Positions 1 to 64,000 of a stretch of 64,000 nucleotides of DNA are shown in pieces; position 1 is the stretch's first letter, and every line of letters begins with the position of its first letter. Source of the DNA: an uncultured Rubrobacteraceae bacterium. Its GTDB lineage: Bacteria; Actinomycetota; Rubrobacteria; Rubrobacterales; Rubrobacteraceae. The position numbers were made by a program, and so were the translations under genes. The DNA lies in the NCBI GenBank assembly GCA_902806085.1, contig CADCVH010000084.1, forward strand, positions 16,624-80,623, read 5' to 3'. The notes under the pieces were generated by a model. It did no database searches and was not told the DNA's origin. It saw only the letters and a list, made by a program, of their open reading frames with translations.

Positions 1-59
1 TCGGCTCCACTTCTAAGTTTTGGGAATTTGCAGCATAAACGGTTGAATTATAGGACGGC

Positions 60-480
60 GTGGATCCAGGCACCCTGCCCCTTCGTGCCAACTCTTGCGC
101 TCCTCCTCGTCGCGTTCGGGGGCCGGGAAGGACTCTTCTTCTTGAGCGGCAGCCCCGGTTTCTTGAAGGCGCGGCTCATCGTGGCGCTGGAGACCCTGAC
201 CCCTCGGCGTCCTCGAAGAGCTCACAATGCTCCGAGAGCGTGATGTCGAGGGGGTTGGCCTTGACCTGGGCAGGCAGCGCCATCTCTGGCACCGCGCCCT
301 TTCTGGCCGGGGACCCGGCACCGGCTTGGGGTCGCCGTCGCCGGTCTCTCGGCGCAGCCTCAGGTAGCGCCTTATGTACGAAGCCGACACGTCGAAGACC
401 CGCGCGGGCTCTGACCTAGGCACTCCGCGATCGACGGCCGCCAGCGCCCTAAGCTTCAGATCCTTCGGGTACGGTTTCAT
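60..480 (-). pseudogene. IS630-family transposase remnant, N-terminal part, multiply frameshifted
   Basis: Reading leftwards from an ATG at 480, the first ~50 residues (MKPYPKDLKLRAL..., then VSASYIRRYLR) form the helix-turn-helix start typical of IS630 transposases. The homology then jumps frame at least three times: after GPRP, into a frame reading ALPAQVKANP..ITLSEHCELFEDAEG; again into SSATMSRAFKK..LPLKKKS; and again into PERDEEERKSWHEGAG. About position 60 the similarity stops, so the DDE catalytic domain is missing. No terminal inverted repeats were identified. The family call rests on my recognition of the HTH and the SRAFKK/LPLKKKS segment; the frameshifts are read directly. It is a dead insertion-sequence relic. 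Confidence 0.75.
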
Positions 481-622
481 ACCGGCGGCCTCGCACGCCC
501 CTCAGGCGTTGTCGGTCCCTCGACACCGCAATCCGCGGCCGGAGCGAGGGCGTACGCTTCGGCCGCGACTCGCACGAAGGTTCCGCGACGTATCTAGAGC
601 CCCGGCTTCGAGACCGTTAGGC

Positions 623-1443
623 CTACTTGGCGGCCTTGACCCAGGGGTCCACGACGCTCCGGTTCTGCTTGAGCCAGGCTTTGGAGCCCTCGATCTCGTC
701 GTCGGACTCCGTGATCTCGTCCATGAGCGCGTTGAGCTGGTCCTCGGTGAGCGTGTAGTTCTTCATGAACGCGTAGGCGGCAGGGTCGTTGGATTCGAGG
801 TCGCCGTTGACCACGGTGGAGATCTTGGCGGGTTCGTCGAAGGCGCCCCGGGCATCCTTCGGGTCCTCGAGGAAGTGGTATTCGTAATCCTGGTTCATCG
901 GGTGCGGAACCCACGGCATGAACACGAGAGGCTCCTCGCCCGAGTAGAGCCGCTCCACCTCCGCGAGCATCCCGGCCGTGCTGGACGCCTTGAGCTCCAG
1001 ATTCAGGTCGTACGCCGGGATCACGTCGTTCTCGACCGCTTCCATGAACGGGGCCCCGGCTCGATGCCCAGGATGGTATCCGTGCCTGCCCCGTTGAGGT
1101 CCGCGATGCTGCGTATGTCCTTCATGCAGTTGGGGACGGCGAGGCCGAAGGCCGTCTGGCCTTAGAACCAGGGATCGAGGTGCTCGACGTCGTCCTCGAC
1201 CTTGGCGTGAAGGTCCTTGTGGTTCGGCATCCAGACGTCCTGGAACGCGTGGAGGTCGCCGCCGGCGACGCCCTGGAACAGGGGGCCGACGTCGAGCAGC
1301 TTCAGCTCCACCTCTTCGTAGCCGAGATCCTCCTCGAAGAGCACCTTCGTCAGGTTGGAGACGGCGAGGTTCTCGGCCCACCCTATGTTACCCAGGGTGA
1401 GCGTCTTGCTGGAATTGCCCGAGGAGGCCGAGCCGCCCCCGCA
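623..1443 (-). pseudogene. Decayed glycine betaine/proline-type ABC substrate-binding protein (OpuAC)
   Basis: The mature-protein start (GCGGGSASSGNSSKTLTLGNIGW) follows a lipobox-like Cys at about 1443. Reading continues through VELKLLDVGPLFQGVAGGD to LDPWF, where an in-frame TAA at 1162-1164 interrupts it. Beyond the stop the same frame still reads GQTAFGLAVPNCMKDI..., then a frameshift near 1050 moves the homology into a frame giving APFMEAVENDVIPAYDLNLE down to DPWVKAAK at 623. No hydrophobic signal peptide precedes the lipobox in any frame. OpuAC proteins bind betaine or similar quaternary amines for an ABC importer; no permease or ATPase partner is beside it. Stop, frameshift and missing export signal make it a pseudogene. 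Confidence 0.8.
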
Positions 1444-1832
1444 GCCCACACGTGTCGCCCGGGCACGGGGCGCGGTGCTTCCCGTTTCGAGCTTTGGGGC
1501 CTTGTCCTGGCTCGGGTTCTCCCCTGGGATCCGGCGGAGCGCCGGGCCCGGGCATGAGCCCGGCGCGCGACCGGGTATCGCGCCGCCCCTGGATCTTGCC
1601 CGCCGGTCGTCGGAGCGTACGACCGTCCGTTTGTGCCCTGGGGATGTGCCCTCGGGGCCACCGTGGCCCGGTCTCTCGGGCAGCCCGAAGCGAGAACGTT
1701 CACAGGTGTGGCGGGGTGACGTAAACCGCGTCACCCCGGGATTCCCTCTGCAGTCGTATGCTTTTCATTACAAAACCGGATCCCCCGATCTCGTTCGGGG
1801 CGTACCGACAATCGTTACGAAAGGCGAATGGT

Positions 1833-3596
1833 ATGCGGAATGGCGGGCACAACGGCGATATCAACCTCGTGCAGACGGACGTACTGATCGTCGGCGCCGG
1901 TGCGGCGGGGCTCCGGGCGGCCATCGAGCTGGCCCGGGATGGCGTCGACGTCCTGGTCTTGGGCAAGCGGCGGCACGGCGATGCCCACACCGTGTGGGCG
2001 GCCGGCGGCATCAACGCCTCTCTGGGCAACCTGGATCCCGACGACCGGTGGGAGATACACGCCGCCGACACCATCGGGGAGGGGCATTTCATCAACGACC
2101 CGAGGGCCGTCGAGATCCTGGCCCGCGAGGCTCCGGAGCGCATCCTCGAGCTTCGCGACTGGGGCTGCCCGTTCTCCCTGACGGACGAAGGCGAGTTGAA
2201 CCAGCGCTACTTCGGCGCCCAGTCCTTCCGCCGCACCTGCTTCGCCGGGGACACGACGGGCGAGGCGATCCTGGGCACGCTGGTCGCCAAGGCCAGGGAG
2301 GTGGGCGTCTCCTACCGCGAGGACGTCTACGTGACGAAGCTCCTGAAGAGCGGCGGGCGGGTCAACGGCGCCGCGGGCTTCGACATGCAGGGCGGGCGCC
2401 GTCTGCTGTTCGGGGCCCGGGCGGTCGTCTTGGCCGCGGGCGGCTACACGTCGATCTACAGGCGCGGGTCGTCCCGTCCCGACGAGAACAACGGGGACGC
2501 GATGGCGCTCGCCTACGAGGCCGGGGCGGCCCTCAAGGACATGGAGTTCGTCCAGTTCCACCCGACGGGGATGATCGAGCCCGAGGAGATGGACGGCCGG
2601 CTCGTCACCGAGGCCGTCAGGGGGGAGGGCGGTCGCCTGTACAACAGCGAGGGCGAGCGCTTCATGGAGAGGTACTCGCCCAGGCACATGGAGCTCGACG
2701 CGCGCGACGTCGTGGCGCGCTCCAACTACCGCGAGATCCGGGACGGCCGCGGCACCCCGGACGGGGCCGTGCTGCTCGACATCTCCCACCGCGACCCCGG
2801 CTACATCAAGGACAGGCTGCCGAACATGTACGAGCAGTTTATGGAGCAGGGCGTCGACATAACCAAGGAGCCCATGAAGGTCTCTCCCACCGCCCACTAC
2901 GGCATGGGCGGCATCGAGGTCGACCCGCGGACGGGCGCCACGGCCGTCGAGGGGCTCTTCGCCGTCGGCGAGTCGACCGCCGGCGTGCACGGCGCCAACA
3001 GGCTCGGGGGCAACTCCCTGGCCGAGACCGTCGTCTTCGGGAAGATCCTCGGCTCTCGCCTCGCGGACGACCTGGATAAGCTGTTGCCGCCCGCCCCGCT
3101 CGACGAGGGCGCGGCGCGGGAGCACTTCGCGGCCCTCGACGCCCTCGCGGCCGGAGGGGACGGCGGCGGACGGGACCCGGAGAGGCTAATCGACGAGCTG
3201 CGCGACCTCGTGTGGGACCACGCCGGCATCGTGCGCACCGGCGAGGGCCTGCGCGAGGGGATCGCGAAGCTCCGGGACCTCAGGGAGCGCGCCCGGGAGC
3301 TTGCGATCCCCGATGCCTCCCAGGGCAGTCGGTTCGAGCACGCCCTCAACCTGCGCGCCATGCTGACCGCGGCGGAGGCCGTCATGCGCGGCGCCCTCGC
3401 CCGGGAGGAATCGCGCGGCGCCCACCACCGCGAGGACTTCCCCGAGGAGGCTGATGGGTGGCGGAAGAACATCCTCTGCGCCGGGGACGAAGGGGGCGGC
3501 ATGTACCTGTGGACCGAGCCCGTGGGCGAGGTGCCGGCGGAGATACAGAAGGCCCTGGACGAGGACTACAGCCTCGACTACCACTACCTGGAGTAG
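1833..3596 (+). CDS. FAD-binding fumarate reductase/succinate dehydrogenase flavoprotein-like protein
   Basis: Flavoprotein of the SdhA/FrdA/NadB family, about 587 aa. An N-terminal dinucleotide fold (VLIVGAGAAGLRAAIELA) is followed by HTVWAAGGIN around the flavin, the QFHPTGM segment, RGEGGRLYNSEGERF, the active-site-like SPTAHYGMGG and VHGANRLGGNSLAETVVFG, then a helical C-terminal domain. The family moves hydride between dicarboxylates and FAD. No iron-sulfur or membrane-anchor subunit lies next to it, so whether it is a respiratory subunit, a soluble reductase or an L-aspartate-oxidase-like enzyme is open. I chose the ATG at 1833 over 1758 because an AAAGG lies just upstream and the extra 25 residues look unstructured. 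The next gene starts 46 bases downstream, suggesting an operon. Confidence 0.85.
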   Translation: MRNGGHNGDINLVQTDVLIVGAGAAGLRAAIELARDGVDVLVLGKRRHGDAHTVWAAGGINASLGNLDPDDRWEIHAADTIGEGHFINDPRAVEILAREAPERILELRDWGCPFSLTDEGELNQRYFGAQSFRRTCFAGDTTGEAILGTLVAKAREVGVSYREDVYVTKLLKSGGRVNGAAGFDMQGGRRLLFGARAVVLAAGGYTSIYRRGSSRPDENNGDAMALAYEAGAALKDMEFVQFHPTGMIEPEEMDGRLVTEAVRGEGGRLYNSEGERFMERYSPRHMELDARDVVARSNYREIRDGRGTPDGAVLLDISHRDPGYIKDRLPNMYEQFMEQGVDITKEPMKVSPTAHYGMGGIEVDPRTGATAVEGLFAVGESTAGVHGANRLGGNSLAETVVFGKILGSRLADDLDKLLPPAPLDEGAAREHFAALDALAAGGDGGGRDPERLIDELRDLVWDHAGIVRTGEGLREGIAKLRDLRERARELAIPDASQGSRFEHALNLRAMLTAAEAVMRGALAREESRGAHHREDFPEEADGWRKNILCAGDEGGGMYLWTEPVGEVPAEIQKALDEDYSLDYHYLE

Positions 3597-3642
3597 GGAG
3601 AAACGCGGAGAATACGGGCCTGAAGAGATCGAAAGGGACGCA

Positions 3643-5139
3643 TTGAGCGATTTGGTGGTAATAGGCGGAGGGCCGGCGGGGGTGACCGCGGCCCTGAGGG
3701 CCCGGGAGCTCGGGGCCGAGGTCGTCCTGATCGAGCGCGACAAACTGGGCGGGACCTGCACCAACGACGGCTGCGTCCCGACCCGGGCGCTCGCCAAGGC
3801 GGCCCGGCTCGTGCGCGACGCGGAGCAGTTCGCCGACTACGGCCTCAGGGGCCAGGCGCCGGAAGTGGACTTCCCCGGGGTGCTCCTCGCGGCCCAACGG
3901 GTCGTTGAGGAGGTGCACGACAAGAAACGTATCAGGGATCGTCTGGAGGAGGCGGGCGTCGAGGTCATCGACGGGGCCGGCGAGGTCCGTTTCGCGGACG
4001 CCCACACCGTCCGTCTCGAAAACGGCGGTCCCGGGGGAGCGGGGGCCGAGGCCCGGGGTGACCGCTTCCTCATCTGCGTCGGGGGTCACGCCCGGAGGCT
4101 CGGCTTCCCTGGCTCCGAGCACGCCCTCACCCACAGCGACGTGTGGGACATGGAGTCGCTCCCGGCGTCGGTCGCGATCATAGGGGCCGCGGCGACGGGC
4201 TGCCAGTTGGCCTCAGTCTTCGCGGCTTTCGGTTCCAGGGTGCGGCTCCTGGATCTCGCCCCGCGGATACTCCCCGGGGAGGACGAGGCCGTCTCCCGGG
4301 TCGTCGGCGAGAGCTTCGAGCGGCGCGGTATACGGATAGAGACCGGAATCGGCGGGGTAAACGAGATAGAGAGGGTCTCAGAGGGTCCGGAGGGCCTGCT
4401 CCTACGCTACGACACCCCGGACGGGGAGCGGGAGGCCGCGGTGGACGCCGTGATGCTCTCCGTGGGCTGGCCCGGCAACGTGGACGCTTTGGGGCTCGAG
4501 GCGGCGGGGGTGGCGACCGACAGGGGCCACGTAGTCGTCGACGACACGCTACAGACCAGCGTGCCCCACATCTTCGCCGCGGGCGACATAACCGGCAGGG
4601 CCATGCTGGTCCAGAGCGCGACCTACGAGGGCAGCCTCGCCGCCGAACAGGCCGTGCTCGGCGCCGAGCGCGCGCAGAGCCACGAGATAGTCCCCCACGG
4701 CGGCTTCACCGACCCGGAGTACGCCAGCGTCGGCCTCACGGAGGTGGCGGCGCGCGCCGGGCACGACTGCGTGGTGTCCTCGGTCCCCTACGCGGATCTC
4801 GACCGCGGCGTGATCGACGGCCACCAGGAGGGTTTCTGCAAGCTGGTAGTGGACCGCGCCTCGCGGCGCATCCTCGGCGCCCACATAGCCGGCGAGCAGG
4901 CGGTGGAGGTGGTCCAACTCGTGGCGACCGCGATGCGCGGCGGGATGCCGGTAGAGGAACTCGCGGATATAGAGCTCGCCTACCCGACCTTTACCGCCAT
5001 AGTCGGGCTCGCGGCCAGGCGGGCGGCCAGGGAGCTCGGGGTCGCGATCGGCGACCGCGGGTGGAGCCCCCAGAGCCAGCTTGGGGTGGCGGAGTGGGAG
5101 CTTGGCAAGGACCGCGGCAAAACGGTCGGCGTGCTCTGA
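3643..5139 (+). CDS. Pyridine nucleotide-disulfide oxidoreductase (dihydrolipoyl dehydrogenase/mercuric reductase-like)
   Basis: About 498 aa from a TTG at 3643 with GAAAGGGA six bases upstream; the ORF-track start at 3454 lies inside the upstream gene. An FAD-binding fold (LVVIGGGPAGVTAAL) is followed by the redox pair GGTCTNDGCVPTRAL (Cys-X4-Cys), an NAD(P) fold (VAIIGAAATGCQLASVF), the FAD-contacting HIFAAGDITG and a dimerisation domain. The usual C-terminal His-X4-Glu catalytic pair (HAHPT..E) is replaced by AYPTFTAIVG, so the lipoamide dehydrogenase acid/base pair appears absent. This argues against a true E3 component; a quinone- or disulfide-reducing role is possible. It probably forms an operon with the flavoprotein upstream. 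Confidence 0.85.
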   Translation: MSDLVVIGGGPAGVTAALRARELGAEVVLIERDKLGGTCTNDGCVPTRALAKAARLVRDAEQFADYGLRGQAPEVDFPGVLLAAQRVVEEVHDKKRIRDRLEEAGVEVIDGAGEVRFADAHTVRLENGGPGGAGAEARGDRFLICVGGHARRLGFPGSEHALTHSDVWDMESLPASVAIIGAAATGCQLASVFAAFGSRVRLLDLAPRILPGEDEAVSRVVGESFERRGIRIETGIGGVNEIERVSEGPEGLLLRYDTPDGEREAAVDAVMLSVGWPGNVDALGLEAAGVATDRGHVVVDDTLQTSVPHIFAAGDITGRAMLVQSATYEGSLAAEQAVLGAERAQSHEIVPHGGFTDPEYASVGLTEVAARAGHDCVVSSVPYADLDRGVIDGHQEGFCKLVVDRASRRILGAHIAGEQAVEVVQLVATAMRGGMPVEELADIELAYPTFTAIVGLAARRAARELGVAIGDRGWSPQSQLGVAEWELGKDRGKTVGVL

Positions 5140-5521
5140 GAGGGCCGCGTCGGGCAGCCCGAACGCCCCATTCGGGACGATCCCGCGCCGGGACGCCGGC
5201 GCAGGATCTCCTCCGGGGATCTTCTCCAGGCTAGCGGTGACGGGGGGGATCTACGGCGGCGTCCCGCCAACGCGAGGGCGGGGGCCGCGAGATGCGCGGG
5301 ACGGCTGCCCGGTCGACCCGCCGCGTATGCTCGGGACGGTGTGGGGATCATCTCGTCCGCAGCGTCCCTCACCGGCAGGCACCGTGCTGTCACAGGGCCA
5401 GCCCGGACTATACGGTCCAGACTACGGCCCGGGCGGCCGCGGAGGCGCTGATCCCCTAGGGGTTTGATCCTCCGGTGGGCGTGTCCACCATTTCGGGCCC
5501 GATACGATTAAACTCTGGCCC
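5140..5521. other. Intergenic stretch without a recognisable gene
   Basis: About 380 bases between the disulfide oxidoreductase and the methyltransferase. Open frames here are short and have no recognisable domain. The only possible signal is a weak TAAACT at 5509-5514, seven bases before the GTG at 5522, which could be a -10 element for a leaderless transcript of the next gene; no convincing -35 was found. Confidence 0.4.
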
Positions 5522-6172
5522 GTGCGACTGTTCTCCAACGTAAGGGTCTACGAGCGGGTCGGCGGCCTCTACGACGCGACGCTCGGCTTCTGGTCCCGCG
5601 AGGTCCGCAGGCAGGCCGCCGACACCCTCGACCTGCGCGAGGACGAGCGGCTCCTGATCGTCGGGGTGGGCACGGGCATGGAGCTCGAGCACCTGCCCGC
5701 GTGGGTTCGGGGGGCCGGGGTGGACCTCAGCGCCGGCATGCTCGAAAGGGCCAACCGGCGGCGGACGGCTCTCGGGATGCGCGACCTGGACCTGCGCGTG
5801 ATGGACGCGCGTGCGCTCGACTTCCCGGACGGCGGCTTCGAGGCGGTGTACCTGCCCCTCGTACTCACCGTCGTCGAGGACGGGGCGCGGGTGCTGGCCG
5901 AGGCCGCGCGGGTCACGGCACCCGGGGGCCGGCTCGTGATCGCGGACAGGTTCTGGCCCGAGGGGCGGCCCCGCCCGGCCGCGGTCCGCGCCGTAAGCCG
6001 GGCCCTCGGGCACGTCGCCATGCGCTTCGATATCCGCCTCTCGGAGATTTTGGCCGGCGCGCCCTCCCTGGAGGTCGAGGACCACAGGAGGGTCGTGCCC
6101 CGCGCCTTCTTCCACCTCGTGACGCTCCGCAAGCCGGACCCCAGCAAGCCGGACCCCAGCAAGCCGGGTTAG
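5522..6172 (+). CDS. Class I SAM-dependent methyltransferase (UbiE-like)
   Basis: 216 aa from GTG. The Rossmann-type SAM site is visible as LLIVGVGTGMELEHLP (motif I), followed by GVDLSAGMLERA (acidic end of beta-2), MDARALDFPDGGFEAVYLPLVL (motifs II/III) and APGGRLVIADRFW. The family transfers a methyl group from S-adenosylmethionine to small molecules or quinones; the substrate cannot be read from sequence. The C-terminus carries a short duplicated tail, KPDPSKPDPSKPG, encoded by a direct repeat of about 15 bases; it lies outside the catalytic fold. The gene stands alone between a non-coding stretch and opposite-strand genes. Confidence 0.85.
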   Translation: MRLFSNVRVYERVGGLYDATLGFWSREVRRQAADTLDLREDERLLIVGVGTGMELEHLPAWVRGAGVDLSAGMLERANRRRTALGMRDLDLRVMDARALDFPDGGFEAVYLPLVLTVVEDGARVLAEAARVTAPGGRLVIADRFWPEGRPRPAAVRAVSRALGHVAMRFDIRLSEILAGAPSLEVEDHRRVVPRAFFHLVTLRKPDPSKPDPSKPG

Positions 6173-6352
6173 GCGCGCCTGGAGACCACTATCCGCCGGC
6201 CTGCGCTTTGCCCGGGTAGGCCTCGCCGGAGAACCGCCCTGGGGGAAACCGCGCCGGGTCCCCGACCCGCTCCCGGCGCCGCCGCGGCTGTATTCGACGT
6301 TCTGCGGGCAAAGTGGCTGTCGCCAGAGAGAGGGCCCCGGGCACCATCGCGG

Positions 6353-6847
6353 CTACCGAGAGTCGGTGCTTTTGCCCCTGAAGTAGGCGACGGCGGCGGA
6401 AAACAGAATCCCTCTCACAAGTATTCGTCGGACGAGGCCTGTCCTGTCGTGTTTCCACTCCGCCTTCCAGCCCCGTTCCGCGAGGACGTTGGGGACCCGG
6501 CCGTTTTTGAGATCATTCAGGACGCCTTCCGCCACGCCCACCCGGTCGGCCAGCATCAGGGGTAGCCAGTGGCCGTAGCTGGATTCGCTGTACTGGAAAG
6601 CGAAGCGCCGGAGCGCGCCGCTCGCACCAGAGGGCGGCGTCGACGTGCCGAACGCCGAGGTGAGGTCCGAGCGCTCGATGGAATGCAGGACCTCGACGGT
6701 GGGCGGCTGCCGCGGCGGGCGCCCCCAGCTGTAGCCCGCGTGCTCGCCGTCGGTGCGGTGCTTCATCGGGTAGGTCGGGTCGTTTTTCGGATCGGCGTCT
6801 ACGCCCCAGCCCAGTACCTGCGAGGGGTCTTTGGGTGTATGTTCCAT
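6353..6847 (-). CDS. Conserved hypothetical protein paired with zinc alcohol dehydrogenase
   Basis: 164 aa from ATG, starting 12 bases after the dehydrogenase gene ends, so it is probably cotranscribed. The N-terminal half is polar and rich in Pro/Gly (SQVLGWGVDADPKNDPTYPMK). The middle reads LHSIERSDLTSAFGTSTPPSGASGALRRFAFQYSESSYGHWLPLMLADRV, and the C-terminus has a short hydrophobic helix (RRILVRGILFSAAVAYFRGK) that could touch the membrane. I recall similar small proteins beside alcohol dehydrogenases in other bacteria but cannot name a family or function. The arrangement suggests an accessory role to the dehydrogenase. Confidence 0.7.
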   Translation of the reverse strand: MEHTPKDPSQVLGWGVDADPKNDPTYPMKHRTDGEHAGYSWGRPPRQPPTVEVLHSIERSDLTSAFGTSTPPSGASGALRRFAFQYSESSYGHWLPLMLADRVGVAEGVLNDLKNGRVPNVLAERGWKAEWKHDRTGLVRRILVRGILFSAAVAYFRGKSTDSR

Positions 6848-6859
6848 GGCTGGTCCTCC

Positions 6860-8014
6860 CTAAGATCTGGCCGACGGCGGCATCAGCACCGGCTTGATGC
6901 AGTCGTCGAGCTTCGCCGAAAAAATCCGGTAGGCATCCGACACATCCTCCAGGGGGATGCGGTGGGTGATCAGCGCTTTCGGATCGAGGATGCCGTTCTG
7001 CACGTGCTCGATCAGCCGCGGCAAAAGCCGCTTCACCGATGCCTGGTTCGCCCTGAGGGTGATGCCCTTGTTCACCACGTTGCCGATGGGGACGTGGGTG
7101 CCTACCGGGCCGTACACGCCGACGATGGAGACGATCCCGCCCTTCTTCACGGAGTTGATGGCCCAATGCAGCGCGGTGGCCGACCCCCCCTGCACCAACA
7201 ATTTTCTGCCGAGGACCGTCTGCAACGCGCTACCGGCGGCTTCGGCCCCCACGGCATCGATACACACGTCGGCCCCCAGGGATTCGGTGGTCCCCTTGAT
7301 GAACACCACGGGGTCTTCTAGCGACCTGAAGTCGTAGGCCTCGCAGGGGGCATAGGTTCTCGCGAAGTCGAGGCGATAATCCACGCAATCTATGACGATG
7401 ACGCGCCCCGCCCCGAAGAGCCAGGCGCACCTGGCCGCCATGATGCCGACCGGACCGGCCCCGAAGACCACGACGGTGTCACCGGTTTGGATACCGCCCA
7501 TCTCGGCCGCCTGGAATGCCGTCGGCACGACGTCGGTGAGCAGCACAGCGTCGTCCGGGTCCATGCCTTCCGGGATCACCGCGGGGCTCACGTCGGCGTA
7601 CGGGACGCGCACGTATTCCGCCTGTCCGCCGTCGTAGCCGCCCGCGGTGTGCGAATAGCCGTAGATGCCACCCACCGCGGTGGCCTGGGGGTTGGATTCG
7701 TGGCAATTCCCGTACAGCCCTTGCTGGCAGAAGACGCACGTTCCGCAGGCGATATTGAACGGCACCAGAACGTGGTCGCCGACCTTCAGCTTCTCCACCC
7801 CAGGGCCGACCTGCTCCACCACGCCGGTGAACTCGTGGCCGAACGTCATCCCCACCCGGGTATCCGGCACGGACCCGTTGTATAGATGCAGGTCGGAGCC
7901 GCAGATACACGATCGCGTGACCCTGACGATGGCGTCCTGGGGGTGCAGGATCTCCGGCACGGGTTTGTGGTCGATGCGGACCCGATGGGGCCCCCGGTAA
8001 TTCATGGCGAGCAT
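6860..8014 (-). CDS. Zinc-dependent alcohol/formaldehyde-type dehydrogenase (MDR superfamily)
   Basis: 384 aa, usual length for the family. Catalytic-zinc ligands are in SCICGSDLHLYNG and TFGHEFTGVVEQ. The structural zinc lobe has four Cys in CGTCVFCQQGLYGNC, and the cofactor fold is VVVFGAGPVGIMAAR. The overall pattern (KPVPEILHPQDAIVRVT, DDCIKPVLMP at the end) resembles the long-chain formaldehyde dehydrogenase/dismutase branch of the MDR family, which oxidises aldehydes or alcohols with NAD. Formaldehyde or a related C1 aldehyde would fit the C1 metabolism elsewhere in the window, but that link is inference. A second in-frame ATG at 8005 is an alternative start. The hypothetical protein at 6353 follows immediately. 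Confidence 0.9.
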   Translation of the reverse strand: MLAMNYRGPHRVRIDHKPVPEILHPQDAIVRVTRSCICGSDLHLYNGSVPDTRVGMTFGHEFTGVVEQVGPGVEKLKVGDHVLVPFNIACGTCVFCQQGLYGNCHESNPQATAVGGIYGYSHTAGGYDGGQAEYVRVPYADVSPAVIPEGMDPDDAVLLTDVVPTAFQAAEMGGIQTGDTVVVFGAGPVGIMAARCAWLFGAGRVIVIDCVDYRLDFARTYAPCEAYDFRSLEDPVVFIKGTTESLGADVCIDAVGAEAAGSALQTVLGRKLLVQGGSATALHWAINSVKKGGIVSIVGVYGPVGTHVPIGNVVNKGITLRANQASVKRLLPRLIEHVQNGILDPKALITHRIPLEDVSDAYRIFSAKLDDCIKPVLMPPSARS

Positions 8015-8039
8015 GGAAGTGGTCCCCTTCTCTTCGGCC

Positions 8040-8067
8040 TCTACAACCTTCGTCGTCGTCGCGTCAA
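8040..8067 (-). promoter_or_regulatory. Putative sigma-70-type promoter of the zinc dehydrogenase
   Basis: On the minus strand TTGACG (8067-8062) is separated by 16 bases from TGTAGA (8045-8040), about 26 bases before the ATG at 8014. An AAGGGG lies between the inferred transcription start and the ATG. The match is partial and unsupported by other data. Confidence 0.4.
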
Positions 8068-8552
8068 TAGATTATGCCCCCGCCCTCGCCAATCGAAGCC
8101 GCGGGGTGCTCCCGGAGCGCCTCCGGGCGCAAGCGGGCCGCTCCACGCGGCAGCGAGGGGCATCAGGCGGGGAAAGCCTCTCGCCATGGCCAGACCCCTC
8201 GCGCCGGAGGCCCGGCCAGCGCGAACCCGCGGTGGGGAACCGGGACAAATGTCCGGTCCCGATTGGGACGTCCGCCGGGAGCGGAGGACACGGGGCGGCC
8301 GATGGTGCTGGCGACGGAGGTTGCCCCCGGCGCGAGAACGGCCTCCCGGCAGCGGCGGCCACCCGCGGCGCTTCCCCGGCGGTGGGTGCCAGAACCGCGG
8401 CTTACGGACCCCGACCCGGCGCGCCGGGCGAGCAGCGAGGCACCCCTTCGCGATCCCTGGGGACCCCGGCCCCGGTAGGAGCGCGGGATAGTGGTAGACG
8501 GCCCCGACTTCGCGTTCTCCGGGCCGGTCGTCGTGGCGGGGAGGACCGCCTC
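8068..8552. other. Long intergenic region with no gene seen
   Basis: Nearly 500 bases between the dehydrogenase promoter and the end of the opposite-facing hypothetical gene. Several GC-rich ORFs cross it on both strands, but their translations are Arg/Pro/Gly-rich and carry no motif, as expected for chance frames. No RNA structure or repeat stood out. Confidence 0.4.
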
Positions 8553-8969
8553 CTACTCGTCTTTCAGCCGCAGGTACTCGTCGACCCTGAACCTGAAGTT
8601 CTTTTCGCGGCGACTCCCGAGCGCGTCTTCTACCACGAGGCGCACCCGGGGACGGCCGTCGTACCCCGCCTCCTTGAGGTCCGTCGCGAGCGCCCTGGCG
8701 CGCGTGTGGAACCGGATCGAGGCCCCGGGCGCCAGGGTGAAGGGCAAGGTGGGAGCCCCGCCAAAACCTCCCTCGTGCACCGACCGTCCCTTCGCGCAGA
8801 CGTAGACCCTGGATACCTCGACCTCTTCCGACCCGGTGTTGGATACCCCGAAGAAGACGTGCAGGGGGGAGATCTCCTCTCCGGGGCCGGCGAAAGCCCC
8901 GAGGGACTGCGAGATTCGCAGGTCCGGCCTACCCCTTCCCCCGAACACGCGTCTGGACCAACCCGTCAC
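8553..8969 (-). CDS. Hypothetical beta-rich protein, short paralogue of the next gene
   Basis: About 138 aa if it starts at the GTG at 8969. The ORF-track entry (8553-9689) prepends an out-of-frame shadow of the neighbouring gene. The sequence alternates as a beta-sandwich would: LHVFFGVSNTGSEEVEVSRVYVCAKG, LPFTLAPGASIRFHTRARAL, PRVRLVVEDALGSRREKNFRFRVDEYLRL. The last segment parallels VRLSLEATDRLGNAYRRPFRVNTDLW at the end of the gene upstream, suggesting a tandem duplication. No signal peptide or membrane helix is seen at this start. Function unknown. Confidence 0.55.
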   Translation of the reverse strand: MTGWSRRVFGGRGRPDLRISQSLGAFAGPGEEISPLHVFFGVSNTGSEEVEVSRVYVCAKGRSVHEGGFGGAPTLPFTLAPGASIRFHTRARALATDLKEAGYDGRPRVRLVVEDALGSRREKNFRFRVDEYLRLKDE

Positions 8970-9021
8970 GGGGACAGGATAAGCCACCGGGTGGACCGGC
9001 GCGAGCCCGGGTGGCCGCGGT

Positions 9022-9696
9022 TCAGCGCGGTTCCGGCCCCCCGTCGGGATCCTCGTGGTAGGCCCAGAGGTCGGTGTTGACGCGGAAGGGACGCCGGTAG
9101 GCGTTGCCCAGCCTGTCGGTCGCCTCGAGCGAGAGCCGGACGTTGCCGGTGTGGCCCTCTCTCTCCAGCGTGTTCGCCAGCCGGGTGAGCGAGAACTTGT
9201 AACCGACGCCGTCCCCCGGAACGAGCTCCACGGGAAGGCCCTCCGACGCGGCCGAACCCGCGACGTTGGCGGCGTCGCGGGCGAGGTTCGGGGAGAGCAC
9301 CCGTTTCTGGATGGGGTCCAAAACCATCCGCCGCCCAAGCGGTCCCCCCGCGCGGAACACCAGCCGGACGGCGTCGAGGTAGGCCACCCTCTCGCCCTCG
9401 TTGGAGATGGCGAAACGCACGATCGCGGAGCCCCGCGGGTATTCCACGCCGTGCTCCCTGAGGAAGTCTCCGAGCCGCAGGTACAGCCCCTCCTGGGATT
9501 CGTCGTGCACCTGGGGCGCGGGGGAGCCCGCCGGGGAGCCCGGCTCCCGCAGGCCGGCCCGGTACTCGTAGCGCGCCCGGATCCTGAGCCTCGGCCTCCG
9601 GTCCCGCCTCTGAAGATACAGGTTGAGCAGCGAGACCACGAGCGCCAGCACCGAAACCACCGTTGGCCCCGCCCCCGCCAGTTCCTCACCCCTCAT
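9022..9696 (-). CDS. Hypothetical membrane-anchored beta-rich protein
   Basis: About 224 aa from the ATG at 9696 (MRGEELAGAGP...); the track start at 9738 adds 14 residues with little character. An N-terminal hydrophobic anchor (TVVSVLALVVSLLNLYL) is followed by a basic stop-transfer (QRRDRRPRLRIR), then a domain of alternating hydrophobics including SAIVRFAISNEGERVAYLDAVRLVF. The C-terminal VRLSLEATDRLGNAYRRPF resembles the neighbouring 8553-8969 protein. Anchoring by one helix with the domain cytoplasmic or external cannot be decided. The family is not recognised. Confidence 0.65.
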   Translation of the reverse strand: MRGEELAGAGPTVVSVLALVVSLLNLYLQRRDRRPRLRIRARYEYRAGLREPGSPAGSPAPQVHDESQEGLYLRLGDFLREHGVEYPRGSAIVRFAISNEGERVAYLDAVRLVFRAGGPLGRRMVLDPIQKRVLSPNLARDAANVAGSAASEGLPVELVPGDGVGYKFSLTRLANTLEREGHTGNVRLSLEATDRLGNAYRRPFRVNTDLWAYHEDPDGGPEPR

Positions 9697-9842
9697 ACAC
9701 CAAACACCCGAACCCACCCCCCCGCAAGCCCCCCACACCGAATCCCGACGACCCCGCCCGATAGCGCGCGGAAGCCCTCTTCGCCCCCCGCAAAGACCCG
9801 GGAGACCCGGCGTGGAAACGCCCGCCTTTTTGTTTTCACTGT

Positions 9843-9864
9843 ACTACAAACAATAGTTTGTAGT
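9843..9864. promoter_or_regulatory. Perfect 9-bp inverted repeat, operator-like
   Basis: ACTACAAAC, AATA, GTTTGTAGT: two perfect 9-base arms around a 4-base centre in a GC-rich intergenic region, about 147 bases upstream of the minus-strand gene at 9696. The core CTACA...TGTAG is reminiscent of BlaI/CopY-family operators, though the spacing differs. No T-run follows on either strand, so it is more like a protein site than a terminator. Confidence 0.5.
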
Positions 9865-10208
9865 CTACGAAGGGACGGGTCGGGGTCGATCGAGGCGGCG
9901 CCGTGGGGCGGGGACGACGCGAGAGAACCGGGGCAAGCGGCTCGAGATGTTGTGCCGTCTCGGCCTTGCTCACGGGCCAGTATCGCCGACGGCAACGTTG
10001 CCCGGCCCCGCGGTGGGGAGGTGACCACCGAGCGTCTCTGGCGGGGATCTCGTCCGCCCGAAGCCTTGGGGCGACGGGCCCGCTCGTGAAGCGTACGGCT
10101 CGTGGTTGTCACGGCCTGGAGAAAAGGGTTTGGGAGGTCGTGCCGTTTCTCGTCCGGGCTCCGGAAGCGACCCGAAGCCGGTACCGCGGACCCGCGCCCG
10201 CGGGCGCG
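9865..10208. other. Intergenic region without a recognised gene
   Basis: About 340 bases between the palindrome and the end of the MFS gene. The overlapping ORFs (e.g. 9693-10112 minus) translate to Arg/Pro-rich sequence without domains and I do not regard them as genes. Confidence 0.4.
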
Positions 10209-11441
10209 TCAATCGGCCGTCTTGCGGCCCTTACCGGGGGTCAACAGGAACAGGGCGAGCAGCCCGGCCCCGGGGTAGAGGATCGCGGACGAGTTGAGCA
10301 GCGGCACGATGCCGGCCAGGGCCGCGAGCGCTCCGGCCGAGAGGGTGCCGAGGAGCAGGGTCAGGGCATTCGCGGTGGCGAAGGCGCCGAAGGCCCTGCC
10401 GAGGTAGTCGTCTTCGACGTTCGTCTGGAGGATGGTCTGCTGGCTGGCCAGCCAGCAGACGGCGACGACGCCCATGGCGGCGGCGGGGGCAAGGACGAGG
10501 GGGAGTAGCGGCACGTTGACGTACACGAGCATGATGAGCCCGATCAGGGCGAGGCTCCAACCGAGCATCCTCTCCGGGCGCATCCAGCCGGAGGCGTAGC
10601 CGGCCACGACCCCGCCGGCTATCCCGCCGACGCCCCTGAGGGTCAGTATCAGGCCGAAGACCGATGACTCCGCGTTCAGGACGTCGCCTACGAACGGCGC
10701 CAGCAACGCGCTGAGGATGCTGTCCGCCAGCATCGCGACGGCGACGACGAAGAAGAGGATTGAGATCACGCGCCTCCCCGTGACCAGACGCAGCCCCGCC
10801 AAGCACTCGCGCCACACAACTAGCAGGGGGCTTTGCGTCTCCGCGACGCCGGCCCCCTCGCGGCCTCGGCCCGGCCTGGTGTCCGATCGGATGAGCGAGA
10901 TCAGGCCCGCGGCTATCAGGAAGGAGAGGGCGTCGAAGACCACGACGCCGGCGAGCCCCGCGTACGCCACCAGGCCGCCGCCGATAGCCGGGCCGGCGAC
11001 GCGGGCCAGGTTGTCGTTCAGGGAGTTGAGCGAGTTGGCGGCCATGAGCCGGTCCCTGCCCACCAGGCCCGGCAGGAGCGCGTTCTCGGCGGAGAAGGCG
11101 AAGAGGCCGGCGGAGGAGATGGCGAACACGGCGGCGTACACCACCCAGAGGAAGCCGCCGGAGCCGGCGAGCAGCATCGACAGGGCCGCCCCGGCCGAGA
11201 CGAGGTTCGAGGCCGCGAGGGTCCGCTTGCGGTCCCAGCGGTCCACGAACACGCCGGCCACGGAGGAGAAGAGCAGCGGCGCGAACATGCTGGTCAACAC
11301 CGCGCCGGAGGCAAAGGCCGAGCCCGTCCGCTCGAAGACGAAGAAGGGGAGCGCGGCTATGGTGGCCCAGTTGCCCGTGTAAGAGATCAGGCCGCCGAAC
11401 CACAGCAACCCGAAGTCCCGCTGCCCCAGCGTGGCCAGCAA
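10209..11441 (-). CDS. MFS transporter (enterobactin-exporter/macrolide-efflux-like)
   Basis: 410 aa integral membrane protein with about twelve hydrophobic segments. It begins LGQRDFGLLWFGGLISYTGNWATIAALPFFVFERTGS, the hallmark opening of the EntS/MefA-like branch of the major facilitator superfamily. The loop VDRWDRKRTL between helices 2 and 3 matches the MFS A-motif position. These proteins export small molecules, drugs or siderophores by proton antiport; the substrate is not predictable. No regulator is adjacent. The C-terminus ends in LTPGKGRKTAD. The gene lies between the anchored hypothetical protein and an aminotransferase on the same strand, with about 150 bases to the latter. Confidence 0.88.
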   Translation of the reverse strand: MLATLGQRDFGLLWFGGLISYTGNWATIAALPFFVFERTGSAFASGAVLTSMFAPLLFSSVAGVFVDRWDRKRTLAASNLVSAGAALSMLLAGSGGFLWVVYAAVFAISSAGLFAFSAENALLPGLVGRDRLMAANSLNSLNDNLARVAGPAIGGGLVAYAGLAGVVVFDALSFLIAAGLISLIRSDTRPGRGREGAGVAETQSPLLVVWRECLAGLRLVTGRRVISILFFVVAVAMLADSILSALLAPFVGDVLNAESSVFGLILTLRGVGGIAGGVVAGYASGWMRPERMLGWSLALIGLIMLVYVNVPLLPLVLAPAAAMGVVAVCWLASQQTILQTNVEDDYLGRAFGAFATANALTLLLGTLSAGALAALAGIVPLLNSSAILYPGAGLLALFLLTPGKGRKTAD

Positions 11442-11589
11442 TGGCGGATACCTCCCCCCCGACTACCCCGCGCGGTCTACAAGAGATCCGATCGCCGAGG
11501 CCGCCAGGCCGGCGGGACGGCCCCTCAACGTCCCGACAGCCATGCCTCGTGCCGAGGGGCGCGAGGACGCCCGGGCCCCGGCGGCCTGG

Positions 11590-12768
11590 CTACCGGACCG
11601 TTTGGGACAGGACCTCGTTCATCCGGTCGAGGGCGCGGGAGATGTTTTGTTGGGAGTTGGCGTAGGAGAGGCGGAGGTGGCCCTCGCCGTGGCCGCCGAA
11701 GGCCGTGCCGGAGAGGCAGGCCACCCCGGCCTCGTTCAGTAGCAGGTCGGCGAGCTCCCCGGCGGGGCGGCCCGTGCCGGAGATCTTCGGGAAGGCGTAG
11801 AAGGCGCCTTGCGGGGAGATGCACTCTACGCCCGGAAGTTCATTCAGGCCCGAGACGGTCAGGTCCCGCCGGGCCCGGAACTCCTCGAGCATCCGGTCCA
11901 CGGCGTCCTGGGGACCCGAGAGGGCGGCGAGGCCCGCGTGCTGGGTGGCGGCGGCCGTGCAGGAGTTGGAGTTGACCTGCAGCTTCGTCACCTGCTCGGC
12001 CAGGGCTTCCGGCATCACGCCGTAGCCGAGGCGCCAGCCGGTCATCGCGTACGTCTTGGAGAAGCCGTCGAGGATGACGGTCCGTCCGTCGGGCCCGAAG
12101 CCGGGTTCGGAGGCGATGCTCGCGAAAGAGCCAGAGAGGAGGAGGCGCGAGTAGATCTCATCGGAGAGCACGACCACGTCCGGGCGCTCGCCAAGGATCT
12201 CCGCTATGCCCCGTATGTCTTCCGCGGTGAACGCGCCGCCGGTCGGGTTGGCGGGGGAGTTGAGGATCACGAGCTTGGTCTTCTCGCTCAACCCCGCCCG
12301 AAACTCGTCGAGGTCGAACCTGAACCCGTTCTCCTGGCGCAGCGGGACGAAGACCGGCTTTCCCCCGACAAAGTCCACCATGCTCTCGTAGATCGGGAAA
12401 GCGGGGTTCGGCATCAGGACCTCGTCGCCCTCCTCGACGAGCGCCAGGATGACGAAGAACATGATCGGCTTCCCCCCCGGCGTGACCACGACCTGGGCCG
12501 GGTCGACGCCTATACCCCGGCTCGCGGCGACGTCGGCGGCGATGGCCTCGCGCAGCTCCGGAATGCCCGCGGTCGGGGTGTAGTGGGTCTCGCCGGAGCG
12601 CAGCGCCCGGCAGCCGGCCTCGACGATGTGATCGGCCGTGTCGAAGTCCGGCTCCCCGATCTCCAGGTGGATTATGTCCCGCCCTTGCGCCTCGAGCGCC
12701 TTCGCCTTGGCCAGAACGGAGAACGCCGTCTCCGTGCCCAGGCGCCCCATACGACCCGCCAGCTTCAC
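11590..12768 (-). CDS. PLP-dependent class I/II aminotransferase (AspC-like)
   Basis: About 392 aa from the GTG at 12768, which has GGGAGG five to six bases upstream; the track start at 12840 is longer and lacks such a site. Fold type I aminotransferase marks are present: YTPTAGIPELREAIA, VVVTPGGKPIMFFV, LNSPANPTGGAF, SDEIYSRLL, the PLP-binding Lys in DGFSKTYAMTGWRLGYG (about residue 238) and the C-terminal LRLSYANSQQNI with the substrate-carboxylate Arg. It transfers amino groups between an amino acid (probably aspartate, alanine or an aromatic) and 2-oxoglutarate in the cytoplasm. It stands alone, divergent from the HAD phosphatase gene. Confidence 0.9.
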   Translation of the reverse strand: MKLAGRMGRLGTETAFSVLAKAKALEAQGRDIIHLEIGEPDFDTADHIVEAGCRALRSGETHYTPTAGIPELREAIAADVAASRGIGVDPAQVVVTPGGKPIMFFVILALVEEGDEVLMPNPAFPIYESMVDFVGGKPVFVPLRQENGFRFDLDEFRAGLSEKTKLVILNSPANPTGGAFTAEDIRGIAEILGERPDVVVLSDEIYSRLLLSGSFASIASEPGFGPDGRTVILDGFSKTYAMTGWRLGYGVMPEALAEQVTKLQVNSNSCTAAATQHAGLAALSGPQDAVDRMLEEFRARRDLTVSGLNELPGVECISPQGAFYAFPKISGTGRPAGELADLLLNEAGVACLSGTAFGGHGEGHLRLSYANSQQNISRALDRMNEVLSQTVR

Positions 12769-12899
12769 AAAAGCCTCCCTCTCCCGTGCCGGTCCCCCGC
12801 GTGCTTCCCGCATTACACCACGGCTCGGACGCGGTATCATCGGGCCGCTCTTGGCTACCGGGGAGACGCCCCGGTTTCACGGTTAACGGGGGGAGACCT

Positions 12900-13754
12900 T
12901 TGGTCGCGGAACGCAACGGGGGGCTGCGCTTCGACCTCGGCGCCTTCGACCTGGACGGCACGCTGCTACGCCGGAACCTCGAGATCACGGCCCGCACCCT
13001 GGCCGCGATGGGGGCCCTGCGAGAACGCGGCATGCGCCTCGTCGTCGCGACGGGCCGGCGCTACGAGTCCGCCGTCGAGCACGCCGAAAGGCTCGGCTTC
13101 GGCGGGGAGGACCCCGTCGTCTGCTACGGCGGCTCCATGGTCCGCCGCATGGACGGGGAGACGCTCCTGCACCGGACGCTGCCCAAAGAGTTGGGCCTCG
13201 AAGTCCTTGAGTGGACCGCGGAGCGTAACCTGCACGCCCGCGTCTTCGTGGACGGGCGCGTCGTCACCTCCCCGGACAGCCCCGCGGCCCTGCGGTTCAT
13301 GAGGCGTTCCGAGGAGCCCGGCGTCGTCGTGGTCGATTCCCCGGCGCGGTGGCTCTCCGATGGGGGAGAGGAGCCGACGAAGCTCGTGATCGTGGACCAC
13401 CCCGACGACGTCGGGGGCTGGCTCGGGGAGGCCCAGGAAGCGTTCCGGGGCAGGCTCTTCGTTACCCGAAGCCTGCCGCACTACGTCGAGGTCGGGGGCC
13501 TGGAGGGGACGAAGTCCGCCGCCCTCAAATTTCTCTGCGAGCGCTGGGGGATAGGGCCGGACCGTGTACTCGCCTTCGGGGACGCGGACAACGACGTGGA
13601 CATGCTCCGCTTCGCCGGCCACGGGGTCGCCGTCGGTCCGCTGACCGATGAGGTGCGCGAGGCCGCCGACGAGGTCGTCCCGAACGTGGACGAGGACGGG
13701 GTGGCCCTCTACGTCGAGAAGCTTTTAGGGGACCTCTCTTTGGGGGGGCTCTAG
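12900..13754 (+). CDS. HAD-superfamily phosphatase, Cof/subclass IIB type
   Basis: About 284 aa from a TTG at 12900 preceded by GGGGGAG; the track start at 12786 overlaps the opposite gene's leader. The catalytic motif I is FDLDGTLL (residues 16-23), motif II lies in VVATGRR, the motif III Lys is probably in GTKSAALKFL, and motif IV is FGDADNDVDML. The C2-type cap lies between. Such enzymes dephosphorylate sugar phosphates, nucleotides or flavin precursors. The stop overlaps the GTG of mutM by one base, so the two are translated from the same message. Confidence 0.88.
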   Translation: MVAERNGGLRFDLGAFDLDGTLLRRNLEITARTLAAMGALRERGMRLVVATGRRYESAVEHAERLGFGGEDPVVCYGGSMVRRMDGETLLHRTLPKELGLEVLEWTAERNLHARVFVDGRVVTSPDSPAALRFMRRSEEPGVVVVDSPARWLSDGGEEPTKLVIVDHPDDVGGWLGEAQEAFRGRLFVTRSLPHYVEVGGLEGTKSAALKFLCERWGIGPDRVLAFGDADNDVDMLRFAGHGVAVGPLTDEVREAADEVVPNVDEDGVALYVEKLLGDLSLGGL

Positions 13755-14569
13755 TGCCGGAGCTGCCCGAGACGACGGTAATCTCGCAAGACGTCGCCGC
13801 GCTCGCCGCGGGGCGGGAGGTCTTGCGGGCGGCGGTCTTCCGGCCCGACGTGACGAACGTGGAGATGGACGAGTTTTCGCGGAGGCTCGTCGGGCGGACG
13901 CTGCGGGGTACGGGCAGGCGGGGCAAGATCATAGTCCTGGACTTCGGCGAGGTCGTCGGCATAGTCCACCTGGTCATCTCAGGCCGCGTCCTACGCCTCC
14001 CGGAATGGCAAGAACCCGACAGGATGAACACCGCCGTCCTCGAGTTCGACGGGGGACTTGTCCTCGCCTTCACCCGCCTGTGGCTCGGCTACTTCGACCT
14101 CTACGAACCCGGCGAAGAGGAGAACCACCCCCTCATATCCCGCCTCGGCCCCGACCCGTTCTCCGAGGACTTCACCGTCGAGTACCTGACGCGCGCCTTC
14201 GGCCGCAAGGCGAACATAAAGGGCCTCCTCCTGGACCAGTCGGTCGTCGCCGGCCTCGGCAACATCTACGTGGACGAGGTCCTCTTCGCCGCGGGCGTCC
14301 ACCCCACCCGCAGGGCGGACACCCTCACCCCCGGGGAGACGCAAAAGGTCCACGCCGCCACCCGCGACATCCTCCGCCGCGCGATAGATCTCCGTGGCAC
14401 CACCTTCGACTCCTACCACGACGCCTTCGGCGAGACCGGCCAGTACCAGCACGAACTCCGGGTCTTCACCCGGGCCGGCGAACCGTGCCTTCGCTGCGGG
14501 ACCCTCATAGGCAAGAGCCGCGTCGCGGGTCGAGGAACCTACACGTGCCCGACTTGCCAGCCGGTGTAA
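13754..14569 (+). CDS. mutM: Formamidopyrimidine-DNA glycosylase family protein (Fpg/Nei)
   Basis: 271 aa base-excision repair enzyme. The N-terminal MPELPE supplies the catalytic proline and glutamate. A conserved lysine is in GRRGKIIVLDF, the helix-two-turn-helix is around LLDQSVVAGLGNIYVDEVLF, and the C-terminal zinc finger is CLRCGTLIGKS..GRGTYTCPTCQ with the Arg that contacts DNA. The family removes oxidised purines (Fpg) or pyrimidines (Nei) and nicks the strand. The residues after PELPE read TTV rather than the common VET, so an Fpg versus Nei assignment is not certain. Translationally coupled to the HAD gene by a one-base overlap. Confidence 0.9.
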   Translation: MPELPETTVISQDVAALAAGREVLRAAVFRPDVTNVEMDEFSRRLVGRTLRGTGRRGKIIVLDFGEVVGIVHLVISGRVLRLPEWQEPDRMNTAVLEFDGGLVLAFTRLWLGYFDLYEPGEEENHPLISRLGPDPFSEDFTVEYLTRAFGRKANIKGLLLDQSVVAGLGNIYVDEVLFAAGVHPTRRADTLTPGETQKVHAATRDILRRAIDLRGTTFDSYHDAFGETGQYQHELRVFTRAGEPCLRCGTLIGKSRVAGRGTYTCPTCQPV

Positions 14570-14609
14570 GGTTTTAAGCCCCAGGTATAAGGAAAAATTC
14601 CGTGGCGAG

Positions 14610-14626
14610 GCGTCTATCGCAGACGC
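14610..14626. terminator. Weak hairpin between convergent genes
   Basis: GCGTCT, ATCGC, AGACGC: a 6-bp stem in the roughly 170 bases between mutM and the opposite-facing lipoprotein gene. No T-run follows, so it could be a weak terminator or chance. Confidence 0.3.
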
Positions 14627-14740
14627 GTTACCCTCATGAACGAAGAGCGCCGGCATGATGCCAGACGACCCCGTTGCATCAAACGTGGACGCCCAGCCAC
14701 ATACGCACCCCGATACCTTGAAACCTAGGGCCTGCAAACC

Positions 14741-15307
14741 TTACTGCGAGGACTCTATGAGATCCGGGTTCTCGTCGGCCAGGTTCCTGGCTTCGGCGTA
14801 GGCTTGCTCGGCCCTCTCGTAGTCGTTGCCCACCTGTTCGAGGAGGTCGAGGGCTTGCTGGCGGTTGTTCTCTAGAGCCGGGTCTTCCTGGAGGAGGGCG
14901 TAGAACTCTATCTCCCTGTTTTCGGCCGAGATCTGGGCCTCCATGGCGTCGGAGAGGAGGCCCGCGTAGCGCTTGACGGCCGGGTCCACGTCGAGGCCGT
15001 TCACCTCGCCCAGTGAGGCGTTTGCCTCTTGCAGCCTGGAGCGGGCCCCCTCCATCGTCTCCCTGGCCTCCGTTACGTTGTCCTGTTGGGCGGAGGGATC
15101 GTTGCCGGCCTCGATCTCGGCCTTCACGTTCGCGTAGGTGTCGCGCGCCTCGCCGAAGAGCCTGTTGTGCTCGGAGATCGCCCCGTTCGCCTCCATTATG
15201 GCCGCGTCGGCCCTCTCTGCGGGGCTGTCGCCGAAGAGGCCGGAGCAGCCGGCGAGGAGGAGGGTGGAGAGCAGGATCACAACAGGAAGCGCCTGACGGT
15301 TTATCAT
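14741..15307 (-). CDS. Hypothetical lipoprotein with helical/coiled-coil body
   Basis: About 188 aa from the ATG at 15307 (an in-frame ATG at 15316 is the alternative; the track start at 15475 reads through the neighbour's repeat). A lipoprotein signal peptide ends in the lipobox LLLAGC, so the mature protein should be lipid-anchored outside the membrane. The rest is charged and Ala/Glu-rich (MEANGAISEHNRLFGEARDTYANVKAEI, ERAEQAYAEARNLAD), predicted helical and probably coiled-coil. The 5' end is only seven bases from the divergent ATG of the next gene. Function unknown. Confidence 0.75.
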   Translation of the reverse strand: MINRQALPVVILLSTLLLAGCSGLFGDSPAERADAAIMEANGAISEHNRLFGEARDTYANVKAEIEAGNDPSAQQDNVTEARETMEGARSRLQEANASLGEVNGLDVDPAVKRYAGLLSDAMEAQISAENREIEFYALLQEDPALENNRQQALDLLEQVGNDYERAEQAYAEARNLADENPDLIESSQ

Positions 15308-15314
15308 GTAGGGC

Positions 15315-15800
15315 ATGAGCGAGGGAAGTCTACCGCCTTTCGGTATATCCGGGCCACGGTCTTTTCCGGGCCTCGTCAAGCGCGCGCTGGGCGGGCTCTT
15401 CGGGCGGCCGCGCCGCGCGGAGGGCCCCATGCCGGAGGGCCCCATGCCGGAGGGCCCCATGCCGGAGGGCCCCATGCCGGAGGGCCCCGTGCCGGTGGAC
15501 CCGGCGCTGGACGCGCGGGCGGCGTCCGTCGTTGGGCGTCACGCCGGGGAGCGCACCGCGCTCTTCGAGCGGGCCGAAAGGCTCTCCGGGAAGGCCCTTC
15601 GGCTCGAAGAGGCCGGAACGCCGAGCGAGAGCGCCAGCAACCGCGCCGCCCGGGCGAGGGAAGAGATCGAGGCCGGCCTCATCGCGTTGCGGTCCGCTTT
15701 CGTCGCCTCCGAGGGGGACGAGAGCGGCGAGGCCTTCGACCGGGAAGTCTTGAAGAGGTATCCGGCGCTCGGGCTCAGGTTGCACGGCCGGAGCGCTTGA
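15315..15800 (+). CDS. Hypothetical protein with EGPMP pentapeptide repeats
   Basis: 161 aa. A basic N-terminus (PGLVKRALGGLFGRPRR) leads into (EGPMP)n, then a charged helical domain (DARAASVVGRHAGERTALFERAERLSGKALRLEEAG, SNRAARAREEIEAGLIAL). No membrane helix or known domain. An in-frame TAG lies just upstream of the ATG, so 15315 is the earliest start. The hexamer TATCAT at 15302-15307 ends seven bases before it, the spacing expected for a leaderless transcript. The gene is divergent from the lipoprotein and could act with it in the envelope, but that is a guess. Confidence 0.6.
   Translation: MSEGSLPPFGISGPRSFPGLVKRALGGLFGRPRRAEGPMPEGPMPEGPMPEGPMPEGPVPVDPALDARAASVVGRHAGERTALFERAERLSGKALRLEEAGTPSESASNRAARAREEIEAGLIALRSAFVASEGDESGEAFDREVLKRYPALGLRLHGRSA
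15419..15493 (+). repeat. 15-bp tandem repeat, five units
   Basis: GGAGGGCCCCATGCC is repeated five times in direct tandem (fifth copy with GTG for ATG), encoding the EGPMP pentapeptides inside the 15315-15800 gene. The unit length is a multiple of three, so copy-number changes would keep the reading frame. Confidence 0.95.
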
Positions 15801-15815
15801 CACCTCCCGCCCTCT

Positions 15816-16271
15816 CTAGCCCCCCGAGGTGATGGACTCGTAGGCCTGCCTGGCGAAGTTGCGGGCGGAGGGGCCGGTCCTCGGGCTCAGGAACAGGAAG
15901 CCGAGGGCCGCCGCGAGGATGAGGAAGAGGAAACCCCTGCCCCCGCGGCTCTCCTTGACCCTCTGGCCGCGCACCCGCTTGGTCCCCTCCTGGGCGGCGC
16001 CGGCGGCGGCCTCGACCTGCTTGCGCAGCTTGTCGTCGTCCCAGAGCCTGCCCACGATCTCCGTCGGGTCCTCGCCGTTGAGCTCGTCGAGGATGTTCCG
16101 CGCCGACTCTATAAAGACGCGGATGTTGTCCCTGAGATCGTCGTCGTAGAGCAGCCTCTCGGCGACCGGCCTCGCACCCGCGTAGGCCGCCGCCAGCGCG
16201 GCCGACGGGACTAACGACGTCCCCTTGGCCTGCTCTTTCAACATCTCCGCCCGGCTCTTCCTGCCAAACAC
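15816..16271 (-). CDS. Hypothetical protein with one C-terminal membrane helix
   Basis: 151 aa from ATG. The N-terminal two-thirds is soluble and charged (LLYDDDLRDNIRVFIESARNILDELNGEDPTEIVGRLWDDDKLRKQVEAAAGAAQEG), then a basic patch (KRVRGQRVKESRGGR) precedes a hydrophobic helix FLFLILAAALGFLFL and a short tail. A basic flank before the helix suggests the long domain is cytoplasmic. I do not recognise the family. The gene lies just downstream of ileS on the same strand, about 65 bases away, so it may be read through from ileS. Confidence 0.7.
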   Translation of the reverse strand: MFGRKSRAEMLKEQAKGTSLVPSAALAAAYAGARPVAERLLYDDDLRDNIRVFIESARNILDELNGEDPTEIVGRLWDDDKLRKQVEAAAGAAQEGTKRVRGQRVKESRGGRGFLFLILAAALGFLFLSPRTGPSARNFARQAYESITSGG

Positions 16272-16336
16272 GCGATACCTCCTGCGGCTGCTCTAGACCT
16301 CTACAAAGACTACATCATACCCGTTTGGCCGAACCT

Positions 16337-19300
16337 CTACCCCGCCCCTCCTAGAGGCTCCAGCCTGACCATCAACGCCTCCCCATCGACGCTCACCTCC
16401 TGGAAGCCCCCCTCCTCACCGTCCGCGTCGAGCTCGAGCTCGCGCGCGAGCACCTCGGTCTTGAAGTAGTCCCCCCACCGTCCCCAGAGCAGGCCCGCGA
16501 CCCGCCTGTTGCCCCGCAGGCCGACGGTGATGCCCTCCTCTATCTCGAAACCCCCGTCCCGACGGAGGTTCTGGACCTTGTGGACGAGCTCCCGCACGAG
16601 TCCCTCGTCCACAAGGTCCCGATCCAGCCCGATGCCCAGCGCCACCGAGAGCCCGCCCTCGCGGGCCAGCGCGTAGCCCTCCCTCTCGGTCGGCTCCACG
16701 AGCAACTCCTCCGGGGAGAGCGTTACTTCCTCACCGCCCACCTCCACGGTGACGGCCCCCCCGGCCGCCGCCCTGGCGCCGACGGCCGGCGGGGCCCCCG
16801 CCAGGGCCCGCCGCAGGCCCGGCACGAGCCTCCCGTACTTCGGCCCGACCACCCCGAGGTTCGGCTTGAGGTCGTACTGGGTCACGTCCTCGGCCGCCCC
16901 GAAGCGCAACGCCTTGACGTTCAACTCGTCGAGGACGATGTCCTCGAGGCCCTCGACCCCTCCCGCGAGGCCTCCTCCCTCCGGCGATTCGTCCACGACC
17001 ACGACCTCGCGCAAGGGCTGGCGGTTCTTGACGGCGGCGGCGTTGCGGGCCGCCCGCCCGAGCCCGACGATGCGCCTCGCGGCGGACATCCTCCCGGAGA
17101 GTTCCTCGTCCACCAGCCCCCCGTCGTAGACGGGCCAGGCCGCGAGGTGGACGCTGTCGGGGGCGTCCGGGTCCGCGTTGGCGACGAGGTTCTGGTAGAG
17201 CCCTTCCGCGACGAACGGGGTGAAGGGGGCGGTCAGCTTGGTGACGGCGACCAGGCACTCGTAGAGGGTCGAGTGGGCGGCTTTTTTGTCCCTGTCGTCC
17301 TCGCCCTTCCAGAAGCGGCGCCGGCTGCGCCTGACGTACCAGTTGGAGAGCTCGTCCACGAACTCACCGATGGCCCGGCCGGCCGCCGTCACGTCGTAGG
17401 CGTCGAGGCGCTCCGTTACCGTCCGGACCGTGAGCTGCAACTCGGAGAGCGCCCAGCGGTCCATGAGGGTCCGGTCCTCGGGCTCGACAAAGTCCCTCTT
17501 CGGGTCGAAGCCGTCTATGCGGGCGTAGGTGACGAAGAACGAGTAGGTGTTCCAGAGGGTGAGAAGGTACTTGCGGACGGCCTCGTCGACCTGATCCTCG
17601 CTGAAGCGCCGCGTGTTGCCGGGGCTCGTGGCCGTGTAGAGCGCCCACCGCAGGGCGTCCGCCCCCTGCTTCTCGAAGACCTCCCACGGGTCTATGACGT
17701 TGCCGAGCGACTTGCTCATCTTCTTGCCCTTGGAGTCCAGGATGTGACCCAGCACCAGGCACGTCTTGTAGGAGGACTTGCCAAAGAGCATCGTCGAGAC
17801 GGCCAGGAGCGAGTAGAACCAGCCCCGCGTCTGGTCCACGGCCTCGCAGATAAAGTCCGCGGGGAACTGGCGCCCGAAGTGTTCCGTTCCCTCGGGACCT
17901 GAGTGCGGGTAGGCGTACTGGGCGAACGGCATGGAGCCCGAGTCGAACCAGACGTCGAGTACCTCCGGAACGCGGCGAGCTTCCGCGCCCGTCTCGGGGT
18001 GCCGGACGCGGACGTTGTCTATGTAGGGGCGGTGCAGGTCCTCAGGAACGGGGTCCAGGGCCAGCTCCTTGAGCTCCTCGACGCTGCCGACGACGACCGT
18101 GTCGCCGGCCTCGGTGCGCCAGATCGGCAACGGCGTCCCCCAGTAGCGCTCGCGGCTGAGGGCCCAGTCGATGTTGTTCCTGAGCCAGTCCCCGAAGCGC
18201 CCCCACTTCACGTGCTCGGGGACCCAGTTGATCTCCTCGTTCTCCCGTAGCAGGTCGTCGAGTACGGCCGTCGTCCTCGCGTACCAGGCCTTCTTGGCGT
18301 AGTAGAGCAGCGGCGTCCCGCACCGCCAGCAGTGCGGGTAGGCGTGCTCGTACTCCTCGGCCCGGTACAAGACGCCCCTCTCGCGCAACTCTTCGACGAG
18401 GCCGGGATCCGCCTTCTTGACGAACACGCCGGCGAACGGGCCGACCCGCCCGTCGAAGGCGCCGTCGGGCTTTACGGGGTGGATGGTGGGCAGGCCATAC
18501 CTCCGTCCGACCCTTGCGTCGTCCTCGCCGTAGGCGGGGGCGGTGTGGACGAGGCCGGTGCCTTCGGTCGTCGTGACGTAGTCGCCGAGGACGACGGTCC
18601 ACAGGTTCTCCGAGGGTTCCACGTCCACGTAGTCCAGGGGACGCCGGTACTTCAGGCCCTCAAGCTCCGAGCCTTTCCGCGTCTCGACGACCTTGTAGCC
18701 GTCTTCGCCGAAGACCTTCTCCAGCAACTCGGAGGCGACGATCAGGCGCTCGCCGTCCGCTTCGACGGTCGCGTAGTCCACCTTCGGGTTGGCGGCGACG
18801 GCGGCGTTTGAGACGAGGGTCCAGGGGGTGGTGGTCCAGACGAGGAGGCTCGTGCTCTCGTCGTCTTCGAGCTTTAGCCTGACGTAGACGCTCGGGTCCA
18901 CGACTTCCTCCGGGTACTGCTGGTAGCCGAGGGCGACCTCGGCCGAGGAGAGGGAGGTCTGGTCGCGGGGGCAGTGGGCGCTTACCTTGTAGCCCTCGTA
19001 GAGGAGGTCCTTGTCGTGGAGCGTCTTGAGCGCCCACCACACGCTCTCCATGTAGGAGCCGTCGAGGGTGCGGTAGGGGTCTTCCATGTCCACCCAGAAG
19101 CCGAGGCGCTCGCTCATCGCCTTCCAGTCGTCCACGTGGCGGAAGACGGACTCGCGGCACAGGCGGTTGAATTCCTCGACGCCGTAGCGCTCGATGTCGT
19201 CCTTGCCCTGGAGGCCGAGCTCCTTCTCAACCCCTATCTCGACGGGCAGCCCGTGGGTGTCCCAGCCGCCCTTGCGCTCGACCCTGTACCCCTGCATGGT

Positions 19301-19519
19301 CTTGTAGCGCGGGATCAGGTCCTTAAAAGACCGCGCGAGCGCGTGGTGGAAACCCGGCTTCCCGTTGGCCGTCGGCGGTCCCTCGTAGAACACGAAGGGC
19401 CTGCCCTCCGGCCGCTCCTCCACCGACCGGCGGAAGGTCTCCCGCTCCCGCCAGAGGCCTAAAACCCCCTCTTCCAACTCGGGGAACCGCACCCTCGGGT
19501 CTACCTTCTCGAACGTCAT
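16337..19519 (-). CDS. ileS: Isoleucyl-tRNA synthetase
   Basis: 1060 aa class I aminoacyl-tRNA synthetase that charges tRNA-Ile. The HIGH-type ATP motif is in GPPTANGKPGFHHAL (around residue 57), an editing domain (CP1) follows, and KMSKSLGNV sits near residue 600, then the anticodon-binding domain. The length and the absence of a terminal four-Cys zinc knuckle fit the type-2 (eukaryote-like) IleS class, which is generally less sensitive to mupirocin; that property is family knowledge, not shown here. Preceded by a T-box leader with its own promoter and terminator, so expression should rise when uncharged tRNA-Ile accumulates. GAGAGG precedes the ATG. Confidence 0.97.
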   Translation of the reverse strand: MTFEKVDPRVRFPELEEGVLGLWRERETFRRSVEERPEGRPFVFYEGPPTANGKPGFHHALARSFKDLIPRYKTMQGYRVERKGGWDTHGLPVEIGVEKELGLQGKDDIERYGVEEFNRLCRESVFRHVDDWKAMSERLGFWVDMEDPYRTLDGSYMESVWWALKTLHDKDLLYEGYKVSAHCPRDQTSLSSAEVALGYQQYPEEVVDPSVYVRLKLEDDESTSLLVWTTTPWTLVSNAAVAANPKVDYATVEADGERLIVASELLEKVFGEDGYKVVETRKGSELEGLKYRRPLDYVDVEPSENLWTVVLGDYVTTTEGTGLVHTAPAYGEDDARVGRRYGLPTIHPVKPDGAFDGRVGPFAGVFVKKADPGLVEELRERGVLYRAEEYEHAYPHCWRCGTPLLYYAKKAWYARTTAVLDDLLRENEEINWVPEHVKWGRFGDWLRNNIDWALSRERYWGTPLPIWRTEAGDTVVVGSVEELKELALDPVPEDLHRPYIDNVRVRHPETGAEARRVPEVLDVWFDSGSMPFAQYAYPHSGPEGTEHFGRQFPADFICEAVDQTRGWFYSLLAVSTMLFGKSSYKTCLVLGHILDSKGKKMSKSLGNVIDPWEVFEKQGADALRWALYTATSPGNTRRFSEDQVDEAVRKYLLTLWNTYSFFVTYARIDGFDPKRDFVEPEDRTLMDRWALSELQLTVRTVTERLDAYDVTAAGRAIGEFVDELSNWYVRRSRRRFWKGEDDRDKKAAHSTLYECLVAVTKLTAPFTPFVAEGLYQNLVANADPDAPDSVHLAAWPVYDGGLVDEELSGRMSAARRIVGLGRAARNAAAVKNRQPLREVVVVDESPEGGGLAGGVEGLEDIVLDELNVKALRFGAAEDVTQYDLKPNLGVVGPKYGRLVPGLRRALAGAPPAVGARAAAGGAVTVEVGGEEVTLSPEELLVEPTEREGYALAREGGLSVALGIGLDRDLVDEGLVRELVHKVQNLRRDGGFEIEEGITVGLRGNRRVAGLLWGRWGDYFKTEVLARELELDADGEEGGFQEVSVDGEALMVRLEPLGGAG

Positions 19520-19540
19520 GGCCCACTACCTCTCAAGCTA

Positions 19541-19596
19541 AAACCCCCGCCCCCGCGGACGGAGCCTACGACGACTCCAACCGCAGGGACGGGGGC
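19541..19596 (-). terminator. Rho-independent terminator of the ileS T-box
   Basis: On the minus strand CCCCCGTCCCTGCGG (19595-19581) pairs with CCGCGGGGGCGGGGG (19558-19544) as a 15-bp stem with two G-U pairs, followed by TTTT. Its 5' arm lies just downstream of the T-box sequence, so it can compete with the antiterminator. This indicates control of transcription. Confidence 0.85.
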
Positions 19597-19864
19597 CTCG
19601 TGAGAACCCTCGCGGTACCACCCCGCTTGCCCGGGCCCATATCGGCGCGGACCACTTCGCGGCGCCAGCGGTCTCCCGCGCGCCCCCGCTTTGACGGGCG
19701 GACCCGGCCGGCCCTAGTAACGTCCAGGCCACGTTTGCGTGGCCTCCCGCTTTGGGCCGGCGGCTCGGGGAGGATCTTCGGGCCGCTTCCCGCGCCGGGC
19801 TCACACCGCCCCCGGCTCGCTCTGACGGGGATCGGCGGCCTTACTCGTTCCCGTCGTCGCCTGT
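19541..19864 (-). promoter_or_regulatory. T-box riboswitch leader of ileS, isoleucine-specific
   Basis: Reading the minus strand from the inferred start near 19864: an AGTA-type internal loop in ACGAGTAAGG; then CAGAGCGAG and GGTGTGAG, which match the stem I AG-bulge and GNUG-loop motifs; then the specifier segment CGAAGATCC with ATC (Ile) at 19775-19773; and the invariant T-box TGGTACCGCG at 19620-19611 that pairs with the acceptor end of uncharged tRNA. A terminator hairpin follows. The tRNA senses isoleucine starvation and stabilises an antiterminator. Specifier placement is inferred from motif order. Confidence 0.92.
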
Positions 19865-19870
19865 AAAAGC

Positions 19871-19899
19871 TTTGTAACGCCAAAGGGCGGGGGTGTCAA
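19871..19899 (-). promoter_or_regulatory. Sigma-70-type promoter of the ileS leader
   Basis: Minus strand: TTGACA (19899-19894), 17-base spacer, TACAAA (19876-19871). The -35 is a perfect match and the spacing is ideal; transcription would start near 19864, at the beginning of the T-box. Confidence 0.8.
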
Positions 19900-19933
19900 G
19901 AGGCGGGCGGTGATCCGGGCCGGGGAGGGAGAT

Positions 19934-19987
19934 CGTAATGTATTTGTAAGAGATTGTAAGCTCTGTTTGGCGGTTCGGGGGTAGACT
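19934..19987 (+). promoter_or_regulatory. TGTAA-type direct repeats and -10 element before the molybdopterin gene
   Basis: CGTAAT (19934), TGTAAG (19945), TGTAAG (19955) and TGTTTG (19964) recur every 9-11 bases, followed by TAGACT at 19982-19987 as a possible -10 with no good -35. Direct half-sites about one helical turn apart are typical of OmpR/PhoB-type response-regulator sites. The same half-site recurs in the array at 21808. Confidence 0.45.
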
Positions 19988-20037
19988 CTGTTCCAGAATA
20001 GAACGGTTATTCAGGAAGCGTATTGGAGAGCGGTAGC

Positions 20038-21723
20038 ATGAGGTTGAGAGCGGGAATAGCGGGGATCGTCGGCCTGGTGGCGGCGCTCGGTATCACGGAG
20101 CTGGTTCACGGGCTCTACGACCTGGTGCCGTCGGTGCTCGGGTCCATAGCGCAGGTGGTCGTGGAGTGGACGCCGGGCGGCATCGTGACGCAGGGCATCG
20201 AGCTCTTAGGCAAGGCGGACATACCCGTCCTGATCGCATCGGTGGTCGTGGGCACGCTGGCTATCTCGGCCCTCCTCGGCATCCTGGCCGTGGATCGTCC
20301 TGATGTCGCCCTGCTCGGCGTTGCCCTCCTCACGGCGCTCGGTATCGCCGTCTCGTTCGTCGAGCCGTTTATCAACCCGGTCGCCACGGTGGTGACGGTG
20401 GTCGGCGCCCTCCTCGCCGGCACGGTCGTGGCCGAGATGATGCTCCGCGCCGCTGGGGCCAGGGACGTCAAGAGGCCGGCGCGCAAAGCCGCCCCCGCCG
20501 GGACGCCCGGAAGCCCGGGTTCTCCGGTGGTCCGGTGGCGCGAGGCTGGCACCGGCAGCATGTCGGTTGGCCGCGGGAGCTTCCTGGCGCTCGGCGGCGG
20601 CGCGGTCGTCGCGGGCCTGGCCGCGCTCGGCCTGGGGCGCCTGCTCTCCGGCGGCTCGCAGGCGTCCTCCGGCCCGAAGAGGCTCGACCTGTCGGACGGG
20701 TCCGCCGGCGGCAAGCCTTCCGGCGGTGGGGACCAGAAGGACGGGGGCGGCAAGGCGGCCGTGACGCACGAGACCCTGCCGAAGGTGCCGGCCGACGCCT
20801 CCATAGACGCGCCGGGGATGCCGAAGGTCCTCACCCCCGCGGGCAGCTTCTACCTCATAGACGCGGCGCTCACCTCCCCCAGGGTCAACGTCGACGACTG
20901 GAAGCTCTCCGTCAAGGGCGCCGTACAGAACCCGGTCGAGTTCTCCTACAAGGACCTGCAGGGGATGTCCACCCTGGAGTCCGACGTGACGCTCTCGTGC
21001 GTCTCCAACCCCGTCGGCGGCGGGCTGGTCTCCAACGGGCGCTGGACGGGGGTCCTGCTCTCGGACGTCCTGAAAGAGGCCGGCGTTAGCCGGGAGAACA
21101 TCACGCGGGCCAGCCAACAGCTCGTCGGGCGCAGCGTGGACGGCTGGACGGGAGGGTTCAGGACCGACATCGCCCTCGACGGCCGGGAGGCGCTGGTCGC
21201 CTTCGGCCTGAACGGCAGCGAGCTGCCCGTCAAGCACGGCTACCCCGTGAGGCTCGTGGTGCCGGGGCTCTACGGTTACGTCTCGGCGACGAAGTGGCTC
21301 TCTGAGATAGAGCTCACGAGCTGGGACTTCGACGCGTACTGGATCCAGCGCACCTGGACCAAGGAGGGCCCCGTAAAGACCCAGTCCCGCCTCGACACCG
21401 TCAAGGGCGGCCAGAACCTCCAGGCGGGCCGGGTCCCCGTCGGCGGCGTCGCCTGGGCCCCCCACCGCGGCATCGACAAGGTCGAGGTCTCCACCGATAA
21501 CGGCGAGACCTGGAACGAGGCCCGCCTCGCCAGCCAGCTCCACCCCGACACCTGGCGCCAGTACGTCTACCAGTGGGACGCCAAGCCCGGGTCCTACACC
21601 CTCCAGGTCCGGGCCACCGACGGCGAGGGCGTCCTCCAGACCGCCGAAGAACGCCCGCCCCACGGCGGCGGCGGCACCGACGGGGCCCAGGGCTACCACA
21701 CGGTCGACGTGACCGTGGCCTGA
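20038..21723 (+). CDS. Membrane-anchored molybdopterin-dependent oxidoreductase (sulfite oxidase family)
   Basis: About 561 aa from the ATG at 20038 (GGAGAG upstream; a TTG at 20023 is possible). Four hydrophobic segments lie in the first ~130 residues, then a basic linker and a further hydrophobic stretch (FLALGGGAVVAGLAALGLGRLL). A Gly/Lys-rich spacer leads to the Mo-cofactor domain, with the cysteine that ligates molybdenum in TLSCVSNPVGG, WTGVLLSDVL and HGYPVRLVVPGLYGY. The C-terminal Mo-co dimerisation domain includes VEVSTDNGETW. The catalytic part is probably extracytoplasmic. The family oxidises sulfite or reduces oxidised sulfur/methionine; the exact substrate is unknown. Confidence 0.88.
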   Translation: MRLRAGIAGIVGLVAALGITELVHGLYDLVPSVLGSIAQVVVEWTPGGIVTQGIELLGKADIPVLIASVVVGTLAISALLGILAVDRPDVALLGVALLTALGIAVSFVEPFINPVATVVTVVGALLAGTVVAEMMLRAAGARDVKRPARKAAPAGTPGSPGSPVVRWREAGTGSMSVGRGSFLALGGGAVVAGLAALGLGRLLSGGSQASSGPKRLDLSDGSAGGKPSGGGDQKDGGGKAAVTHETLPKVPADASIDAPGMPKVLTPAGSFYLIDAALTSPRVNVDDWKLSVKGAVQNPVEFSYKDLQGMSTLESDVTLSCVSNPVGGGLVSNGRWTGVLLSDVLKEAGVSRENITRASQQLVGRSVDGWTGGFRTDIALDGREALVAFGLNGSELPVKHGYPVRLVVPGLYGYVSATKWLSEIELTSWDFDAYWIQRTWTKEGPVKTQSRLDTVKGGQNLQAGRVPVGGVAWAPHRGIDKVEVSTDNGETWNEARLASQLHPDTWRQYVYQWDAKPGSYTLQVRATDGEGVLQTAEERPPHGGGGTDGAQGYHTVDVTVA

Positions 21724-21725
21724 CG

Positions 21726-21743
21726 GGGGGCAAAAGTGCCCCC
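21726..21743 (+). terminator. Hairpin directly after the molybdopterin gene
   Basis: GGGGGCA, AAAG, TGCCCCC: a perfect 7-bp GC stem starting two bases after the stop codon. There is no T-run, so it may stabilise the mRNA end or act with Rho. Confidence 0.5.
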
Positions 21744-21807
21744 GGACGCACTAAAGTGCAGGTTGAGGTTCATGGTGTGGCCGGGAGCTTTCGAACGAAG
21801 CGCCAGG

Positions 21808-21884
21808 TGTAACCAAAGTGTTTCCGGTGCGTAACAAGTCTGTAACGTATCGGCAAGAGCTTCGTAACGGGTTAAGGGTAAGAT
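21808..21884 (+). promoter_or_regulatory. 11-bp-phased YGTNNC repeat array with -10 element
   Basis: TGTAAC (21808), TGTTTC (21819), CGTAAC (21830), TGTAAC (21841) and CGTAAC (21863) are spaced at exact multiples of 11 bases; the unit at 21852 (GGCAAG) is degenerate. TAAGAT at 21879-21884 is a possible -10; the -35 position (AGAGCT) is poor, as expected for an activator-dependent promoter. The layout resembles Pho-box-like tandem sites for OmpR/PhoB-family regulators. Confidence 0.55.
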
Positions 21885-21890
21885 TCAGAT

Positions 21891-21959
21891 TAAACCGAGC
21901 CCCGGCCGATGGGACCATTCCCCCCTCCAGATCCCATCGGTCGGGACGGTTATTTTTTT
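21891..21959 (+). ncRNA. Candidate small RNA: long hairpin with C6 loop and terminator
   Basis: A 14-bp stem (21901-21914 with 21932-21945, one G-U) is extended by AACCG/CGGTT (21893-21897 with 21947-21951) and followed at once by A and seven Ts. The 17-base loop (21915-21931) contains six consecutive Cs followed by TCC. The -10 at 21879 would start a transcript of about 69 nt here. C-rich loops of this kind characterise the actinobacterial 6C RNA, which can pair with G-rich ribosome-binding sites. Only one such hairpin is visible, so it may alternatively be just a strong terminator. Confidence 0.5.
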
Positions 21960-22026
21960 GTGTCTTTTCCTCCCGATGCCGGCGTTTTCGGCTGACGTTG
22001 CGCGGGGTGAGGGGTAATGTGGCGGT

Positions 22027-22722
22027 ATGAAGATACGCGAACTGCACGACCTGAACCTCTCGCCCTCGGAGGCCGGTCGCCTCCAGAGAGAGCTTGCGCC
22101 GGGGGTCGTCGCGGGCCCGCACTTGGACCTCGCCGGGATAAGCCACGTCGCGGGCGCCGACGTCTCCACCCAGGGCGACAGGGCCTACGCGACGGTCGTG
22201 GTCCTGGACTTCCCCGGTCTCTCGCCGGTCGAGGTGCAGGGGTTCGAGACGGATCTCTCGTTTCCCTACGTGCCTGGGCTGCTCTCTTTCAGGGAGATAC
22301 CGGCCGTGGCGGGCGCGCTGGAGAAGGTCAGGACGCCGGTGGACGCCGTGATCTTCGACGCCCAGGGCCTGGCACACCCTCGCCGCATGGGCCTCGCCTC
22401 GCACCTCGGGCTCTTCCTGGACGCCCCCTCCGTCGGTTGCGCCAAGACCCGCCTGGTCGGCACGCACGAGGAACCCGGGCCGGAGAAGGGTAGCGCCACC
22501 GACCTCGTCCACCGGGGCGAGATTATCGGCAGGGTTCTCAGAACGCGGGGCGGGGTCTCGCCCGTCTACGTCTCCGTGGGAAACGGCATAGACCTCGAGA
22601 GTTCCGTCGAGCTGGTCCTCGCCTGCTCCCCGAAGTACCGCCTGCCGGAGACGACCCGCCAGGCCCACAACGCCGCGAACCGCCTGCGGCGCGGGGAGCC
22701 CGTGGAAGGGTCGCTTTTTTAG
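22027..22722 (+). CDS. nfi: Endonuclease V (deoxyinosine 3' endonuclease)
   Basis: 231 aa. Diagnostic segments are VAGADVS (first metal-binding Asp), YVPGLLSFREIP (conserved Tyr wedge region and Glu), DAQGLAHPRRMGLASHLG (second Asp and nucleic-acid groove), VGCAKTRL and the C-terminal CSPKYRLPETTRQAHNAAN. The enzyme nicks DNA one nucleotide 3' to deoxyinosine and starts repair of deaminated adenine. The length is normal. It is preceded by the candidate C6 RNA/terminator, so it probably has its own promoter within about 70 bases. A small membrane-protein gene follows. Confidence 0.95.
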   Translation: MKIRELHDLNLSPSEAGRLQRELAPGVVAGPHLDLAGISHVAGADVSTQGDRAYATVVVLDFPGLSPVEVQGFETDLSFPYVPGLLSFREIPAVAGALEKVRTPVDAVIFDAQGLAHPRRMGLASHLGLFLDAPSVGCAKTRLVGTHEEPGPEKGSATDLVHRGEIIGRVLRTRGGVSPVYVSVGNGIDLESSVELVLACSPKYRLPETTRQAHNAANRLRRGEPVEGSLF

Positions 22723-22764
22723 CCGGTCGGCGCACCGACCGAGAGGAGGTGTGATCGGGCGGCG

Positions 22765-23139
22765 ATGGTCTTGTTGCTTCTCGCCGCGTTGGGTGCCCTC
22801 TTCTCTTTCGTGGACGCCGTCGGTGCCACGGTGGCCGCGGACCCCGAAACACGGGTGACGGAGAGTTGGCGCATGTACGGCTTCCTCGTTTTCGCGGGGC
22901 TTTTCGTGCTGCTGACTCTTCGGCCGCGCCGCCCCCCCGGGGTCTGGGAACTGGTGATCTTCCACAAAACCGCCGCGGCCGTGACGGCTACGGCGGTTGT
23001 CGGAGAAGGAGCAGAAGACGCCGCGACTGTTGCAGCGGCGGATGGTGCCCCCGCGGTCGTGCTCGTCACCTCCTACTTCCTGTCAAAAGGGTACTCCGGC
23101 TGGACGATGCTGCGCGCGGGCGGTGCGGAGACGGGGTGA
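22765..23139 (+). CDS. Hypothetical small membrane protein, about four helices
   Basis: 124 aa. Hydrophobic segments: LLLLAALGALFSFVDAVGATV, YGFLVFAGLFVLLTL, FHKTAAAVTATAVVGEGAEDAATVAA (less hydrophobic) and DGAPAVVLVTSYFLS. The VIFHK...A..DG..A..L...Y.LSKG pattern recalls a group of four-helix integral membrane proteins of unknown function. GAGGAGG lies 16-22 bases upstream, somewhat far, and no nearer in-frame start is open. It begins 42 bases after endonuclease V and could share its transcript. Confidence 0.65.
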   Translation: MVLLLLAALGALFSFVDAVGATVAADPETRVTESWRMYGFLVFAGLFVLLTLRPRRPPGVWELVIFHKTAAAVTATAVVGEGAEDAATVAAADGAPAVVLVTSYFLSKGYSGWTMLRAGGAETG

Positions 23140-23183
23140 TTCGCTGTTGAGGTGTTCGTCTGCGTATATCACCGGAAGATATC

Positions 23184-24052
23184 GTGGCCAGCAATAGGCC
23201 GTCCAGGCGTCGTCTTCTCAAGATGGCAGGGCTCCCTGTAGCGGGCGCCGGGGTTCTGGGCGTGGGATACGCGCGTGGGGTGGAGCCGGGTTGGGTGGAG
23301 CGCGCCGAGGTCTCGTTTGCGGGGCTGCACCCGGCTTTCGACGGGTACCGGGTCGTCCAGATCAGCGACGTCCACGCCGACGGTTGGATGACGCCCCAAC
23401 GATTCTCGGATGCCGTTTGGCCCGTCAACGCGGAGCGGCCAGACCTCGCGGTCTTTACGGGGGATCTGGTCACCTCGGACGGGTTTTCTCGAACGTTTCG
23501 GTGGCGAGGGTCGCGCCGCGGCTCGTCGGGCCGCTGCGGGAGGTGAGGGCCCCTGACGGGGCGTTTGCTGTGCTCGGAGACCACGACCACTGGGCCGACG
23601 CGGGGCTCGTGCGGCGGGTGCTCGGAGACGGAGGGTTCCGGGAGGTGGGCAACGGCCATTTCTCCGTGCGTCGCGGCGGAGAGGTGTTGCACCTCGCGCG
23701 GGTCGACGACGTGATGGAGGGGAGGGACCGGCTCGGGGCGGTGCTCGGCGGGTTGCCGGGAGAGGGGGCGGCCGTCCTGCTGGCGCACGAGCCGGATTTT
23801 GCGAACAGGGGCGCGGAGGGCGGGCGGTTCGGGTTGCAGCTTTCGGGGCATTCGCACGGGGGGCAGGTGAGGGTGCCCGGGGCCGGGGCGCCGGTGTTGC
23901 CGACTCTGGGGGAGAAGTATCCGGTTGGGAGGTACGAGGTCGGGGGGATGGTCCGGTACGCGAATCGGGGGCTTGGCGCGATCCAACCCAGGCTCAGGTT
24001 GGGTTGCCGGCCTGAGATCACGACGGTCGTGCTGCGGGCCGGGGTGGGCTAG
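23184..24052 (+). pseudogene. Metallophosphoesterase (YkuE-like), frameshifted
   Basis: Two reading frames make one protein. The first (GTG at 23184) has a Tat-like start (RRRLLKMAGLPVAGAG) and the metal ligands QISDVHADG and TGDLVTSDGFS. Near 23480-23500 the homology moves by one base into a second frame: VARVAPRLVGPLREVRAPDGAFAVLGDHDHW, LLAHEPDF, SGHSHGGQ and the C-terminus RPEITTVVL. All core calcineurin-like phosphoesterase motifs survive across the break (GDHD replaces the usual GNHD). Either a recent inactivating frameshift or a sequencing error in a run such as GGGTTTT would explain it. The family hydrolyses phosphoesters, often of cell-envelope substrates. Confidence 0.85.
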
Positions 24053-24122
24053 GGGGGGCGATTTTTCGGCCATTCGGCCGGGTAGCGCCGGTGTTGAATG
24101 GGTGCTAAGTTATCCGAAAGGG

Positions 24123-24144
24123 GGCATCCGACATCCCGGATGCC
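24123..24144. promoter_or_regulatory. 7-bp inverted repeat upstream of the ABC operon
   Basis: GGCATCC, GACATCCC, GGATGCC lies about 45 bases before the TTG at 24187. With no T-run it could be an operator or a leader hairpin for the binding-protein gene. Confidence 0.35.
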
Positions 24145-24186
24145 GCGTAGATCAAGGTTAAGAGAGCTTTTCGGGAAGGGGAAATC

Positions 24187-25896
24187 TTGCCAAGAGTCAG
24201 GGGTATCGGGCCCATGAACCGCCGCGATTTCTTGAAGCTGGGCGGCGCCGGGCTCGCTGGCGCCACGTTGCTAGGTGTCGCGGGCTGCGGCGGCGGGGAG
24301 CAGGTCGGCGGCGGCGGGCAGGGCGGAGGCGGTGGGGGAGGCACCTTCACCTACGGTCGTGGGGCGGACTCGGTCTCGCTCGACCCGGTCAACGCCACCG
24401 ACGGCGAGTCGTTCGCCGTCACGCGCCAGGTCTTTGACGGCATCTTGGAGTTCAAGCCGGGGACCACGGACCCCGTGGCGTCGCTGGCGACGGAGATCCC
24501 GCAGCCCGAGCAGGGCGGGCGCCGCTACACCATCGACCTTCGCGAGGGCGTGAAGTTCCACGACGGGTCGGACTTCAACGCCGAGGCGGTCGTCTTCAAC
24601 TTCGACCGCTGGCGCCTCACGAACAACGAGTTCCACAAGGGTGGCGGCAACCAGGGCTCGAACTTCGCCTACTACACTTCGCAGTTCGGCGGGTTCGACG
24701 GTGACTCGATCATAGAGAGCGTCGAGGCGGTGGACGAGTACACCGTGCGCTTCGGCCTCAAGGAGCCGCTCGGGCCGTTCTTGCGCAACCTCGCGATGAG
24801 CGCGTTTGCCATCGCTTCGCCAGCGGCCCTGGAGAAGGACGTCGAGGGGTTCTGGGAGAAGCCGGTCGGGACCGGGCCCTTCAAGTTCGACTCCTGGGAC
24901 AAGGGCTCCGAGGTACGGCTCACGGCAAACAAGGACTGGTGGGCCTCGGGCTTGCCGGCCGGCCAGGGCGGGAGTGGGCCGAACGTGGACAGGATCGTGT
25001 TCCGGTCCATCGAGGACAACTCCTCCCGCGTGGCGTCGCTTGCGGGCGGCCAGCTCTCCGGCGCCGACGGCCTCACGCCGGACGACGTGCCGACCGTCGA
25101 GGATAACGAGGACCTGCAGGTCCTCACCAGGCCGCCCTTGAACATCGGCTACCTGGCGCTCAACACCCAGAAAAAGCCGTTCGACGACGTGAAGGTCAGG
25201 CGGGCTATGGCCGCGGCCATCAACATGGAGGAGATCGTCGAGGCCTTCTTCGGGGACACGGCCCAGGTCGCGACCAACGCCTTCCCCCCGACCGCGCCTT
25301 TCTGGCGCGAGGAGACCGAACCCTACGGCTACGACCCGGACGAGGCGAGGAGCCTTCTGGAGGAGGCGGGCCTCGGGGACGGGTTCGACATGGAGCTTTG
25401 GTTCATGCCGATACCGCGGCCTTACATGCCGGACGGTAGGGGGGTGGCCCAGGCGATGCAGCGGGACCTCGAAGAGGTCGGCATCAACGCGAAGCTGGTC
25501 ACCCGCGAGTGGGGCACCTACCTGGAGGAGACGAGCCGGGGGACGCACGACGCCTGCATCCTCGGGTGGACCGGGGACAACGGCGACCCGGACAATTTCC
25601 TGAACGTCCTCCTCTCCTCCAAGAGCGCGACGCCCGAGGACGCCCTGAACGTCGCCTACTACAAGAACCCCGAATTGGACAAGGTCCTCAACCAGGGGGC
25701 CAGCACCATCGACGAGAACGAGCGCCGCAGGCTCTACGAGGAGGCCCAGGTCATCGTCTACGAGGATGTGCCGTGGGTGCCCATAGAGTACGCCAAGCCG
25801 CCTTTGGGCTACCAGAAGAGCGTCAAGGGCGTAACGCCCAACCCGACCGGCAGCGAGGCATTCAACCCCGTGCAGATCACCGGCGGCGGCGCTTAA
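24187..25896 (+). CDS. Peptide/nickel-type ABC transporter substrate-binding lipoprotein
   Basis: 569 aa, SBP family 5. A signal region with a twin-arginine-like MNRRDFLKLGGAGLAG ends in the lipobox GVAGC, followed by a Gly-rich linker. The body has the family pattern: VSLDPVNATDGESFAVTRQVFDGIL, YTIDLREGVKFHDGSDFNAEAVVFNFDRW, PVGTGPFKFDSWDKGS, VRRAMAAAIN and GWTGDNGDPDNFL. It captures peptides or other small solutes outside the membrane for the permeases downstream. The TTG at 24187 has GAAGGGG in good position; the ATG at 24214 is an alternative and still keeps the export signal. Its operon lacks ATPase genes. Confidence 0.9.
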   Translation: MPRVRGIGPMNRRDFLKLGGAGLAGATLLGVAGCGGGEQVGGGGQGGGGGGGTFTYGRGADSVSLDPVNATDGESFAVTRQVFDGILEFKPGTTDPVASLATEIPQPEQGGRRYTIDLREGVKFHDGSDFNAEAVVFNFDRWRLTNNEFHKGGGNQGSNFAYYTSQFGGFDGDSIIESVEAVDEYTVRFGLKEPLGPFLRNLAMSAFAIASPAALEKDVEGFWEKPVGTGPFKFDSWDKGSEVRLTANKDWWASGLPAGQGGSGPNVDRIVFRSIEDNSSRVASLAGGQLSGADGLTPDDVPTVEDNEDLQVLTRPPLNIGYLALNTQKKPFDDVKVRRAMAAAINMEEIVEAFFGDTAQVATNAFPPTAPFWREETEPYGYDPDEARSLLEEAGLGDGFDMELWFMPIPRPYMPDGRGVAQAMQRDLEEVGINAKLVTREWGTYLEETSRGTHDACILGWTGDNGDPDNFLNVLLSSKSATPEDALNVAYYKNPELDKVLNQGASTIDENERRRLYEEAQVIVYEDVPWVPIEYAKPPLGYQKSVKGVTPNPTGSEAFNPVQITGGGA

Positions 25897-25927
25897 ACGT
25901 TAGGAGAGGGGCGACGGGGGAGGGGAC

Positions 25928-26929
25928 CTGGCTACCTTTATAGGGCGTAGGATCCTGCAGCTCATCCCTGTCCTGCTCGGGGTCTCGCTCGTCGTGTTCT
26001 TCATGGTGCGGGCGATCCCCGGGGACCCGGCCCAGATCCTGCTCGGCCAGACGGCCACGCCGGAGGCGGTGGCCGAGATCCGGACGCGGCTCGGCCTCGA
26101 CAGGCATCCCGTCGTCCAGTACCTGCTCTTTCTGCGGGACGCGGCGACCGGGGACCTCGGGGACTCGATCGTCACGGGCCAGCCCGTCACGGCCACGCTG
26201 CTCGAGAAGTTTCCGGCGACGTTGGAGCTGGCGCTCGCGGCGCTGCTTTTCGCCGTCGTCATCGGGGTGCCCATTGGGGTGATCGCGGCAGTCAGGCAGT
26301 ACTCCCTGCTCGACAGGATCACCTCCGTTATCGCGCTGACCGGGGTCTCGATGCCGATTTTCTGGCTCGCGATGATCTTCGTCGTGATCTTCACGGTGAA
26401 CCTCGAGATCCTGCCGTTCCCCGGAAGAGTCGGCAACGAGGTGTCGTTCACGAGCTACACCGGCGTCTACACGCTCGACACCCTCATCACGCTGAACTTC
26501 CCCGCCTTCTGGGACGTGCTGAAGCACCTGGTCATGCCGGCCGTGGCCCTCGGCACGATCCCGATGGCCGTGATAACGCGCATGACCAGGAGCAGCATGC
26601 TCGAGGTGATGAACGAGGACTACGTAAGGACCGCCAGGGCGAAGGGCGTCGTGCCGTGGCGGGTCGTCTTCAGGCACGCCCTGCGCAACGCGATGCTGCC
26701 GACGGTCACCGTGATAGGCCTCCAGTTCGGCCTGTTGATGGGCGGGGCCATCCTGACGGAGACGATCTTTACGTGGAACGGGATCGGGCAGTTCGCCATC
26801 CAGTCCATCGACGGCCGCGACTACGCCGGCATCCAGGGCGTGGTCCTCTACGGCGCGGTCTTTTTCGTGCTCGTCAACCTGCTCGTGGACGTGCTCTACG
26901 CCGTCCTCGACCCGCGGGTGAGGTTGTAA
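25928..26929 (+). CDS. ABC transporter permease, DppB type, probable CTG start
   Basis: About 333 aa. The track starts at the GTG 25994, which would cut off the first helix. The same frame upstream reads LATFIGRRILQLIPVLLGVSL, the standard opening of DppB/OppB permeases, and is closed by a TAG at 25901. Between stop and homology there is no ATG, GTG or TTG; a CTG at 25928 with GGGGGAGGGG just before it is the only reasonable start. Further marks are VRAIPGDPAQILLG, a periplasmic loop, the cytoplasmic EAA-type loop NEDYVRTARAKGVVPWRVVFRHALRNAMLP and six or so helices. It forms the import channel with the next gene. Confidence 0.85.
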   Translation: MATFIGRRILQLIPVLLGVSLVVFFMVRAIPGDPAQILLGQTATPEAVAEIRTRLGLDRHPVVQYLLFLRDAATGDLGDSIVTGQPVTATLLEKFPATLELALAALLFAVVIGVPIGVIAAVRQYSLLDRITSVIALTGVSMPIFWLAMIFVVIFTVNLEILPFPGRVGNEVSFTSYTGVYTLDTLITLNFPAFWDVLKHLVMPAVALGTIPMAVITRMTRSSMLEVMNEDYVRTARAKGVVPWRVVFRHALRNAMLPTVTVIGLQFGLLMGGAILTETIFTWNGIGQFAIQSIDGRDYAGIQGVVLYGAVFFVLVNLLVDVLYAVLDPRVRL

Positions 26930-26931
26930 GG

Positions 26932-27837
26932 ATGGCCCAGGCCCCCGTCAGGGAGACGCCGGTCTCCAACCCCGTCCAGACGCGCACCCGCTTCGGCGAC
27001 TTCAGGCAGGGGTTTCTCGGCAACAAGCTGGCGATCGTCGGGTTGGTGGTCATATCCCTCTTCGTCCTGATGGCGGTCTTCGCGCCATTACTAGCGCCTT
27101 ACGACCCCATAAAGGATCAAAACCTCGCCCAGCGGTTCGACGGGCCGAGCGCGTCTCACCCCCTCGGCCAGGACGAGCTCGGGCGGGACATCCTCTCGCG
27201 CATCATCTTCGGGGCCAGGGTCTCGCTAACCGCGGGCCTCGCCGCGGTCGTGTTCGCCACCGTCTTCGGGACGTTCGTCGGGGTGGTCGCCGGGTACGCC
27301 GGGGGGCTCATCGACGCCACTCTCATGCGGTTGATGGACATCATCTTGGCTTTCCCAAGCATCCTGCTTGCGATAGTGATCGTGAGCATCCTGGGGCAGG
27401 GGCTCACGAACGCGTTGCTCGCCGTCGGGGTGGTCCTCTTGCCTCAGATAGCGCGGGTGGTTCGTTCGTCGGTCATAAGCGTTCGTGAGCGGGACTACGT
27501 GGAGGCGGAGCGGGCGATAGGGGCCTCGGACTCGCAGATCGTCTTCTCGGCCATCCTGCCGAACAGTTTGGCGCCCCTGATCGTGCAGTCCACCCTCGCC
27601 CTCGCCACTGCCATCCTGGACGTCGCCGCCCTCTCCTTTCTCGGCCTCGGCGCCCAGCCGCCCCAGCCGGAGTGGGGGGCGATGCTCACCGACGCCTTCC
27701 GGAGCGGCTTCGGGGTCTTCACGGAGGGCCAGCACGCCATCATCTTCCCGGGCGTGGCCATCGCCCTCTCGGTGCTCGCCGTGAACTTTATCGGGGACGG
27801 CCTGCGCGACGCCCTGGACCCCCGCCGGCGCCGCTAG
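26932..27837 (+). CDS. ABC transporter permease, DppC type
   Basis: 301 aa from the ATG at 26932, two bases after the upstream stop; the longer track ORF is out of frame before this. Family marks: an N-terminal helix LAIVGLVVISLFVLMAVFAPLLAPYDP, HPLGQDELGRDILSRIIFGARVSL, and the ATPase-contacting loop RERDYVEAERAIGASDSQIVFSAILPNSLAPLIV. It pairs with the DppB-type permease. No ATPase gene follows; the fused double ATPase at 59977 belongs to another operon but is of the right family and could in principle serve both. Confidence 0.92.
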   Translation: MAQAPVRETPVSNPVQTRTRFGDFRQGFLGNKLAIVGLVVISLFVLMAVFAPLLAPYDPIKDQNLAQRFDGPSASHPLGQDELGRDILSRIIFGARVSLTAGLAAVVFATVFGTFVGVVAGYAGGLIDATLMRLMDIILAFPSILLAIVIVSILGQGLTNALLAVGVVLLPQIARVVRSSVISVRERDYVEAERAIGASDSQIVFSAILPNSLAPLIVQSTLALATAILDVAALSFLGLGAQPPQPEWGAMLTDAFRSGFGVFTEGQHAIIFPGVAIALSVLAVNFIGDGLRDALDPRRRR

Positions 27838-27914
27838 AGAGCGGGCGGACCTCGGCCACCGGTAAAAGACCGCGGGCCCGGAGGCCGATGGCGCCCGAAG
27901 CGTGCCCGGTCTGA

Positions 27915-27948
27915 CGCCGGATCGCTCTAGGTACGCCGCTCTCCGGCG
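27915..27948 (+). terminator. Hairpin after the ABC operon
   Basis: CGCCGGA and TCCGGCG form a 7-bp stem across a 20-base loop, followed by TTGCTTTG. It could end the ABC transcript, but the T-run is poor and it abuts the proposed -35 of the sortase promoter. Confidence 0.35.
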
Positions 27949-27976
27949 TTGCTTTGTGGCGCGGGCGCTGTATCAT
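27949..27976 (+). promoter_or_regulatory. Putative promoter for a leaderless sortase transcript
   Basis: TTGCTT (27949-27954), 16-base spacer, TATCAT (27971-27976). The GTG at 27985 is eight bases past the -10, where transcription would begin, implying a leaderless mRNA; no Shine-Dalgarno sequence is seen. Leaderless genes are common in actinobacteria. Confidence 0.5.
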
Positions 27977-27984
27977 ATCGCCCC

Positions 27985-28710
27985 GTGAGGAGCAGACCTT
28001 ACGGGTCCTGGACCCGCCAGGAGAGAACATCGACCTCTTCCCGGGACGGTCGCGCGAGGTCGCGCGTGCCGCGACGCGACCCGTCCCGCGACCGTGGCCG
28101 CTCCCGCGGTCCCTCCCGCGGTCCCTCCCGCCGCCCGCGCTACGACCGTCTGCTGCTCGTGGGGGTCGGGGTGGTGCTCGTGCTGGTCTCCGTCGGGATG
28201 GTGTTCGCCGACGTGCGCGAGGCGGGCAACACGGTCCCGGAGGCGGCGCCGAAGAGCGAGGCCATGACGCTCACCGTGCCGAGCATGAAGCGGGTGGAGG
28301 ACGTCCCCGTCTACGGCGGCCCGGTGGCCGAGGAGACGGCCCTGCACGACGGGACGCTGCACGTCAAAGACACGGGGTTCCCGTGGCAGCGGGAGGCAAA
28401 CGTGTACATCGCCGGCCACCGCCTCGGCTACCCGCGCACGGACAGCTTCTTCGTGTTCTGGGACCTGAACAAGCTGAAGGGGGGCGAGCGGGTCCTGCTG
28501 ACGGACTCCGAGGACACCAAGTACGTCTACAAGGTCTTCGATCGGCGCGTCGTGGGGCCAAACGAGGTCTCGATCAAAAAACCCATCGAGGGCAAGAACA
28601 TAGTGAGCCTCCAGACCTGCACCCTGCCGAACTACTCGGACCGCCTCGTGGTCCGGGCGGAACTCGTCAGGACCGTCAAGGCCCCGGTCGAGCAGGCGAA
28701 GGCCGGGTAG
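27985..28710 (+). CDS. Class E-type sortase
   Basis: About 241 aa from the GTG at 27985 (the track start 27949 is a TTG overlapping the promoter). An Arg/Ser-rich cytoplasmic tail (RGRSRGPSRGPSRRPR) precedes one membrane helix (LLLVGVGVVLVLVSVGMVF). The extracellular catalytic domain has His in YIAGHRLGYPRT (about residue 145), Cys in SLQTCTLPNYS (about 212) and Arg in DRLVV (about 220). Sortases cleave a C-terminal sorting signal and link proteins to peptidoglycan or pili. No obvious LPxTG/LAxTG substrate gene is adjacent, so it is probably a housekeeping enzyme. Confidence 0.88.
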   Translation: MRSRPYGSWTRQERTSTSSRDGRARSRVPRRDPSRDRGRSRGPSRGPSRRPRYDRLLLVGVGVVLVLVSVGMVFADVREAGNTVPEAAPKSEAMTLTVPSMKRVEDVPVYGGPVAEETALHDGTLHVKDTGFPWQREANVYIAGHRLGYPRTDSFFVFWDLNKLKGGERVLLTDSEDTKYVYKVFDRRVVGPNEVSIKKPIEGKNIVSLQTCTLPNYSDRLVVRAELVRTVKAPVEQAKAG

Positions 28711-28737
28711 CTTGTAGCACGCCGGCTTCGCCGGCTT

Positions 28738-29559
28738 TCAGCGCGGTTTTCGCGCCAGCAACGAGTACATGAGCGGTATGCGGGGGGTGCCTTCCGGTAG
28801 ACGGTAGGTGTCGAAGTCGTATCTCTGCAGGATCGGCCAGCGGGGGAAGAGCGTGTGGTCGTGCTCGTGCAGGAACTCTAAGACGAGGCCCGACCCTATA
28901 ATGGCGGTCACGACGTCGGAGAGGGTGTGGGTCCACTCGTAGGTTAGGTTGTTGGTCGTCTCGGCTTCGAGGTCGGCGTAGGTGCCCGGCTCGTCCCAGA
29001 TCTGCGGCTCCTCGTTGTGGAAGTAGTCGTGCTCGACGGTCAGGTCGTCGTCGCCGAAGACGTCGGTGAAGGGGTGGAACTCGGCGAGGTAGAGGGTGCC
29101 GCCCGGGCGGATCAGGCCCGCGACCACCTCCGCCCACCGCTTTATGTCCGGCAGCCAATTCAGGGCGCCGAGGCCCGTGTAGACGACGTCGAAGGTCCGC
29201 CCTCCGAGGGCCTCCCCCGCCGCGTAGACGTCGGAGCTGACGAACTCCGCGTCGAGCCCGAGGTCCGCGGCGAGCTTCCGGGCCGCCTCGACCGCGGGGA
29301 CGGAGAAGTCTAGCCCCGTTACGCGGGCCCCGCGGCGGGCCCAGCTTAAAGTGTCTTTGCCGAAGTGGCACTGGAGGTGGAGGAGCTCTTTACCGGAGAC
29401 GTCGCCCATCTCCGCGAGCTCGAAGGGTCGGAGGTGCTCCGCGCCGGCCTTGAAACCCTCCACGCCGTAGAAGTCGCCGCCGACGTGGATGGGGACGCGC
29501 TCGTCCCAACTCGCCCTGTTCGCCTGCCGCCACCGCTCTTGCCAGCCTCGGTTGTTCAC
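28738..29559 (-). CDS. Class I SAM-dependent methyltransferase
   Basis: 273 aa from a GTG. The N-terminus WRQANRASWDERVPIHVGGDFYGVEGFKAG is followed by the SAM-binding region, here LLHLQCHFGKDTLSWARRGARVTGLDFS (a variant motif I with CHFG rather than GxGxG), then FDVVYTGLGALNWLPDIKRWAEVV and RPGGTLYLAEFHP. The C-terminal half is rich in aromatics and acidic residues. The CHFGKDTLS variant marks a well-populated bacterial subgroup of unknown substrate. It precedes the GNAT and peptidase genes only by strand, with a gap of about 54 bases, so it may end their operon. Confidence 0.85.
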   Translation of the reverse strand: MNNRGWQERWRQANRASWDERVPIHVGGDFYGVEGFKAGAEHLRPFELAEMGDVSGKELLHLQCHFGKDTLSWARRGARVTGLDFSVPAVEAARKLAADLGLDAEFVSSDVYAAGEALGGRTFDVVYTGLGALNWLPDIKRWAEVVAGLIRPGGTLYLAEFHPFTDVFGDDDLTVEHDYFHNEEPQIWDEPGTYADLEAETTNNLTYEWTHTLSDVVTAIIGSGLVLEFLHEHDHTLFPRWPILQRYDFDTYRLPEGTPRIPLMYSLLARKPR

Positions 29560-29613
29560 GTGTGCCTCCTTGGGGCGAAGGTCTAAACGGTTCGTCCGGT
29601 CCCCCGTGCGGGG

Positions 29614-30120
29614 CTAGGGATCGCGGTCGTAGTGGGCGATGGTCTCGTCGAGGTCGTCTTCTTTCTGGCGGCCGGTGCGCCGGAAGCCGCGACGGTCGTA
29701 GAGCCGGTGGGCCCTGGCGTTGTCTGCGCGGGTCCAGAGCTGGGCCCGGGTGTAGCCGCGGTTGCGCGCCTCGGCGAGCACGGCGTCTACCAGCGTCCCG
29801 CCGAGGCCCTCCCCACAGTGGTCCGGCGCGACGAAGACCGCCGCGACGTGGCACAGGCCTCCTACCGGCGGCCCGGCAGCGTCGTCCGCGAGGCCCTGCA
29901 TCCCGACGGCCATGCCGACGATCCCCCGCCCGTCGCCGGGCTCGCCCTCGGTGACGAAGAGGAAGGCGTCGGGGTTCTCCATGTGCCCGCGCACGCGTCC
30001 GCCGTGCTCCGGCGAGGCGGGGCCGCCGCCCCGGCGGGCCTCGTTGGCCTTTTGCCACACCGCCAGGGCGGCGTCGAAGTCCGCCGGGCCGCCGCGCCGC
30101 ACGAACGGTCCGTCCCTCAC
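29614..30120 (-). CDS. GNAT-family N-acetyltransferase
   Basis: 168 aa from the GTG at 30120, whose GTGA overlaps the stop of the peptidase gene; the longer track ORF upstream is a shadow of the peptidase. The N-terminus [25 protein letters not shown] is the usual first helix region, the central strand is [34 protein letters not shown] with the acetyl-CoA pyrophosphate loop (C-G-E-G-L-G), and the last is [13 protein letters not shown]. It acetylates an amino group of an unknown small molecule or protein. Translational coupling suggests work in the same process as the S9 peptidase. Confidence 0.88.
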
Positions 30121-32057
30121 GGCGCGTCCAGGTTCTCTATGCGGATGGGGTCCACCCTGTCCGCCAGGTCGAAGCCGAAGACGCGGGAGTAGAAGAAGAG
30201 CTCGCCGTCCAGGGCGCGCTTTATGTTCTCCGCGCGGCGAAAGCCGTGCTGCTCGCCCTCGAACGGGACGTAGGCGACCGGGAGACCCTTCTCTTTGAGG
30301 GCCTCGAACATCGTCTGGGCCTGGTTCGGGGGGACGACCTCGTCTTCGAGGCCCTGGAAAAAGATGACGGGGCAGGAGAGGCCTTCGGTGTGGTGGATGG
30401 GGGAGCGTTCGCGGTAGAGGTCGGCGCGCTCGGGGTAGGGCCCGATCAGGCCGTCCAGGTACCGCGACTCGAACTTGTGCGTCTCCTCGGCCAGCGCCGC
30501 CGCGTCGCTGACGCCGTAGTGGCTCGCGCCCGCCGCGAACGTGTCCCGGAACGCCAGGGCGCACAGCGTCGTGTACCCGCCGGCGCTGCCGCCCGCGATC
30601 AGGAGCCGCCCGCCGTCCACCAGGCCCCGTCCCGCCAGGTATTTCGCCCCGTTGGCGCAGTCGTCCACGTCCACCACGCCCCACATCCCGTCCAGCCGCC
30701 GCCGGTACTCGCGCCCGTAGCCCGTCGAGCCCCCGTAGTTCACGTCGAGCACGGCGAAGCCGCGGCTGGTCCTGTGCTGGATTTCGAGGTCCAGGTTCGG
30801 CAGGGTCATCCCGGTCGGGCCGCCGTGGCTCAGGACGAGCAGCGGCGGGAGCTCGCCCTCGGGCGCTGCGTGGTCCTTGTTCGCCGGCGGGTAGAAGAAG
30901 CCGTGCGCCGTTAGACCGCCCTCCGTCGGGAACTCGACGGTCTCCGGGGCGGAGAGGTAGCCCGGGTCTATCCCCAGATCTCCCGCCCGGCGCACGACCT
31001 CGCGTTCGCCCGTCCCCGTGTCCAGGCGCACGACGGCGGAGGACTCCGTAGGGGAGCCGGCGATAAAGAGGAGCCCGCCCGTGGCCGGGTCCGAGCGGAG
31101 GAAGCTTATGACGGAGTACGGGGTCTCAGCCTCCGCCAGCTCCCCGGTCTCGGTGTCGAGGACGCCGAGGCGGAAGACGCCGCGCTCTATAGAGGCGCAC
31201 GCTATCCGGGTCGGGGAGAGGAAGGCGTAGGTGGACATCCCGAACGCCCACCCCGGCAGCCCGAACTCGGCCTCCATCGGGCAGAGCGGTTCGACCGCGC
31301 CCGCGCGCAGCCGGTACAGGTTCCACCAACCCGTCCTGTCGGAGACGAAGTGGAGCGTCCCGTCCGGGGACCACTCGGGCTGGAAGACGGACTCGTCGGG
31401 GCCGCCTTCCACCCTCTCGGCCCCGACCGGCGCACCGTCTTCGCCCAGCCCGGCGGTCCAGAGCTCCGTGCCGTCCCAGGGCATGTTCGGGTGGTTCCAG
31501 GTGAGCCAGGCCAGGCTCTGCCCGTCCGGGCCGACGCGGGGCGAGGAGTAGAAGTCGTTGCCGGAGACGAGTACGCGCTCCGCGCCGTCCCCAAGGTCGA
31601 TCGCCACGATCTCGTTCACGGGCTCGCCGTCCCCGGTGTGGTCCTCGCGCACGGCAACGAGGCGGTTGCGGACAACGTCCACCGCCATGTTCGCGTAGCG
31701 GTGGTCTATCTGGGCCGTGAGGGGTTCCGGATTGTCGCCCGCGGACACGGAGTAGAGCCGCTGGTCGTCGAAGTTCGAGAAATAGACCGTGCCATCGTGG
31801 ACGACGAAGTCGCCGCCGCCGTACTCGTGGACGCGGGTGCGGGCGTTGAACGGTTGGGGGGTGAGGTCCCTGACGCGGCCGTCGGGGGAGCGGTGGACGA
31901 TCACGCTTCGCCCTCCCTCGCCGGGACGGCTTTCGAGCCAGTAGACGTCGTCGCCGTCGAGGGCCGTGTCCTTCAGGCCGACGACGCCCCGCACGATCAA
32001 ATCCGATGAGATCGGGGAGCGCCACGAGCCGTAGGGCGCGACTTGGGTCTGGGCCAT
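30117..32057 (-). CDS. S9-family prolyl oligopeptidase/dipeptidyl aminopeptidase-like peptidase
   Basis: About 646 aa from the ATG at 32057, with GGGAGG upstream; the track start 32132 adds 25 unlikely residues. The N-terminal part is a beta-propeller (repeated strands such as [39 protein letters not shown]). The C-terminal alpha/beta-hydrolase has an oxyanion region SHGGPTGM, nucleophile Ser in [12 protein letters not shown], acid Asp in [10 protein letters not shown] and His in EGEQHGFRR. It cleaves short peptides, with the propeller limiting access. No signal peptide, so cytoplasmic. The stop overlaps the GNAT start. Confidence 0.93.
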
Positions 32058-32373
32058 GCTTCGGATACCTCCCGCGGGGGCCGCTCTCTTTGTGGTGGCC
32101 GGGCCGACGGGGCCGGCGTAGCCCCGGATCATAGCAAAAGCCGCGCCCCGCCCCCGTGGGCCTCACGGTCGCCCGAACCCCAAAGAATCCGGTTGAGTTT
32201 GGGGTCATGCCAGCGGGTCACAGGCATCAGCGATAACCTCAAAACCTGTTGCCTCTTAGCACCTCGACCCCGCCGATCGTCGTCCTGCCGAGCACGCGGC
32301 TCAAGGCTCACGAAGACCCTGTCAATCGTCCTTCCGGCCGAGTTCCTCGCGCAGGCCCGCCGGGATCAGGTGC
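32058..32373. other. Intergenic region with no clear gene
   Basis: About 315 bases between the peptidase start and the end of the flippase-like gene. Its base composition is slightly less GC-rich near 32160-32300. The short ORFs there (e.g. 32129-32311 minus) have no recognisable domain, and no hairpin with a T-run was found. It must contain the peptidase promoter, which I could not identify. Confidence 0.35.
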
Positions 32374-33438
32374 TCAATCGCTGCGGGCCCCGAAATTGAG
32401 GGTCGGGTAGAGGAGAACGGCGAGGGGGATGGGGAGCCAGAAGTTGAAGAGGCGGTAGCCGAGAACCGGGATGGTGGCCTCCGGGCCGTAACCCTGGAGG
32501 GCAAGGGTGCCGAGCATGGCGGCCTCGAAGGTCCCGAGGCCGCCGGGCGTGATGGGCAGGTTGCCGACCGCCGTCGCCACGCCGTAGGCCACCAGGAGCT
32601 CGACGACCCCGAAGTCCACCCCGAGGGCCTGGAAGACGACTATCAGGCATAGGGCGTCGAAGGCCCAGTAGCCTAAAGCGAGGGCCCCGAGTTGTAGCGC
32701 CCGCCTGGGGTTGCCGAGGAGCTGATCCCGCAGCACCTTCACCTCGTCCCTGAGCCACGTTACCACCCTCTGGGACCAGGCCTCCGTCTTCCGTCGGGAC
32801 CAGCGCCGGCGCAGGAAGGGTCGCCCGACCCCGTACAGAATGCCGGACAGGACCCTGCGGACGGCTTTGGGCCGGCGCTGGGCGACGAAGGCCGCCACGA
32901 AGGCCGCCAGGGTCAGGGCGAACAGCAGCAGCGCGCCCGCGGTGGCGAGACGGTTCAGCTCCCGGTCGAGAACGAGGTAGAGCAGCGAGAGCAGGAGCCA
33001 GACGCCCAGGGCGACGTAGATGAGGGCGCCCATCGTGGCGACGGCGAGGCCCACTTTCGCGGGCTGAAGACCGCGGTTGCGCAGGACCCCGTAGGTGACG
33101 GCTGCCGAAGCCCCGCCGCCGCCGGGCAGCACCCTGTAGGCGCCGTGGATGACGATCGTCAGGCGCAGGGTAAAGAAGCGCCCCAGCCCGCTGCGGCGCC
33201 GGCGCTTCAGCGAGGCCCCGTAGCCCGCCGCCGCGCCCGCCGAACGGCCGAGCAACTCCCCGTAGCAGAGAAAGCTACCCAGGATCGCCCCGAAAGCCGC
33301 CACGAGAAGCGGACCAGACGAGCCCGCGACGAGGGCGAGCGAACGCCGGATGCCGGGCAGCTGCGGCAGCAACAGGTACAACGCGAGCCCGGCCGAGGCA
33401 AGGTAAAGGACCGTCTTCAGCAGCGTCCTACGCGACAA
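32374..33438 (-). CDS. Lysylphosphatidylglycerol synthase/UPF0104-type flippase-like membrane protein
   Basis: 354 aa with about eight hydrophobic segments, from TLLKTVLYLASAGLALYLLLPQL to FNFWLPIPLAVLLYPTL. The family signature is near the end: AVGNLPITPGGLGTFEAAMLGTLALQGYG, followed by LGYRLFNFWLPI. This is the YbhN/AglD/LPG-synthase transmembrane region without the cytoplasmic aminoacyltransferase domain, so it cannot make lysyl-PG by itself. Stand-alone members are thought to move lipids or polyprenyl-linked sugars. A basic cytoplasmic loop (RRRWSRRKTEAWSQR) is present. The gene stands alone. Confidence 0.88.
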   Translation of the reverse strand: MSRRTLLKTVLYLASAGLALYLLLPQLPGIRRSLALVAGSSGPLLVAAFGAILGSFLCYGELLGRSAGAAAGYGASLKRRRRSGLGRFFTLRLTIVIHGAYRVLPGGGGASAAVTYGVLRNRGLQPAKVGLAVATMGALIYVALGVWLLLSLLYLVLDRELNRLATAGALLLFALTLAAFVAAFVAQRRPKAVRRVLSGILYGVGRPFLRRRWSRRKTEAWSQRVVTWLRDEVKVLRDQLLGNPRRALQLGALALGYWAFDALCLIVVFQALGVDFGVVELLVAYGVATAVGNLPITPGGLGTFEAAMLGTLALQGYGPEATIPVLGYRLFNFWLPIPLAVLLYPTLNFGARSD

Positions 33439-33782
33439 GTCCGACGGTCCGATCCGTTTTCACGCTCTTTTACGCCCTCCATCTCGGGTTACCGGGAGCA
33501 TTGTAGAGCTTCGGACGACCGCGACAGGGCCGGGGAGAGGTACGGCGACCCTCCCCACGGCTCCCAGCGGGCGCGGCCCTGTCAGAGCCCGGGCCGCCGC
33601 GCTGCCCGGCGAAGGCCCCCCGGGCTCGAAGATCCGCCCACCAGGCCCCGGAGATCTTCCCCGGCCCCACGGCCCCCGACGCGCGCGCGTTTCTCCGTAG
33701 CGGTGATTAGCAAGAACCGGGGCACCCCCCGCCCCGCCGCCGTTTGCCGCGAAAACGCGGCTGCGCTATATTGTTTGAACAT
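33439..33782. other. Intergenic region between divergent genes
   Basis: About 340 bases containing GC-rich sequence without a credible gene. GCCGCG-AAAA-CGCGGC (33746-33761) is a 6-bp hairpin with no T-run. The AT-rich end from 33768 on is the probable promoter region of the formate-THF ligase gene (TTGAAC at 33775 could be a -35). Confidence 0.4.
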
Positions 33783-33801
33783 CAGTAATATAAATTTACT
33801 G
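33783..33801 (+). promoter_or_regulatory. Inverted repeat in the formate-THF ligase promoter region
   Basis: CAGTAA, TATAAAT, TTACTG: a 6-bp inverted repeat around an AT-only centre, 24 bases before the ATG at 33826, in the most AT-rich stretch nearby. Its position over the likely -35/-10 spacer suggests a repressor operator. No regulator gene is adjacent. Confidence 0.5.
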
Positions 33802-33825
33802 TAAAGAAACACAGGGGGTGGGGAG

Positions 33826-35502
33826 ATGTTGTCGGACATAGAGATCGCGCAGCGGGCGGACCTCAGGCGCATCACCGAGGTGGCGGAGGAGAAGCTCGGG
33901 ATCGGGGAGGAGCATCTCGACCCGTACGGCCACTACAAGGCCAAGCTCTCGCTTGACTTCGTCAGGTCCCTGGATGGGAGGCCCGACGGCAAGTTGATCC
34001 TCGTCAGCGGCATCAGCCCGACGCCCCCTGGCGAGGGGAAGACGACGACCACCGTAGGTCTTGGGGACGCGCTCAACCGGATCGGGAACACGGCGATAAC
34101 CTGCATAAGGGAGCCCTCGCTCGGCCCCGTCTTCGGCATCAAGGGCGGGGCCGCGGGCGGGGGGTACGCGCAGGTCGTCCCGATGGAGGACATCAACCTG
34201 CACTTCACGGGCGACTTCAACGCCATAGCCCTGGCGAACAACCTTCTCGCCGCGCTTATAGACAACCACGTCCACCAGGGCAACGACCTCGGGCTGGATC
34301 TGCGCCGCATAGTGTGGAAGCGCGTGATGGACATGAACGACAGGGCGCTGCGCGACATAGTAGTGGGGCTCGGGGCCACGACCAACGGGTTCCCGCGGGA
34401 GGACGCCTTCGACATCGTCGTCGCCTCGGAGGTCATGGCGATACTCTGCCTGGCGACCTCGCTAGAGGACCTCAAGGAGCGGCTGGGGAACATAGTAGTG
34501 GGCTACACAAGGGACGAGAGGCCGGTGGAGGCGCGCGAGCTCAACGCCCACGGCGCCATGGCGGTGCTCCTCAGGGACGCCATAAAGCCCAACCTCGTGC
34601 AGACGCTCGAAAACAATCCCGCCTTCGTCCACGGCGGGCCCTTCGCCAACATCGCCCACGGCTGCAACTCCGTCATGGCGACCAAGACGGCGCTCAAGCT
34701 CGCCGACTACGTCCTCACGGAGGCCGGCTTCGGCGCCGACCTCGGGGCGGAGAAGTTCGTGGACATAAAGTGCCGGATGAGCGGGTTGCGCCCTTCGATG
34801 GTCGTGCTCGTGGCGACCATCCGGGCGCTCAAGTTCCACGGCGGCGCCGAGCTCGGGGAACTCGAACGCGAGGACCTCGGGGCTCTCGAGGGCGGGCTGG
34901 CGAACCTGGAGCGCCACATCAACAACGTCAGGAACCAATTCGGGTTGCCGTGCGTGGTGGCGATCAACCGCTTCCCCTCGGACACGGAGGCGGAGATCTC
35001 GCTGCTCGAAGACGGCGTCGCGCACCAGGGGGCGAGGGTCGTGCTCACGAACCACTGGGCCGAGGGGGGCGCCGGGGCCGAGGAGCTGGCCCACGCCGTC
35101 GTGGAGACCGTGGAGACCGTGCCCGCGCGCTTCAGGTTCGTCTACGACGACGACGAGAGCCTCTGGGACAAGATCTCGGCGGTGGCGACCAAGATCTACG
35201 GCGCCAGCGAGGTGGTGGCGGATACGCGCGTGCGGCGTCAGATCCGCAAGTTCCAGGAGGACGGGTACGGCCGCTACCCGGTGTGCATCGCCAAGACCCA
35301 GTACTCGTTCTCGACGGACCCCTCGCTGCGGGGGGCCCCGTCCGGCCACGTGCTCCCGATACGCGAGGTGCGGCTCTCGGCCGGGGCTGAGTTCGTCGTC
35401 GCCGTGTGCGGGGACATCATGACCATGCCCGGGCTGCCCAAGTCGCCGGCCTCCGAACGCATAGACCTCGGCAAGAACGGGGAAGTGATCGGGCTGTTCT
35501 AG
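33826..35502 (+). CDS. fhs: Formate--tetrahydrofolate ligase
   Basis: 558 aa, standard length. The ATP-binding P-loop is [18 protein letters not shown], followed by [37 protein letters not shown], the family signature, and [14 protein letters not shown]. The enzyme joins formate and THF with ATP to give 10-formyl-THF; in organisms that oxidise C1 units it can run in reverse and yield ATP. GGGGAG precedes the ATG. The next gene, a 5-formyl-THF cyclo-ligase, follows after 38 bases, forming a folate C1 module. Near the methylamine-type cluster it could handle the methylene-THF made by demethylation, which is inference. Confidence 0.97.
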
Positions 35503-35540
35503 AAGGCGCTCGCCGTTGTGCGGATCGTAGGAGGCCGGAT

Positions 35541-36182
35541 ATGGTCGAGGTTTCGGGATCGTCGGACAACTCGAAGCAGGCGCTGAGACGCCGGGTGCTC
35601 GGCCGGCGGGATGCCATGGGCGAGGCCGAGCACCGGGAGTCGAGCCAGACTATCGTCGGGAAGGTCCTGTCTCTTGAGGCCTACCGGCGGGCCGGCGTGG
35701 TGATGGCCTACGCGGGCTTCGGCAGCGAGGTGCGGACCGAACCGTTCCTGCGCTCCGTGCTGGAGGCCGGAAAGAGGCTGGTGCTCCCCAGGGTGAACCG
35801 GGAGAGGGGGGCGCTCGACCTCTATGAGGTGAGGGACCTCGCGCGGGACCTGGAGGCCGGGGTCTGGGGGATAAACGAGCCGAAGGCGGACCCGCATGCG
35901 GCCGCGGACCTCGGCGCCGTTGACCTCGCGCTGATCCCCGGGGTGGCCTTCGACGCGCGCGGAGGACGGCTGGGCCACGGGGCGGGGTACTACGACAAGC
36001 TGCTGGGCGGCGCCGGCGGGCTCCCGCCCCTGGTCGCCGGGGCCTTCGAGGTCCAGGTGGTGGACGAGCTTCCCCTCGACCCGCACGACGTTTTGGTGGA
36101 CCTGATCCTGACGGAGAAGGCCAGCTACCCGCCGGGCGCGCTGGAGGTGCTGCCCGGTTCCGGGGCGGGGTCGGACCCATGA
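35541..36182 (+). CDS. 5-formyltetrahydrofolate cyclo-ligase
   Basis: 213 aa from the ATG at 35541 (AGGAGG upstream; the track start lies in fhs). The N-terminal KQALRRRVLGRRDAM, the substrate-binding VMAYAGFGSEVRTEPFLRSVL, and DLALIPGVAFDARGGRLGHGAGYYDKLL with the conserved G-x-G-x-G-Y-Y-D ATP/phosphate loop define the family. It converts 5-formyl-THF to 5,10-methenyl-THF with ATP, rescuing folate trapped as folinic acid. It follows fhs and its stop overlaps (ATGA) the start of a 31-codon ORF. Confidence 0.93.
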   Translation: MVEVSGSSDNSKQALRRRVLGRRDAMGEAEHRESSQTIVGKVLSLEAYRRAGVVMAYAGFGSEVRTEPFLRSVLEAGKRLVLPRVNRERGALDLYEVRDLARDLEAGVWGINEPKADPHAAADLGAVDLALIPGVAFDARGGRLGHGAGYYDKLLGGAGGLPPLVAGAFEVQVVDELPLDPHDVLVDLILTEKASYPPGALEVLPGSGAGSDP

Positions 36183-36274
36183 CCGTGGCGACGCTCCTTG
36201 AGAACACGGTGGACGCGGCCGAAGGACTCTTCTATAAACGGGCCGCCAGGGGCATGTTCAACCAGCTTCTCTAG
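36179..36274 (+). CDS. Possible 31-aa small protein coupled to the cyclo-ligase
   Basis: ATG at 36179 overlaps the cyclo-ligase stop as ATGA, and 31 codons (MTVATLLENTVDAAEGLFYK...) run to a TAG at 36272. The sequence is amphipathic rather than clearly hydrophobic. Its TAG is part of CTAG, which also supplies the stop of the convergent gene at 36271. Too short for the ORF track. Translational coupling favours it being made, but 31 codons could arise by chance and no homologue is known to me. Confidence 0.35.
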   Translation: MTVATLLENTVDAAEGLFYKRAARGMFNQLL

Positions 36275-36555
36275 CGGCCCGTCCCGAAGGTCTTGTACCG
36301 GTGCAGGGCCCACCTGTACGCGTCCAGCACGCTGAGCATGTAGACGAAGATGCCGCCGGAGTAGCGCCCGATAACGGAATGCCCCGGCGTGGTGAGGTTG
36401 TAGGTCACGATCGCCAGCAGAATGACGTAGAAGACGAACATCAGGCCGCGGGTGGGCATCCGGTTGGCGACCTGGCCCATCCCGGGCAGCAAGAGGGCTA
36501 CGAGGAGGACCAGCTTCGGGTTCGGTGGCCTCCGCGTTTTGGCCTCTTCTTTCAA
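36271..36555 (-). CDS. Small membrane protein, last gene of the amine-permease run
   Basis: 94 aa. A basic Pro-rich start (KTRRPPNPK) leads into two or three hydrophobic helices: LVLLVALLLPGMGQVANR, GLMFVFYVILLAIVTYNL and GIFVYMLSVLDAYRWAL. The LPGMGQV-N segment recalls small TM2-like integral membrane proteins. Its ATG overlaps the stop of the gene upstream (ATGA at 36552-36555), so it is coupled to it. Function unknown. Confidence 0.75.
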   Translation of the reverse strand: MKEEAKTRRPPNPKLVLLVALLLPGMGQVANRMPTRGLMFVFYVILLAIVTYNLTTPGHSVIGRYSGGIFVYMLSVLDAYRWALHRYKTFGTGR

Positions 36556-37223
36556 CGCTCTTCACCGTTCTCGGACCCGGCGAAGGCGTCCCCGATCCCG
36601 ACCAGGGCGCCCAGGACCGGGGCGAGCCGCTCCTCCGTGAGCGCGACCCGGCCTAGGTCGGCCCGGCGGGTCACCCGGTAGAGGGCCTGATCGCTCTCGG
36701 CCAGCCGGTTCACCAGGCGCACGCCGCGCCCGGTGACGAGCACGTCCTTGGTATCCGGGTCCGCTATGAACGGCAGGAACGGTTTGAAAGCCGATACGGG
36801 CGGTCCCTCCGCCGGGTTCGGGCTGGCGACGCGGACGTGCTCCGGCCAGTCGGCGTCCAGGGGCAGGTCGTGCCGGTAGTCGCCGTTGGGGGAGAAGAAT
36901 TCCGTGCCGGCGGGACGCAGCAGGATGTCAAGCGGGGCCGCCACGTCCAGCGGCCGGTGGTGGGTCGATACGAGCCACAGCACGGGCAGCTTGCGGAAGG
37001 TCAGGGAGTCAACCATCGGCTCCAGCTTGATCCTGTACCCCCTGTACCCACCGGTCAGCGTCGGGTAGTTGATGCCGTCCTGGCGCACCTGCGCGCCGGT
37101 GAAGAGGTGCTCCACCTCGTCGAAGAGCCCGCCCCTCTCGTGTTTCACCTTGCGGACGTGGCGCGCCTGGAGAAAGACGAGGAGGCCGAGGCCGGCGAAA
37201 AGGCAGACGAGGAGCAGGCTCAT
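36552..37223 (-). CDS. Hypothetical membrane-anchored protein
   Basis: 223 aa from the ATG at 37223; the track start 37346 overlaps the stress-protein gene. An N-terminal helix (LLLVCLFAGLGLLVFL) and basic stop-transfer (QARHVRKVKHERGG) are followed by a soluble domain: YRGYRIKLEPMVDSLTFRKLPVLWLVSTHH, PAGTEFFSPNGDYRHDLPLDADWPEHV, DTKDVLVTGRGVRLVNRL. The domain faces the cytoplasm if the positive-inside rule holds. No family recognised. It starts five bases after the universal stress protein stops, so it belongs to the same transcript. Confidence 0.75.
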   Translation of the reverse strand: MSLLLVCLFAGLGLLVFLQARHVRKVKHERGGLFDEVEHLFTGAQVRQDGINYPTLTGGYRGYRIKLEPMVDSLTFRKLPVLWLVSTHHRPLDVAAPLDILLRPAGTEFFSPNGDYRHDLPLDADWPEHVRVASPNPAEGPPVSAFKPFLPFIADPDTKDVLVTGRGVRLVNRLAESDQALYRVTRRADLGRVALTEERLAPVLGALVGIGDAFAGSENGEER

Positions 37224-37228
37224 CGGGG

Positions 37229-37657
37229 CTAGCGCACGACCGTCACCGGGCAGGCGGCCTGGATGACGACGCCCCTGGCGACGGAGCCGATCAGGGCTCC
37301 TACCAGGCCCGTGCGGCCGGCCGAGCCCACGACGATGTGGTCGCACCCCTCGGACCGCGCGAAGGACACTATCGTCTCAGCCACGTTCCGGCCCTCGGCC
37401 TCGTGCAGGCTGAAGTCGGCGCCCGCCGCTTCGGCGACCTCGCGGGCGTGGTCGAGCTCGCCCCGGATCTGGGCCTGGGCGGCCCCGAGCTCCTCGGAGT
37501 TCCAGCCGGCCGTGGTCCTGAGCCTCTCCTCCGTCACGGTGTTGACCACCACGAAGGCGACGTGGGCGCCGCACTGCCGCGCGAGGGGGGCGGCAAAGTC
37601 CACCGCCGCTCTCGCGCTGTGCGAGCCGTCCGTCGCGCAGAGTATCTTCTCGATCAT
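37229..37657 (-). CDS. Universal stress protein (UspA family)
   Basis: 142 aa single-domain protein. It begins KILCATDGSHSARAAVDFAAPLA and ends HIVVGSAGRTGLVGALIGSVARGVVIQAACPVTVVR, which carries the G-2x-G-9x-G(S/A) ATP-binding loop of the MJ0577-like branch. Such proteins bind ATP and are often found with transporters, where they are thought to gate or sense. Fifteen bases separate it from the upstream permease gene on the same strand, so a link to amine uptake is plausible. Confidence 0.92.
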   Translation of the reverse strand: MIEKILCATDGSHSARAAVDFAAPLARQCGAHVAFVVVNTVTEERLRTTAGWNSEELGAAQAQIRGELDHAREVAEAAGADFSLHEAEGRNVAETIVSFARSEGCDHIVVGSAGRTGLVGALIGSVARGVVIQAACPVTVVR

Positions 37658-37672
37658 CTGGCGGGCTCCGGG

Positions 37673-39106
37673 TCAGTAGCCTTTGGGCCGGGGCAGGGGT
37701 GCCGTGAACTGCGCGCCGCGCTTGACGTACTTGTACCGGCGCACGACGAACCAGATCGAGGCCAGGAAATAGAACGCCAGGATGGAGAGCAACACCGTGC
37801 CGTACCCCAGGAAGGTCGCGAAGAAGACCAGCGCCGCGAGGATCCCCAGCGCCAGGGCCGGCAGGGGGTGGAAGGGCAGCACGTAGCCCCGGCGCACGGA
37901 CCCGAGCGGCCACAGCCTCCTGAACCTGAAAAAGTTCGGGACCATAAAGCTGTACCCCAGCAAGCCGGAGAGGATCGAGAACGTGATGACCGTGGAGAGC
38001 AGCGTCGGGTTGTTGAGCAGCACCGGCAGGATGGCGAAGGCGATGGCGACGGGTATCAGGAAGACTATCGCCCTGAAGGGGGTCCTGTAGCGGGGGTGCA
38101 CCGCGCCGAACCACGCCGGCAGGTAGCGGTCGCGCCCCATCGAGAACCACGCCCTCGAGGCGTCGTTGATGCACCCGTTGGCCGAGGCGAGCGTGGCGCA
38201 CAGGGTGCCCAACAGCAGCAGCACTACCAGCACGCCGCTGTCGGCCACCCGGGCCACGTCGAAGAGCGGCGTGATGGCGGTGCCGAGGTACTGCCAGGGC
38301 AAGAGGCCCGCCGCCACGTACCAGGTCAGGGTCGCCGCGATGATGAGCGTCACGATCCCCGCCATGCTCCCGAGCGGGATCGACCTCGAGGCGGACCGGC
38401 ATTCTTCCGCAGCCTGCGCGGTGCCCTCTATCCCGAGGTAGTACCACATGCCGAACTGGAAGGCGGCTATGACCCCGATCCAGCCGTAAGGAAGCCCGTT
38501 GGCGACCTCGCCGGTCAGCCCGCCGAGGAACATGTTCGCCCCGGGGTTCCAGCCCCGGATGCCGATGAAGAGCGCGATGATGGTCAGGAACGCGAACGCG
38601 GTTATGACGAAGTTGATCGAGAGGCTCGTGAAAACGCCCCGGTAGTTCAAAAAGGCGAGAGCCACGATGGCGAGCGTGGCGAACGGGTAGGCGCTCAACC
38701 CTTGCGAGCTGCCCAGCAGCCCCGAGAGCTCGGTGAGCAGGTAGCTGAGAACGTTGGCGTTGGCCGCCTCGAGCATGGTGTAGGCCATCGTGAGGTACAG
38801 GCCCACGTTGAAGGCCATGAGCGGGCCTATGGTGTGCTTGGCTTGGGCGTACTGGCCGCCCGCCGCCGGTATGGTCGACGTGATCTCGGAGTTGATCATG
38901 ACGAGCGAGGTGTACAGCAGCCCGACCACCCACGCGGCTATGAGCGAACCGTACATCCCGCCCTTCTCGACGGTGAAGTTCCACCCCATGAACTCCCCGA
39001 CGAGCACGATCCCGACCCCGAGCGCCCAGATGTGCACCGGGGAGAGGACCTTGAGCAACGACAGGTGCTCCTCCCGGCGGGCCGGCCCCGGCGCGGCCTC
39101 CTGCAT
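37673..39106 (-). CDS. APC-superfamily permease, ethanolamine/amine transporter type
   Basis: 477 aa, about twelve hydrophobic helices. The opening LSPVHIWALGVGIVLVGEFMGWNFTVEKGGMYGSLIAAWVVGLLYT and IPAAGGQYAQAKHTIGP match the EAT (ethanolamine) branch of the amino acid-polyamine-organocation superfamily. QFGMWYYLGIEGTAQAAEECRS fits the core helix-6 region. It should carry an amine or amino acid inward by ion symport. Genes for three small membrane proteins precede it and a Usp gene follows, all tightly packed. Opposite lies the methylamine-type oxidase cluster, so methylamine, ethanolamine or another small amine is the likely cargo. Confidence 0.88.
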   Translation of the reverse strand: MQEAAPGPARREEHLSLLKVLSPVHIWALGVGIVLVGEFMGWNFTVEKGGMYGSLIAAWVVGLLYTSLVMINSEITSTIPAAGGQYAQAKHTIGPLMAFNVGLYLTMAYTMLEAANANVLSYLLTELSGLLGSSQGLSAYPFATLAIVALAFLNYRGVFTSLSINFVITAFAFLTIIALFIGIRGWNPGANMFLGGLTGEVANGLPYGWIGVIAAFQFGMWYYLGIEGTAQAAEECRSASRSIPLGSMAGIVTLIIAATLTWYVAAGLLPWQYLGTAITPLFDVARVADSGVLVVLLLLGTLCATLASANGCINDASRAWFSMGRDRYLPAWFGAVHPRYRTPFRAIVFLIPVAIAFAILPVLLNNPTLLSTVITFSILSGLLGYSFMVPNFFRFRRLWPLGSVRRGYVLPFHPLPALALGILAALVFFATFLGYGTVLLSILAFYFLASIWFVVRRYKYVKRGAQFTAPLPRPKGY

Positions 39107-39108
39107 CG

Positions 39109-39282
39109 CTACCTCACCCCGCCTTCTTCGTCGTCGGTCGGAACGCGATCGATCTCCACGGCCGTGGTCAGGAAGTCCTCGTCGTACTCGCGCCCCACCC
39201 GGACGAGGTCAGCCACCATCCAGAGGGCTATCCCCGCGCTCAAGACCCACGCGACTATCTCCAACGCACCCCACACGCTCAC
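39109..39282 (-). CDS. 57-aa single-helix membrane protein, missed by the ORF track
   Basis: GTG at 39282 (its GTGA overlaps the stop of the upstream gene) to TAG at 39109, two bases before the permease ATG. One N-terminal membrane helix, VWGALEIVAWVLSAGIALWM, is followed by an acidic tail (GREYDEDFL, VPTDDEEGG). Position, overlap on both sides and a clear helix make it a strong gene candidate. It may be a small subunit or stabiliser of the permease. No homologue is known to me. Confidence 0.75.
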   Translation of the reverse strand: MSVWGALEIVAWVLSAGIALWMVADLVRVGREYDEDFLTTAVEIDRVPTDDEEGGVR

Positions 39283-39701
39283 GTCCTACCCCCTTCCGAA
39301 GGGCCGAACTTCTCCTCTATTACCTCTCTGTATTCCTTGAAAGAGAGCCGGTACACGAAGGCCATGTACGCGATTATGATCGCCGCCGTGACGACCAGGG
39401 AGAGCACGCTAAAAGCGTACTTGTCCGTGCTGGCCCTGTTGGCCGCGACGGAGTCGTTGACCGCCCGCAGGTCGACCATGCCGACGTCGATCATCTTCCG
39501 GAACTGCTGCTTCTCCGCCGCGGAGATGGGCAACTCGGAGACGGGCCGGGGCCGCGCCTCCTCGCCCCCCGCCGCACCGCCGGCCTGCAGGCTGAGGACG
39601 TAGGTGCTGACGAAGAGCGTCGCGAAGAGGAGCACCAGGATGAAGACCGCGTCGATGAATTGGCCCCGCAGGCTCTGCCGGGGCGGTTCGTAGGGCGCCA
39701 C
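39279..39701 (-). CDS. Small two-helix membrane protein of the permease operon
   Basis: 140 aa from the GTG at 39701, directly adjoining the upstream gene's stop. The first helix is DAVFILVLLFATLFVSTYVL and the second VLSLVVTAAIIIAYMAFVYRL. Between them lies a hydrophilic loop of about 60 residues, probably outside (ARPRPVSELPISAAEKQQFRKMIDVGMVDL). A charged tail (FKEYREVIEEKFG) follows. The stop overlaps the next start (GTGA). Function unknown; the operon context suggests a permease accessory. Confidence 0.78.
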   Translation of the reverse strand: MAPYEPPRQSLRGQFIDAVFILVLLFATLFVSTYVLSLQAGGAAGGEEARPRPVSELPISAAEKQQFRKMIDVGMVDLRAVNDSVAANRASTDKYAFSVLSLVVTAAIIIAYMAFVYRLSFKEYREVIEEKFGPSEGGRT

Positions 39702-39702
39702 G

Positions 39703-40053
39703 CTAACGCCCCCTCTCAGCCCGCAGGGCCTCCTTCTGTTGCCGGTTCCTGTCCAGGTTGAGGAGGTCCTCCCGGTAGATGAACTCTTTGTCCTTGTAGT
39801 AACTGCGGATCATGGCGACCATCGAGGCCGTGTTGAAGACCCCGAGGACCAGGAGCGAGAGGATCAAGGCCACCGACACCGCCGCCGACGGCACCGATGG
39901 CCTCACGGCGAAGTAGGTGAACAGCAGCACGACCCACATCGCCACGGTGAAACCCACGGCGATCATCCTGTCCCGGCTCGCCATGGTGTCGATCCTGGAG
40001 CCCATGGACCCCGTCGCCGAAACCTCGGACCTGGACCTTACCGACCCGGCCAT
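39703..40053 (-). CDS. Small two-helix membrane protein, first gene of the permease operon
   Basis: 116 aa from the ATG at 40053, preceded by GGGGGAGGAGAGG; the track start 40158 runs into the divergent promoter region. A basic N-terminus (DTMASRDRM) precedes helix one (IAVGFTVAMWVVLLFTYFAV) and, after a short loop, helix two (AAVSVALILSLLVLGVFNTASMV). A charged C-terminus follows (YYKDKEFIYREDLLNLDRNRQQKEAL). Both ends are probably cytoplasmic. Family not recognised. Confidence 0.78.
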   Translation of the reverse strand: MAGSVRSRSEVSATGSMGSRIDTMASRDRMIAVGFTVAMWVVLLFTYFAVRPSVPSAAVSVALILSLLVLGVFNTASMVAMIRSYYKDKEFIYREDLLNLDRNRQQKEALRAERGR

Positions 40054-40123
40054 ATGCCTCTCCTCCCCCGGTCCCACCCGGCGGTCGAAACGTTCCCCTA
40101 TCCCCAGACCCGGGGCCACTAAA

Positions 40124-40140
40124 GGTAAACAAAAGTTACC
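40124..40140. promoter_or_regulatory. Imperfect inverted repeat upstream of the permease operon
   Basis: GGTAA-ACAAAAG-TTACC lies about 70 bases before the ATG at 40053, in the AT-richer divergent region between the permease operon and the oxidase cluster. It may be an operator for the leftward operon; the match is short. Confidence 0.35.
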
Positions 40141-40253
40141 CGGGTTCAACAACGCCACAGCCTAATACAAAGCAAAATGTGATTCAAGACTCAGTTTGGC
40201 CCGGGCCCCAAGGCGGTCGGCGGGCGACGTTGGTTTATCTACAGGAAATTAAA

Positions 40254-40282
40254 TTGCAACACATGAACTGCTGGGCTATGAT
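40254..40282 (+). promoter_or_regulatory. Promoter of the sarcosine-oxidase-like/methylamine cluster
   Basis: TTGCAA (40254-40259), 17-base spacer, TATGAT (40277-40282), then GGGGAAGG before the ATG at 40325. Good sigma-70 spacing and -10; it would drive the whole rightward cluster. Confidence 0.7.
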
Positions 40283-40324
40283 GGCGGGCGGGTAAAAGAG
40301 AAGAGGCAGACGGGGGAAGGTGGC

Positions 40325-41566
40325 ATGCCTTACCGGCTCATAAAGTACGGGTTGAGTTCCAAGCATCCGGACAAGCGGATGTTCAGGGAGCCGTCGGGGC
40401 TCAAGGAGAGTTACGAGGCGGTGATCATCGGGGCGGGGGGGCACGGGCTCGCCGCGGCCTACTACCTGGCGCGCGACTACGGCATAACGGACGTTGCGGT
40501 GTTGGAGAAGGGGTACATCGGGGCGGGGGGGACGGGCCGGAACACGGCGATCATCCGCTCGAACTACCTCACGCCCGAGGGCGTGAGGTTCTACGACGAG
40601 AGCATCCGGCTGTTCAAGGACCTGTCCAACGACTTCGACCTCAACCTCTTCTACTCCGAGCGCGGGCACTTCACGCTCGCGCACAGCGACTCCTCGATAA
40701 GGACCATGCGTTGGCGGGCCGAGGTCAACAAGCACATGGGGGTCGATTCGGAGTACGTGGAGCCCGAGGACGTGAAGGCGGCGTGCCCCCCGATAGACCT
40801 GACGTGCGGGGGTGACGCCCCGATCATGGGCGCGCTCTACCACCCGCCGGGCGCCATCGCCAGGCACGACGCCGTGGCGTGGGGCTACGGGGCCGGCGCC
40901 GACGAACGGGGCGTGGAGATCCACCAGGGCACCGAGGTCACGGGCATAGACGTCAAGAGCGACCGGGTCGTCGGGGTGCGCACCAACAAGGGTTACGTAA
41001 AGACGGAGAAGGTTCTCTCGGCGGTGGCCGGGTGGACGCCCTCGATCGCGGACATGGTCGGGCTGCGCACGCCGCTCACGGTCAGGCCTTTGCAGGCCTG
41101 CGTGACCGAGCCGCTGAAGCCTTTTCTCGACAAGATCATGGTCTCGGGCAGCCTGCACGTGTACGTGAGCCAGTCCTCCCGCGGGGAGCTCGTTATGGGC
41201 GGGTCGACCGACCCGTACGAGCTGAACTCGATGCGCTCCACGCTGGAGTTCGCCGAGGGGCTCTCCGGGCACATGCTCGACCTGTTCCCGTTCCTGTCGA
41301 ACGTGAAGATCCTGCGCGTGTGGGCGGGGTTGTGCGACATGACGCCGGACTTCGCCCCGATCATGGGCAGGACGCCGGTCGACGGGTTTTACATCGACGC
41401 CGGGTGGGGGACCTGGGGCTTCAAGGCGACCCCCGTCAGCGGCAAGACGATGGCCCAGACCGTCGCCACCGACAAGGAGCCCGAGCTTATCGACGCCTTC
41501 AGGCTCTCCCGCTTCGAGGACCTGGAGTTGACCGGCGAAAAGGGCGCCGCGTCGGTGGGGCACTAG
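40325..41566 (+). CDS. mgdA: Sarcosine oxidase beta-like subunit; probable N-methylglutamate dehydrogenase subunit A
   Basis: 413 aa flavoprotein of the heterotetrameric sarcosine oxidase beta family. The FAD fold is EAVIIGAGGHGLAAAYYLA (about residue 32), then EKGYIGAGGTGRNTAIIRSNY. AIARHDAVAWGY places His181 where, by comparison with the corynebacterial enzyme recalled from memory, the covalent FMN histidine lies. The C-terminal flavin loop is GWGTWGFKATPVSGKTMA. The family oxidatively demethylates secondary amines such as sarcosine or N-methylglutamate. Followed by the delta, alpha and gamma subunits and by gmaS/mgsABC-type genes, which is why the N-methylglutamate role is preferred; sarcosine oxidase (soxB) remains the alternative name. 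Confidence 0.85.
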   Translation: MPYRLIKYGLSSKHPDKRMFREPSGLKESYEAVIIGAGGHGLAAAYYLARDYGITDVAVLEKGYIGAGGTGRNTAIIRSNYLTPEGVRFYDESIRLFKDLSNDFDLNLFYSERGHFTLAHSDSSIRTMRWRAEVNKHMGVDSEYVEPEDVKAACPPIDLTCGGDAPIMGALYHPPGAIARHDAVAWGYGAGADERGVEIHQGTEVTGIDVKSDRVVGVRTNKGYVKTEKVLSAVAGWTPSIADMVGLRTPLTVRPLQACVTEPLKPFLDKIMVSGSLHVYVSQSSRGELVMGGSTDPYELNSMRSTLEFAEGLSGHMLDLFPFLSNVKILRVWAGLCDMTPDFAPIMGRTPVDGFYIDAGWGTWGFKATPVSGKTMAQTVATDKEPELIDAFRLSRFEDLELTGEKGAASVGH

Positions 41567-41583
41567 GGGGGTTAGGGGGAGAG

Positions 41584-41862
41584 ATGAAGATACTGAACTG
41601 CCCGATAAACGGCCCGCGGCCCGTCCAGGAGTTCGTCTTCGGCGGGGAGCTGCGGGAGATGCCGGACCCGGACGCCGCCACGGACGCCGAGTGGACCGAC
41701 TACGTGTACAACCGCAACGGGTCGCCCGGCCCGAGGCGCGAGTGGTGGTACCACCTCGCGAGCGGCACCTGGTTTATAGCCGAGCGCGACACCGGCACCA
41801 ACGACGTGAAGAAGACCTACCTGTACGGGGACGAGATCCGGGACGAGGTGGAGCATGGCTAG
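41584..41862 (+). CDS. mgdB: Sarcosine oxidase delta-like subunit lacking zinc ligands; probable MgdB
   Basis: 92 aa. ILNCPINGPRPVQEFVFGGE aligns with the CP-x-CG-PR...EF..GGE opening of sarcosine oxidase delta, but the second Cys is Asn. The downstream H-x3-C region (HAAGC in classical enzymes) reads YHLASGTW, so the fourth ligand is also lost. The zinc site of canonical delta is therefore incomplete. I recall the CPxNGPR form from delta-like subunits in N-methylglutamate clusters, which supports that assignment. GGGGGAGAG precedes the ATG, and the gene overlaps the next by eight bases. Confidence 0.82.
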   Translation: MKILNCPINGPRPVQEFVFGGELREMPDPDAATDAEWTDYVYNRNGSPGPRREWWYHLASGTWFIAERDTGTNDVKKTYLYGDEIRDEVEHG

Positions 41863-44860
41863 GCGCCTGGCCCCGCGAGGGGGCGAGTGGATCGATCGCA
41901 ACAGGCCGCTGGAGTTCTCGTTCGAAGGAAAAAAGCACACCGGTTTCGCCGGGGACACCATAAGCAGCGCCCTCTGGGCTTCGGGACGGCGGCTGCTCGG
42001 GCGCAGCTTCAAGTACCACCGCCCGCGCGGGGTCTTCAGCTTCGCGGACCACGACGTGAACGTCATGGTGCAGGACCGCGCCCTCTTGAACATCCGGGCC
42101 GACGTAACGCCGCTCGAAGGGGGCCAGAAGCTAAAGGCCGTCAACACCGTCGGCGGGCTCAAGATGGACCTCGGGCAGGTCAACAACCGCCTCGCCCGCT
42201 TCCTGCCCGTCGGCTTCTACTACAAGTCGTTCCACAAACCGGCGAAGCTCTTCCCGTACTACGAGAGGCTCATACGCTCCGCCGCCGGGCTGGGATCCGT
42301 CACGCCCGGCGAGGGGCGGCGCCACTGGGGCAAGGGCTACGGCTTCGCCGACGTGCTCGTGGTGGGCGCCGGTCCATCGGGGCTCGCGGCCGCCTCCGCG
42401 GCCGGCGAGGCCGGCGCGAAGGTCGTCCTCGTGGACGAGAACGCCCGCCCCGGCGGGACCCTCACCTACGCGGAGAACGCGAGCGGGGGGGCCGACGGGA
42501 TGCTCGCCGATCTTCTGGAGAGGATCGAGAACAATCCCAACGTGGACTTCAGGGCCGATACCGTGGCGAGCGCCCACTTCGAGGAGCACTGGGTACCGCT
42601 CGTGCACAGGGAACACGGGATGACCAAGCTGCGGGCCGGGTCCGTCGTCGTCGCGGGCGGGGCGATGGAGCAGCCCGCCGTGTTCCGGAACAACGACATG
42701 CCGGGCGTCATGCTCGGGTCCGCGGCGCAGCGATTGATCCACCGCTACGCCGTCAAGCCCTTCGATAGGGGCGTCGTCCTCGCCGCCAACAGCGACGCCT
42801 ACGGCGTGGTCCTCGATCTCCTGAAAGCGGGCGTCGAGGTCGCCGCCGTGGCGGACCTGCGCCACGAGGGCGAGCAGTCCGAGCTCGGGGACGCCGTGCG
42901 CGAGGCGGGGGTCAGGGTGCACACGGGCCACTGCGTGTACGAGGCCAAGGCCGCGAAGAAGGGCGCAGGCGTCGGGGGGGCCGTGATAGCGCCGCTCGAC
43001 GTGCAGAACAACGCCGTACCCAGCAGGGCCTTCGAGGTCGGGTGCGACGGGATCTGCATGAGCGTCGGCTGGGCCGCGAACGCCGCCCTGCTGGCCCAGT
43101 CGGGCTGCAGGCTCGGCTACTCCGAGGACCTGCACCAGTTCGTCCCCGCCGAGCTCGCCGACGGGATCTTCGCCGCCGGCCGCGTCAACGGCGTCTACCG
43201 GGCCGAGGACAAGGTCCGCGACGGCGAGCGCGCCGGCACCCTGGCCGCCCGCCACGTCGGGAAGGGCGGGGCGGCGGACGCCCCGGCGGAGGCGCCCCGG
43301 CACGCCGGCCCGGCGCCGAGCCACCCCTACCCGGTCTACGACCACCCCGAGGGCATGGCGTTCGTCGACCTCGACGAGGACGTGCAGCTCAAGGACATAA
43401 AGAACTCCATCCAGGAGGGGTTCGACAGCATCGCGCTCGTCAACCGCTTCGCCACCCTGGGGATGGGGCCGAGCCAGGGCAAGCACTCCAATACCAACGG
43501 CATCCGCATCGTGGCCCGGCTGATGACGAAGACAATCGAGGAGACCGGCACGATCACATCCCGCCCCTTCTTCCACCCGGTGCCGATGGGGGTGCTGGCC
43601 GGGCGCAGCTTCCACCCCGCCCGCCGGACACCGATGCACCGCCGCCACGAGGAGCGGGGCGCGGTCTTTATGCGCGCCGGGGACTGGTTCAGGCCGGAGT
43701 ACTACGCGGCGCCAGGAAGGGGGCGCGAGGAGGCGATACTCGGGGAGGTCCGGGCGGTCCGGCGGGGGGTCGGCCTCATAGACGTGGGGACGCTTGGCAA
43801 GCTGGAGGTCGCGGGTCCCGACGCGCTGGAGCTCGTCGAGCGGATCTGCACCGGCCGGTTCGCGAAGCTCAAGGTCGGGATGACCCGGTACGCCCTCATG
43901 ACCGACGAGGCGGGGACGATCACGGACGACGGCGTGTGCGCCAGATTGTCCGACGACCACTTCTACCTCACGGCGACCACCTCGGGCGTCGACGCCCTGT
44001 ACAGGGAGATGACGCGGTGGGTCAAGGTCTGGGGCCTCGACGCCGAGGTCACCAACTACAGCAACGCCTTCGCCGCGATGAACCTCGCCGGCCCGCGCTC
44101 GCGGGGGGTCCTCTCCGTCCTGACCGGCCTGGACCTCTCGGAGGAGGCGTTCCCGTACCTCGGCGTGCGCGAGGGCGCGGTCGCCGGCGTGCCCGCCCGC
44201 GTCATGCGCGTCGGCTTCGTCGGCGAGCTCGGCTACGAGGTACACGTCCCCGCCGACGCCGGGCTCCACGTTTGGGACGCCTTTACGGAGGCCGGGGAGG
44301 CCTCTGGCATAAGGCCGTTCGGCGTTGAGGCCCAGCGGCGCCTGCGCCTGGAGAAGGGGCACGTGATCGTCGGCCAGGACACCGACGGCCTCACGAACCC
44401 GTGGGAGGCGAACCTGGGGTGGGCCGTGAAGCTCGACAAGCCCTTCTTTATCGGGCAGCGCACACTCAAAATCCTCGAGAAGAAGGGCGGGGAAGAGGAG
44501 CAGCGCGGGGGCGAGGACCGGCGCCTGATCGGCCAGAGAACTGGGGACCGCAAGCTCGCCGGCTTCGCCCTGCTGGACGGCGGCGAGGGGCCGAGGCCCA
44601 AGGAGTGCCACCTGGTCATAGAGGACGGCGAGATCATCGGCCGGGTGACCAGCATCGCCCACAGCGAGGCCCTGGGCAAGGTGATAGGGCTGGCGTTCCT
44701 GCCGGCCGACAGGACCGTCGGTTCGCGCTTTCAGATACGGGCCGACGGCGGCGCGTTGGTGGACGCCGAGGTAGTGAAGGTCCCGTTCTACGACCCGGAC
44801 AACTCCCGCCAGAAGGGCGCCGGGCAGAGGGAGATGACATACCAGGGAGGGAAGGCGTGA
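41855..44860 (+). CDS. mgdC: Sarcosine oxidase alpha-like subunit; probable N-methylglutamate dehydrogenase subunit C
   Basis: 1001 aa, the usual length. An N-terminal ferredoxin-like fold (LEFSFEGKKHTGFAGDTISSALWASG...SFKYHRPRG) is followed by a dinucleotide fold near residue 167 (DVLVVGAGPSGLAAASAAG). A second pyridine-nucleotide region follows (FAAGRVNGVYRAEDKVRDGERAG). From about residue 605 there is a GcvT/aminomethyltransferase-like domain (GVGLIDVGTLGKLEVAGPDALELV, GEVGYEVHVP-like FVGELGYEVHVPADAG) that binds tetrahydrofolate. The amine is oxidised at the beta-subunit flavin and the imine carbon passed to THF here. Overlaps both neighbours, so a single operon. Confidence 0.88.
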   Translation: MARRLAPRGGEWIDRNRPLEFSFEGKKHTGFAGDTISSALWASGRRLLGRSFKYHRPRGVFSFADHDVNVMVQDRALLNIRADVTPLEGGQKLKAVNTVGGLKMDLGQVNNRLARFLPVGFYYKSFHKPAKLFPYYERLIRSAAGLGSVTPGEGRRHWGKGYGFADVLVVGAGPSGLAAASAAGEAGAKVVLVDENARPGGTLTYAENASGGADGMLADLLERIENNPNVDFRADTVASAHFEEHWVPLVHREHGMTKLRAGSVVVAGGAMEQPAVFRNNDMPGVMLGSAAQRLIHRYAVKPFDRGVVLAANSDAYGVVLDLLKAGVEVAAVADLRHEGEQSELGDAVREAGVRVHTGHCVYEAKAAKKGAGVGGAVIAPLDVQNNAVPSRAFEVGCDGICMSVGWAANAALLAQSGCRLGYSEDLHQFVPAELADGIFAAGRVNGVYRAEDKVRDGERAGTLAARHVGKGGAADAPAEAPRHAGPAPSHPYPVYDHPEGMAFVDLDEDVQLKDIKNSIQEGFDSIALVNRFATLGMGPSQGKHSNTNGIRIVARLMTKTIEETGTITSRPFFHPVPMGVLAGRSFHPARRTPMHRRHEERGAVFMRAGDWFRPEYYAAPGRGREEAILGEVRAVRRGVGLIDVGTLGKLEVAGPDALELVERICTGRFAKLKVGMTRYALMTDEAGTITDDGVCARLSDDHFYLTATTSGVDALYREMTRWVKVWGLDAEVTNYSNAFAAMNLAGPRSRGVLSVLTGLDLSEEAFPYLGVREGAVAGVPARVMRVGFVGELGYEVHVPADAGLHVWDAFTEAGEASGIRPFGVEAQRRLRLEKGHVIVGQDTDGLTNPWEANLGWAVKLDKPFFIGQRTLKILEKKGGEEEQRGGEDRRLIGQRTGDRKLAGFALLDGGEGPRPKECHLVIEDGEIIGRVTSIAHSEALGKVIGLAFLPADRTVGSRFQIRADGGALVDAEVVKVPFYDPDNSRQKGAGQREMTYQGGKA

Positions 44861-45537
44861 TGGAAGGTGCCGTCGCCACGCGCAGCCCGGTACACGACGC
44901 GCTAGAGCGCCTGAACCCCGCGTGGGGCAGGATCGGCCCCACGCGGGCCGCGCTCCATTTCGGGGACCCGGAGGGCGAGGCCGCGCTCAAGGAGCGGCTG
45001 GCACTCTGCGACACGAGCGCCCTCAAGCGCTTCGGCGTCAAGGGCCCGAACGCCCAAAGGTGGCTCGAAGACCACGGCATCGGCGTGCCGGAGCCGGCCA
45101 ACACTTGGTCGCCCCTCCCAGACGGACAGGGGCTGGTCGCCCGGTTGGGCAGGAACGAGTTCCTGGTCGAGGACGGCCCCGAAGGGTCCGTTACGGAAGG
45201 GTTGGGTGACTCCTTGAACTCGGGGGCGCGGGGCATCTATCCCGTGTTGCGCCAGGACGCGGCCTTTGCGCTTACGGGCGGGCGGGCCGGGGAGGTCATG
45301 TTGCAGGTCTGCGGCGTGGACTTCGGCTCCCTGGACTACGAGGCGCGTCCGGTCGTGCTCACGCGCGTCGCCGTGATCTCGGCGGTGGTGCTGCCGCGGG
45401 TGGAGGGGGAGACCCGAACTTTCAGGATCTGGTGCAGTTCCCCTTACGGCGTGTACCTCTGGGGGGAACTGCGGGGGATCGTGGAAGAGTTCGGTGGGGG
45501 AGTCGTGGGGCTCTCAGCCGTTTACGGCGGGGAGTAG
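44860..45537 (+). CDS. mgdD: Sarcosine oxidase gamma-like subunit; probable N-methylglutamate dehydrogenase subunit D
   Basis: 225 aa from the ATG at 44860, overlapping the alpha-subunit TGA by one base; the track ORF begins inside the alpha gene. The sequence resembles the gamma/GcvT-like small subunit: [78 protein letters not shown]. Gamma has a structural role in the heterotetramer. It completes the four-subunit enzyme in the order beta-delta-alpha-gamma. Confidence 0.82.
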
Positions 45538-45578
45538 AAAACTGCCGTGGGGGCAGCATCCATGGGAAGGGAGAGAGG

Positions 45579-46913
45579 ATGAACCTGCAGGAGGCGAAGA
45601 GTTTTCTGGATGGAAACGACGTGCGCTACGTGCTCGCGCAGTTCGTCAACATCCACGGGGTTTCGAAGACCAAGGCCGTACCGGTCGAGCACTTCGAGAG
45701 CGTGGTGACCGACGGGGCCGGGTTCGCGGCCTTCGCCGTCGGCGGCCTGGGTCTCGGGCCGGAGACGCCCGACTACATGGCGGTGGGGGACCTCTCGACC
45801 CTCTCGCTCGTGCCGTGGATGCCGGGGTACGCCCGCATCGTGTGCGAGGGGCACATGCGCGGGGAGCCCTGGCACTACGACCCCAGGGTCGTCCTGAAAA
45901 AGCAGGCAGACCGCCTCAAAGAGCGCGGCTGGACCCTGTACACCGGGCTTGAGCCCGAGTTCTACCTGCTCTCCCGGCAGAACGGGAGGCTTGGGCCGGC
46001 CGACACGACCGACGACCTCGAGAAGCCCTGCTACGACTACAAGGGGCTCGCGCGCCAGCGCAGCTTCCTGGAGAGGATCTCCGAGAGCCTGGCGCAGGTC
46101 GGCCTCGACGTCTACCAGATAGACCACGAGGACGCCAACGGGCAGTTCGAGATCAACTTTTTCCACAAGGACTGCGTCTCCTCTGCCGACAACATCGTGT
46201 TTTTCAGGATGGCGGCGGTGGAGGTGGCCCGCGAGTCCGGGATGGTCTGCTCCTTCATGCCCAAGCCGTTCTCCAACCGCACGGGCAACAGCATGCACAT
46301 CCACCACTCCATAAACGACGAGGGCGGCGCGAACCTCTTTACGGACGAGGACGACCCGAAGGGCATGGGCCTCTCGGACCTCGCCTACAAGTTCCTCGGC
46401 GGGCTGATGGACCACGCGCCGGCGCTCACGGCGCTGGCGGCGCCCTCGGTGAACTCGTACAAGCGGCTCGTGGTGGGACGCTCGCTGTCGGGGGCCACGT
46501 GGGCGCCCGCCCACGTGAGCTACGGCCCGGACAACCGCTCGGCCATGGTCAGGGTGCCTTTCGGCCGTCTGGAGCTGCGCCTCTCGGACTCGGGGTCGAA
46601 CCCCTACCTGGTGACGGCCGCCCTGATCGCGGCGGGCCTCGACGGCATCGAGCGCGGCCTCGACCCGGGCGAGCCGCGCACGGAGAACCTCTACGACCTC
46701 TCGGGCGAGGATCTCGGGGAGAAAGGCATCGACCTTTTGCCCCACACCCTGAACGAGGCGTGCGACGCGCTCGAAGCCGACAGCGTCATCTGCAAGGCGC
46801 TCGGCATGGAGTTCGTGCGGGAGTACATAGAGATCAAACGCCAGGAGTGGGACAACTACAACCGCCACGTCTCGGACTGGGAAGTGGAGCGGTACCTGGA
46901 GTTCTGGAGCTAG
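45579..46913 (+). CDS. gmaS: Glutamine synthetase-like ligase; probable gamma-glutamylmethylamide synthetase
   Basis: 444 aa, the size of known GmaS proteins and shorter than GlnA-I. Glutamine-synthetase-fold marks: [25 protein letters not shown], the metal-binding GLEPEFYLL and [19 protein letters not shown] (the ATP-site NGSGMH of GlnA is altered) and [26 protein letters not shown]. GmaS joins methylamine to glutamate using ATP. Its place between a sarcosine-oxidase-like tetramer and glutamate-synthase-like genes argues strongly for this over ordinary ammonia assimilation. GGGAGAG lies before the ATG at 45579. Confidence 0.85.
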
Positions 46914-46923
46914 GAGGAAGACC

Positions 46924-47844
46924 ATGTGCGGCATCGTAGGACTGCTCATAAAGGACCCCGACAAGCGCGAGATGCTCGGCAGGCTCGGGACGGAGATGCT
47001 GGAGGGGATGGCGACGCGCGGGCGAGACTCGGCCGGCCTGGCCGCCTACACGGACGAGGTCGAAGAGGAGGACGCGCGCAAGTTCAGCCTGTACGCCCCC
47101 GAAGGCAACCTCGACTGGGGCGCCTTCGCGGACGGGATGCAAGAGCACCTCGAGCGCGAGGTGACCTTCGAGGCGCAAGACAACCACGCGGTGGTCGTGC
47201 CGCACGGCTCGGCGGAGGCGGCGTGGGGCTGGGTCGTCGAGGAGCATCCGGAGGTGAGCCTGCTCTCCGTGGGCCGGTCCATCGAGGTGTACAAGGACAT
47301 CGGGCACCCCGCCGACATAGCGAAGCGCTACGGCTTCAGGGACCTCGCGGGTAGCCACGTCGTGGCGCACACCCGCATGGCGACCGAGTCGGCCGTGACC
47401 TGGGCGCACGCCCACCCGTTCACGGTCGGCGAGGACTTCTGCCTCATACACAACGGGTCCCTCTCCAACCCGAACAACCTCAGGCGCATGCTCCAGCGGC
47501 GTGGCATGCACTTCGACACGGACAACGACACGGAGGCGGCGGCGCGTTTCCTGGAGTGGCGCTTACGCGAGGGCGACGATCTGGAGGCGGCCATAGAGGC
47601 CGGGTTCGAGGAGCTCGACGGCTTCTACACGTTCCTTATCGGGACCAAAGACGAGCTTGCGCTGGTGCGCGATCCCTTCGCCTGCAAGCCCGCCGTGGTG
47701 GCCGAGACCGACGACTACGTCGCCATCTCGTCCGAGTTCCGTTCCCTGGCCTACCTGCCCGGCATAAAAGACGCCGACGTCTTCGAGCCGGGCCCCGAGG
47801 AGATCTTCGTATGGAACAAGAAGTCCGTAGCCGCAAAGCGCTAG
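46924..47844 (+). CDS. mgsA: Class-II glutamine amidotransferase-like subunit; probable N-methylglutamate synthase subunit A
   Basis: 306 aa. It starts MCGIVGLL, giving the N-terminal nucleophile Cys, with RGRDSAGLAAY, HTRMATESAVTWAHAHPF and CLIHNGSLSN forming the amidotransferase active site, and FEELDGFYTFLIGTKDELALVRDPFACKPAV typical of glutamate-synthase-type domains. In MgsA this domain releases methylamine from gamma-glutamylmethylamide. AGGAGG precedes the ATG. The last 34 bases overlap the next gene. Confidence 0.85.
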   Translation: MCGIVGLLIKDPDKREMLGRLGTEMLEGMATRGRDSAGLAAYTDEVEEEDARKFSLYAPEGNLDWGAFADGMQEHLEREVTFEAQDNHAVVVPHGSAEAAWGWVVEEHPEVSLLSVGRSIEVYKDIGHPADIAKRYGFRDLAGSHVVAHTRMATESAVTWAHAHPFTVGEDFCLIHNGSLSNPNNLRRMLQRRGMHFDTDNDTEAAARFLEWRLREGDDLEAAIEAGFEELDGFYTFLIGTKDELALVRDPFACKPAVVAETDDYVAISSEFRSLAYLPGIKDADVFEPGPEEIFVWNKKSVAAKR

Positions 47845-48521
47845 AGTGGGACCTGGGCGAGTCCCCGGTACGCGAGCTCAACAACTACCTGCACCACGGG
47901 TTGGCCGAGGACGGTGTCGAGGAGGTCCGGGTCCTAAAGCCCGACGGCGCCCACCACATCGCGGTGGGGCTCGACGCGCCGGTCAAGGTCGAGGTCATGG
48001 GCAACGCCGGATACTACGTCGGCGGCATGAACAAGCGGGCCGAGATCACGGTCCACGGCAGCGCCGGCTGGAGCGTGGCCGAGAACATCATGTCCGGCGT
48101 GGTGCGCATAGAGGGGTACGTATCCGAGTGCGCCGGGGCCTCAGGCCACGGCGGCCTGGTGGTGATCGAGAAGGACGCCTCGTCGCGCTGCGGCATCTCC
48201 ATGAAAGGCAACGACATAGTCGTGGGGGGCGACGTCGGACACTTCTCCGCTTTTATGGCGCAGAAGGGCCATCTGGTCGTCTGCGGTGACGCGGGCGACG
48301 GGCTGGGCGACTCTCTGTACGAGGCGGTGATCTACGTGCGAGGCCGGATCAAGAGCCTCGGCGCCGACGCCCAGGAGGAGCCGATGACCGAAGAGGACCA
48401 CGCGACCCTGGCGGACCTTCTGGGCCGCGCCGGTTTCGACCACGACCCCGGGGAGTTCAAGCGCGTCGCCTCGGCCAGAAAGCTCTACCACTGGAACTCC
48501 GAACACGACCAGGAGTATTAA
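47811..48521 (+). CDS. mgsB: GltB C-terminal (GXGXG) domain protein; probable N-methylglutamate synthase subunit B
   Basis: 236 aa from the ATG at 47811 (MEQEVRSRKALEWDL), inside the end of mgsA. The body has the repeating right-handed beta-helix of the glutamate synthase alpha C-terminal domain: VEVMGNAGYYVGGMNKRAEITVHGSAGWSVAENIMSGVVRIEGYVSECAGASGHGGLVVIEKDAS. In glutamate synthases this domain is structural. The 34-base overlap implies translational coupling. Confidence 0.85.
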   Translation: MEQEVRSRKALEWDLGESPVRELNNYLHHGLAEDGVEEVRVLKPDGAHHIAVGLDAPVKVEVMGNAGYYVGGMNKRAEITVHGSAGWSVAENIMSGVVRIEGYVSECAGASGHGGLVVIEKDASSRCGISMKGNDIVVGGDVGHFSAFMAQKGHLVVCGDAGDGLGDSLYEAVIYVRGRIKSLGADAQEEPMTEEDHATLADLLGRAGFDHDPGEFKRVASARKLYHWNSEHDQEY

Positions 48522-48524
48522 TAG

Positions 48525-49958
48525 ATGACGGATAAGGCAAACGGCGAGGTCACCCAGGGGGAGACCCGAGGGGAGACCCGCGATCTCACCCACGCCCTAC
48601 CGGAGAACGACGCCGTCACCCACGGCGGCCAGGAGAGCCACCTGTACAACCGGGACGTCCAGGCCTGGGTCCGCAAGGCCGCCAACCGGGGCATCTACGA
48701 CATCCGCGGCATGGGCGCCAAGCGCAAGGTGCCGCACTTCGACGACCTCGTCTTCCTGACTGCCTCCGCCTCCCGCTACCCGCTCGAAGGCTACCGCGAG
48801 AGGTGCGACACGAGGACCGTGCTCGGGGCCCGCAACGCCAAAAGGCCCCTGGAGCTCGACACCCCGATAACCATCGCCGGGATGAGCTTCGGTTCTCTTT
48901 CGGCGAACGTGAAGGAGGCCCTGGGGCGCGGGGCCTCGGCCGTCGGGACCTCGACCACGACCGGCGACGGCGGGATGACCGACGAGGAGCGCCGCTCGTC
49001 CAAGATGCTGGTCTACCAGTGCCTGCCCTCGCGCTACGGCTTCAACCCGGACGATTTGCGCAGGGCCGACGCCGTCGAGGTGGTGATAGGCCAGGGCGCC
49101 AAGCCGGGCGGGGGGGGGATGTTGCTCGGGCAGAAGATCAGCGAGCGCGTCGCCTCCATGAGGACCCTGCCGGCGGGGATAGACCAGCGCTCGGCGAGCC
49201 GCCACCCGGACTGGACCGGCCCCGACGACCTGACCATAAAGATCGAGGAGCTGCGCGAGATCACGGACTGGGAGATCCCCGTCTACGTCAAGATCGGGGC
49301 GACCAGGGTCGAGAACGACGTGAAGCTCGCCGTGAAGGCCGGGGCCGACGTGGTGGTCGTGGACGGGATGCAGGGCGGCACGGCCGCGACCCAGGACGTG
49401 TACATTGAGCACGCCGGCATCCCCACGCTGGCCGCGGTCGTGCAGGCGAACGCCGCCCTGGAGGAACTGGACGTGAAGGGCGAGGTCCAGCTCGTCGTCT
49501 CGGGCGGCATCCGCACCGGTGCTGACGTGGCGAAGGCCATAGCCCTCGGGGCTGACGCGGTCTCCATCGGCCAGGCGGTGTTGCTGGCCCTGGGCTGCAA
49601 CGACCACGTCTGGTACAAGGACGGCAAGACCCCGGTGAGCGCGGTGAAGGACTACGAGGAGCTCGGGACCAAACCCGGCATGTGCCACCACATGCAGACG
49701 GGCCGCTGCCCCGTCGGCATAACGACCCAGGACCCCGAGCTCGAGAAGAGGGTCGACCCCGAGTGGGGCGCCAAGAGGGTCCGCAACTACCTGCAGGTGC
49801 TCAACATGGAGGTGGCGACGCTCGCGCGCGCCTGCGGCAAGTCCGACGTGCACCACCTGGAGCGGGAAGACCTGGTGGCGCTCACCATCGAGTCCGCCGC
49901 CATGGCAAAGGTGCCCCTGGCCGGCACCGACTGGATCCCCGGGGTCACGGGCTTCTAG
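48525..49958 (+). CDS. mgsC: FMN-binding glutamate synthase-like protein; probable N-methylglutamate synthase subunit C
   Basis: 477 aa. FMN/synthase domain marks: ITIAGMSFGSLSANVKEALGRGAS, TTTGDGGMTDEER, VIGQGAKPGGGGMLLGQK, VKIGATRVENDVKLAVKAGADVVVVDGMQGGTAATQ and SGGIRTGADVAKAIALGADAVSIG. CHHMQTGRCPVGI holds Cys for an iron-sulfur cluster. It should form N-methylglutamate from 2-oxoglutarate and methylamine delivered by MgsA. Only three bases separate it from mgsB. It ends the operon; the regulator follows behind its own promoter. Confidence 0.87.
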   Translation: MTDKANGEVTQGETRGETRDLTHALPENDAVTHGGQESHLYNRDVQAWVRKAANRGIYDIRGMGAKRKVPHFDDLVFLTASASRYPLEGYRERCDTRTVLGARNAKRPLELDTPITIAGMSFGSLSANVKEALGRGASAVGTSTTTGDGGMTDEERRSSKMLVYQCLPSRYGFNPDDLRRADAVEVVIGQGAKPGGGGMLLGQKISERVASMRTLPAGIDQRSASRHPDWTGPDDLTIKIEELREITDWEIPVYVKIGATRVENDVKLAVKAGADVVVVDGMQGGTAATQDVYIEHAGIPTLAAVVQANAALEELDVKGEVQLVVSGGIRTGADVAKAIALGADAVSIGQAVLLALGCNDHVWYKDGKTPVSAVKDYEELGTKPGMCHHMQTGRCPVGITTQDPELEKRVDPEWGAKRVRNYLQVLNMEVATLARACGKSDVHHLEREDLVALTIESAAMAKVPLAGTDWIPGVTGF

Positions 49959-49994
49959 GCCGCGACCCCCACGGGCAAGCCCGACGCGCCCACG

Positions 49995-50023
49995 TTGACC
50001 GGTGGTAAAGTGGTGGGGATAAG
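49995..50023 (+). promoter_or_regulatory. Promoter of the XRE-cupin regulator gene
   Basis: TTGACC (49995-50000), 17-base spacer, GATAAG (50018-50023), 42 bases before the ATG at 50065. It suggests the regulator is expressed separately from the catabolic operon. Confidence 0.6.
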
Positions 50024-50064
50024 AGATTCATTGAGGAGGCGATCACGGGGCGGGCTCGCGGTTT

Positions 50065-50676
50065 ATGACGACGGCCAGGGAAGACGGTGGCGTTCCCAGC
50101 GGGGAGGTTACCCCGGATCAGCACCTGGGCAATTTCGTGCGCAAGTACAGGATGGAGCAGCGCCTGACCCTCGCGGACGTCTCTGCCCGGGCCGACATAA
50201 GCCGGGGGATGCTTAGCAAGATCGAGAACGGGCAGACCTCTGCGAGCCTAAGCACGCTTACGAAGGTGTCGAGGGCCCTGGGCGTGACGCTCTCGACCAT
50301 GTTCAGCAACTACGACGTGCCCGTCGGGGGGGCCCAACTGGTCAAGGCCGGCCAGGGCATAGAGGTGGTGCGCCGCGGGACGAAGAAGGGCCACACCTAC
50401 CACCTGCTCGCGTACGACAAAGGGCCGACCCCACAGTTCTTCGAGCCGTTCCTCATCACCATAACCGACGAGAGCGAGGTGTTCCCGCGCTTCGAGCACT
50501 CCGGGATCGAGTTCCTGTACGTGATCGAGGGCAAGATCGAGTACCGGCACGGGCAGCACACTTACCTGCTCGAACCGGGCGATTCGCTCACCTTTCAGGG
50601 CGAGACCGCCCACGGTCCGGAGCGGCTGGTGGAGGTCCCGATCCGCTTCCTCGCCATCATCAACTACGGCAACTAG
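50065..50676 (+). CDS. XRE-family transcriptional regulator with cupin sensor domain
   Basis: 203 aa. The N-terminal helix-turn-helix is GNFVRKYRMEQRLTLADVSARADISRGMLSKIENGQTSASLSTLTKVSRAL (residues ~21-72). The C-terminal cupin barrel is FPRFEHSGIEFLYVIEGKIEYRHGQHTYLLEPGDSLTFQGETAHGPERL, with the His/Glu metal-binding pattern partly kept. Such two-domain proteins sense a small ligand and often control amine or amino-acid catabolism next to them. It lies right after mgsC, so it is the probable regulator of the methylamine-type cluster and perhaps of the divergent permease operon. Confidence 0.9.
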   Translation: MTTAREDGGVPSGEVTPDQHLGNFVRKYRMEQRLTLADVSARADISRGMLSKIENGQTSASLSTLTKVSRALGVTLSTMFSNYDVPVGGAQLVKAGQGIEVVRRGTKKGHTYHLLAYDKGPTPQFFEPFLITITDESEVFPRFEHSGIEFLYVIEGKIEYRHGQHTYLLEPGDSLTFQGETAHGPERLVEVPIRFLAIINYGN

Positions 50677-51260
50677 GCCTGGTGCTTGCGTAGCCGACCC
50701 CGGCCGCTACCCGATCCGCTCGCAACGCCGGAGGGCACGAAGCGCAACGCTCCTCACCACTCGGGAGGGAAGCGCCGGGTTCTCAACCTCCTCGCGACGA
50801 GCTTGTCTGGCGCTTCCACGCCATCCTCGGGACGATCATTTTTCAGCTAACAGGTCCGCCCGTGGTGGATCCCGCGGCAGAGGGCCCCACCATTCGGAAC
50901 ACCGGCAGGAGACGCGGAAGAGATGCGCGCCCGCACCGTCGCTTCCCGCACCGTCGCTTCCCTCGCCGCCGGTCTGCGCGCCCAGGCCCCGGCCACGAAA
51001 CCCCGTACACCGGACCGGGGAGGAACGCATGATTTCGGGCGGCCTGTTGAAGAGGTCGGCGCTGGATCGGCTACCGGTCTCTTAACTCGTCTCAAAACAC
51101 CCGAAGCGGCGTTTTCGGGGTCGAATCGTCGGCCAAAGACGGCGCTCGGGGGTTTTTCGACAGGCTGCGGGACCATTACGGTAGGTTTCGCGGTCCCGTC
51201 CGGTGTTGCCACGGTAGGCCGGCAAGCGGGCTGGGCGGGCGGTCCTGAAGCCACCTAGAG
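50677..51260. other. Long intergenic region with a short duplicated block
   Basis: About 580 bases between the XRE gene and the convergent SDR gene. CGCACCGTCGCTTCC occurs twice in tandem at 50932-50961. Near 51080-51180 there is a less GC-rich patch including GGGGGTTTTTCGACAGGCTG, which has the look of a decayed mobile-element edge, but no transposase reading frame is present. The ORFs crossing it on both strands have no domain. Confidence 0.4.
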
Positions 51261-52061
51261 CTACTTCGGGGTCCTCGTCATGGACCCCGAGATCAGGACG
51301 GTGCGCCGCCGGCTCAGGACCCGGCTCGCGTTCGCCGTCAGGCTGTTCAGCCGGCCGGAGACGACGCTTGGCGGCGGCTTCGGCCGGTCGAGCGCCCGCA
51401 GCGCCGTCTCGACCACCTGCCGCGGCGTCTGGAAGGAGGCGCCGCTGGTCGCCTCCTCCGTGCCGAGCACGTCGTTGAACTCGGTGCGGGTCGCGCCCGG
51501 GGACAGCAAGATCACCCGCAGCCCGGTGCCCAAAGACTCCTGCCACAAAGCCTCGGTGAAGCTCAAAACGAACGCCTTCGTCGCCGCGTACACGGCCATG
51601 TTGGGTATGGGCTGGTACGCCGCCATGCTCGCGACGTTGACCAGCACCCCCGTCCCGCTCGCGCGCAGCCGCCCGATGAACGCCCGGCTGATGTCGACGA
51701 CGCTTGCGACGTTGACGCCGATCTCCTCCCGCAGGCGCCCGGGGTCCTCGGTGTGGAACGGCCCGAAGGTGCCGAAGCCGGCGTTGTTGACGAGGCTCGT
51801 CACGGCGAGGCCGCGCCGGTCCACCTCCTCCGCGAGCGTCCGGCCCGCGCCGGGGAGGCTAAGGTCCAGCGGGATCGCCTCGGCGCGAACGCCGTGGGCC
51901 CCGGCGAGCTCGGCGGCCAACTTCTCCAGACGGCCCAGACGCCGGGCGACGAGCACGACGTCCGAGCCCCGCCCGGCAAGCTCGCGAGCGAACTCGACGC
52001 CGATGCCGGAACTGGCGCCGGTGATGAGCGTGGTCTGCTTTCTGTAATCGACGGCCGTCAT
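51261..52061 (-). CDS. Short-chain dehydrogenase/reductase
   Basis: 266 aa from the ATG at 52061 with GGAGG upstream; the track start 52100 lies in the divergent promoter. Classical SDR marks: cofactor loop TLITGASSGIG, VNNAG in SLVNNAGFG, catalytic Ser in VNVASMAAY and Tyr-x3-Lys in VYAATKAF, then LSPGATRTEF. The ARR in VLVARRLGRLEKL after beta-2 suggests NADP. It reduces or oxidises a carbonyl or alcohol of unknown identity. It diverges from a TetR gene across shared palindromes, so it is probably the TetR target. Confidence 0.9.
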   Translation of the reverse strand: MTAVDYRKQTTLITGASSGIGVEFARELAGRGSDVVLVARRLGRLEKLAAELAGAHGVRAEAIPLDLSLPGAGRTLAEEVDRRGLAVTSLVNNAGFGTFGPFHTEDPGRLREEIGVNVASVVDISRAFIGRLRASGTGVLVNVASMAAYQPIPNMAVYAATKAFVLSFTEALWQESLGTGLRVILLSPGATRTEFNDVLGTEEATSGASFQTPRQVVETALRALDRPKPPPSVVSGRLNSLTANASRVLSRRRTVLISGSMTRTPK

Positions 52062-52122
52062 GGCTCCTCCAGGGGTGGTGGGCGGGTCGCTCTCTTGCAC
52101 TGCACGACGTTTATGGCACCAA

Positions 52123-52150
52123 GTGTTACACGGTTGTCACTCAGTGTCAA
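52123..52150. promoter_or_regulatory. TetR-type operator between divergent SDR and TetR genes
   Basis: GTGTTACAC (52123-52131) is a palindrome, followed three bases later by TTGTCACT-C-AGTGTCAA (52134-52150), an inverted repeat with one mismatch. On the minus strand TTGACA (52150-52145) and TAACAC (52128-52123) are 16 bases apart and could be the SDR promoter, so a bound repressor would cover it. Confidence 0.6.
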
Positions 52151-52187
52151 TACGGTACTACGTGCAAGATGTGGTAAGCTGCGTCCT

Positions 52188-52790
52188 ATGGAAGTTGGCG
52201 ACACTGGCTCTTTGGGGCTACGGGAGCGCACCCGGCGGGCGGTGCAAACCGAGATCGGCGATGCGGCCATGCGCCTCTTTCTCGAGCGGGGCTTCGAGGC
52301 CACCACCATGGAGCAGATCGCGAACGAGGTCGGTATCTCGCGCCGCTCCCTGTTTCGCTATTTCGGCACGAAGGAGGACATCGTCCTCGGCCACCTCGTC
52401 GAGACGGGGCTGGCCGTGAGGGACGCCCTGGAGGCCCGCCCGGCGGACGAGGGGCCGTGGGAGGCGCTGCGCGCCGCCCTGGAGTCGCTCGCCCTCGCCC
52501 CCGGTTACTCGCCCGAGAGGACGCTCAAGATCTCGAAGATGCTCTACGGGACCCCCTCGTTGCGCGCCGGCCACCTCGAGAAGCGGCTGCGGTGGCAGGA
52601 GCTACTCGTGCCGAACATCCAGAAGCGCCTGGGCGCCGGTAGCGGTGACGCGCCAGATCCGCGGGCCCGGGCCATCGTCGCCTGCGCGCTTACGTGCCTC
52701 GACGTCGCGGGCGAGATCTGGACCCGGCACGAAGGAGAGGAAGACCTCGGCCGGCTCTTCGACCGGGCGGTCGCCGCGGTCCGCGGCTAG
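52188..52790 (+). CDS. TetR-family transcriptional regulator
   Basis: 200 aa from the ATG at 52188. The DNA-binding domain is VQTEIGDAAMRLFLERGFEATTMEQIANEVGISRRSLFRYFGTKEDIVLGHL (residues ~18-70), a textbook TetR helix-turn-helix with the R-x-LFRYF-x-K-E-D recognition region. The rest is an all-helical ligand/dimer domain including LALAPGYSPERTLKISKML, similar to actinobacterial AcyR/TetR_C forms. It probably represses itself and the SDR through the intervening palindromes. The inducer is unknown. Confidence 0.92.
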   Translation: MEVGDTGSLGLRERTRRAVQTEIGDAAMRLFLERGFEATTMEQIANEVGISRRSLFRYFGTKEDIVLGHLVETGLAVRDALEARPADEGPWEALRAALESLALAPGYSPERTLKISKMLYGTPSLRAGHLEKRLRWQELLVPNIQKRLGAGSGDAPDPRARAIVACALTCLDVAGEIWTRHEGEEDLGRLFDRAVAAVRG

Positions 52791-53086
52791 CGGGACCTCG
52801 ACGCGTACGGCGTGTGGGCGCGGATCTGGCGCGCGGCGTCGTGCGGTCTTGGATGGCATAGAGGCTCTCGTCAGGGTGCGTTCGGCGCATCTCGAAGAGC
52901 GGTAGTCGGGGCCGGTCAGCAAAGCGGCGGGCGAGGCAGACGGGGGCGAACGCCACCTTGCCCTTGGGCGAGCTTCACGACGACTGGGCCAACCGGGGCA
53001 ACGTGGGGTAGGCCGGCCAAATGGTCGGTGCACGGCGCCGAGAAGCGGGGCGGGGTCTTTGCCGCGGGTATTCGCGGGCCCTGCCT

Positions 53087-54418
53087 TCAGCTCCACGGGA
53101 AGGGCGAGTTGCTCGTGGGGTGCAACTTGCCGGTTTCGTACCGGGAGAAGCGGAACGGCTCCAAAAGGTCCTGCGGCTCGTCCATCAGCTCCCTGGCGAC
53201 CAGCGCCCCGACCCCGATCATCTTGTAGCCGTGGTTGGAGTCGGCGATGACGTACGCGTTTTGCCTGAAGGTGTCGAACACCGGGAAGCTGTCCGGGGTG
53301 AAGCACCCGATGCCCCCCGAGGGTTCGCGCGAGAAGAGCCCGCCCTTGCCCTCGAAGCGCCCGTGGCAGTGCGCGAGCGCCGAGGTCCACATCCGGGCGA
53401 AGTCTTCGCCCACCACGAAGTCCCGGCTCGCCGGCCCGTAGGGGTCGACGGCCACCTCGTCAGCCGGCCGGTCGACGACGTAGGGCGAGGTGCCGCCCTG
53501 CACGCCCCCGAAGTTGAAGTCCGGCTTGTAGTAGATCCCCCAGAGATCGTCGGTGACGAGCTCGCCGTCCTCGTCGTAAAGCGGGGCGTCGGTGTCGACG
53601 TGAACCACCGGCGGCATGTTGCCGCGGTTGTCCATCAGGAAATCGGGGTTCACCCCCAGCGTGCCCTCCTGCAACGACCAGTACGTCCACATCTCGCGGT
53701 CGTGGAGCGCGCCGTCGTGGCCCCTCACCGGGATCTTCTTCGGCAGGTCGAGCATCCGCCAGATGTCGCGCACCCACGGCCCGACCGCCGCGACGAGGCG
53801 CCCGCAGCGGACCGTGCCCGCGTCGGTCTCCACGGCGCTCACGGCGCCGCCTTCCAGGCGCAGCCCCGTGACCCTGACCCCCGTGCACATCCTCACGCCC
53901 TCGGACCGCGCCTTCGCGGCCAGGCCTTCCATCGAGGCCTTGTTGTTGGCGTATCCGCCGCGGTGCTCGTGCAGGATGCTGGTGATGTTCTCGGCCCGCC
54001 AGTCGTGGAAGATGCCGCGCATGTACTCCCGGCACTCCTCCTCGCCCTCCACGAGCGTCGAAGGGTAACCGATGGCCTGCTGCTCTTTGAAGATCTGGAC
54101 CACGTCGGCGTGCATCACCTCGGGGGAGACTTGCATGTAGCCCACGGGATGGTAAGAGAACGCTTCTGGGTCCGATTCCCACACCGAGACGGAGTGCGCC
54201 ATCAACTCCCGCATGGCGGTCTGGAAGTAGTTGTTGCGCACCACGCCGCAGGCGATCCCGGAGGCCCCCGCGCCAACGCCGGACTTGTCGATCACGACGA
54301 TGTCCTCGCCGGACCCGCGCCCCCGCGCCCTCAATTCTTTCGCCAGATGCCAGGCCGTACTCAACCCGTGCACCCCGGCGCCCAAGATGACGTACTCTGC
54401 CTGCTCGGGTAGCCGCAT
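53087..54418 (-). CDS. FAD-dependent amine oxidase, SoxB/DAO family
   Basis: 443 aa from the ATG at 54418 with AAGGAG upstream; the longer track start adds unlikely residues. FAD fold EYVILGAGVHGLSTAWHLAKEL, then IDKSGVGAGASGIACGVVRNNYFQ. The C-terminal part reads SREPSGGIGCFTPDSFPVFD and VIADSNHGYKMIGVGALVARELM, the DAO-type flavin loop. It lacks the covalent-FMN HD segment seen in the 40325 protein, so it is more like a monomeric amine or dimethylglycine-type oxidase. The insert around GVNPDFLMDNRGNMPPVVHVDTDAPLYDEDGEL is unusual. Divergent from an aldehyde dehydrogenase gene that could take its aldehyde product. Confidence 0.85.
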   Translation of the reverse strand: MRLPEQAEYVILGAGVHGLSTAWHLAKELRARGRGSGEDIVVIDKSGVGAGASGIACGVVRNNYFQTAMRELMAHSVSVWESDPEAFSYHPVGYMQVSPEVMHADVVQIFKEQQAIGYPSTLVEGEEECREYMRGIFHDWRAENITSILHEHRGGYANNKASMEGLAAKARSEGVRMCTGVRVTGLRLEGGAVSAVETDAGTVRCGRLVAAVGPWVRDIWRMLDLPKKIPVRGHDGALHDREMWTYWSLQEGTLGVNPDFLMDNRGNMPPVVHVDTDAPLYDEDGELVTDDLWGIYYKPDFNFGGVQGGTSPYVVDRPADEVAVDPYGPASRDFVVGEDFARMWTSALAHCHGRFEGKGGLFSREPSGGIGCFTPDSFPVFDTFRQNAYVIADSNHGYKMIGVGALVARELMDEPQDLLEPFRFSRYETGKLHPTSNSPFPWS

Positions 54419-54826
54419 CTCTCGCTCCTTACCCCCGGTCGACCGCCGTTCTCCGGGCTGCGTTCCGCCCCCGTCATCGTGGTCAACGATCCTGATGGGC
54501 CGAGGGGCCGGTCGACGAACCATCTTGCGTCTACGTTTTCCGGCAACGTAGCACACGCAAAAGGTGCTAGCAACTTGTGTTGTGATTCGTGCGTCTCCGC
54601 GCGGATCGGGCGCCCGCCCCACGCCGGTGAAGCCCGGGGCGCGTGCCGGTTGACGTCTGCCTCCCGGTTCGCGAAGATGCCGCAGAGGGCTTGGGCTACG
54701 ACCCGCGAAACCCGGTCCTTCGTGTGCCGGTATCTGGACCACCACGCGGGCGTCAGGATCCCCGGTTCGGGGCGAGGGCCGGCGCACCCGGCGCCCACGG
54801 TTTTGTCAGGATGTCAGGAGGCGGAC
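54419..54826. promoter_or_regulatory. Divergent control region with near-perfect palindrome at 54561-54576
   Basis: About 400 bases between the FAD oxidase and the aldehyde dehydrogenase. AAGGTGCTAGCAACTT (54561-54576) is palindromic at 14 of 16 positions around CTAG. On the minus strand TTGCTA within it and TACGTT 17 bases on could be the oxidase promoter, so the palindrome would overlap its -35. No gene was seen in the region. Confidence 0.5.
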
Positions 54827-56284
54827 GTGTCGGAGATGGGTTACGAGTTGTTCGTGGGCGGCGAGTGGCGCCAGGCCGCGTCCGGTGAGACCTTCGGGGT
54901 GACGAACCCGGCCACCGGCGAGACGGTGGCGACCCTGCCCGACGGGGGCGGGGCCGACATGCGGAGGGCCATCGAGGCCGCCGCGCGCGTCCAGCGGGAG
55001 TGGGGCAGGACGACCGCAGGCGAGCGGGCCGGCATCCTCTCCGAGGCGGCCAGCCTGGTACGCGGGCGGGCCGGGCACCTGGCGCGGGTCATGACGCTGG
55101 AGCAGGGCAAGCCGCTCGCCCAGTCGGAGGGCGAGGTTGTGTACGCCGCGTCGTGCCTCGACCGTTTCGCGGAGGAGGCCCGGCGCGTCCGCGGCGAGAC
55201 GATGCCCGCGGACTCTCCCGACAAGAGGATCTTCCTGCTCAAACGTCCCGTGGGGGTCGCCGCCGCCGTGACCCCCTGGAACTTCCCGGCGTCCTCTGTG
55301 ATCCTCAAGGTCGGGGCCGCCTTCGCGGCCGGGTGCGCGATGGTGGTCAAGCCCTCCGAGCTCGCCCCGCTCTCGGCCCTGGAGCTAGCGAGGGCCTTCG
55401 AGGACGCCGGGCTGCCGAAGGGCGCCCTCTCGGTGGTAACCGGGATGGACCCCGCCGACCTTTCGTCCGCCATGATGGAGGATAGGCGCGTGCGCAAGCT
55501 CTCCTTCACGGGCTCCACCGAGGTCGGCAAACTTCTTATGAAGCAGTCCGCCGACACGGTAAAGCGCCTCTCTCTGGAACTCGGCGGCCACGCCCCGTTC
55601 ATAGTCTTCGAGGACGCGGACGTGGAAGAGGCCGTGGAGGACGTGGTCTCCTCGAAGATGCGCAACGCGGGCCAGACTTGCATCTCCGCCAACCGCATCT
55701 TCGTGCACCGGGAGATCGAGGACGAGTTTTCCCGCCGCCTCGTGCAACGCATGGAAGGCATGGAGGTCGGCGACGGCCTCCTGGAAGGCGTCGAGGTCGG
55801 CCCGCTCATCGAGCCCGCCGCCGTCGAGAAGGTCGAGCGCCACGTCGAGGACGCGAGGCAGAAGGGCGCCGCGGTGGCGCTCGGGGGCCGGCGGATCGAG
55901 GGCCGCGGCAACTTCTACGGGCCGACGGTCCTCCGCGACGCCGATGACTCGATGCTCGTCGCCCACGAGGAGACCTTCGGACCCGTGGCGGCGATCATGC
56001 CCTTCGACACAGAGGAGGAGGTCATTCGGCGGGCCAACGACACGAACTACGGCCTCGCCGCCTACTACTTTACCCGCGACGTCGGCCGCGTCTTCCGGCT
56101 GGCCGAGGAACTGGAGTACGGCATCCTGGGCGCCAACGACGGCCTGCCCGCCACGGACCAGACGCCCTCGGGCGGCCTGAAGGAGTCGGGTTTCGGCCGC
56201 GAGGGAGGCCGCCACGGGGTCGAGGAGTACCTCGACATCAAGTGCCTCTCGCTTGGAGGCACCTCAGGGAAACGGAGGGCCTAG
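54827..56284 (+). CDS. NAD(P)-dependent aldehyde dehydrogenase, succinate-semialdehyde type
   Basis: 485 aa from the GTG at 54827 with AGGAGG five bases upstream (the ATG at 54836 is the alternative). ALDH marks: VTPWNFPASSVILKVGAAFAAGC, KPSELAPLSALELA, FTGSTEVGKLLM, the Glu in LELGGHAPFIVF and catalytic Cys in MRNAGQTCISANRIFV, ending in QTPSGGLKESGFGREGG. Overall closest in feel to GabD-like succinate-semialdehyde dehydrogenases. It would oxidise an aldehyde made by the divergent oxidase or by the aminotransferase at the window's end. A following ABC operon begins about 140 bases on. Confidence 0.9.
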   Translation: MSEMGYELFVGGEWRQAASGETFGVTNPATGETVATLPDGGGADMRRAIEAAARVQREWGRTTAGERAGILSEAASLVRGRAGHLARVMTLEQGKPLAQSEGEVVYAASCLDRFAEEARRVRGETMPADSPDKRIFLLKRPVGVAAAVTPWNFPASSVILKVGAAFAAGCAMVVKPSELAPLSALELARAFEDAGLPKGALSVVTGMDPADLSSAMMEDRRVRKLSFTGSTEVGKLLMKQSADTVKRLSLELGGHAPFIVFEDADVEEAVEDVVSSKMRNAGQTCISANRIFVHREIEDEFSRRLVQRMEGMEVGDGLLEGVEVGPLIEPAAVEKVERHVEDARQKGAAVALGGRRIEGRGNFYGPTVLRDADDSMLVAHEETFGPVAAIMPFDTEEEVIRRANDTNYGLAAYYFTRDVGRVFRLAEELEYGILGANDGLPATDQTPSGGLKESGFGREGGRHGVEEYLDIKCLSLGGTSGKRRA

Positions 56285-56427
56285 CCCGCACGCGGAAGCG
56301 TCGGTGGGACGCGGCCCGGCCGGCCACGTATCGGCTCCGGTGTTTTGATACTTTAATAACAACGGGTTTGCGCACGCATTTTGGTCATGCAATACTGCGT
56401 TTATGAAGGTACGTAGCGCGGCGCTGG

Positions 56428-58101
56428 TTGGTGGGCCGCGTTGGATCTTGGGAGGTAGCGAAGATAGACGACTACACGTACCACCTGTGGGAGGAACGGC
56501 GCGCCGGCCGCATGAGCCGGGGGGAGTTCCTCCGCCGCGCCACCGTGGCGGGGACGTCGCTCGCGCTCGCCGGCTCGCTGCTGGCCGCCTGCGGCTCCGA
56601 GCAGGAGCAGGCCCAGCAGCAGTCCGCCGGACCGATAAAGCGGGGCGGGACCGGCCGGTTGGGCCTCGTCGTGCCGGCCTCGGACCCAGACCCCGTCACG
56701 CTGTTCAGCAGCGGGGCCGTCTTCGTTACCCAGGTCGCCGCCGAGGGGCTGTGTTTCCCGCGGCCGGACTTCTCGCTCGAGCCCAAGCTGGCGACGAAGT
56801 GGGAGGCGGCCAACGGGGCGAAGGAGTGGACCTTCACCCTGCGCGAGGGCGTCAAGTTCCACGACGGCTCCACCATGACCGCAGACGACGTGGTGGCCAC
56901 CTTCGACCGCCTCACCGACCCGGACAACGAGTCGGCGGCGTTATCCGCCTTCGGGGGCATCCTCTCCTACGAGCAGACGGAGAAGGTCGACGACTACGCG
57001 GTGCGCTTCAACCTCGACCGCCCCTACGTCGACTTCCCCTATCTCCTCTCCTTGTTCAACTACAACGCGCTGATCCTGCCCAAGGACTACGAGATGGGCG
57101 CCTTCAGCAAGGGCGGCGTCGGGACGGGCCCGTACATCCTCAAGGAGTACCGGCCGAACCAGGGCGCGACCTACGTCAAGAACCCCAACTACTGGGATAA
57201 GGGCAAGCCCTACATGGACGGGGTCGAGGCCAACTTCTACGACGACAACTCGCCGCTCGTGCTGGCTTTGCAGGCAGGCGAGGTCGATGCCGTTCCCCAG
57301 ATACCGTTCCAGGGCTCCCAGGCGGTGTTCAGCGACTCGAACGTCGCCATCCTTGAGAACCCGTCGAGCGAGTACCGGGGCCTGCACATGCGGGTGGACA
57401 AGGAGCCGTTCACGGACAAGCGGGTGCGCCAGGCGTTCGCGTTGTGCCTGGACCGGCCCGCGCTCGTGCAGGGTCTGCTCGACGGCAGGGCCGACCTTGG
57501 CAACGACCACCCGTTCGCCCCCGTTTATCCCAACTCCCCCTCGGGCTCCACGGTTCCCCAGCGCAAACGGGACGTCGCCCGGGCGAAGAAGCTGCTCGCC
57601 GACGCCGGGCACGCAGGCGGCGTTGACGTCGAGCTCACCACCGAGCGCTTCCTGGAGATCCCGCAGTACGCGGTGACGCTCAAGGAGCAGTGCAAAGAGG
57701 CCGGCATAAACGTGTCGCTGAACATCATGGACCAGACGTCTTACTACGGCTCGGGGGACAACCAGCCGTGGCTGGAGGTGCCGCTTGGCATCGTCGACTG
57801 GGCGTCGCGGGGCAGCGCCAGCCAGACGATAGCGCCGGCCTACCTGTGCGACGGCATCTGGAACGCCGCCCACTGGTGCAACGAGGAGTACGACGGCCTG
57901 GTGCGCGAGTTCGACGGCGAGCTCGACGAGGGGCGCCGCCGGGAGCTGGGCGCGCGGGCGGCCACGCTCCAGCACGAAGAGGTTCCCGGCATCATCAGCT
58001 ACTGGGCCAGGGAGCTGCGCGCGGTGAGGACCGGCTTCCAGGGGCTGGCCAAGGGGCCGAACATCGTGCTCGACATGTCCCCGGTGTGGCTCTCGGGGTG
58101 A
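56428..58101 (+). CDS. Peptide/nickel-type ABC transporter substrate-binding lipoprotein
   Basis: 557 aa if started at the TTG 56428; GTG 56431 is equally possible. The only strong ribosome site, GGGAGG, precedes an ATA codon (reading IDDYTYHLWEERRAG), so the true start is uncertain. The N-terminal region carries a twin-arginine-like stretch (RRATVAGTSLALAGSLLAAC) and lipobox LLAAC. SBP-5 body: WTFTLREGVKFHDGSTMTADDVVATFDRL, GVGTGPYILKEYRPNQGATYVKN, DKRVRQAFALCLDRPALVQGL. It captures a peptide-like or amine solute for the permeases that follow. Confidence 0.88.
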   Translation: MVGRVGSWEVAKIDDYTYHLWEERRAGRMSRGEFLRRATVAGTSLALAGSLLAACGSEQEQAQQQSAGPIKRGGTGRLGLVVPASDPDPVTLFSSGAVFVTQVAAEGLCFPRPDFSLEPKLATKWEAANGAKEWTFTLREGVKFHDGSTMTADDVVATFDRLTDPDNESAALSAFGGILSYEQTEKVDDYAVRFNLDRPYVDFPYLLSLFNYNALILPKDYEMGAFSKGGVGTGPYILKEYRPNQGATYVKNPNYWDKGKPYMDGVEANFYDDNSPLVLALQAGEVDAVPQIPFQGSQAVFSDSNVAILENPSSEYRGLHMRVDKEPFTDKRVRQAFALCLDRPALVQGLLDGRADLGNDHPFAPVYPNSPSGSTVPQRKRDVARAKKLLADAGHAGGVDVELTTERFLEIPQYAVTLKEQCKEAGINVSLNIMDQTSYYGSGDNQPWLEVPLGIVDWASRGSASQTIAPAYLCDGIWNAAHWCNEEYDGLVREFDGELDEGRRRELGARAATLQHEEVPGIISYWARELRAVRTGFQGLAKGPNIVLDMSPVWLSG

Positions 58102-58145
58102 GCCTTCGATCCGCCGGGGCGTGGCGTCGCTACCGTGGAGGAGCC

Positions 58146-59090
58146 GTGGGCCGGTTCCTGTTGAGAAGGCTATGGCTCAGCGCCATCACCCTGCTCCTGG
58201 TTTCGGTCGTGCTGTTCGTCGTGGCCGAGGTGCTCCCCGGGGACGTGGGGCGCACGATCCTGGGCCCCTTCGCCACCAACGCTCAGGTCGCCCAGCTCAA
58301 CCAGGAGCTCGGGTTGGACCGTCCGCTCCCGGTACGCTACGCGGACTGGCTGGGCAACTTCGTCACCGGGGACTGGGGGCAATCCTTCCTCCTGAACACG
58401 CCGGTCAGGTCGCTGGTGGTCGAGAGGATGGTCAACTCCCTGCTGCTCGGCGCCTTCGCCCTGGCGTTTATCGTGCCCGTGTCCATAGGCCTCGGCGTCC
58501 TCGCCGCCCTGTACCGGGACCGCTTTATCGACCGGGCGATCTCCGTCACCGGGCTCTCGCTCATCGCGCTGCCCGAGTTCGTCGTCGGGGTGATCGTGCT
58601 CGTCATCTTCGCCGTTGAGCTGGGCTGGTTCCCCGTCTCCTCGCAGGTTCCTTCGGCCAACCCGGTCGACGTTTTCCGCCAGTTTCTCATGCCCTCCATC
58701 CCGCTGATGCTCGTGCTTTTCGGCTACATCGCCCGCATGGCCCGGGCTGGGACGGTCGAGGCGCTGGGCTCGGACTACGTCCGCACGGCGGTCCTCAAGG
58801 GCCTGTCGCGGAGGGCCCTGATCTGGCGCCACGTCCTGCGCAACGCCCTCCTGCCCACGATAAGCGTCGTCAGCGTGCAGGTCGGCTACCTGTTCGGGGG
58901 CCTGGTCGTCATCGAGACCCTCTTCAACTACCCCGGCATCGGCAAGTTGCTTCTCGACTCGGCGGTGGGTCACGACCTGCCCGTCCTGGAGGCGTCGGTC
59001 CTGGTCGTCGCCGTACTGTATATGCTCTCGAACCTCGTGGCCGACTCGCTGTACGCCGTCCTGAACCCGCGCATCCGGGTGGGCCGCTGA
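58146..59090 (+). CDS. ABC transporter permease, DppB type
   Basis: About 314 aa from the GTG at 58146, which has GGAGGAG just upstream and begins VGRFLLRRLWLSAITLLLVSVVLF, the normal DppB opening. A GTG at 58098, overlapping the binding-protein stop as GTGA, is the alternative and adds 16 residues. EVLPGDVGRTILG, six or so helices, and the cytoplasmic loop GSDYVRTAVLKGLSRRALIWRHVLRNALLP are present. Half of the import channel. Confidence 0.92.
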   Translation: MGRFLLRRLWLSAITLLLVSVVLFVVAEVLPGDVGRTILGPFATNAQVAQLNQELGLDRPLPVRYADWLGNFVTGDWGQSFLLNTPVRSLVVERMVNSLLLGAFALAFIVPVSIGLGVLAALYRDRFIDRAISVTGLSLIALPEFVVGVIVLVIFAVELGWFPVSSQVPSANPVDVFRQFLMPSIPLMLVLFGYIARMARAGTVEALGSDYVRTAVLKGLSRRALIWRHVLRNALLPTISVVSVQVGYLFGGLVVIETLFNYPGIGKLLLDSAVGHDLPVLEASVLVVAVLYMLSNLVADSLYAVLNPRIRVGR

Positions 59091-59980
59091 TGGAGGGACG
59101 GGACGCGACCGCGGTCACCGTCAGGCCGGAGGCGCCGGGGTCGCCGGGCCGGCGGGAGGGTTTCGGGGACCTGGCTTTAGCGGCGGCCTCGTCCAAGACC
59201 TTCCTGACGGGTGCCGCCATCCTGGTGTTCTGGGTGTTTATGGCCCTGTTCTGGGGGGTGGTGGCGCCCTACGATCCGCAGGCCGTGGATCCCACGGCGA
59301 GCCTCGCCCCGCCCTCGGGGGAGCACTGGTTCGGCACAGACAACCTCGGCCGCGACGTGCTCTCCCGGGTTCTCGCGGGGGCGAGCTCCGTGCTGACGGT
59401 CGCCCCGCTCGGGACGGCTTTGGGGATGGTGGGCGGCATCGCGGTCGGGCTCGTCACGGGGTACTACCGGGGGCGCGTTGACGACGTGATCATGCGGGTC
59501 GTGGACGCGCTGCTCGCGTTCCCGCTCATCATCATCGCCGTGCTCGTGCTCTCCGTCTTGGGTTCCTCCAAGGTCAACGTGGTGCTCGTGATCGGGGTGG
59601 TGTTTACCCCCATCGTCGCCCGGACCGTGCGTTCTGCGGTGCTCTCAGAGCGGGAGCGCGAGTACGTTGCCGCCGCCCGCCTGCGCGGCGAGTCGGGGGG
59701 CTACATCATGGTCTCTGAGATCCTGCCGAACATCCTCTCGCCCATAGCCGTCGAGGCGACCATCAGGCTCGGGTACGCGATCTTCACCTCCGCCACGCTC
59801 TCCTTCCTCTCGCTCGGCATCCAGGAGCCGTCGCCTGACTGGGGCCTGACCATCTCCCTCGGGCGCGTCTACCTGCAGGCGGCGCCGTGGGTGGTGGTCT
59901 TCCCGGCGCTCGCACTCGCCACGCTGGTTGTCGCGGTAAACCTCGTGGCCGACGGGCTCCTGCAGGCGGTCGAGGAGTGA
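59090..59980 (+). CDS. ABC transporter permease, DppC type
   Basis: 296 aa; the ATG at 59090 shares a base with the upstream TGA. A hydrophilic N-terminus (PEAPGSPGRREGFGD) precedes a first helix and VVAPYDPQAVDP, then HWFGTDNLGRDVLSRVLAGASSVL and the ATPase-contact loop REREYVAAARLRGESGGYIMVSEILPNILSPI. Ends LVADGLLQAVEE. Pairs with the DppB-type subunit. The stop overlaps the ATPase start (GTGA). Confidence 0.93.
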   Translation: MEGRDATAVTVRPEAPGSPGRREGFGDLALAAASSKTFLTGAAILVFWVFMALFWGVVAPYDPQAVDPTASLAPPSGEHWFGTDNLGRDVLSRVLAGASSVLTVAPLGTALGMVGGIAVGLVTGYYRGRVDDVIMRVVDALLAFPLIIIAVLVLSVLGSSKVNVVLVIGVVFTPIVARTVRSAVLSEREREYVAAARLRGESGGYIMVSEILPNILSPIAVEATIRLGYAIFTSATLSFLSLGIQEPSPDWGLTISLGRVYLQAAPWVVVFPALALATLVVAVNLVADGLLQAVEE

Positions 59981-62073
59981 GCGCCGCGAACGGACGGGCG
60001 ACCGTGGACGTCGAGGGGCTCTCGATCAGCTACCTCAGGCGCAGGCAGCCGCTGCGCGTGATCGAGGATTTGACGTTCTCGATCCGGCCCGGCGAGGCCT
60101 ACGGGCTGGTCGGGGAGTCGGGCTGCGGCAAGTCGACGGTGGCGATGGCGCTCATGCGCTACCTCCCCCAGAACGCCGTCGTCGACGCGGGCCGCGTCAC
60201 CTTCGCGGGCGACGACCTGCTCGGCGCCGACGGGGCCACGCTGCGCCGCTGGCGCGGGAGCCGGATGGCGATGGTCTACCAGGACCCCGCGAGCGCCCTG
60301 AACCCCTCGATGCGGGTGGGCGCCCAGATCTCCGAGGTGTACCGCCAACACCGCGGGATGGACGGGGCGGCGGCTTCGAAAGAAGCGGAGGCCATGCTCG
60401 GGAAGGTGAGGATCACCGACCCGGGCCGGATCCTCGGGCGCTACCCGCACGAGCTCTCCGGCGGGCAGCAGCAGCGGGTCATGATCGCGATGGCGCTCTC
60501 CACGGACCCGGAGCTGCTGGTCCTTGACGAGCCGACCACGGGGCTTGACGCGACCGTCGAGGCCGAGGTGCTCGACCTCGTGGAGCAACTGCGCAGCGAC
60601 TTCGACACTTCCATCCTGTTTATCAGCCACAACCTCGGCGTCGTGAGGCGCGTGTGCGAGCGGGTGGGCGTGCTCTACGCGGGGCGCCTGATCGAGGAGG
60701 GCCCCTCAGACGAGCTCCTCCGCGAGCCGCGCCACCCCTACACCCTAGGGCTCCTGCGCTGCGTGCCCCGGCGGGGCATGCGCAAGGACGCCCTGCGCCT
60801 GGAGCCGATCCCCGGTTCGCTGCCCCCTCTGGGGGCCGACCTGCCCGGTTGCGTGTACGCTTCCCGCTGCCCCATAGCCAGGGAACGCTGCCACGTCGAG
60901 CCGCCGCCGCCCTACGACACGGGGGACGGCAGGATCAGCCGCTGCCACTACCACGACGAGGTGCCCACGATACCGCCGGGCGAGCAGCAAATAACGCCGC
61001 CGCCACCTTCGGACGGGGCGACGCTGCTCAAGGTAGAAGATCTCGTAAAGACCTACGGCACCTCCGGGAACAGTATGCAGGCGGTGGCCGGCGTCTCCTT
61101 CGAGGTGCGCCAGGGCGAGGTGTTCGGGCTCGTCGGCGAGTCGGGGAGCGGCAAGACCTCGCTCGCCAGGTGCCTCAGCGGGCTGGTGGACGCCTCGTCC
61201 GGCCGGGCCACGTTCGAGGACCACCTTGACATCTCCGCCGCCGAGCACCGGCGCAACGCCGAGCTGCGCCGCAAGCTGCAGATGATCTTCCAGAATCCGG
61301 ACACCTCGCTGAACCCGCGCCACTCCGTCCGGCGCATCCTGGGCCGCGCCCTGCTGCTGCTCGCCGGCGTAAAGAATCGCCGGGAGCGGGAGCGGCGCTC
61401 GCTCGAGCTGGCCTCCTCGGTGCGCCTGGAGCCGCGCCACTTGCAGGTGCGCCCGTCGGCCCTCTCGGGCGGCCTCAAGCAACGCGTCGCCATCGCCCGG
61501 GCCTTCGCCGGGGAGCCGGCGCTCGTCCTGTGCGACGAGCCGGTCAGCGCCCTCGACGTCTCCGTGCAGGCGGCCATCCTGAACCTGCTCCTGGACGTGC
61601 AGGCGGAAAGGAAGGTCTCCTACCTCTTCATCTCCCACGACCTCAACGTCGTCCGGTACCTCGCCGACAGCATCGGCGTGATGTACCTCGGCCAACTCGT
61701 CGACGTTGGCCCGGCCCGGGCGGTCTTCGACCCCCCGCACCACCCCTACACCGAGGCGCTCGTCTCGGCCATGACCACGCTCGAAGACTCGGGCGGTTCG
61801 CGCCCGCGCATCAAGCTCGGCGGTCCGATGCCGAGCCCCAGCGATCCGCCGTCCGGGTGCCGGTTCCACACCCGCTGCCCCCGGTTCCTGGGCGACATTT
61901 GCCGCGACGAAGCACCACCGTGGCAGCGTGACGGGGAGGGCCACCAGTACCGCTGCCACATCCGGCCCGGTGAGCTCTCAGGCCTGCAGCGGGCCAACGG
62001 GGCTTCCCCGGACGAACCCCAAGCCGCGACCAGGCGGGACCATCCACCCAAAGAGAACGGACGGCAAGGGTGA
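59977..62073 (+). CDS. Fused double ATP-binding protein of the Dpp-type transporter
   Basis: 698 aa from the GTG at 59977, overlapping the permease stop. Two complete ABC ATPases are joined in one chain. The first has Walker A GESGCGKST (residues 47-55), signature LSGGQQQR (160-167) and Walker B LLVLDEP. The second has Walker A GESGSGKTS near 386, signature LSGGLKQR near 494 and Walker B LVLCDEP. Each ends with the oligopeptide-family C-terminal zinc/FeS-like motif (GCVYASRCPIARERCHVEPPP and GCRFHTRCPRFLGDICRDEAPPW). It therefore replaces separate DppD and DppF. It could also energise the ATPase-less importer at 24-28 kb, which is speculation. Confidence 0.95.
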   Translation: MSAANGRATVDVEGLSISYLRRRQPLRVIEDLTFSIRPGEAYGLVGESGCGKSTVAMALMRYLPQNAVVDAGRVTFAGDDLLGADGATLRRWRGSRMAMVYQDPASALNPSMRVGAQISEVYRQHRGMDGAAASKEAEAMLGKVRITDPGRILGRYPHELSGGQQQRVMIAMALSTDPELLVLDEPTTGLDATVEAEVLDLVEQLRSDFDTSILFISHNLGVVRRVCERVGVLYAGRLIEEGPSDELLREPRHPYTLGLLRCVPRRGMRKDALRLEPIPGSLPPLGADLPGCVYASRCPIARERCHVEPPPPYDTGDGRISRCHYHDEVPTIPPGEQQITPPPPSDGATLLKVEDLVKTYGTSGNSMQAVAGVSFEVRQGEVFGLVGESGSGKTSLARCLSGLVDASSGRATFEDHLDISAAEHRRNAELRRKLQMIFQNPDTSLNPRHSVRRILGRALLLLAGVKNRRERERRSLELASSVRLEPRHLQVRPSALSGGLKQRVAIARAFAGEPALVLCDEPVSALDVSVQAAILNLLLDVQAERKVSYLFISHDLNVVRYLADSIGVMYLGQLVDVGPARAVFDPPHHPYTEALVSAMTTLEDSGGSRPRIKLGGPMPSPSDPPSGCRFHTRCPRFLGDICRDEAPPWQRDGEGHQYRCHIRPGELSGLQRANGASPDEPQAATRRDHPPKENGRQG

Positions 62074-62195
62074 GGCGCGGCGCAACCGGCCCGCTTCACA
62101 AGATTTTCTGATCGGCACGGCTTCAGCGAGGTACGGTGGTCTCTAGCCGCATCGAATCCCCTGAAACCTGATGACTCGCTCCGACGCCCGAAAAG

Positions 62196-63494
62196 TTACG
62201 GGCTGCCGGAGGTGCTTCCGGCCACGCCGCACCAGTCGACCAGGAGGAAGGCGATGGTCTTGCTCGCCGTCAGCAGGTCGTCGATGATGATGTGCTCGTC
62301 GGCGCTGTGCGCCCAGCCGACGTCGCCGGCCCCGTACATAACGCAGGGCATCCCCCCGAAGTGGATGAAGAGCCTCATGTCCGCGCCGTAGCTCACGCCC
62401 TCCACGGCCGGGGCGGCGCCCGTCACGCGTTCGTGGGCGCGCATCACGGCCCCGGAGATCGGGGCGTCGAGCGGAACCTCGACCGGCATGGTCTGGCCGC
62501 CGAACCACTCGATCTCGGGCGGGTGCCCGCGCAGCCAGGGGTCGAGGGCCGCGACGGCCGCGATTCGCTCCTCGAGGAGGACCTGCAAGGCCCCGACCTC
62601 CTCGCCCGGCAGCATGCCGACGCGGATGTCGGCTTCGAGCGATTCTGGCACCGTTACGGCCCAGTTGCCCGAGCGCACGATGCCGACGTTGATGGGGACC
62701 TTGTCCTCCATGGCGTCGAAGAGCGGGTGGGAGATCCCGGCCGTGCGCTCCCGCTCGAGCGAGCGGAGGTCTTCGAAGATCGGGACGAACTTCTCGAAGG
62801 CCGAGACCCCCCGGTGGCGCACCGCGGCGTGTACCGCGCTGCCGGTGATCTTCAGCCGGAAAACGACCGAGCCGGCCTGGGCCGGGACGAGTGCTAAGCG
62901 GGTGGGCTCGCTGATCAGGGCGGCGTCGCCCCGGTAGCCTTCCAGGATGGTCGCGAGCGCGCCGACGCCGCCGTCTTCCTCGCCGACCGTGGCGGCGACG
63001 GTCACGTCCCCCCGAAGCCCGACGCCGAGCTCTCCGAGCGCCCGCAGCGCGGCGACGAAGGTCGCCAGCCCGCCCTTCATGTCGCACGAACCGCGGCCGT
63101 ACAGGCGCCCGTCGGCGACCGCCCCGGAGAGCGGCCCTTGGGTCCAGGCGCCGGGGTCCCCGTTCTCCACGGTGTCCATGTGCGCGTTCAGCAGGATCGC
63201 CTTTCCCCCACCGCTGCCGGCCCTGATGCCGATCACGTTCGGCCGGTTCCCGAACCTGGTCTGCACGCCGACGTGCCCGTAGTGGGGCGAGACCTGCTCC
63301 GGCGTCGCCTCGCACCGCTCGACCGCGAGCCCGCTCTCCCGGAAAGCCTCCGCGACGACCTCCTGAACCGCGCCCTCGTCCCCCGTCACCGACGGGACGC
63401 GCACGAGGTCCTGCAACAACCGCACCGTGTCCTCACGCTGCGCCTCGACGGTCCGGATTATCCCCTCGCGAAGCGCGGCATCGATCTCGGTCAT
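62196..63494 (-). CDS. M20-family deacylase (ArgE/DapE-type)
   Basis: 432 aa. Zinc-dependent amidohydrolase of the M20 family. The first metal ligands are LNAHMDTV, the bridging Asp is in GRGSCDMKGGLAT, the general base pair is VGEEDGGVG and the last His is in WAHSADEHI. The dimerisation/lid domain lies between. Enzymes of this type remove acyl or carbamoyl groups from amino acids (acetylornithine, succinyl-diaminopimelate, other N-acyl amino acids). Its neighbours (importer, aminotransferase, aldehyde dehydrogenase) suggest catabolism of an imported N-acylated or peptide-like compound rather than arginine synthesis. Confidence 0.92.
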   Translation of the reverse strand: MTEIDAALREGIIRTVEAQREDTVRLLQDLVRVPSVTGDEGAVQEVVAEAFRESGLAVERCEATPEQVSPHYGHVGVQTRFGNRPNVIGIRAGSGGGKAILLNAHMDTVENGDPGAWTQGPLSGAVADGRLYGRGSCDMKGGLATFVAALRALGELGVGLRGDVTVAATVGEEDGGVGALATILEGYRGDAALISEPTRLALVPAQAGSVVFRLKITGSAVHAAVRHRGVSAFEKFVPIFEDLRSLERERTAGISHPLFDAMEDKVPINVGIVRSGNWAVTVPESLEADIRVGMLPGEEVGALQVLLEERIAAVAALDPWLRGHPPEIEWFGGQTMPVEVPLDAPISGAVMRAHERVTGAAPAVEGVSYGADMRLFIHFGGMPCVMYGAGDVGWAHSADEHIIIDDLLTASKTIAFLLVDWCGVAGSTSGSP

Positions 63495-63613
63495 GCGCAG
63501 TGCTCTCCTGCCGATCTGGTTTCTGTGTCACCAATCAAAGCCGCCGCCCTGGCGGCCGTGATCCACCCCATCCGTACGCGACTCTAGGGGTAACAGGACC
63601 CGTCGCCCCCGCG

Positions 63614-64000
63614 TTAGCCCCGCCTTCTCCGGCGGCCGATCTCCCCCTCCAGCTCGGACAGGGCCTGGCCCGTGATCTCCGCTATGCGGCTCAGGATCTC
63701 GCGGTCGGAGGTGAGCGCCGGGGAGAACTGGATCACCGGGTCCTCCTTGTCGTCGAACCGGCAGATCAAGCCGTGCTTCAAGAGGCTCTGGGGCAGCACG
63801 CCCTTGAAGTATTCGAGGTAGTCCTTGCCGGCTATCGGGGTGCCGTCGGGCCACTCTGCCCTGATCTCGACCCCCCAGAAGAAGCCCATCCCCCGAACCT
63901 CCTTGACGATGGGGTGCCCCGAGGCCATCCTCTCGAGCTCCCCCCCGAAGTGGCCCTCCAGGTCGCGCACGTTCTCCAAGAGCCTCTCCCGCTCCATGAT
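63614..64000 (-). CDS. Class-III aminotransferase, C-terminal part (runs off the window)
   Basis: At least 128 codons, continuing past the right edge (the codon before the internal ATG at 63997 is ATC). The segment EVRGMGFFWGVEIRAEWPDGTPI, then LLKHGLICRFDDKEDPVIQFSPALTSDREILSRIAEITGQAL, matches the C-terminal small domain of PLP-dependent class-III aminotransferases (omega-amino acid, 4-aminobutyrate or taurine type). The PLP lysine lies outside the window. With the succinate-semialdehyde-type dehydrogenase nearby, 4-aminobutyrate or a related omega-amino acid is a natural guess. Confidence 0.82.
   Translation of the reverse strand: MMERERLLENVRDLEGHFGGELERMASGHPIVKEVRGMGFFWGVEIRAEWPDGTPIAGKDYLEYFKGVLPQSLLKHGLICRFDDKEDPVIQFSPALTSDREILSRIAEITGQALSELEGEIGRRRRRG

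What the first reader, a model, noticed from the sequence alone, without database searches (positions are those of the whole stretch)
21808..21959. Possible activator-controlled C6-loop small RNA
Half-sites YGTNNC repeat at exact 11-bp steps (21808, 21819, 21830, 21841, 21863), then a -10 element, then a roughly 69-nt segment that folds as one long hairpin whose loop holds six Cs followed by TCC, ending in A plus seven Ts. The array implies response-regulator activation and the C-rich loop could pair with GGAGG sites, as proposed for actinobacterial 6C RNA. A promoter that transcribes only a terminator-like hairpin is striking.
Basis: partly seen in the sequence, partly recalled or inferred. 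Interest (0 to 1): 0.7.

Follow-up and report, generated by a model that had tools for sequence, protein, structure and literature searches.

The report
Small RNA controlling cell-wall hydrolase genes
A tiny hairpin RNA gene with its own regulator-controlled promoter is kept across nearly all Rubrobacter-family genomes, and the sequence in its loop matches, base for base, the ribosome-binding sites of genes for secreted cell-wall-cutting enzymes, so it probably switches off their translation.

Summary
Five YGTNNC half-sites stand at the stated positions, followed by a -10 box and one hairpin with a C6UCC loop ending in A plus seven Ts. The whole 150-bp block is conserved: a covariance model finds the hairpin in 35 of 40 Rubrobacteraceae genomes (all 13 genera) and in none of about 357 other genomes of the phylum. 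Eight stem pairs covary and the 11-bp phasing is fixed. The hairpin persists where neighbour genes are gone, so it is neither the tail of the molybdopterin mRNA nor a leader of the next gene. It does not match Rfam 6C. The loop complement AUCUGGAGGGGG occurs as the ribosome-binding site of secreted cell-wall hydrolase genes: in 40 genomes, 17 of 20 start-codon-positioned exact matches precede DPBB lytic-transglycosylase, NlpC/P60 or CAP proteins. In the window's own genome three NlpC/P60 genes and one DPBB gene carry 10-11 of the 12 bases. Some DPBB targets have the same GTAAC repeats in their promoters. Best reading: a new single-hairpin, C-rich-loop small RNA family, activated by an OmpR-type (MtrA/WalR-like) regulator, that blocks translation of a cell-wall hydrolase regulon. 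Transcription, repression and the regulator's identity are inferred, not shown.

The parts
21808..21868 (+). Array of six half-sites in 11-bp steps: TGTAAC 21808, TGTTTC 21819, CGTAAC 21830, TGTAAC 21841, GGCAAG 21852, CGTAAC 21863; probable binding sites for about three dimers of an OmpR-type response regulator
   Evidence: sequence; one search shows the same phase in 34 aligned promoters; exact GTAACN6GTAAC occurs about 10 times more often than the reversed pattern in 9 genus genomes
21879..21884 (+). -10 element TAAGAT, with the last half-site ending 10 bp upstream, over the -35/-24 region
   Evidence: T, A and final T invariant in 34/34
21891..21959 (+). Small RNA, about 68 nt; start inferred 7 nt after the -10, end at the T run
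   Evidence: Fold; covariation; model R1 found in 35/40 family genomes. Transcript not observed
21901..21945 (+). Main stem-loop, 14 bp: 21901-21914 with 21932-21945; outer stem 21893-21897 with 21947-21951
   Evidence: 8 pairs with changes on both sides, 0/500 shuffles reach that
21920..21932 (+). Seed: loop CCCCCCTCCAGAT, nearly invariant, complementary to the target ribosome-binding-site tag ATCTGGAGGGGG
   Evidence: CCCCCTCCA conserved in all rows; target matches
21952..21959 (+). A plus seven T, intrinsic-terminator tail of the same hairpin
   Evidence: T-rich tail in most relatives
21752..21772 (+). Second conserved block TAAAGTGCAGGTTGAGGTTCA upstream of the array, at variable distance; role unknown
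   Evidence: Visible in most relatives in the alignment
20023..21723 (+). Upstream neighbour, molybdopterin (sulfite-oxidase-like) oxidoreductase; not part of the RNA unit
   Evidence: syntenic in most loci but absent in L032
22027..22722 (+). Downstream neighbour, endonuclease V (nfi)-like gene; not part of the RNA unit
   Evidence: syntenic in nearly all loci but absent next to the RNA in L030 and L032

Best explanation
The segment is a small-RNA gene. An OmpR-family response regulator, most likely the one that governs cell-wall homeostasis (MtrA/WalR-like), binds the 11-bp GTAAC array and recruits RNA polymerase to the weak promoter. A roughly 68-nt RNA is made that is a single hairpin. The hairpin is at once the intrinsic terminator and the carrier of an exposed C-rich loop. 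The loop CCCCCUCCAGAU pairs over up to 12-13 nt with AUCUGGAGGGGG, an extended Shine-Dalgarno tag shared by mRNAs for secreted cell-wall hydrolases (DPBB/RlpA-like, NlpC/P60, CAP), and so blocks ribosome binding. The same kind of regulator sites stand in the promoters of some DPBB targets, so one signal probably sets both transcription and translation of this regulon. Shown by computation: conservation, structure, independence from neighbours, complementarity, and coherence of targets. Inferred: transcription, repression, and the regulator's identity.
For: DNA conservation of just the promoter plus hairpin; the hairpin by covariance model in 35/40 genomes and 13/13 genera, with no hit outside the family among 397 phylum genomes; covariation of the stem with a near-invariant loop; half-site phasing and -10 conserved in 34 promoters; retained when nfi is lost (L030) and when both neighbours are lost (L032). 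Loop complement: 17 of 20 exact 12-mers placed 3-9 nt before a start codon of an ORF of 100 aa or more precede DPBB, NlpC/P60 or CAP proteins (Pfam on representatives). Own genome: NlpC/P60 genes at C42:778, C123:20211 and C102:90240 with 11/12 tags, and a DPBB gene at C19 with 10/12. In a search by protein family, blind to the tag, all 8 members of the 120-aa DPBB subfamily in the genus carry 10-12 of 12 tag bases, 5 of them exactly. Predicted duplexes are -21 to -33 kcal/mol for the tagged set. GTAACN6GTAAC stands 47 nt upstream of the tag in four DPBB genes. WalR box TGTWAH-N5-TGTWAH (PMC9210968); MtrA consensus GTAACCN5GTAACC (PMC12323332); MtrA directly represses mepA, nlpC and rpf2 in C. 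glutamicum (PMC9599347); WalR controls lytE, cwlO and yocH in B. subtilis (PMC7299342).
Against: No transcript data. Exact-tag hits were selected by the search, and the total number of 12-mer hits apart from the RNA itself is about that of the reversed control; the signal lies in position and gene function. G-rich start regions are common here: the three strongest window background values were -24.5 to -27 kcal/mol, so energy alone does not discriminate. In G009 the loop reads CCAAAT while its targets keep ATCTGG, so no compensatory change was seen. Five family genomes lack a hit, and two of them (G001, 79% complete, and G003, 94% complete) have a tagged DPBB gene. The conserved TTGTTGTGCAAGC leader of the targets is not explained by the RNA. 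An array in front of one kinase-regulator pair was not conserved in relatives, so no regulator is singled out; a GlnR-type box also fits.
Confidence: 0.72

Rival explanations
1. The hairpin is a cis-acting leader or attenuator for the downstream endonuclease V gene, whose promoter is the array.
For: nfi lies on the same strand 38-200 nt downstream in nearly every locus.
Against: In L030 and L032 nfi is absent next to the RNA while promoter, stem and loop are kept. The hairpin ends in a T run like a terminator. The near-invariant loop has complementary sites elsewhere in the genome at hydrolase start codons.
Confidence: 0.08
2. The hairpin is only the terminator of the molybdopterin-gene mRNA.
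For: It follows that gene in most genomes.
Against: The gene has its own G/C hairpin right after its stop (21725-21743); the hairpin lies downstream of a conserved promoter; the RNA persists without that gene (L032); loop conservation is far beyond terminator needs.
Confidence: 0.03
3. A true member of the actinobacterial 6C RNA family.
For: C6 loop, actinobacterial host, short RNA ending in a terminator.
Against: RF01066 finds nothing in the genome, no Rfam match in relatives, one hairpin instead of the two stem-loops described for B11/6C (PMC8628891), different loop context.
Confidence: 0.04
4. Same small RNA and targets, but the regulator is GlnR-like (nitrogen) or PhoP-like rather than MtrA/WalR-like.
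For: GlnR boxes are gTnAc-n6-GaAAc or GTnAC-n6-GTnAC (PMC10704036); GTTCAC-like half-sites appear upstream of some DPBB targets; one own regulator has an atypical receiver (L246).
Against: The mRNA targets and the array-bearing DPBB promoters are cell-wall genes, the domain of MtrA and WalR.
Confidence: 0.25

Closest known systems
6C / B11 small RNA of actinobacteria (RF01066)
   Same: C-rich loop RNA in Actinomycetota, reported to bind mRNAs through the loop Cs without a chaperone (PMC8628891)
   Different: No model match; one hairpin instead of two stem-loops; targets here are cell-wall hydrolases, not panD or dnaB; clade-specific with its own array promoter
Staphylococcus aureus SprC (target atl) and RsaA (target ssaA among others) small RNAs
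   Same: Small RNAs that inhibit translation of autolysin or cell-wall-related mRNAs (PMC9266662)
   Different: No resemblance in sequence or structure was tested or is claimed; there individual hydrolase mRNAs, here a shared extended SD tag across several hydrolase families
MtrA and WalR cell-wall homeostasis regulons
   Same: 11-bp direct repeats like TGTWAH-N5-TGTWAH or GTAACCN5GTAACC; control of NlpC/P60 and other hydrolases
   Different: No small-RNA arm of these regulons was found in the papers searched; the Rubrobacter regulator was not identified
Xanthomonas sX13 and other anti-SD C-rich-loop small RNAs
   Same: C-rich loops used as seeds
   Different: A mechanistic analogue only, known here from an abstract (PMC3771888); homology not tested

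Membership tests
6C RNA (RF01066) | Scores above the Rfam covariance-model threshold | tested here: not met
   no 6C match in window, genome or ten relatives
6C RNA (RF01066) | Two stem-loops with C-rich loops | tested here: not met
   One hairpin in the window and relatives; only G020 has a tandem pair. Two stem-loops as described in PMC8628891
6C RNA (RF01066) | Run of about six Cs exposed in a loop | tested here: met
   C6 at 21920-21925, conserved
Anti-SD C-rich-loop small RNA (functional class) | Independent gene with own promoter and terminator | tested here: met
   Conserved promoter and terminator hairpin, kept without neighbours; transcript not observed
Anti-SD C-rich-loop small RNA (functional class) | Loop complementary to ribosome-binding sites of a coherent target set | tested here: met
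Anti-SD C-rich-loop small RNA (functional class) | Represses translation of targets | not testable with these tools
   Needs reporter or protein data
MtrA/WalR-type regulon | Direct repeats of the MtrA/WalR box at 11-bp spacing | tested here: met
   against PMC9210968 and PMC12323332; GlnR boxes fit too
MtrA/WalR-type regulon | An MtrA/WalR-type regulator binds the array | tested here: inconclusive
   Two own OmpR-type regulators compared with PDB sequences are nearest to RegX3 and MtrA; binding untested; autoregulatory array not conserved
GlnR regulon | GTnAC-n6-GTnAC box | tested here: met
   PMC10704036
GlnR regulon | Box in front of nitrogen-assimilation genes | not tested

The most novel reading that the evidence does not exclude
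A lineage-wide riboregulator of peptidoglycan hydrolysis: one cell-wall-stress regulator both controls hydrolase promoters and makes a minimal terminator-hairpin RNA whose loop reads a dedicated SD tag shared by at least three unrelated hydrolase families, forming a two-level lock on autolysis in an early-branching actinobacterial class.
Probability: 0.4. Interest if true: 0.75.

Novelty: new variant of a known kind. Interest (0 to 1): 0.62.

Why it matters
Small-RNA regulation in actinobacteria is thinly known, and no paper on a Rubrobacter small RNA turned up in the library searched. If true, this is a class-wide RNA with a predicted, testable target set and a very small design in which terminator and seed are the same hairpin. 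It adds a translational arm to the control of wall-cutting enzymes, whose mistiming lyses cells, in bacteria noted for radiation and heat tolerance.

Tried and rejected
6C membership. Weak Rfam scores (ar14, RsmW, mir-641) are far below gathering scores and are taken as chance. Hairpin as mRNA end or nfi leader: rejected by synteny losses. The kinase-regulator pair at G000:C73 looked like an autoregulated array owner, but the array is not found upstream in relatives. The two copies per genome in G005 and G006 are not evidence of duplication: both copies sit next to nfi, so the bins probably mix strains. Duplex energy alone does not separate targets from GC-rich background. Most GTAACN6GTAAC sites in genus genomes have no evident cell-wall gene downstream. 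One 11/12 hit before a secreted-looking protein of unknown family (L197) was not counted as a target. Laying the whole genome in the Python box was not available.

Full report
OBSERVATION. The sequence is as described. TGTAAC 21808, TGTTTC 21819, CGTAAC 21830, TGTAAC 21841 and CGTAAC 21863 lie in exact 11-bp steps; the sixth slot at 21852 reads GGCAAG. TAAGAT (21879-21884) follows, then a hairpin with arms 21901-21914 and 21932-21945, six Cs at 21920-21925, TCC, and A plus seven T at 21952-21959. The 68-nt RNA folds at -33.8 kcal/mol, z -4.6.

CONSERVATION. The window lies in a 4.4-Mb genome (G000) whose relatives are named Rubrobacter or Rubrobacteraceae. DNA search with the segment and its flanks found matches in 6 of 9 genus genomes and 30 of 40 family genomes; the block shared by all is about window 21808-21958, just the promoter and hairpin. 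A covariance model built from 31 members finds the hairpin in 35 of 40 family genomes, all 13 genera, and 21 of 22 good-quality genomes. In a 397-genome sample of the phylum no genome outside the family matches. Eight of 18 stem pairs show changes on both sides, with 28 such cells against 8.0 expected in shuffles. The loop CCCCCTCCA is conserved in every row. In 34 aligned promoters the half-sites keep their phase, and the -10 is T-A-n-n-n-T in 34/34.

INDEPENDENCE. Most loci have the order molybdopterin oxidoreductase - RNA - endonuclease V on one strand. In L030 (G018) nfi is missing beside the RNA, and in L032 (G025) both neighbours are missing, while the array, -10 and hairpin remain. The molybdopterin gene has its own hairpin at 21725-21743. 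The unit is therefore its own gene.

TARGETS. Among GTAACN6GTAAC sites in the genus two loci read, on the transcribed strand, array - GATCTGGAGGGGGACTC - ATG, which is a 13-nt perfect complement of the loop. The exact 12-mer ATCTGGAGGGGG was then searched in 40 genomes and the non-RNA matches fetched. Of 20 matches lying 3-9 nt before a start codon of an ORF of 100 aa or more, 17 precede DPBB lytic-transglycosylase-like, NlpC/P60 or CAP proteins with hydrophobic N-termini. The other three (L115, L138, L151) appear to lie inside unrelated coding sequence (Pfam on representatives). In the window's own genome the same search with one mismatch gives NlpC/P60 genes at C42:778, C123:20211 and C102:90240. 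A search by Pfam domain, which does not use the tag, found 8 members of the 120-aa DPBB subfamily in the genus: five have 12/12 tag bases and three 10/12, including the own-genome copy at C19. From general knowledge of the 16S 3' end, the ATCT before GGAGG and the extra Gs after it are not needed for ribosome pairing, but they are just what the RNA loop reads. Predicted duplexes are -21 to -33 kcal/mol, -19.9 for the own DPBB copy. Background start regions in this GC-rich DNA reach -27, so the argument rests on position and gene function, not on energy.

REGULATOR. YGTAAC-N5-YGTAAC fits the WalR box TGTWAH-N5-TGTWAH (PMC9210968), the MtrA consensus GTAACCN5GTAACC (PMC12323332) and GlnR boxes (PMC10704036). 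MtrA represses nlpC in C. glutamicum (PMC9599347), and WalR controls the hydrolases LytE, CwlO and YocH in B. subtilis (PMC7299342). The hydrolase target set, and the GTAAC repeats in DPBB promoters, favour an MtrA/WalR-like role. The own genome has about ten OmpR-type DNA-binding domains; the two regulators compared with solved structures are nearest to RegX3 and MtrA. None is singled out. In the RNA promoter the last half-site ends 10 bp before the -10, an activator-like place. In four DPBB promoters a half-site lies about 4 bp before the probable -10, which would suit repression; this is inference.

MODEL. Regulator on the array, then a hairpin RNA, then loop pairing with the tag, then blocked ribosome entry on hydrolase mRNAs. 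Steps shown computationally are the gene, its structure, its conservation and the complementarity. Steps inferred are transcription, repression and the signal. It works like C-rich-loop anti-SD small RNAs, such as 6C in outline and S. aureus SprC on atl (PMC9266662), but it is not a member of 6C.

LIMITS. Gaps remain. G001, G003, G016, G032 and G034 have no RNA hit, although G001 and G003 have tagged DPBB genes. The target leader TTGTTGTGCAAGC is unexplained, and so is a second conserved block at 21752-21772. No RNA data were available.

Noticed in passing
window 21752-21772 and relatives (alignment): A second conserved block, AGGTTNAGGTTNAGG-like, lies about 35-60 bp upstream of the array at variable distance; it is intergenic here and could be another regulator site.
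   Followed up: partly
L099, L100, L105, L106, L107, L111, L113 and others, just before the tag: Target mRNAs share a leader TTGTTGTGCAAGC ahead of the tag; it is not complementary to the small RNA and its role is unknown.
   Followed up: partly
L034 (G020:C27:4663-4795): Tandem duplication of the C-loop hairpin, giving two hairpins in a row after one promoter.
   Followed up: no
L144 and L149 (G027:C65, G028:C10): A perfect hairpin GAGATCTGGAGGGGGACGCCG/CGGCGTCCCCCTCCAGATCTC after a stop codon contains both the tag and its complement; possibly a terminator or a sponge.
   Followed up: no
L146 and L148 (G027:C105, G028:C8): Two tag-like copies close together, ATCTGGAGGGGGATGCCAGCATCTGGAGGGACTGC; unexplained.
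   Followed up: no
G000:C73:22586 (L257): A sensor kinase with an OmpR-type regulator beside a sigma-70-like gene has a perfect GTAAC-N6-GTAAC box in front in this genome only.
   Followed up: yes
L246 (G000:C102:1775): OmpR-type regulator with an atypical receiver (MRSPV in place of the usual KPF motif).
   Followed up: no
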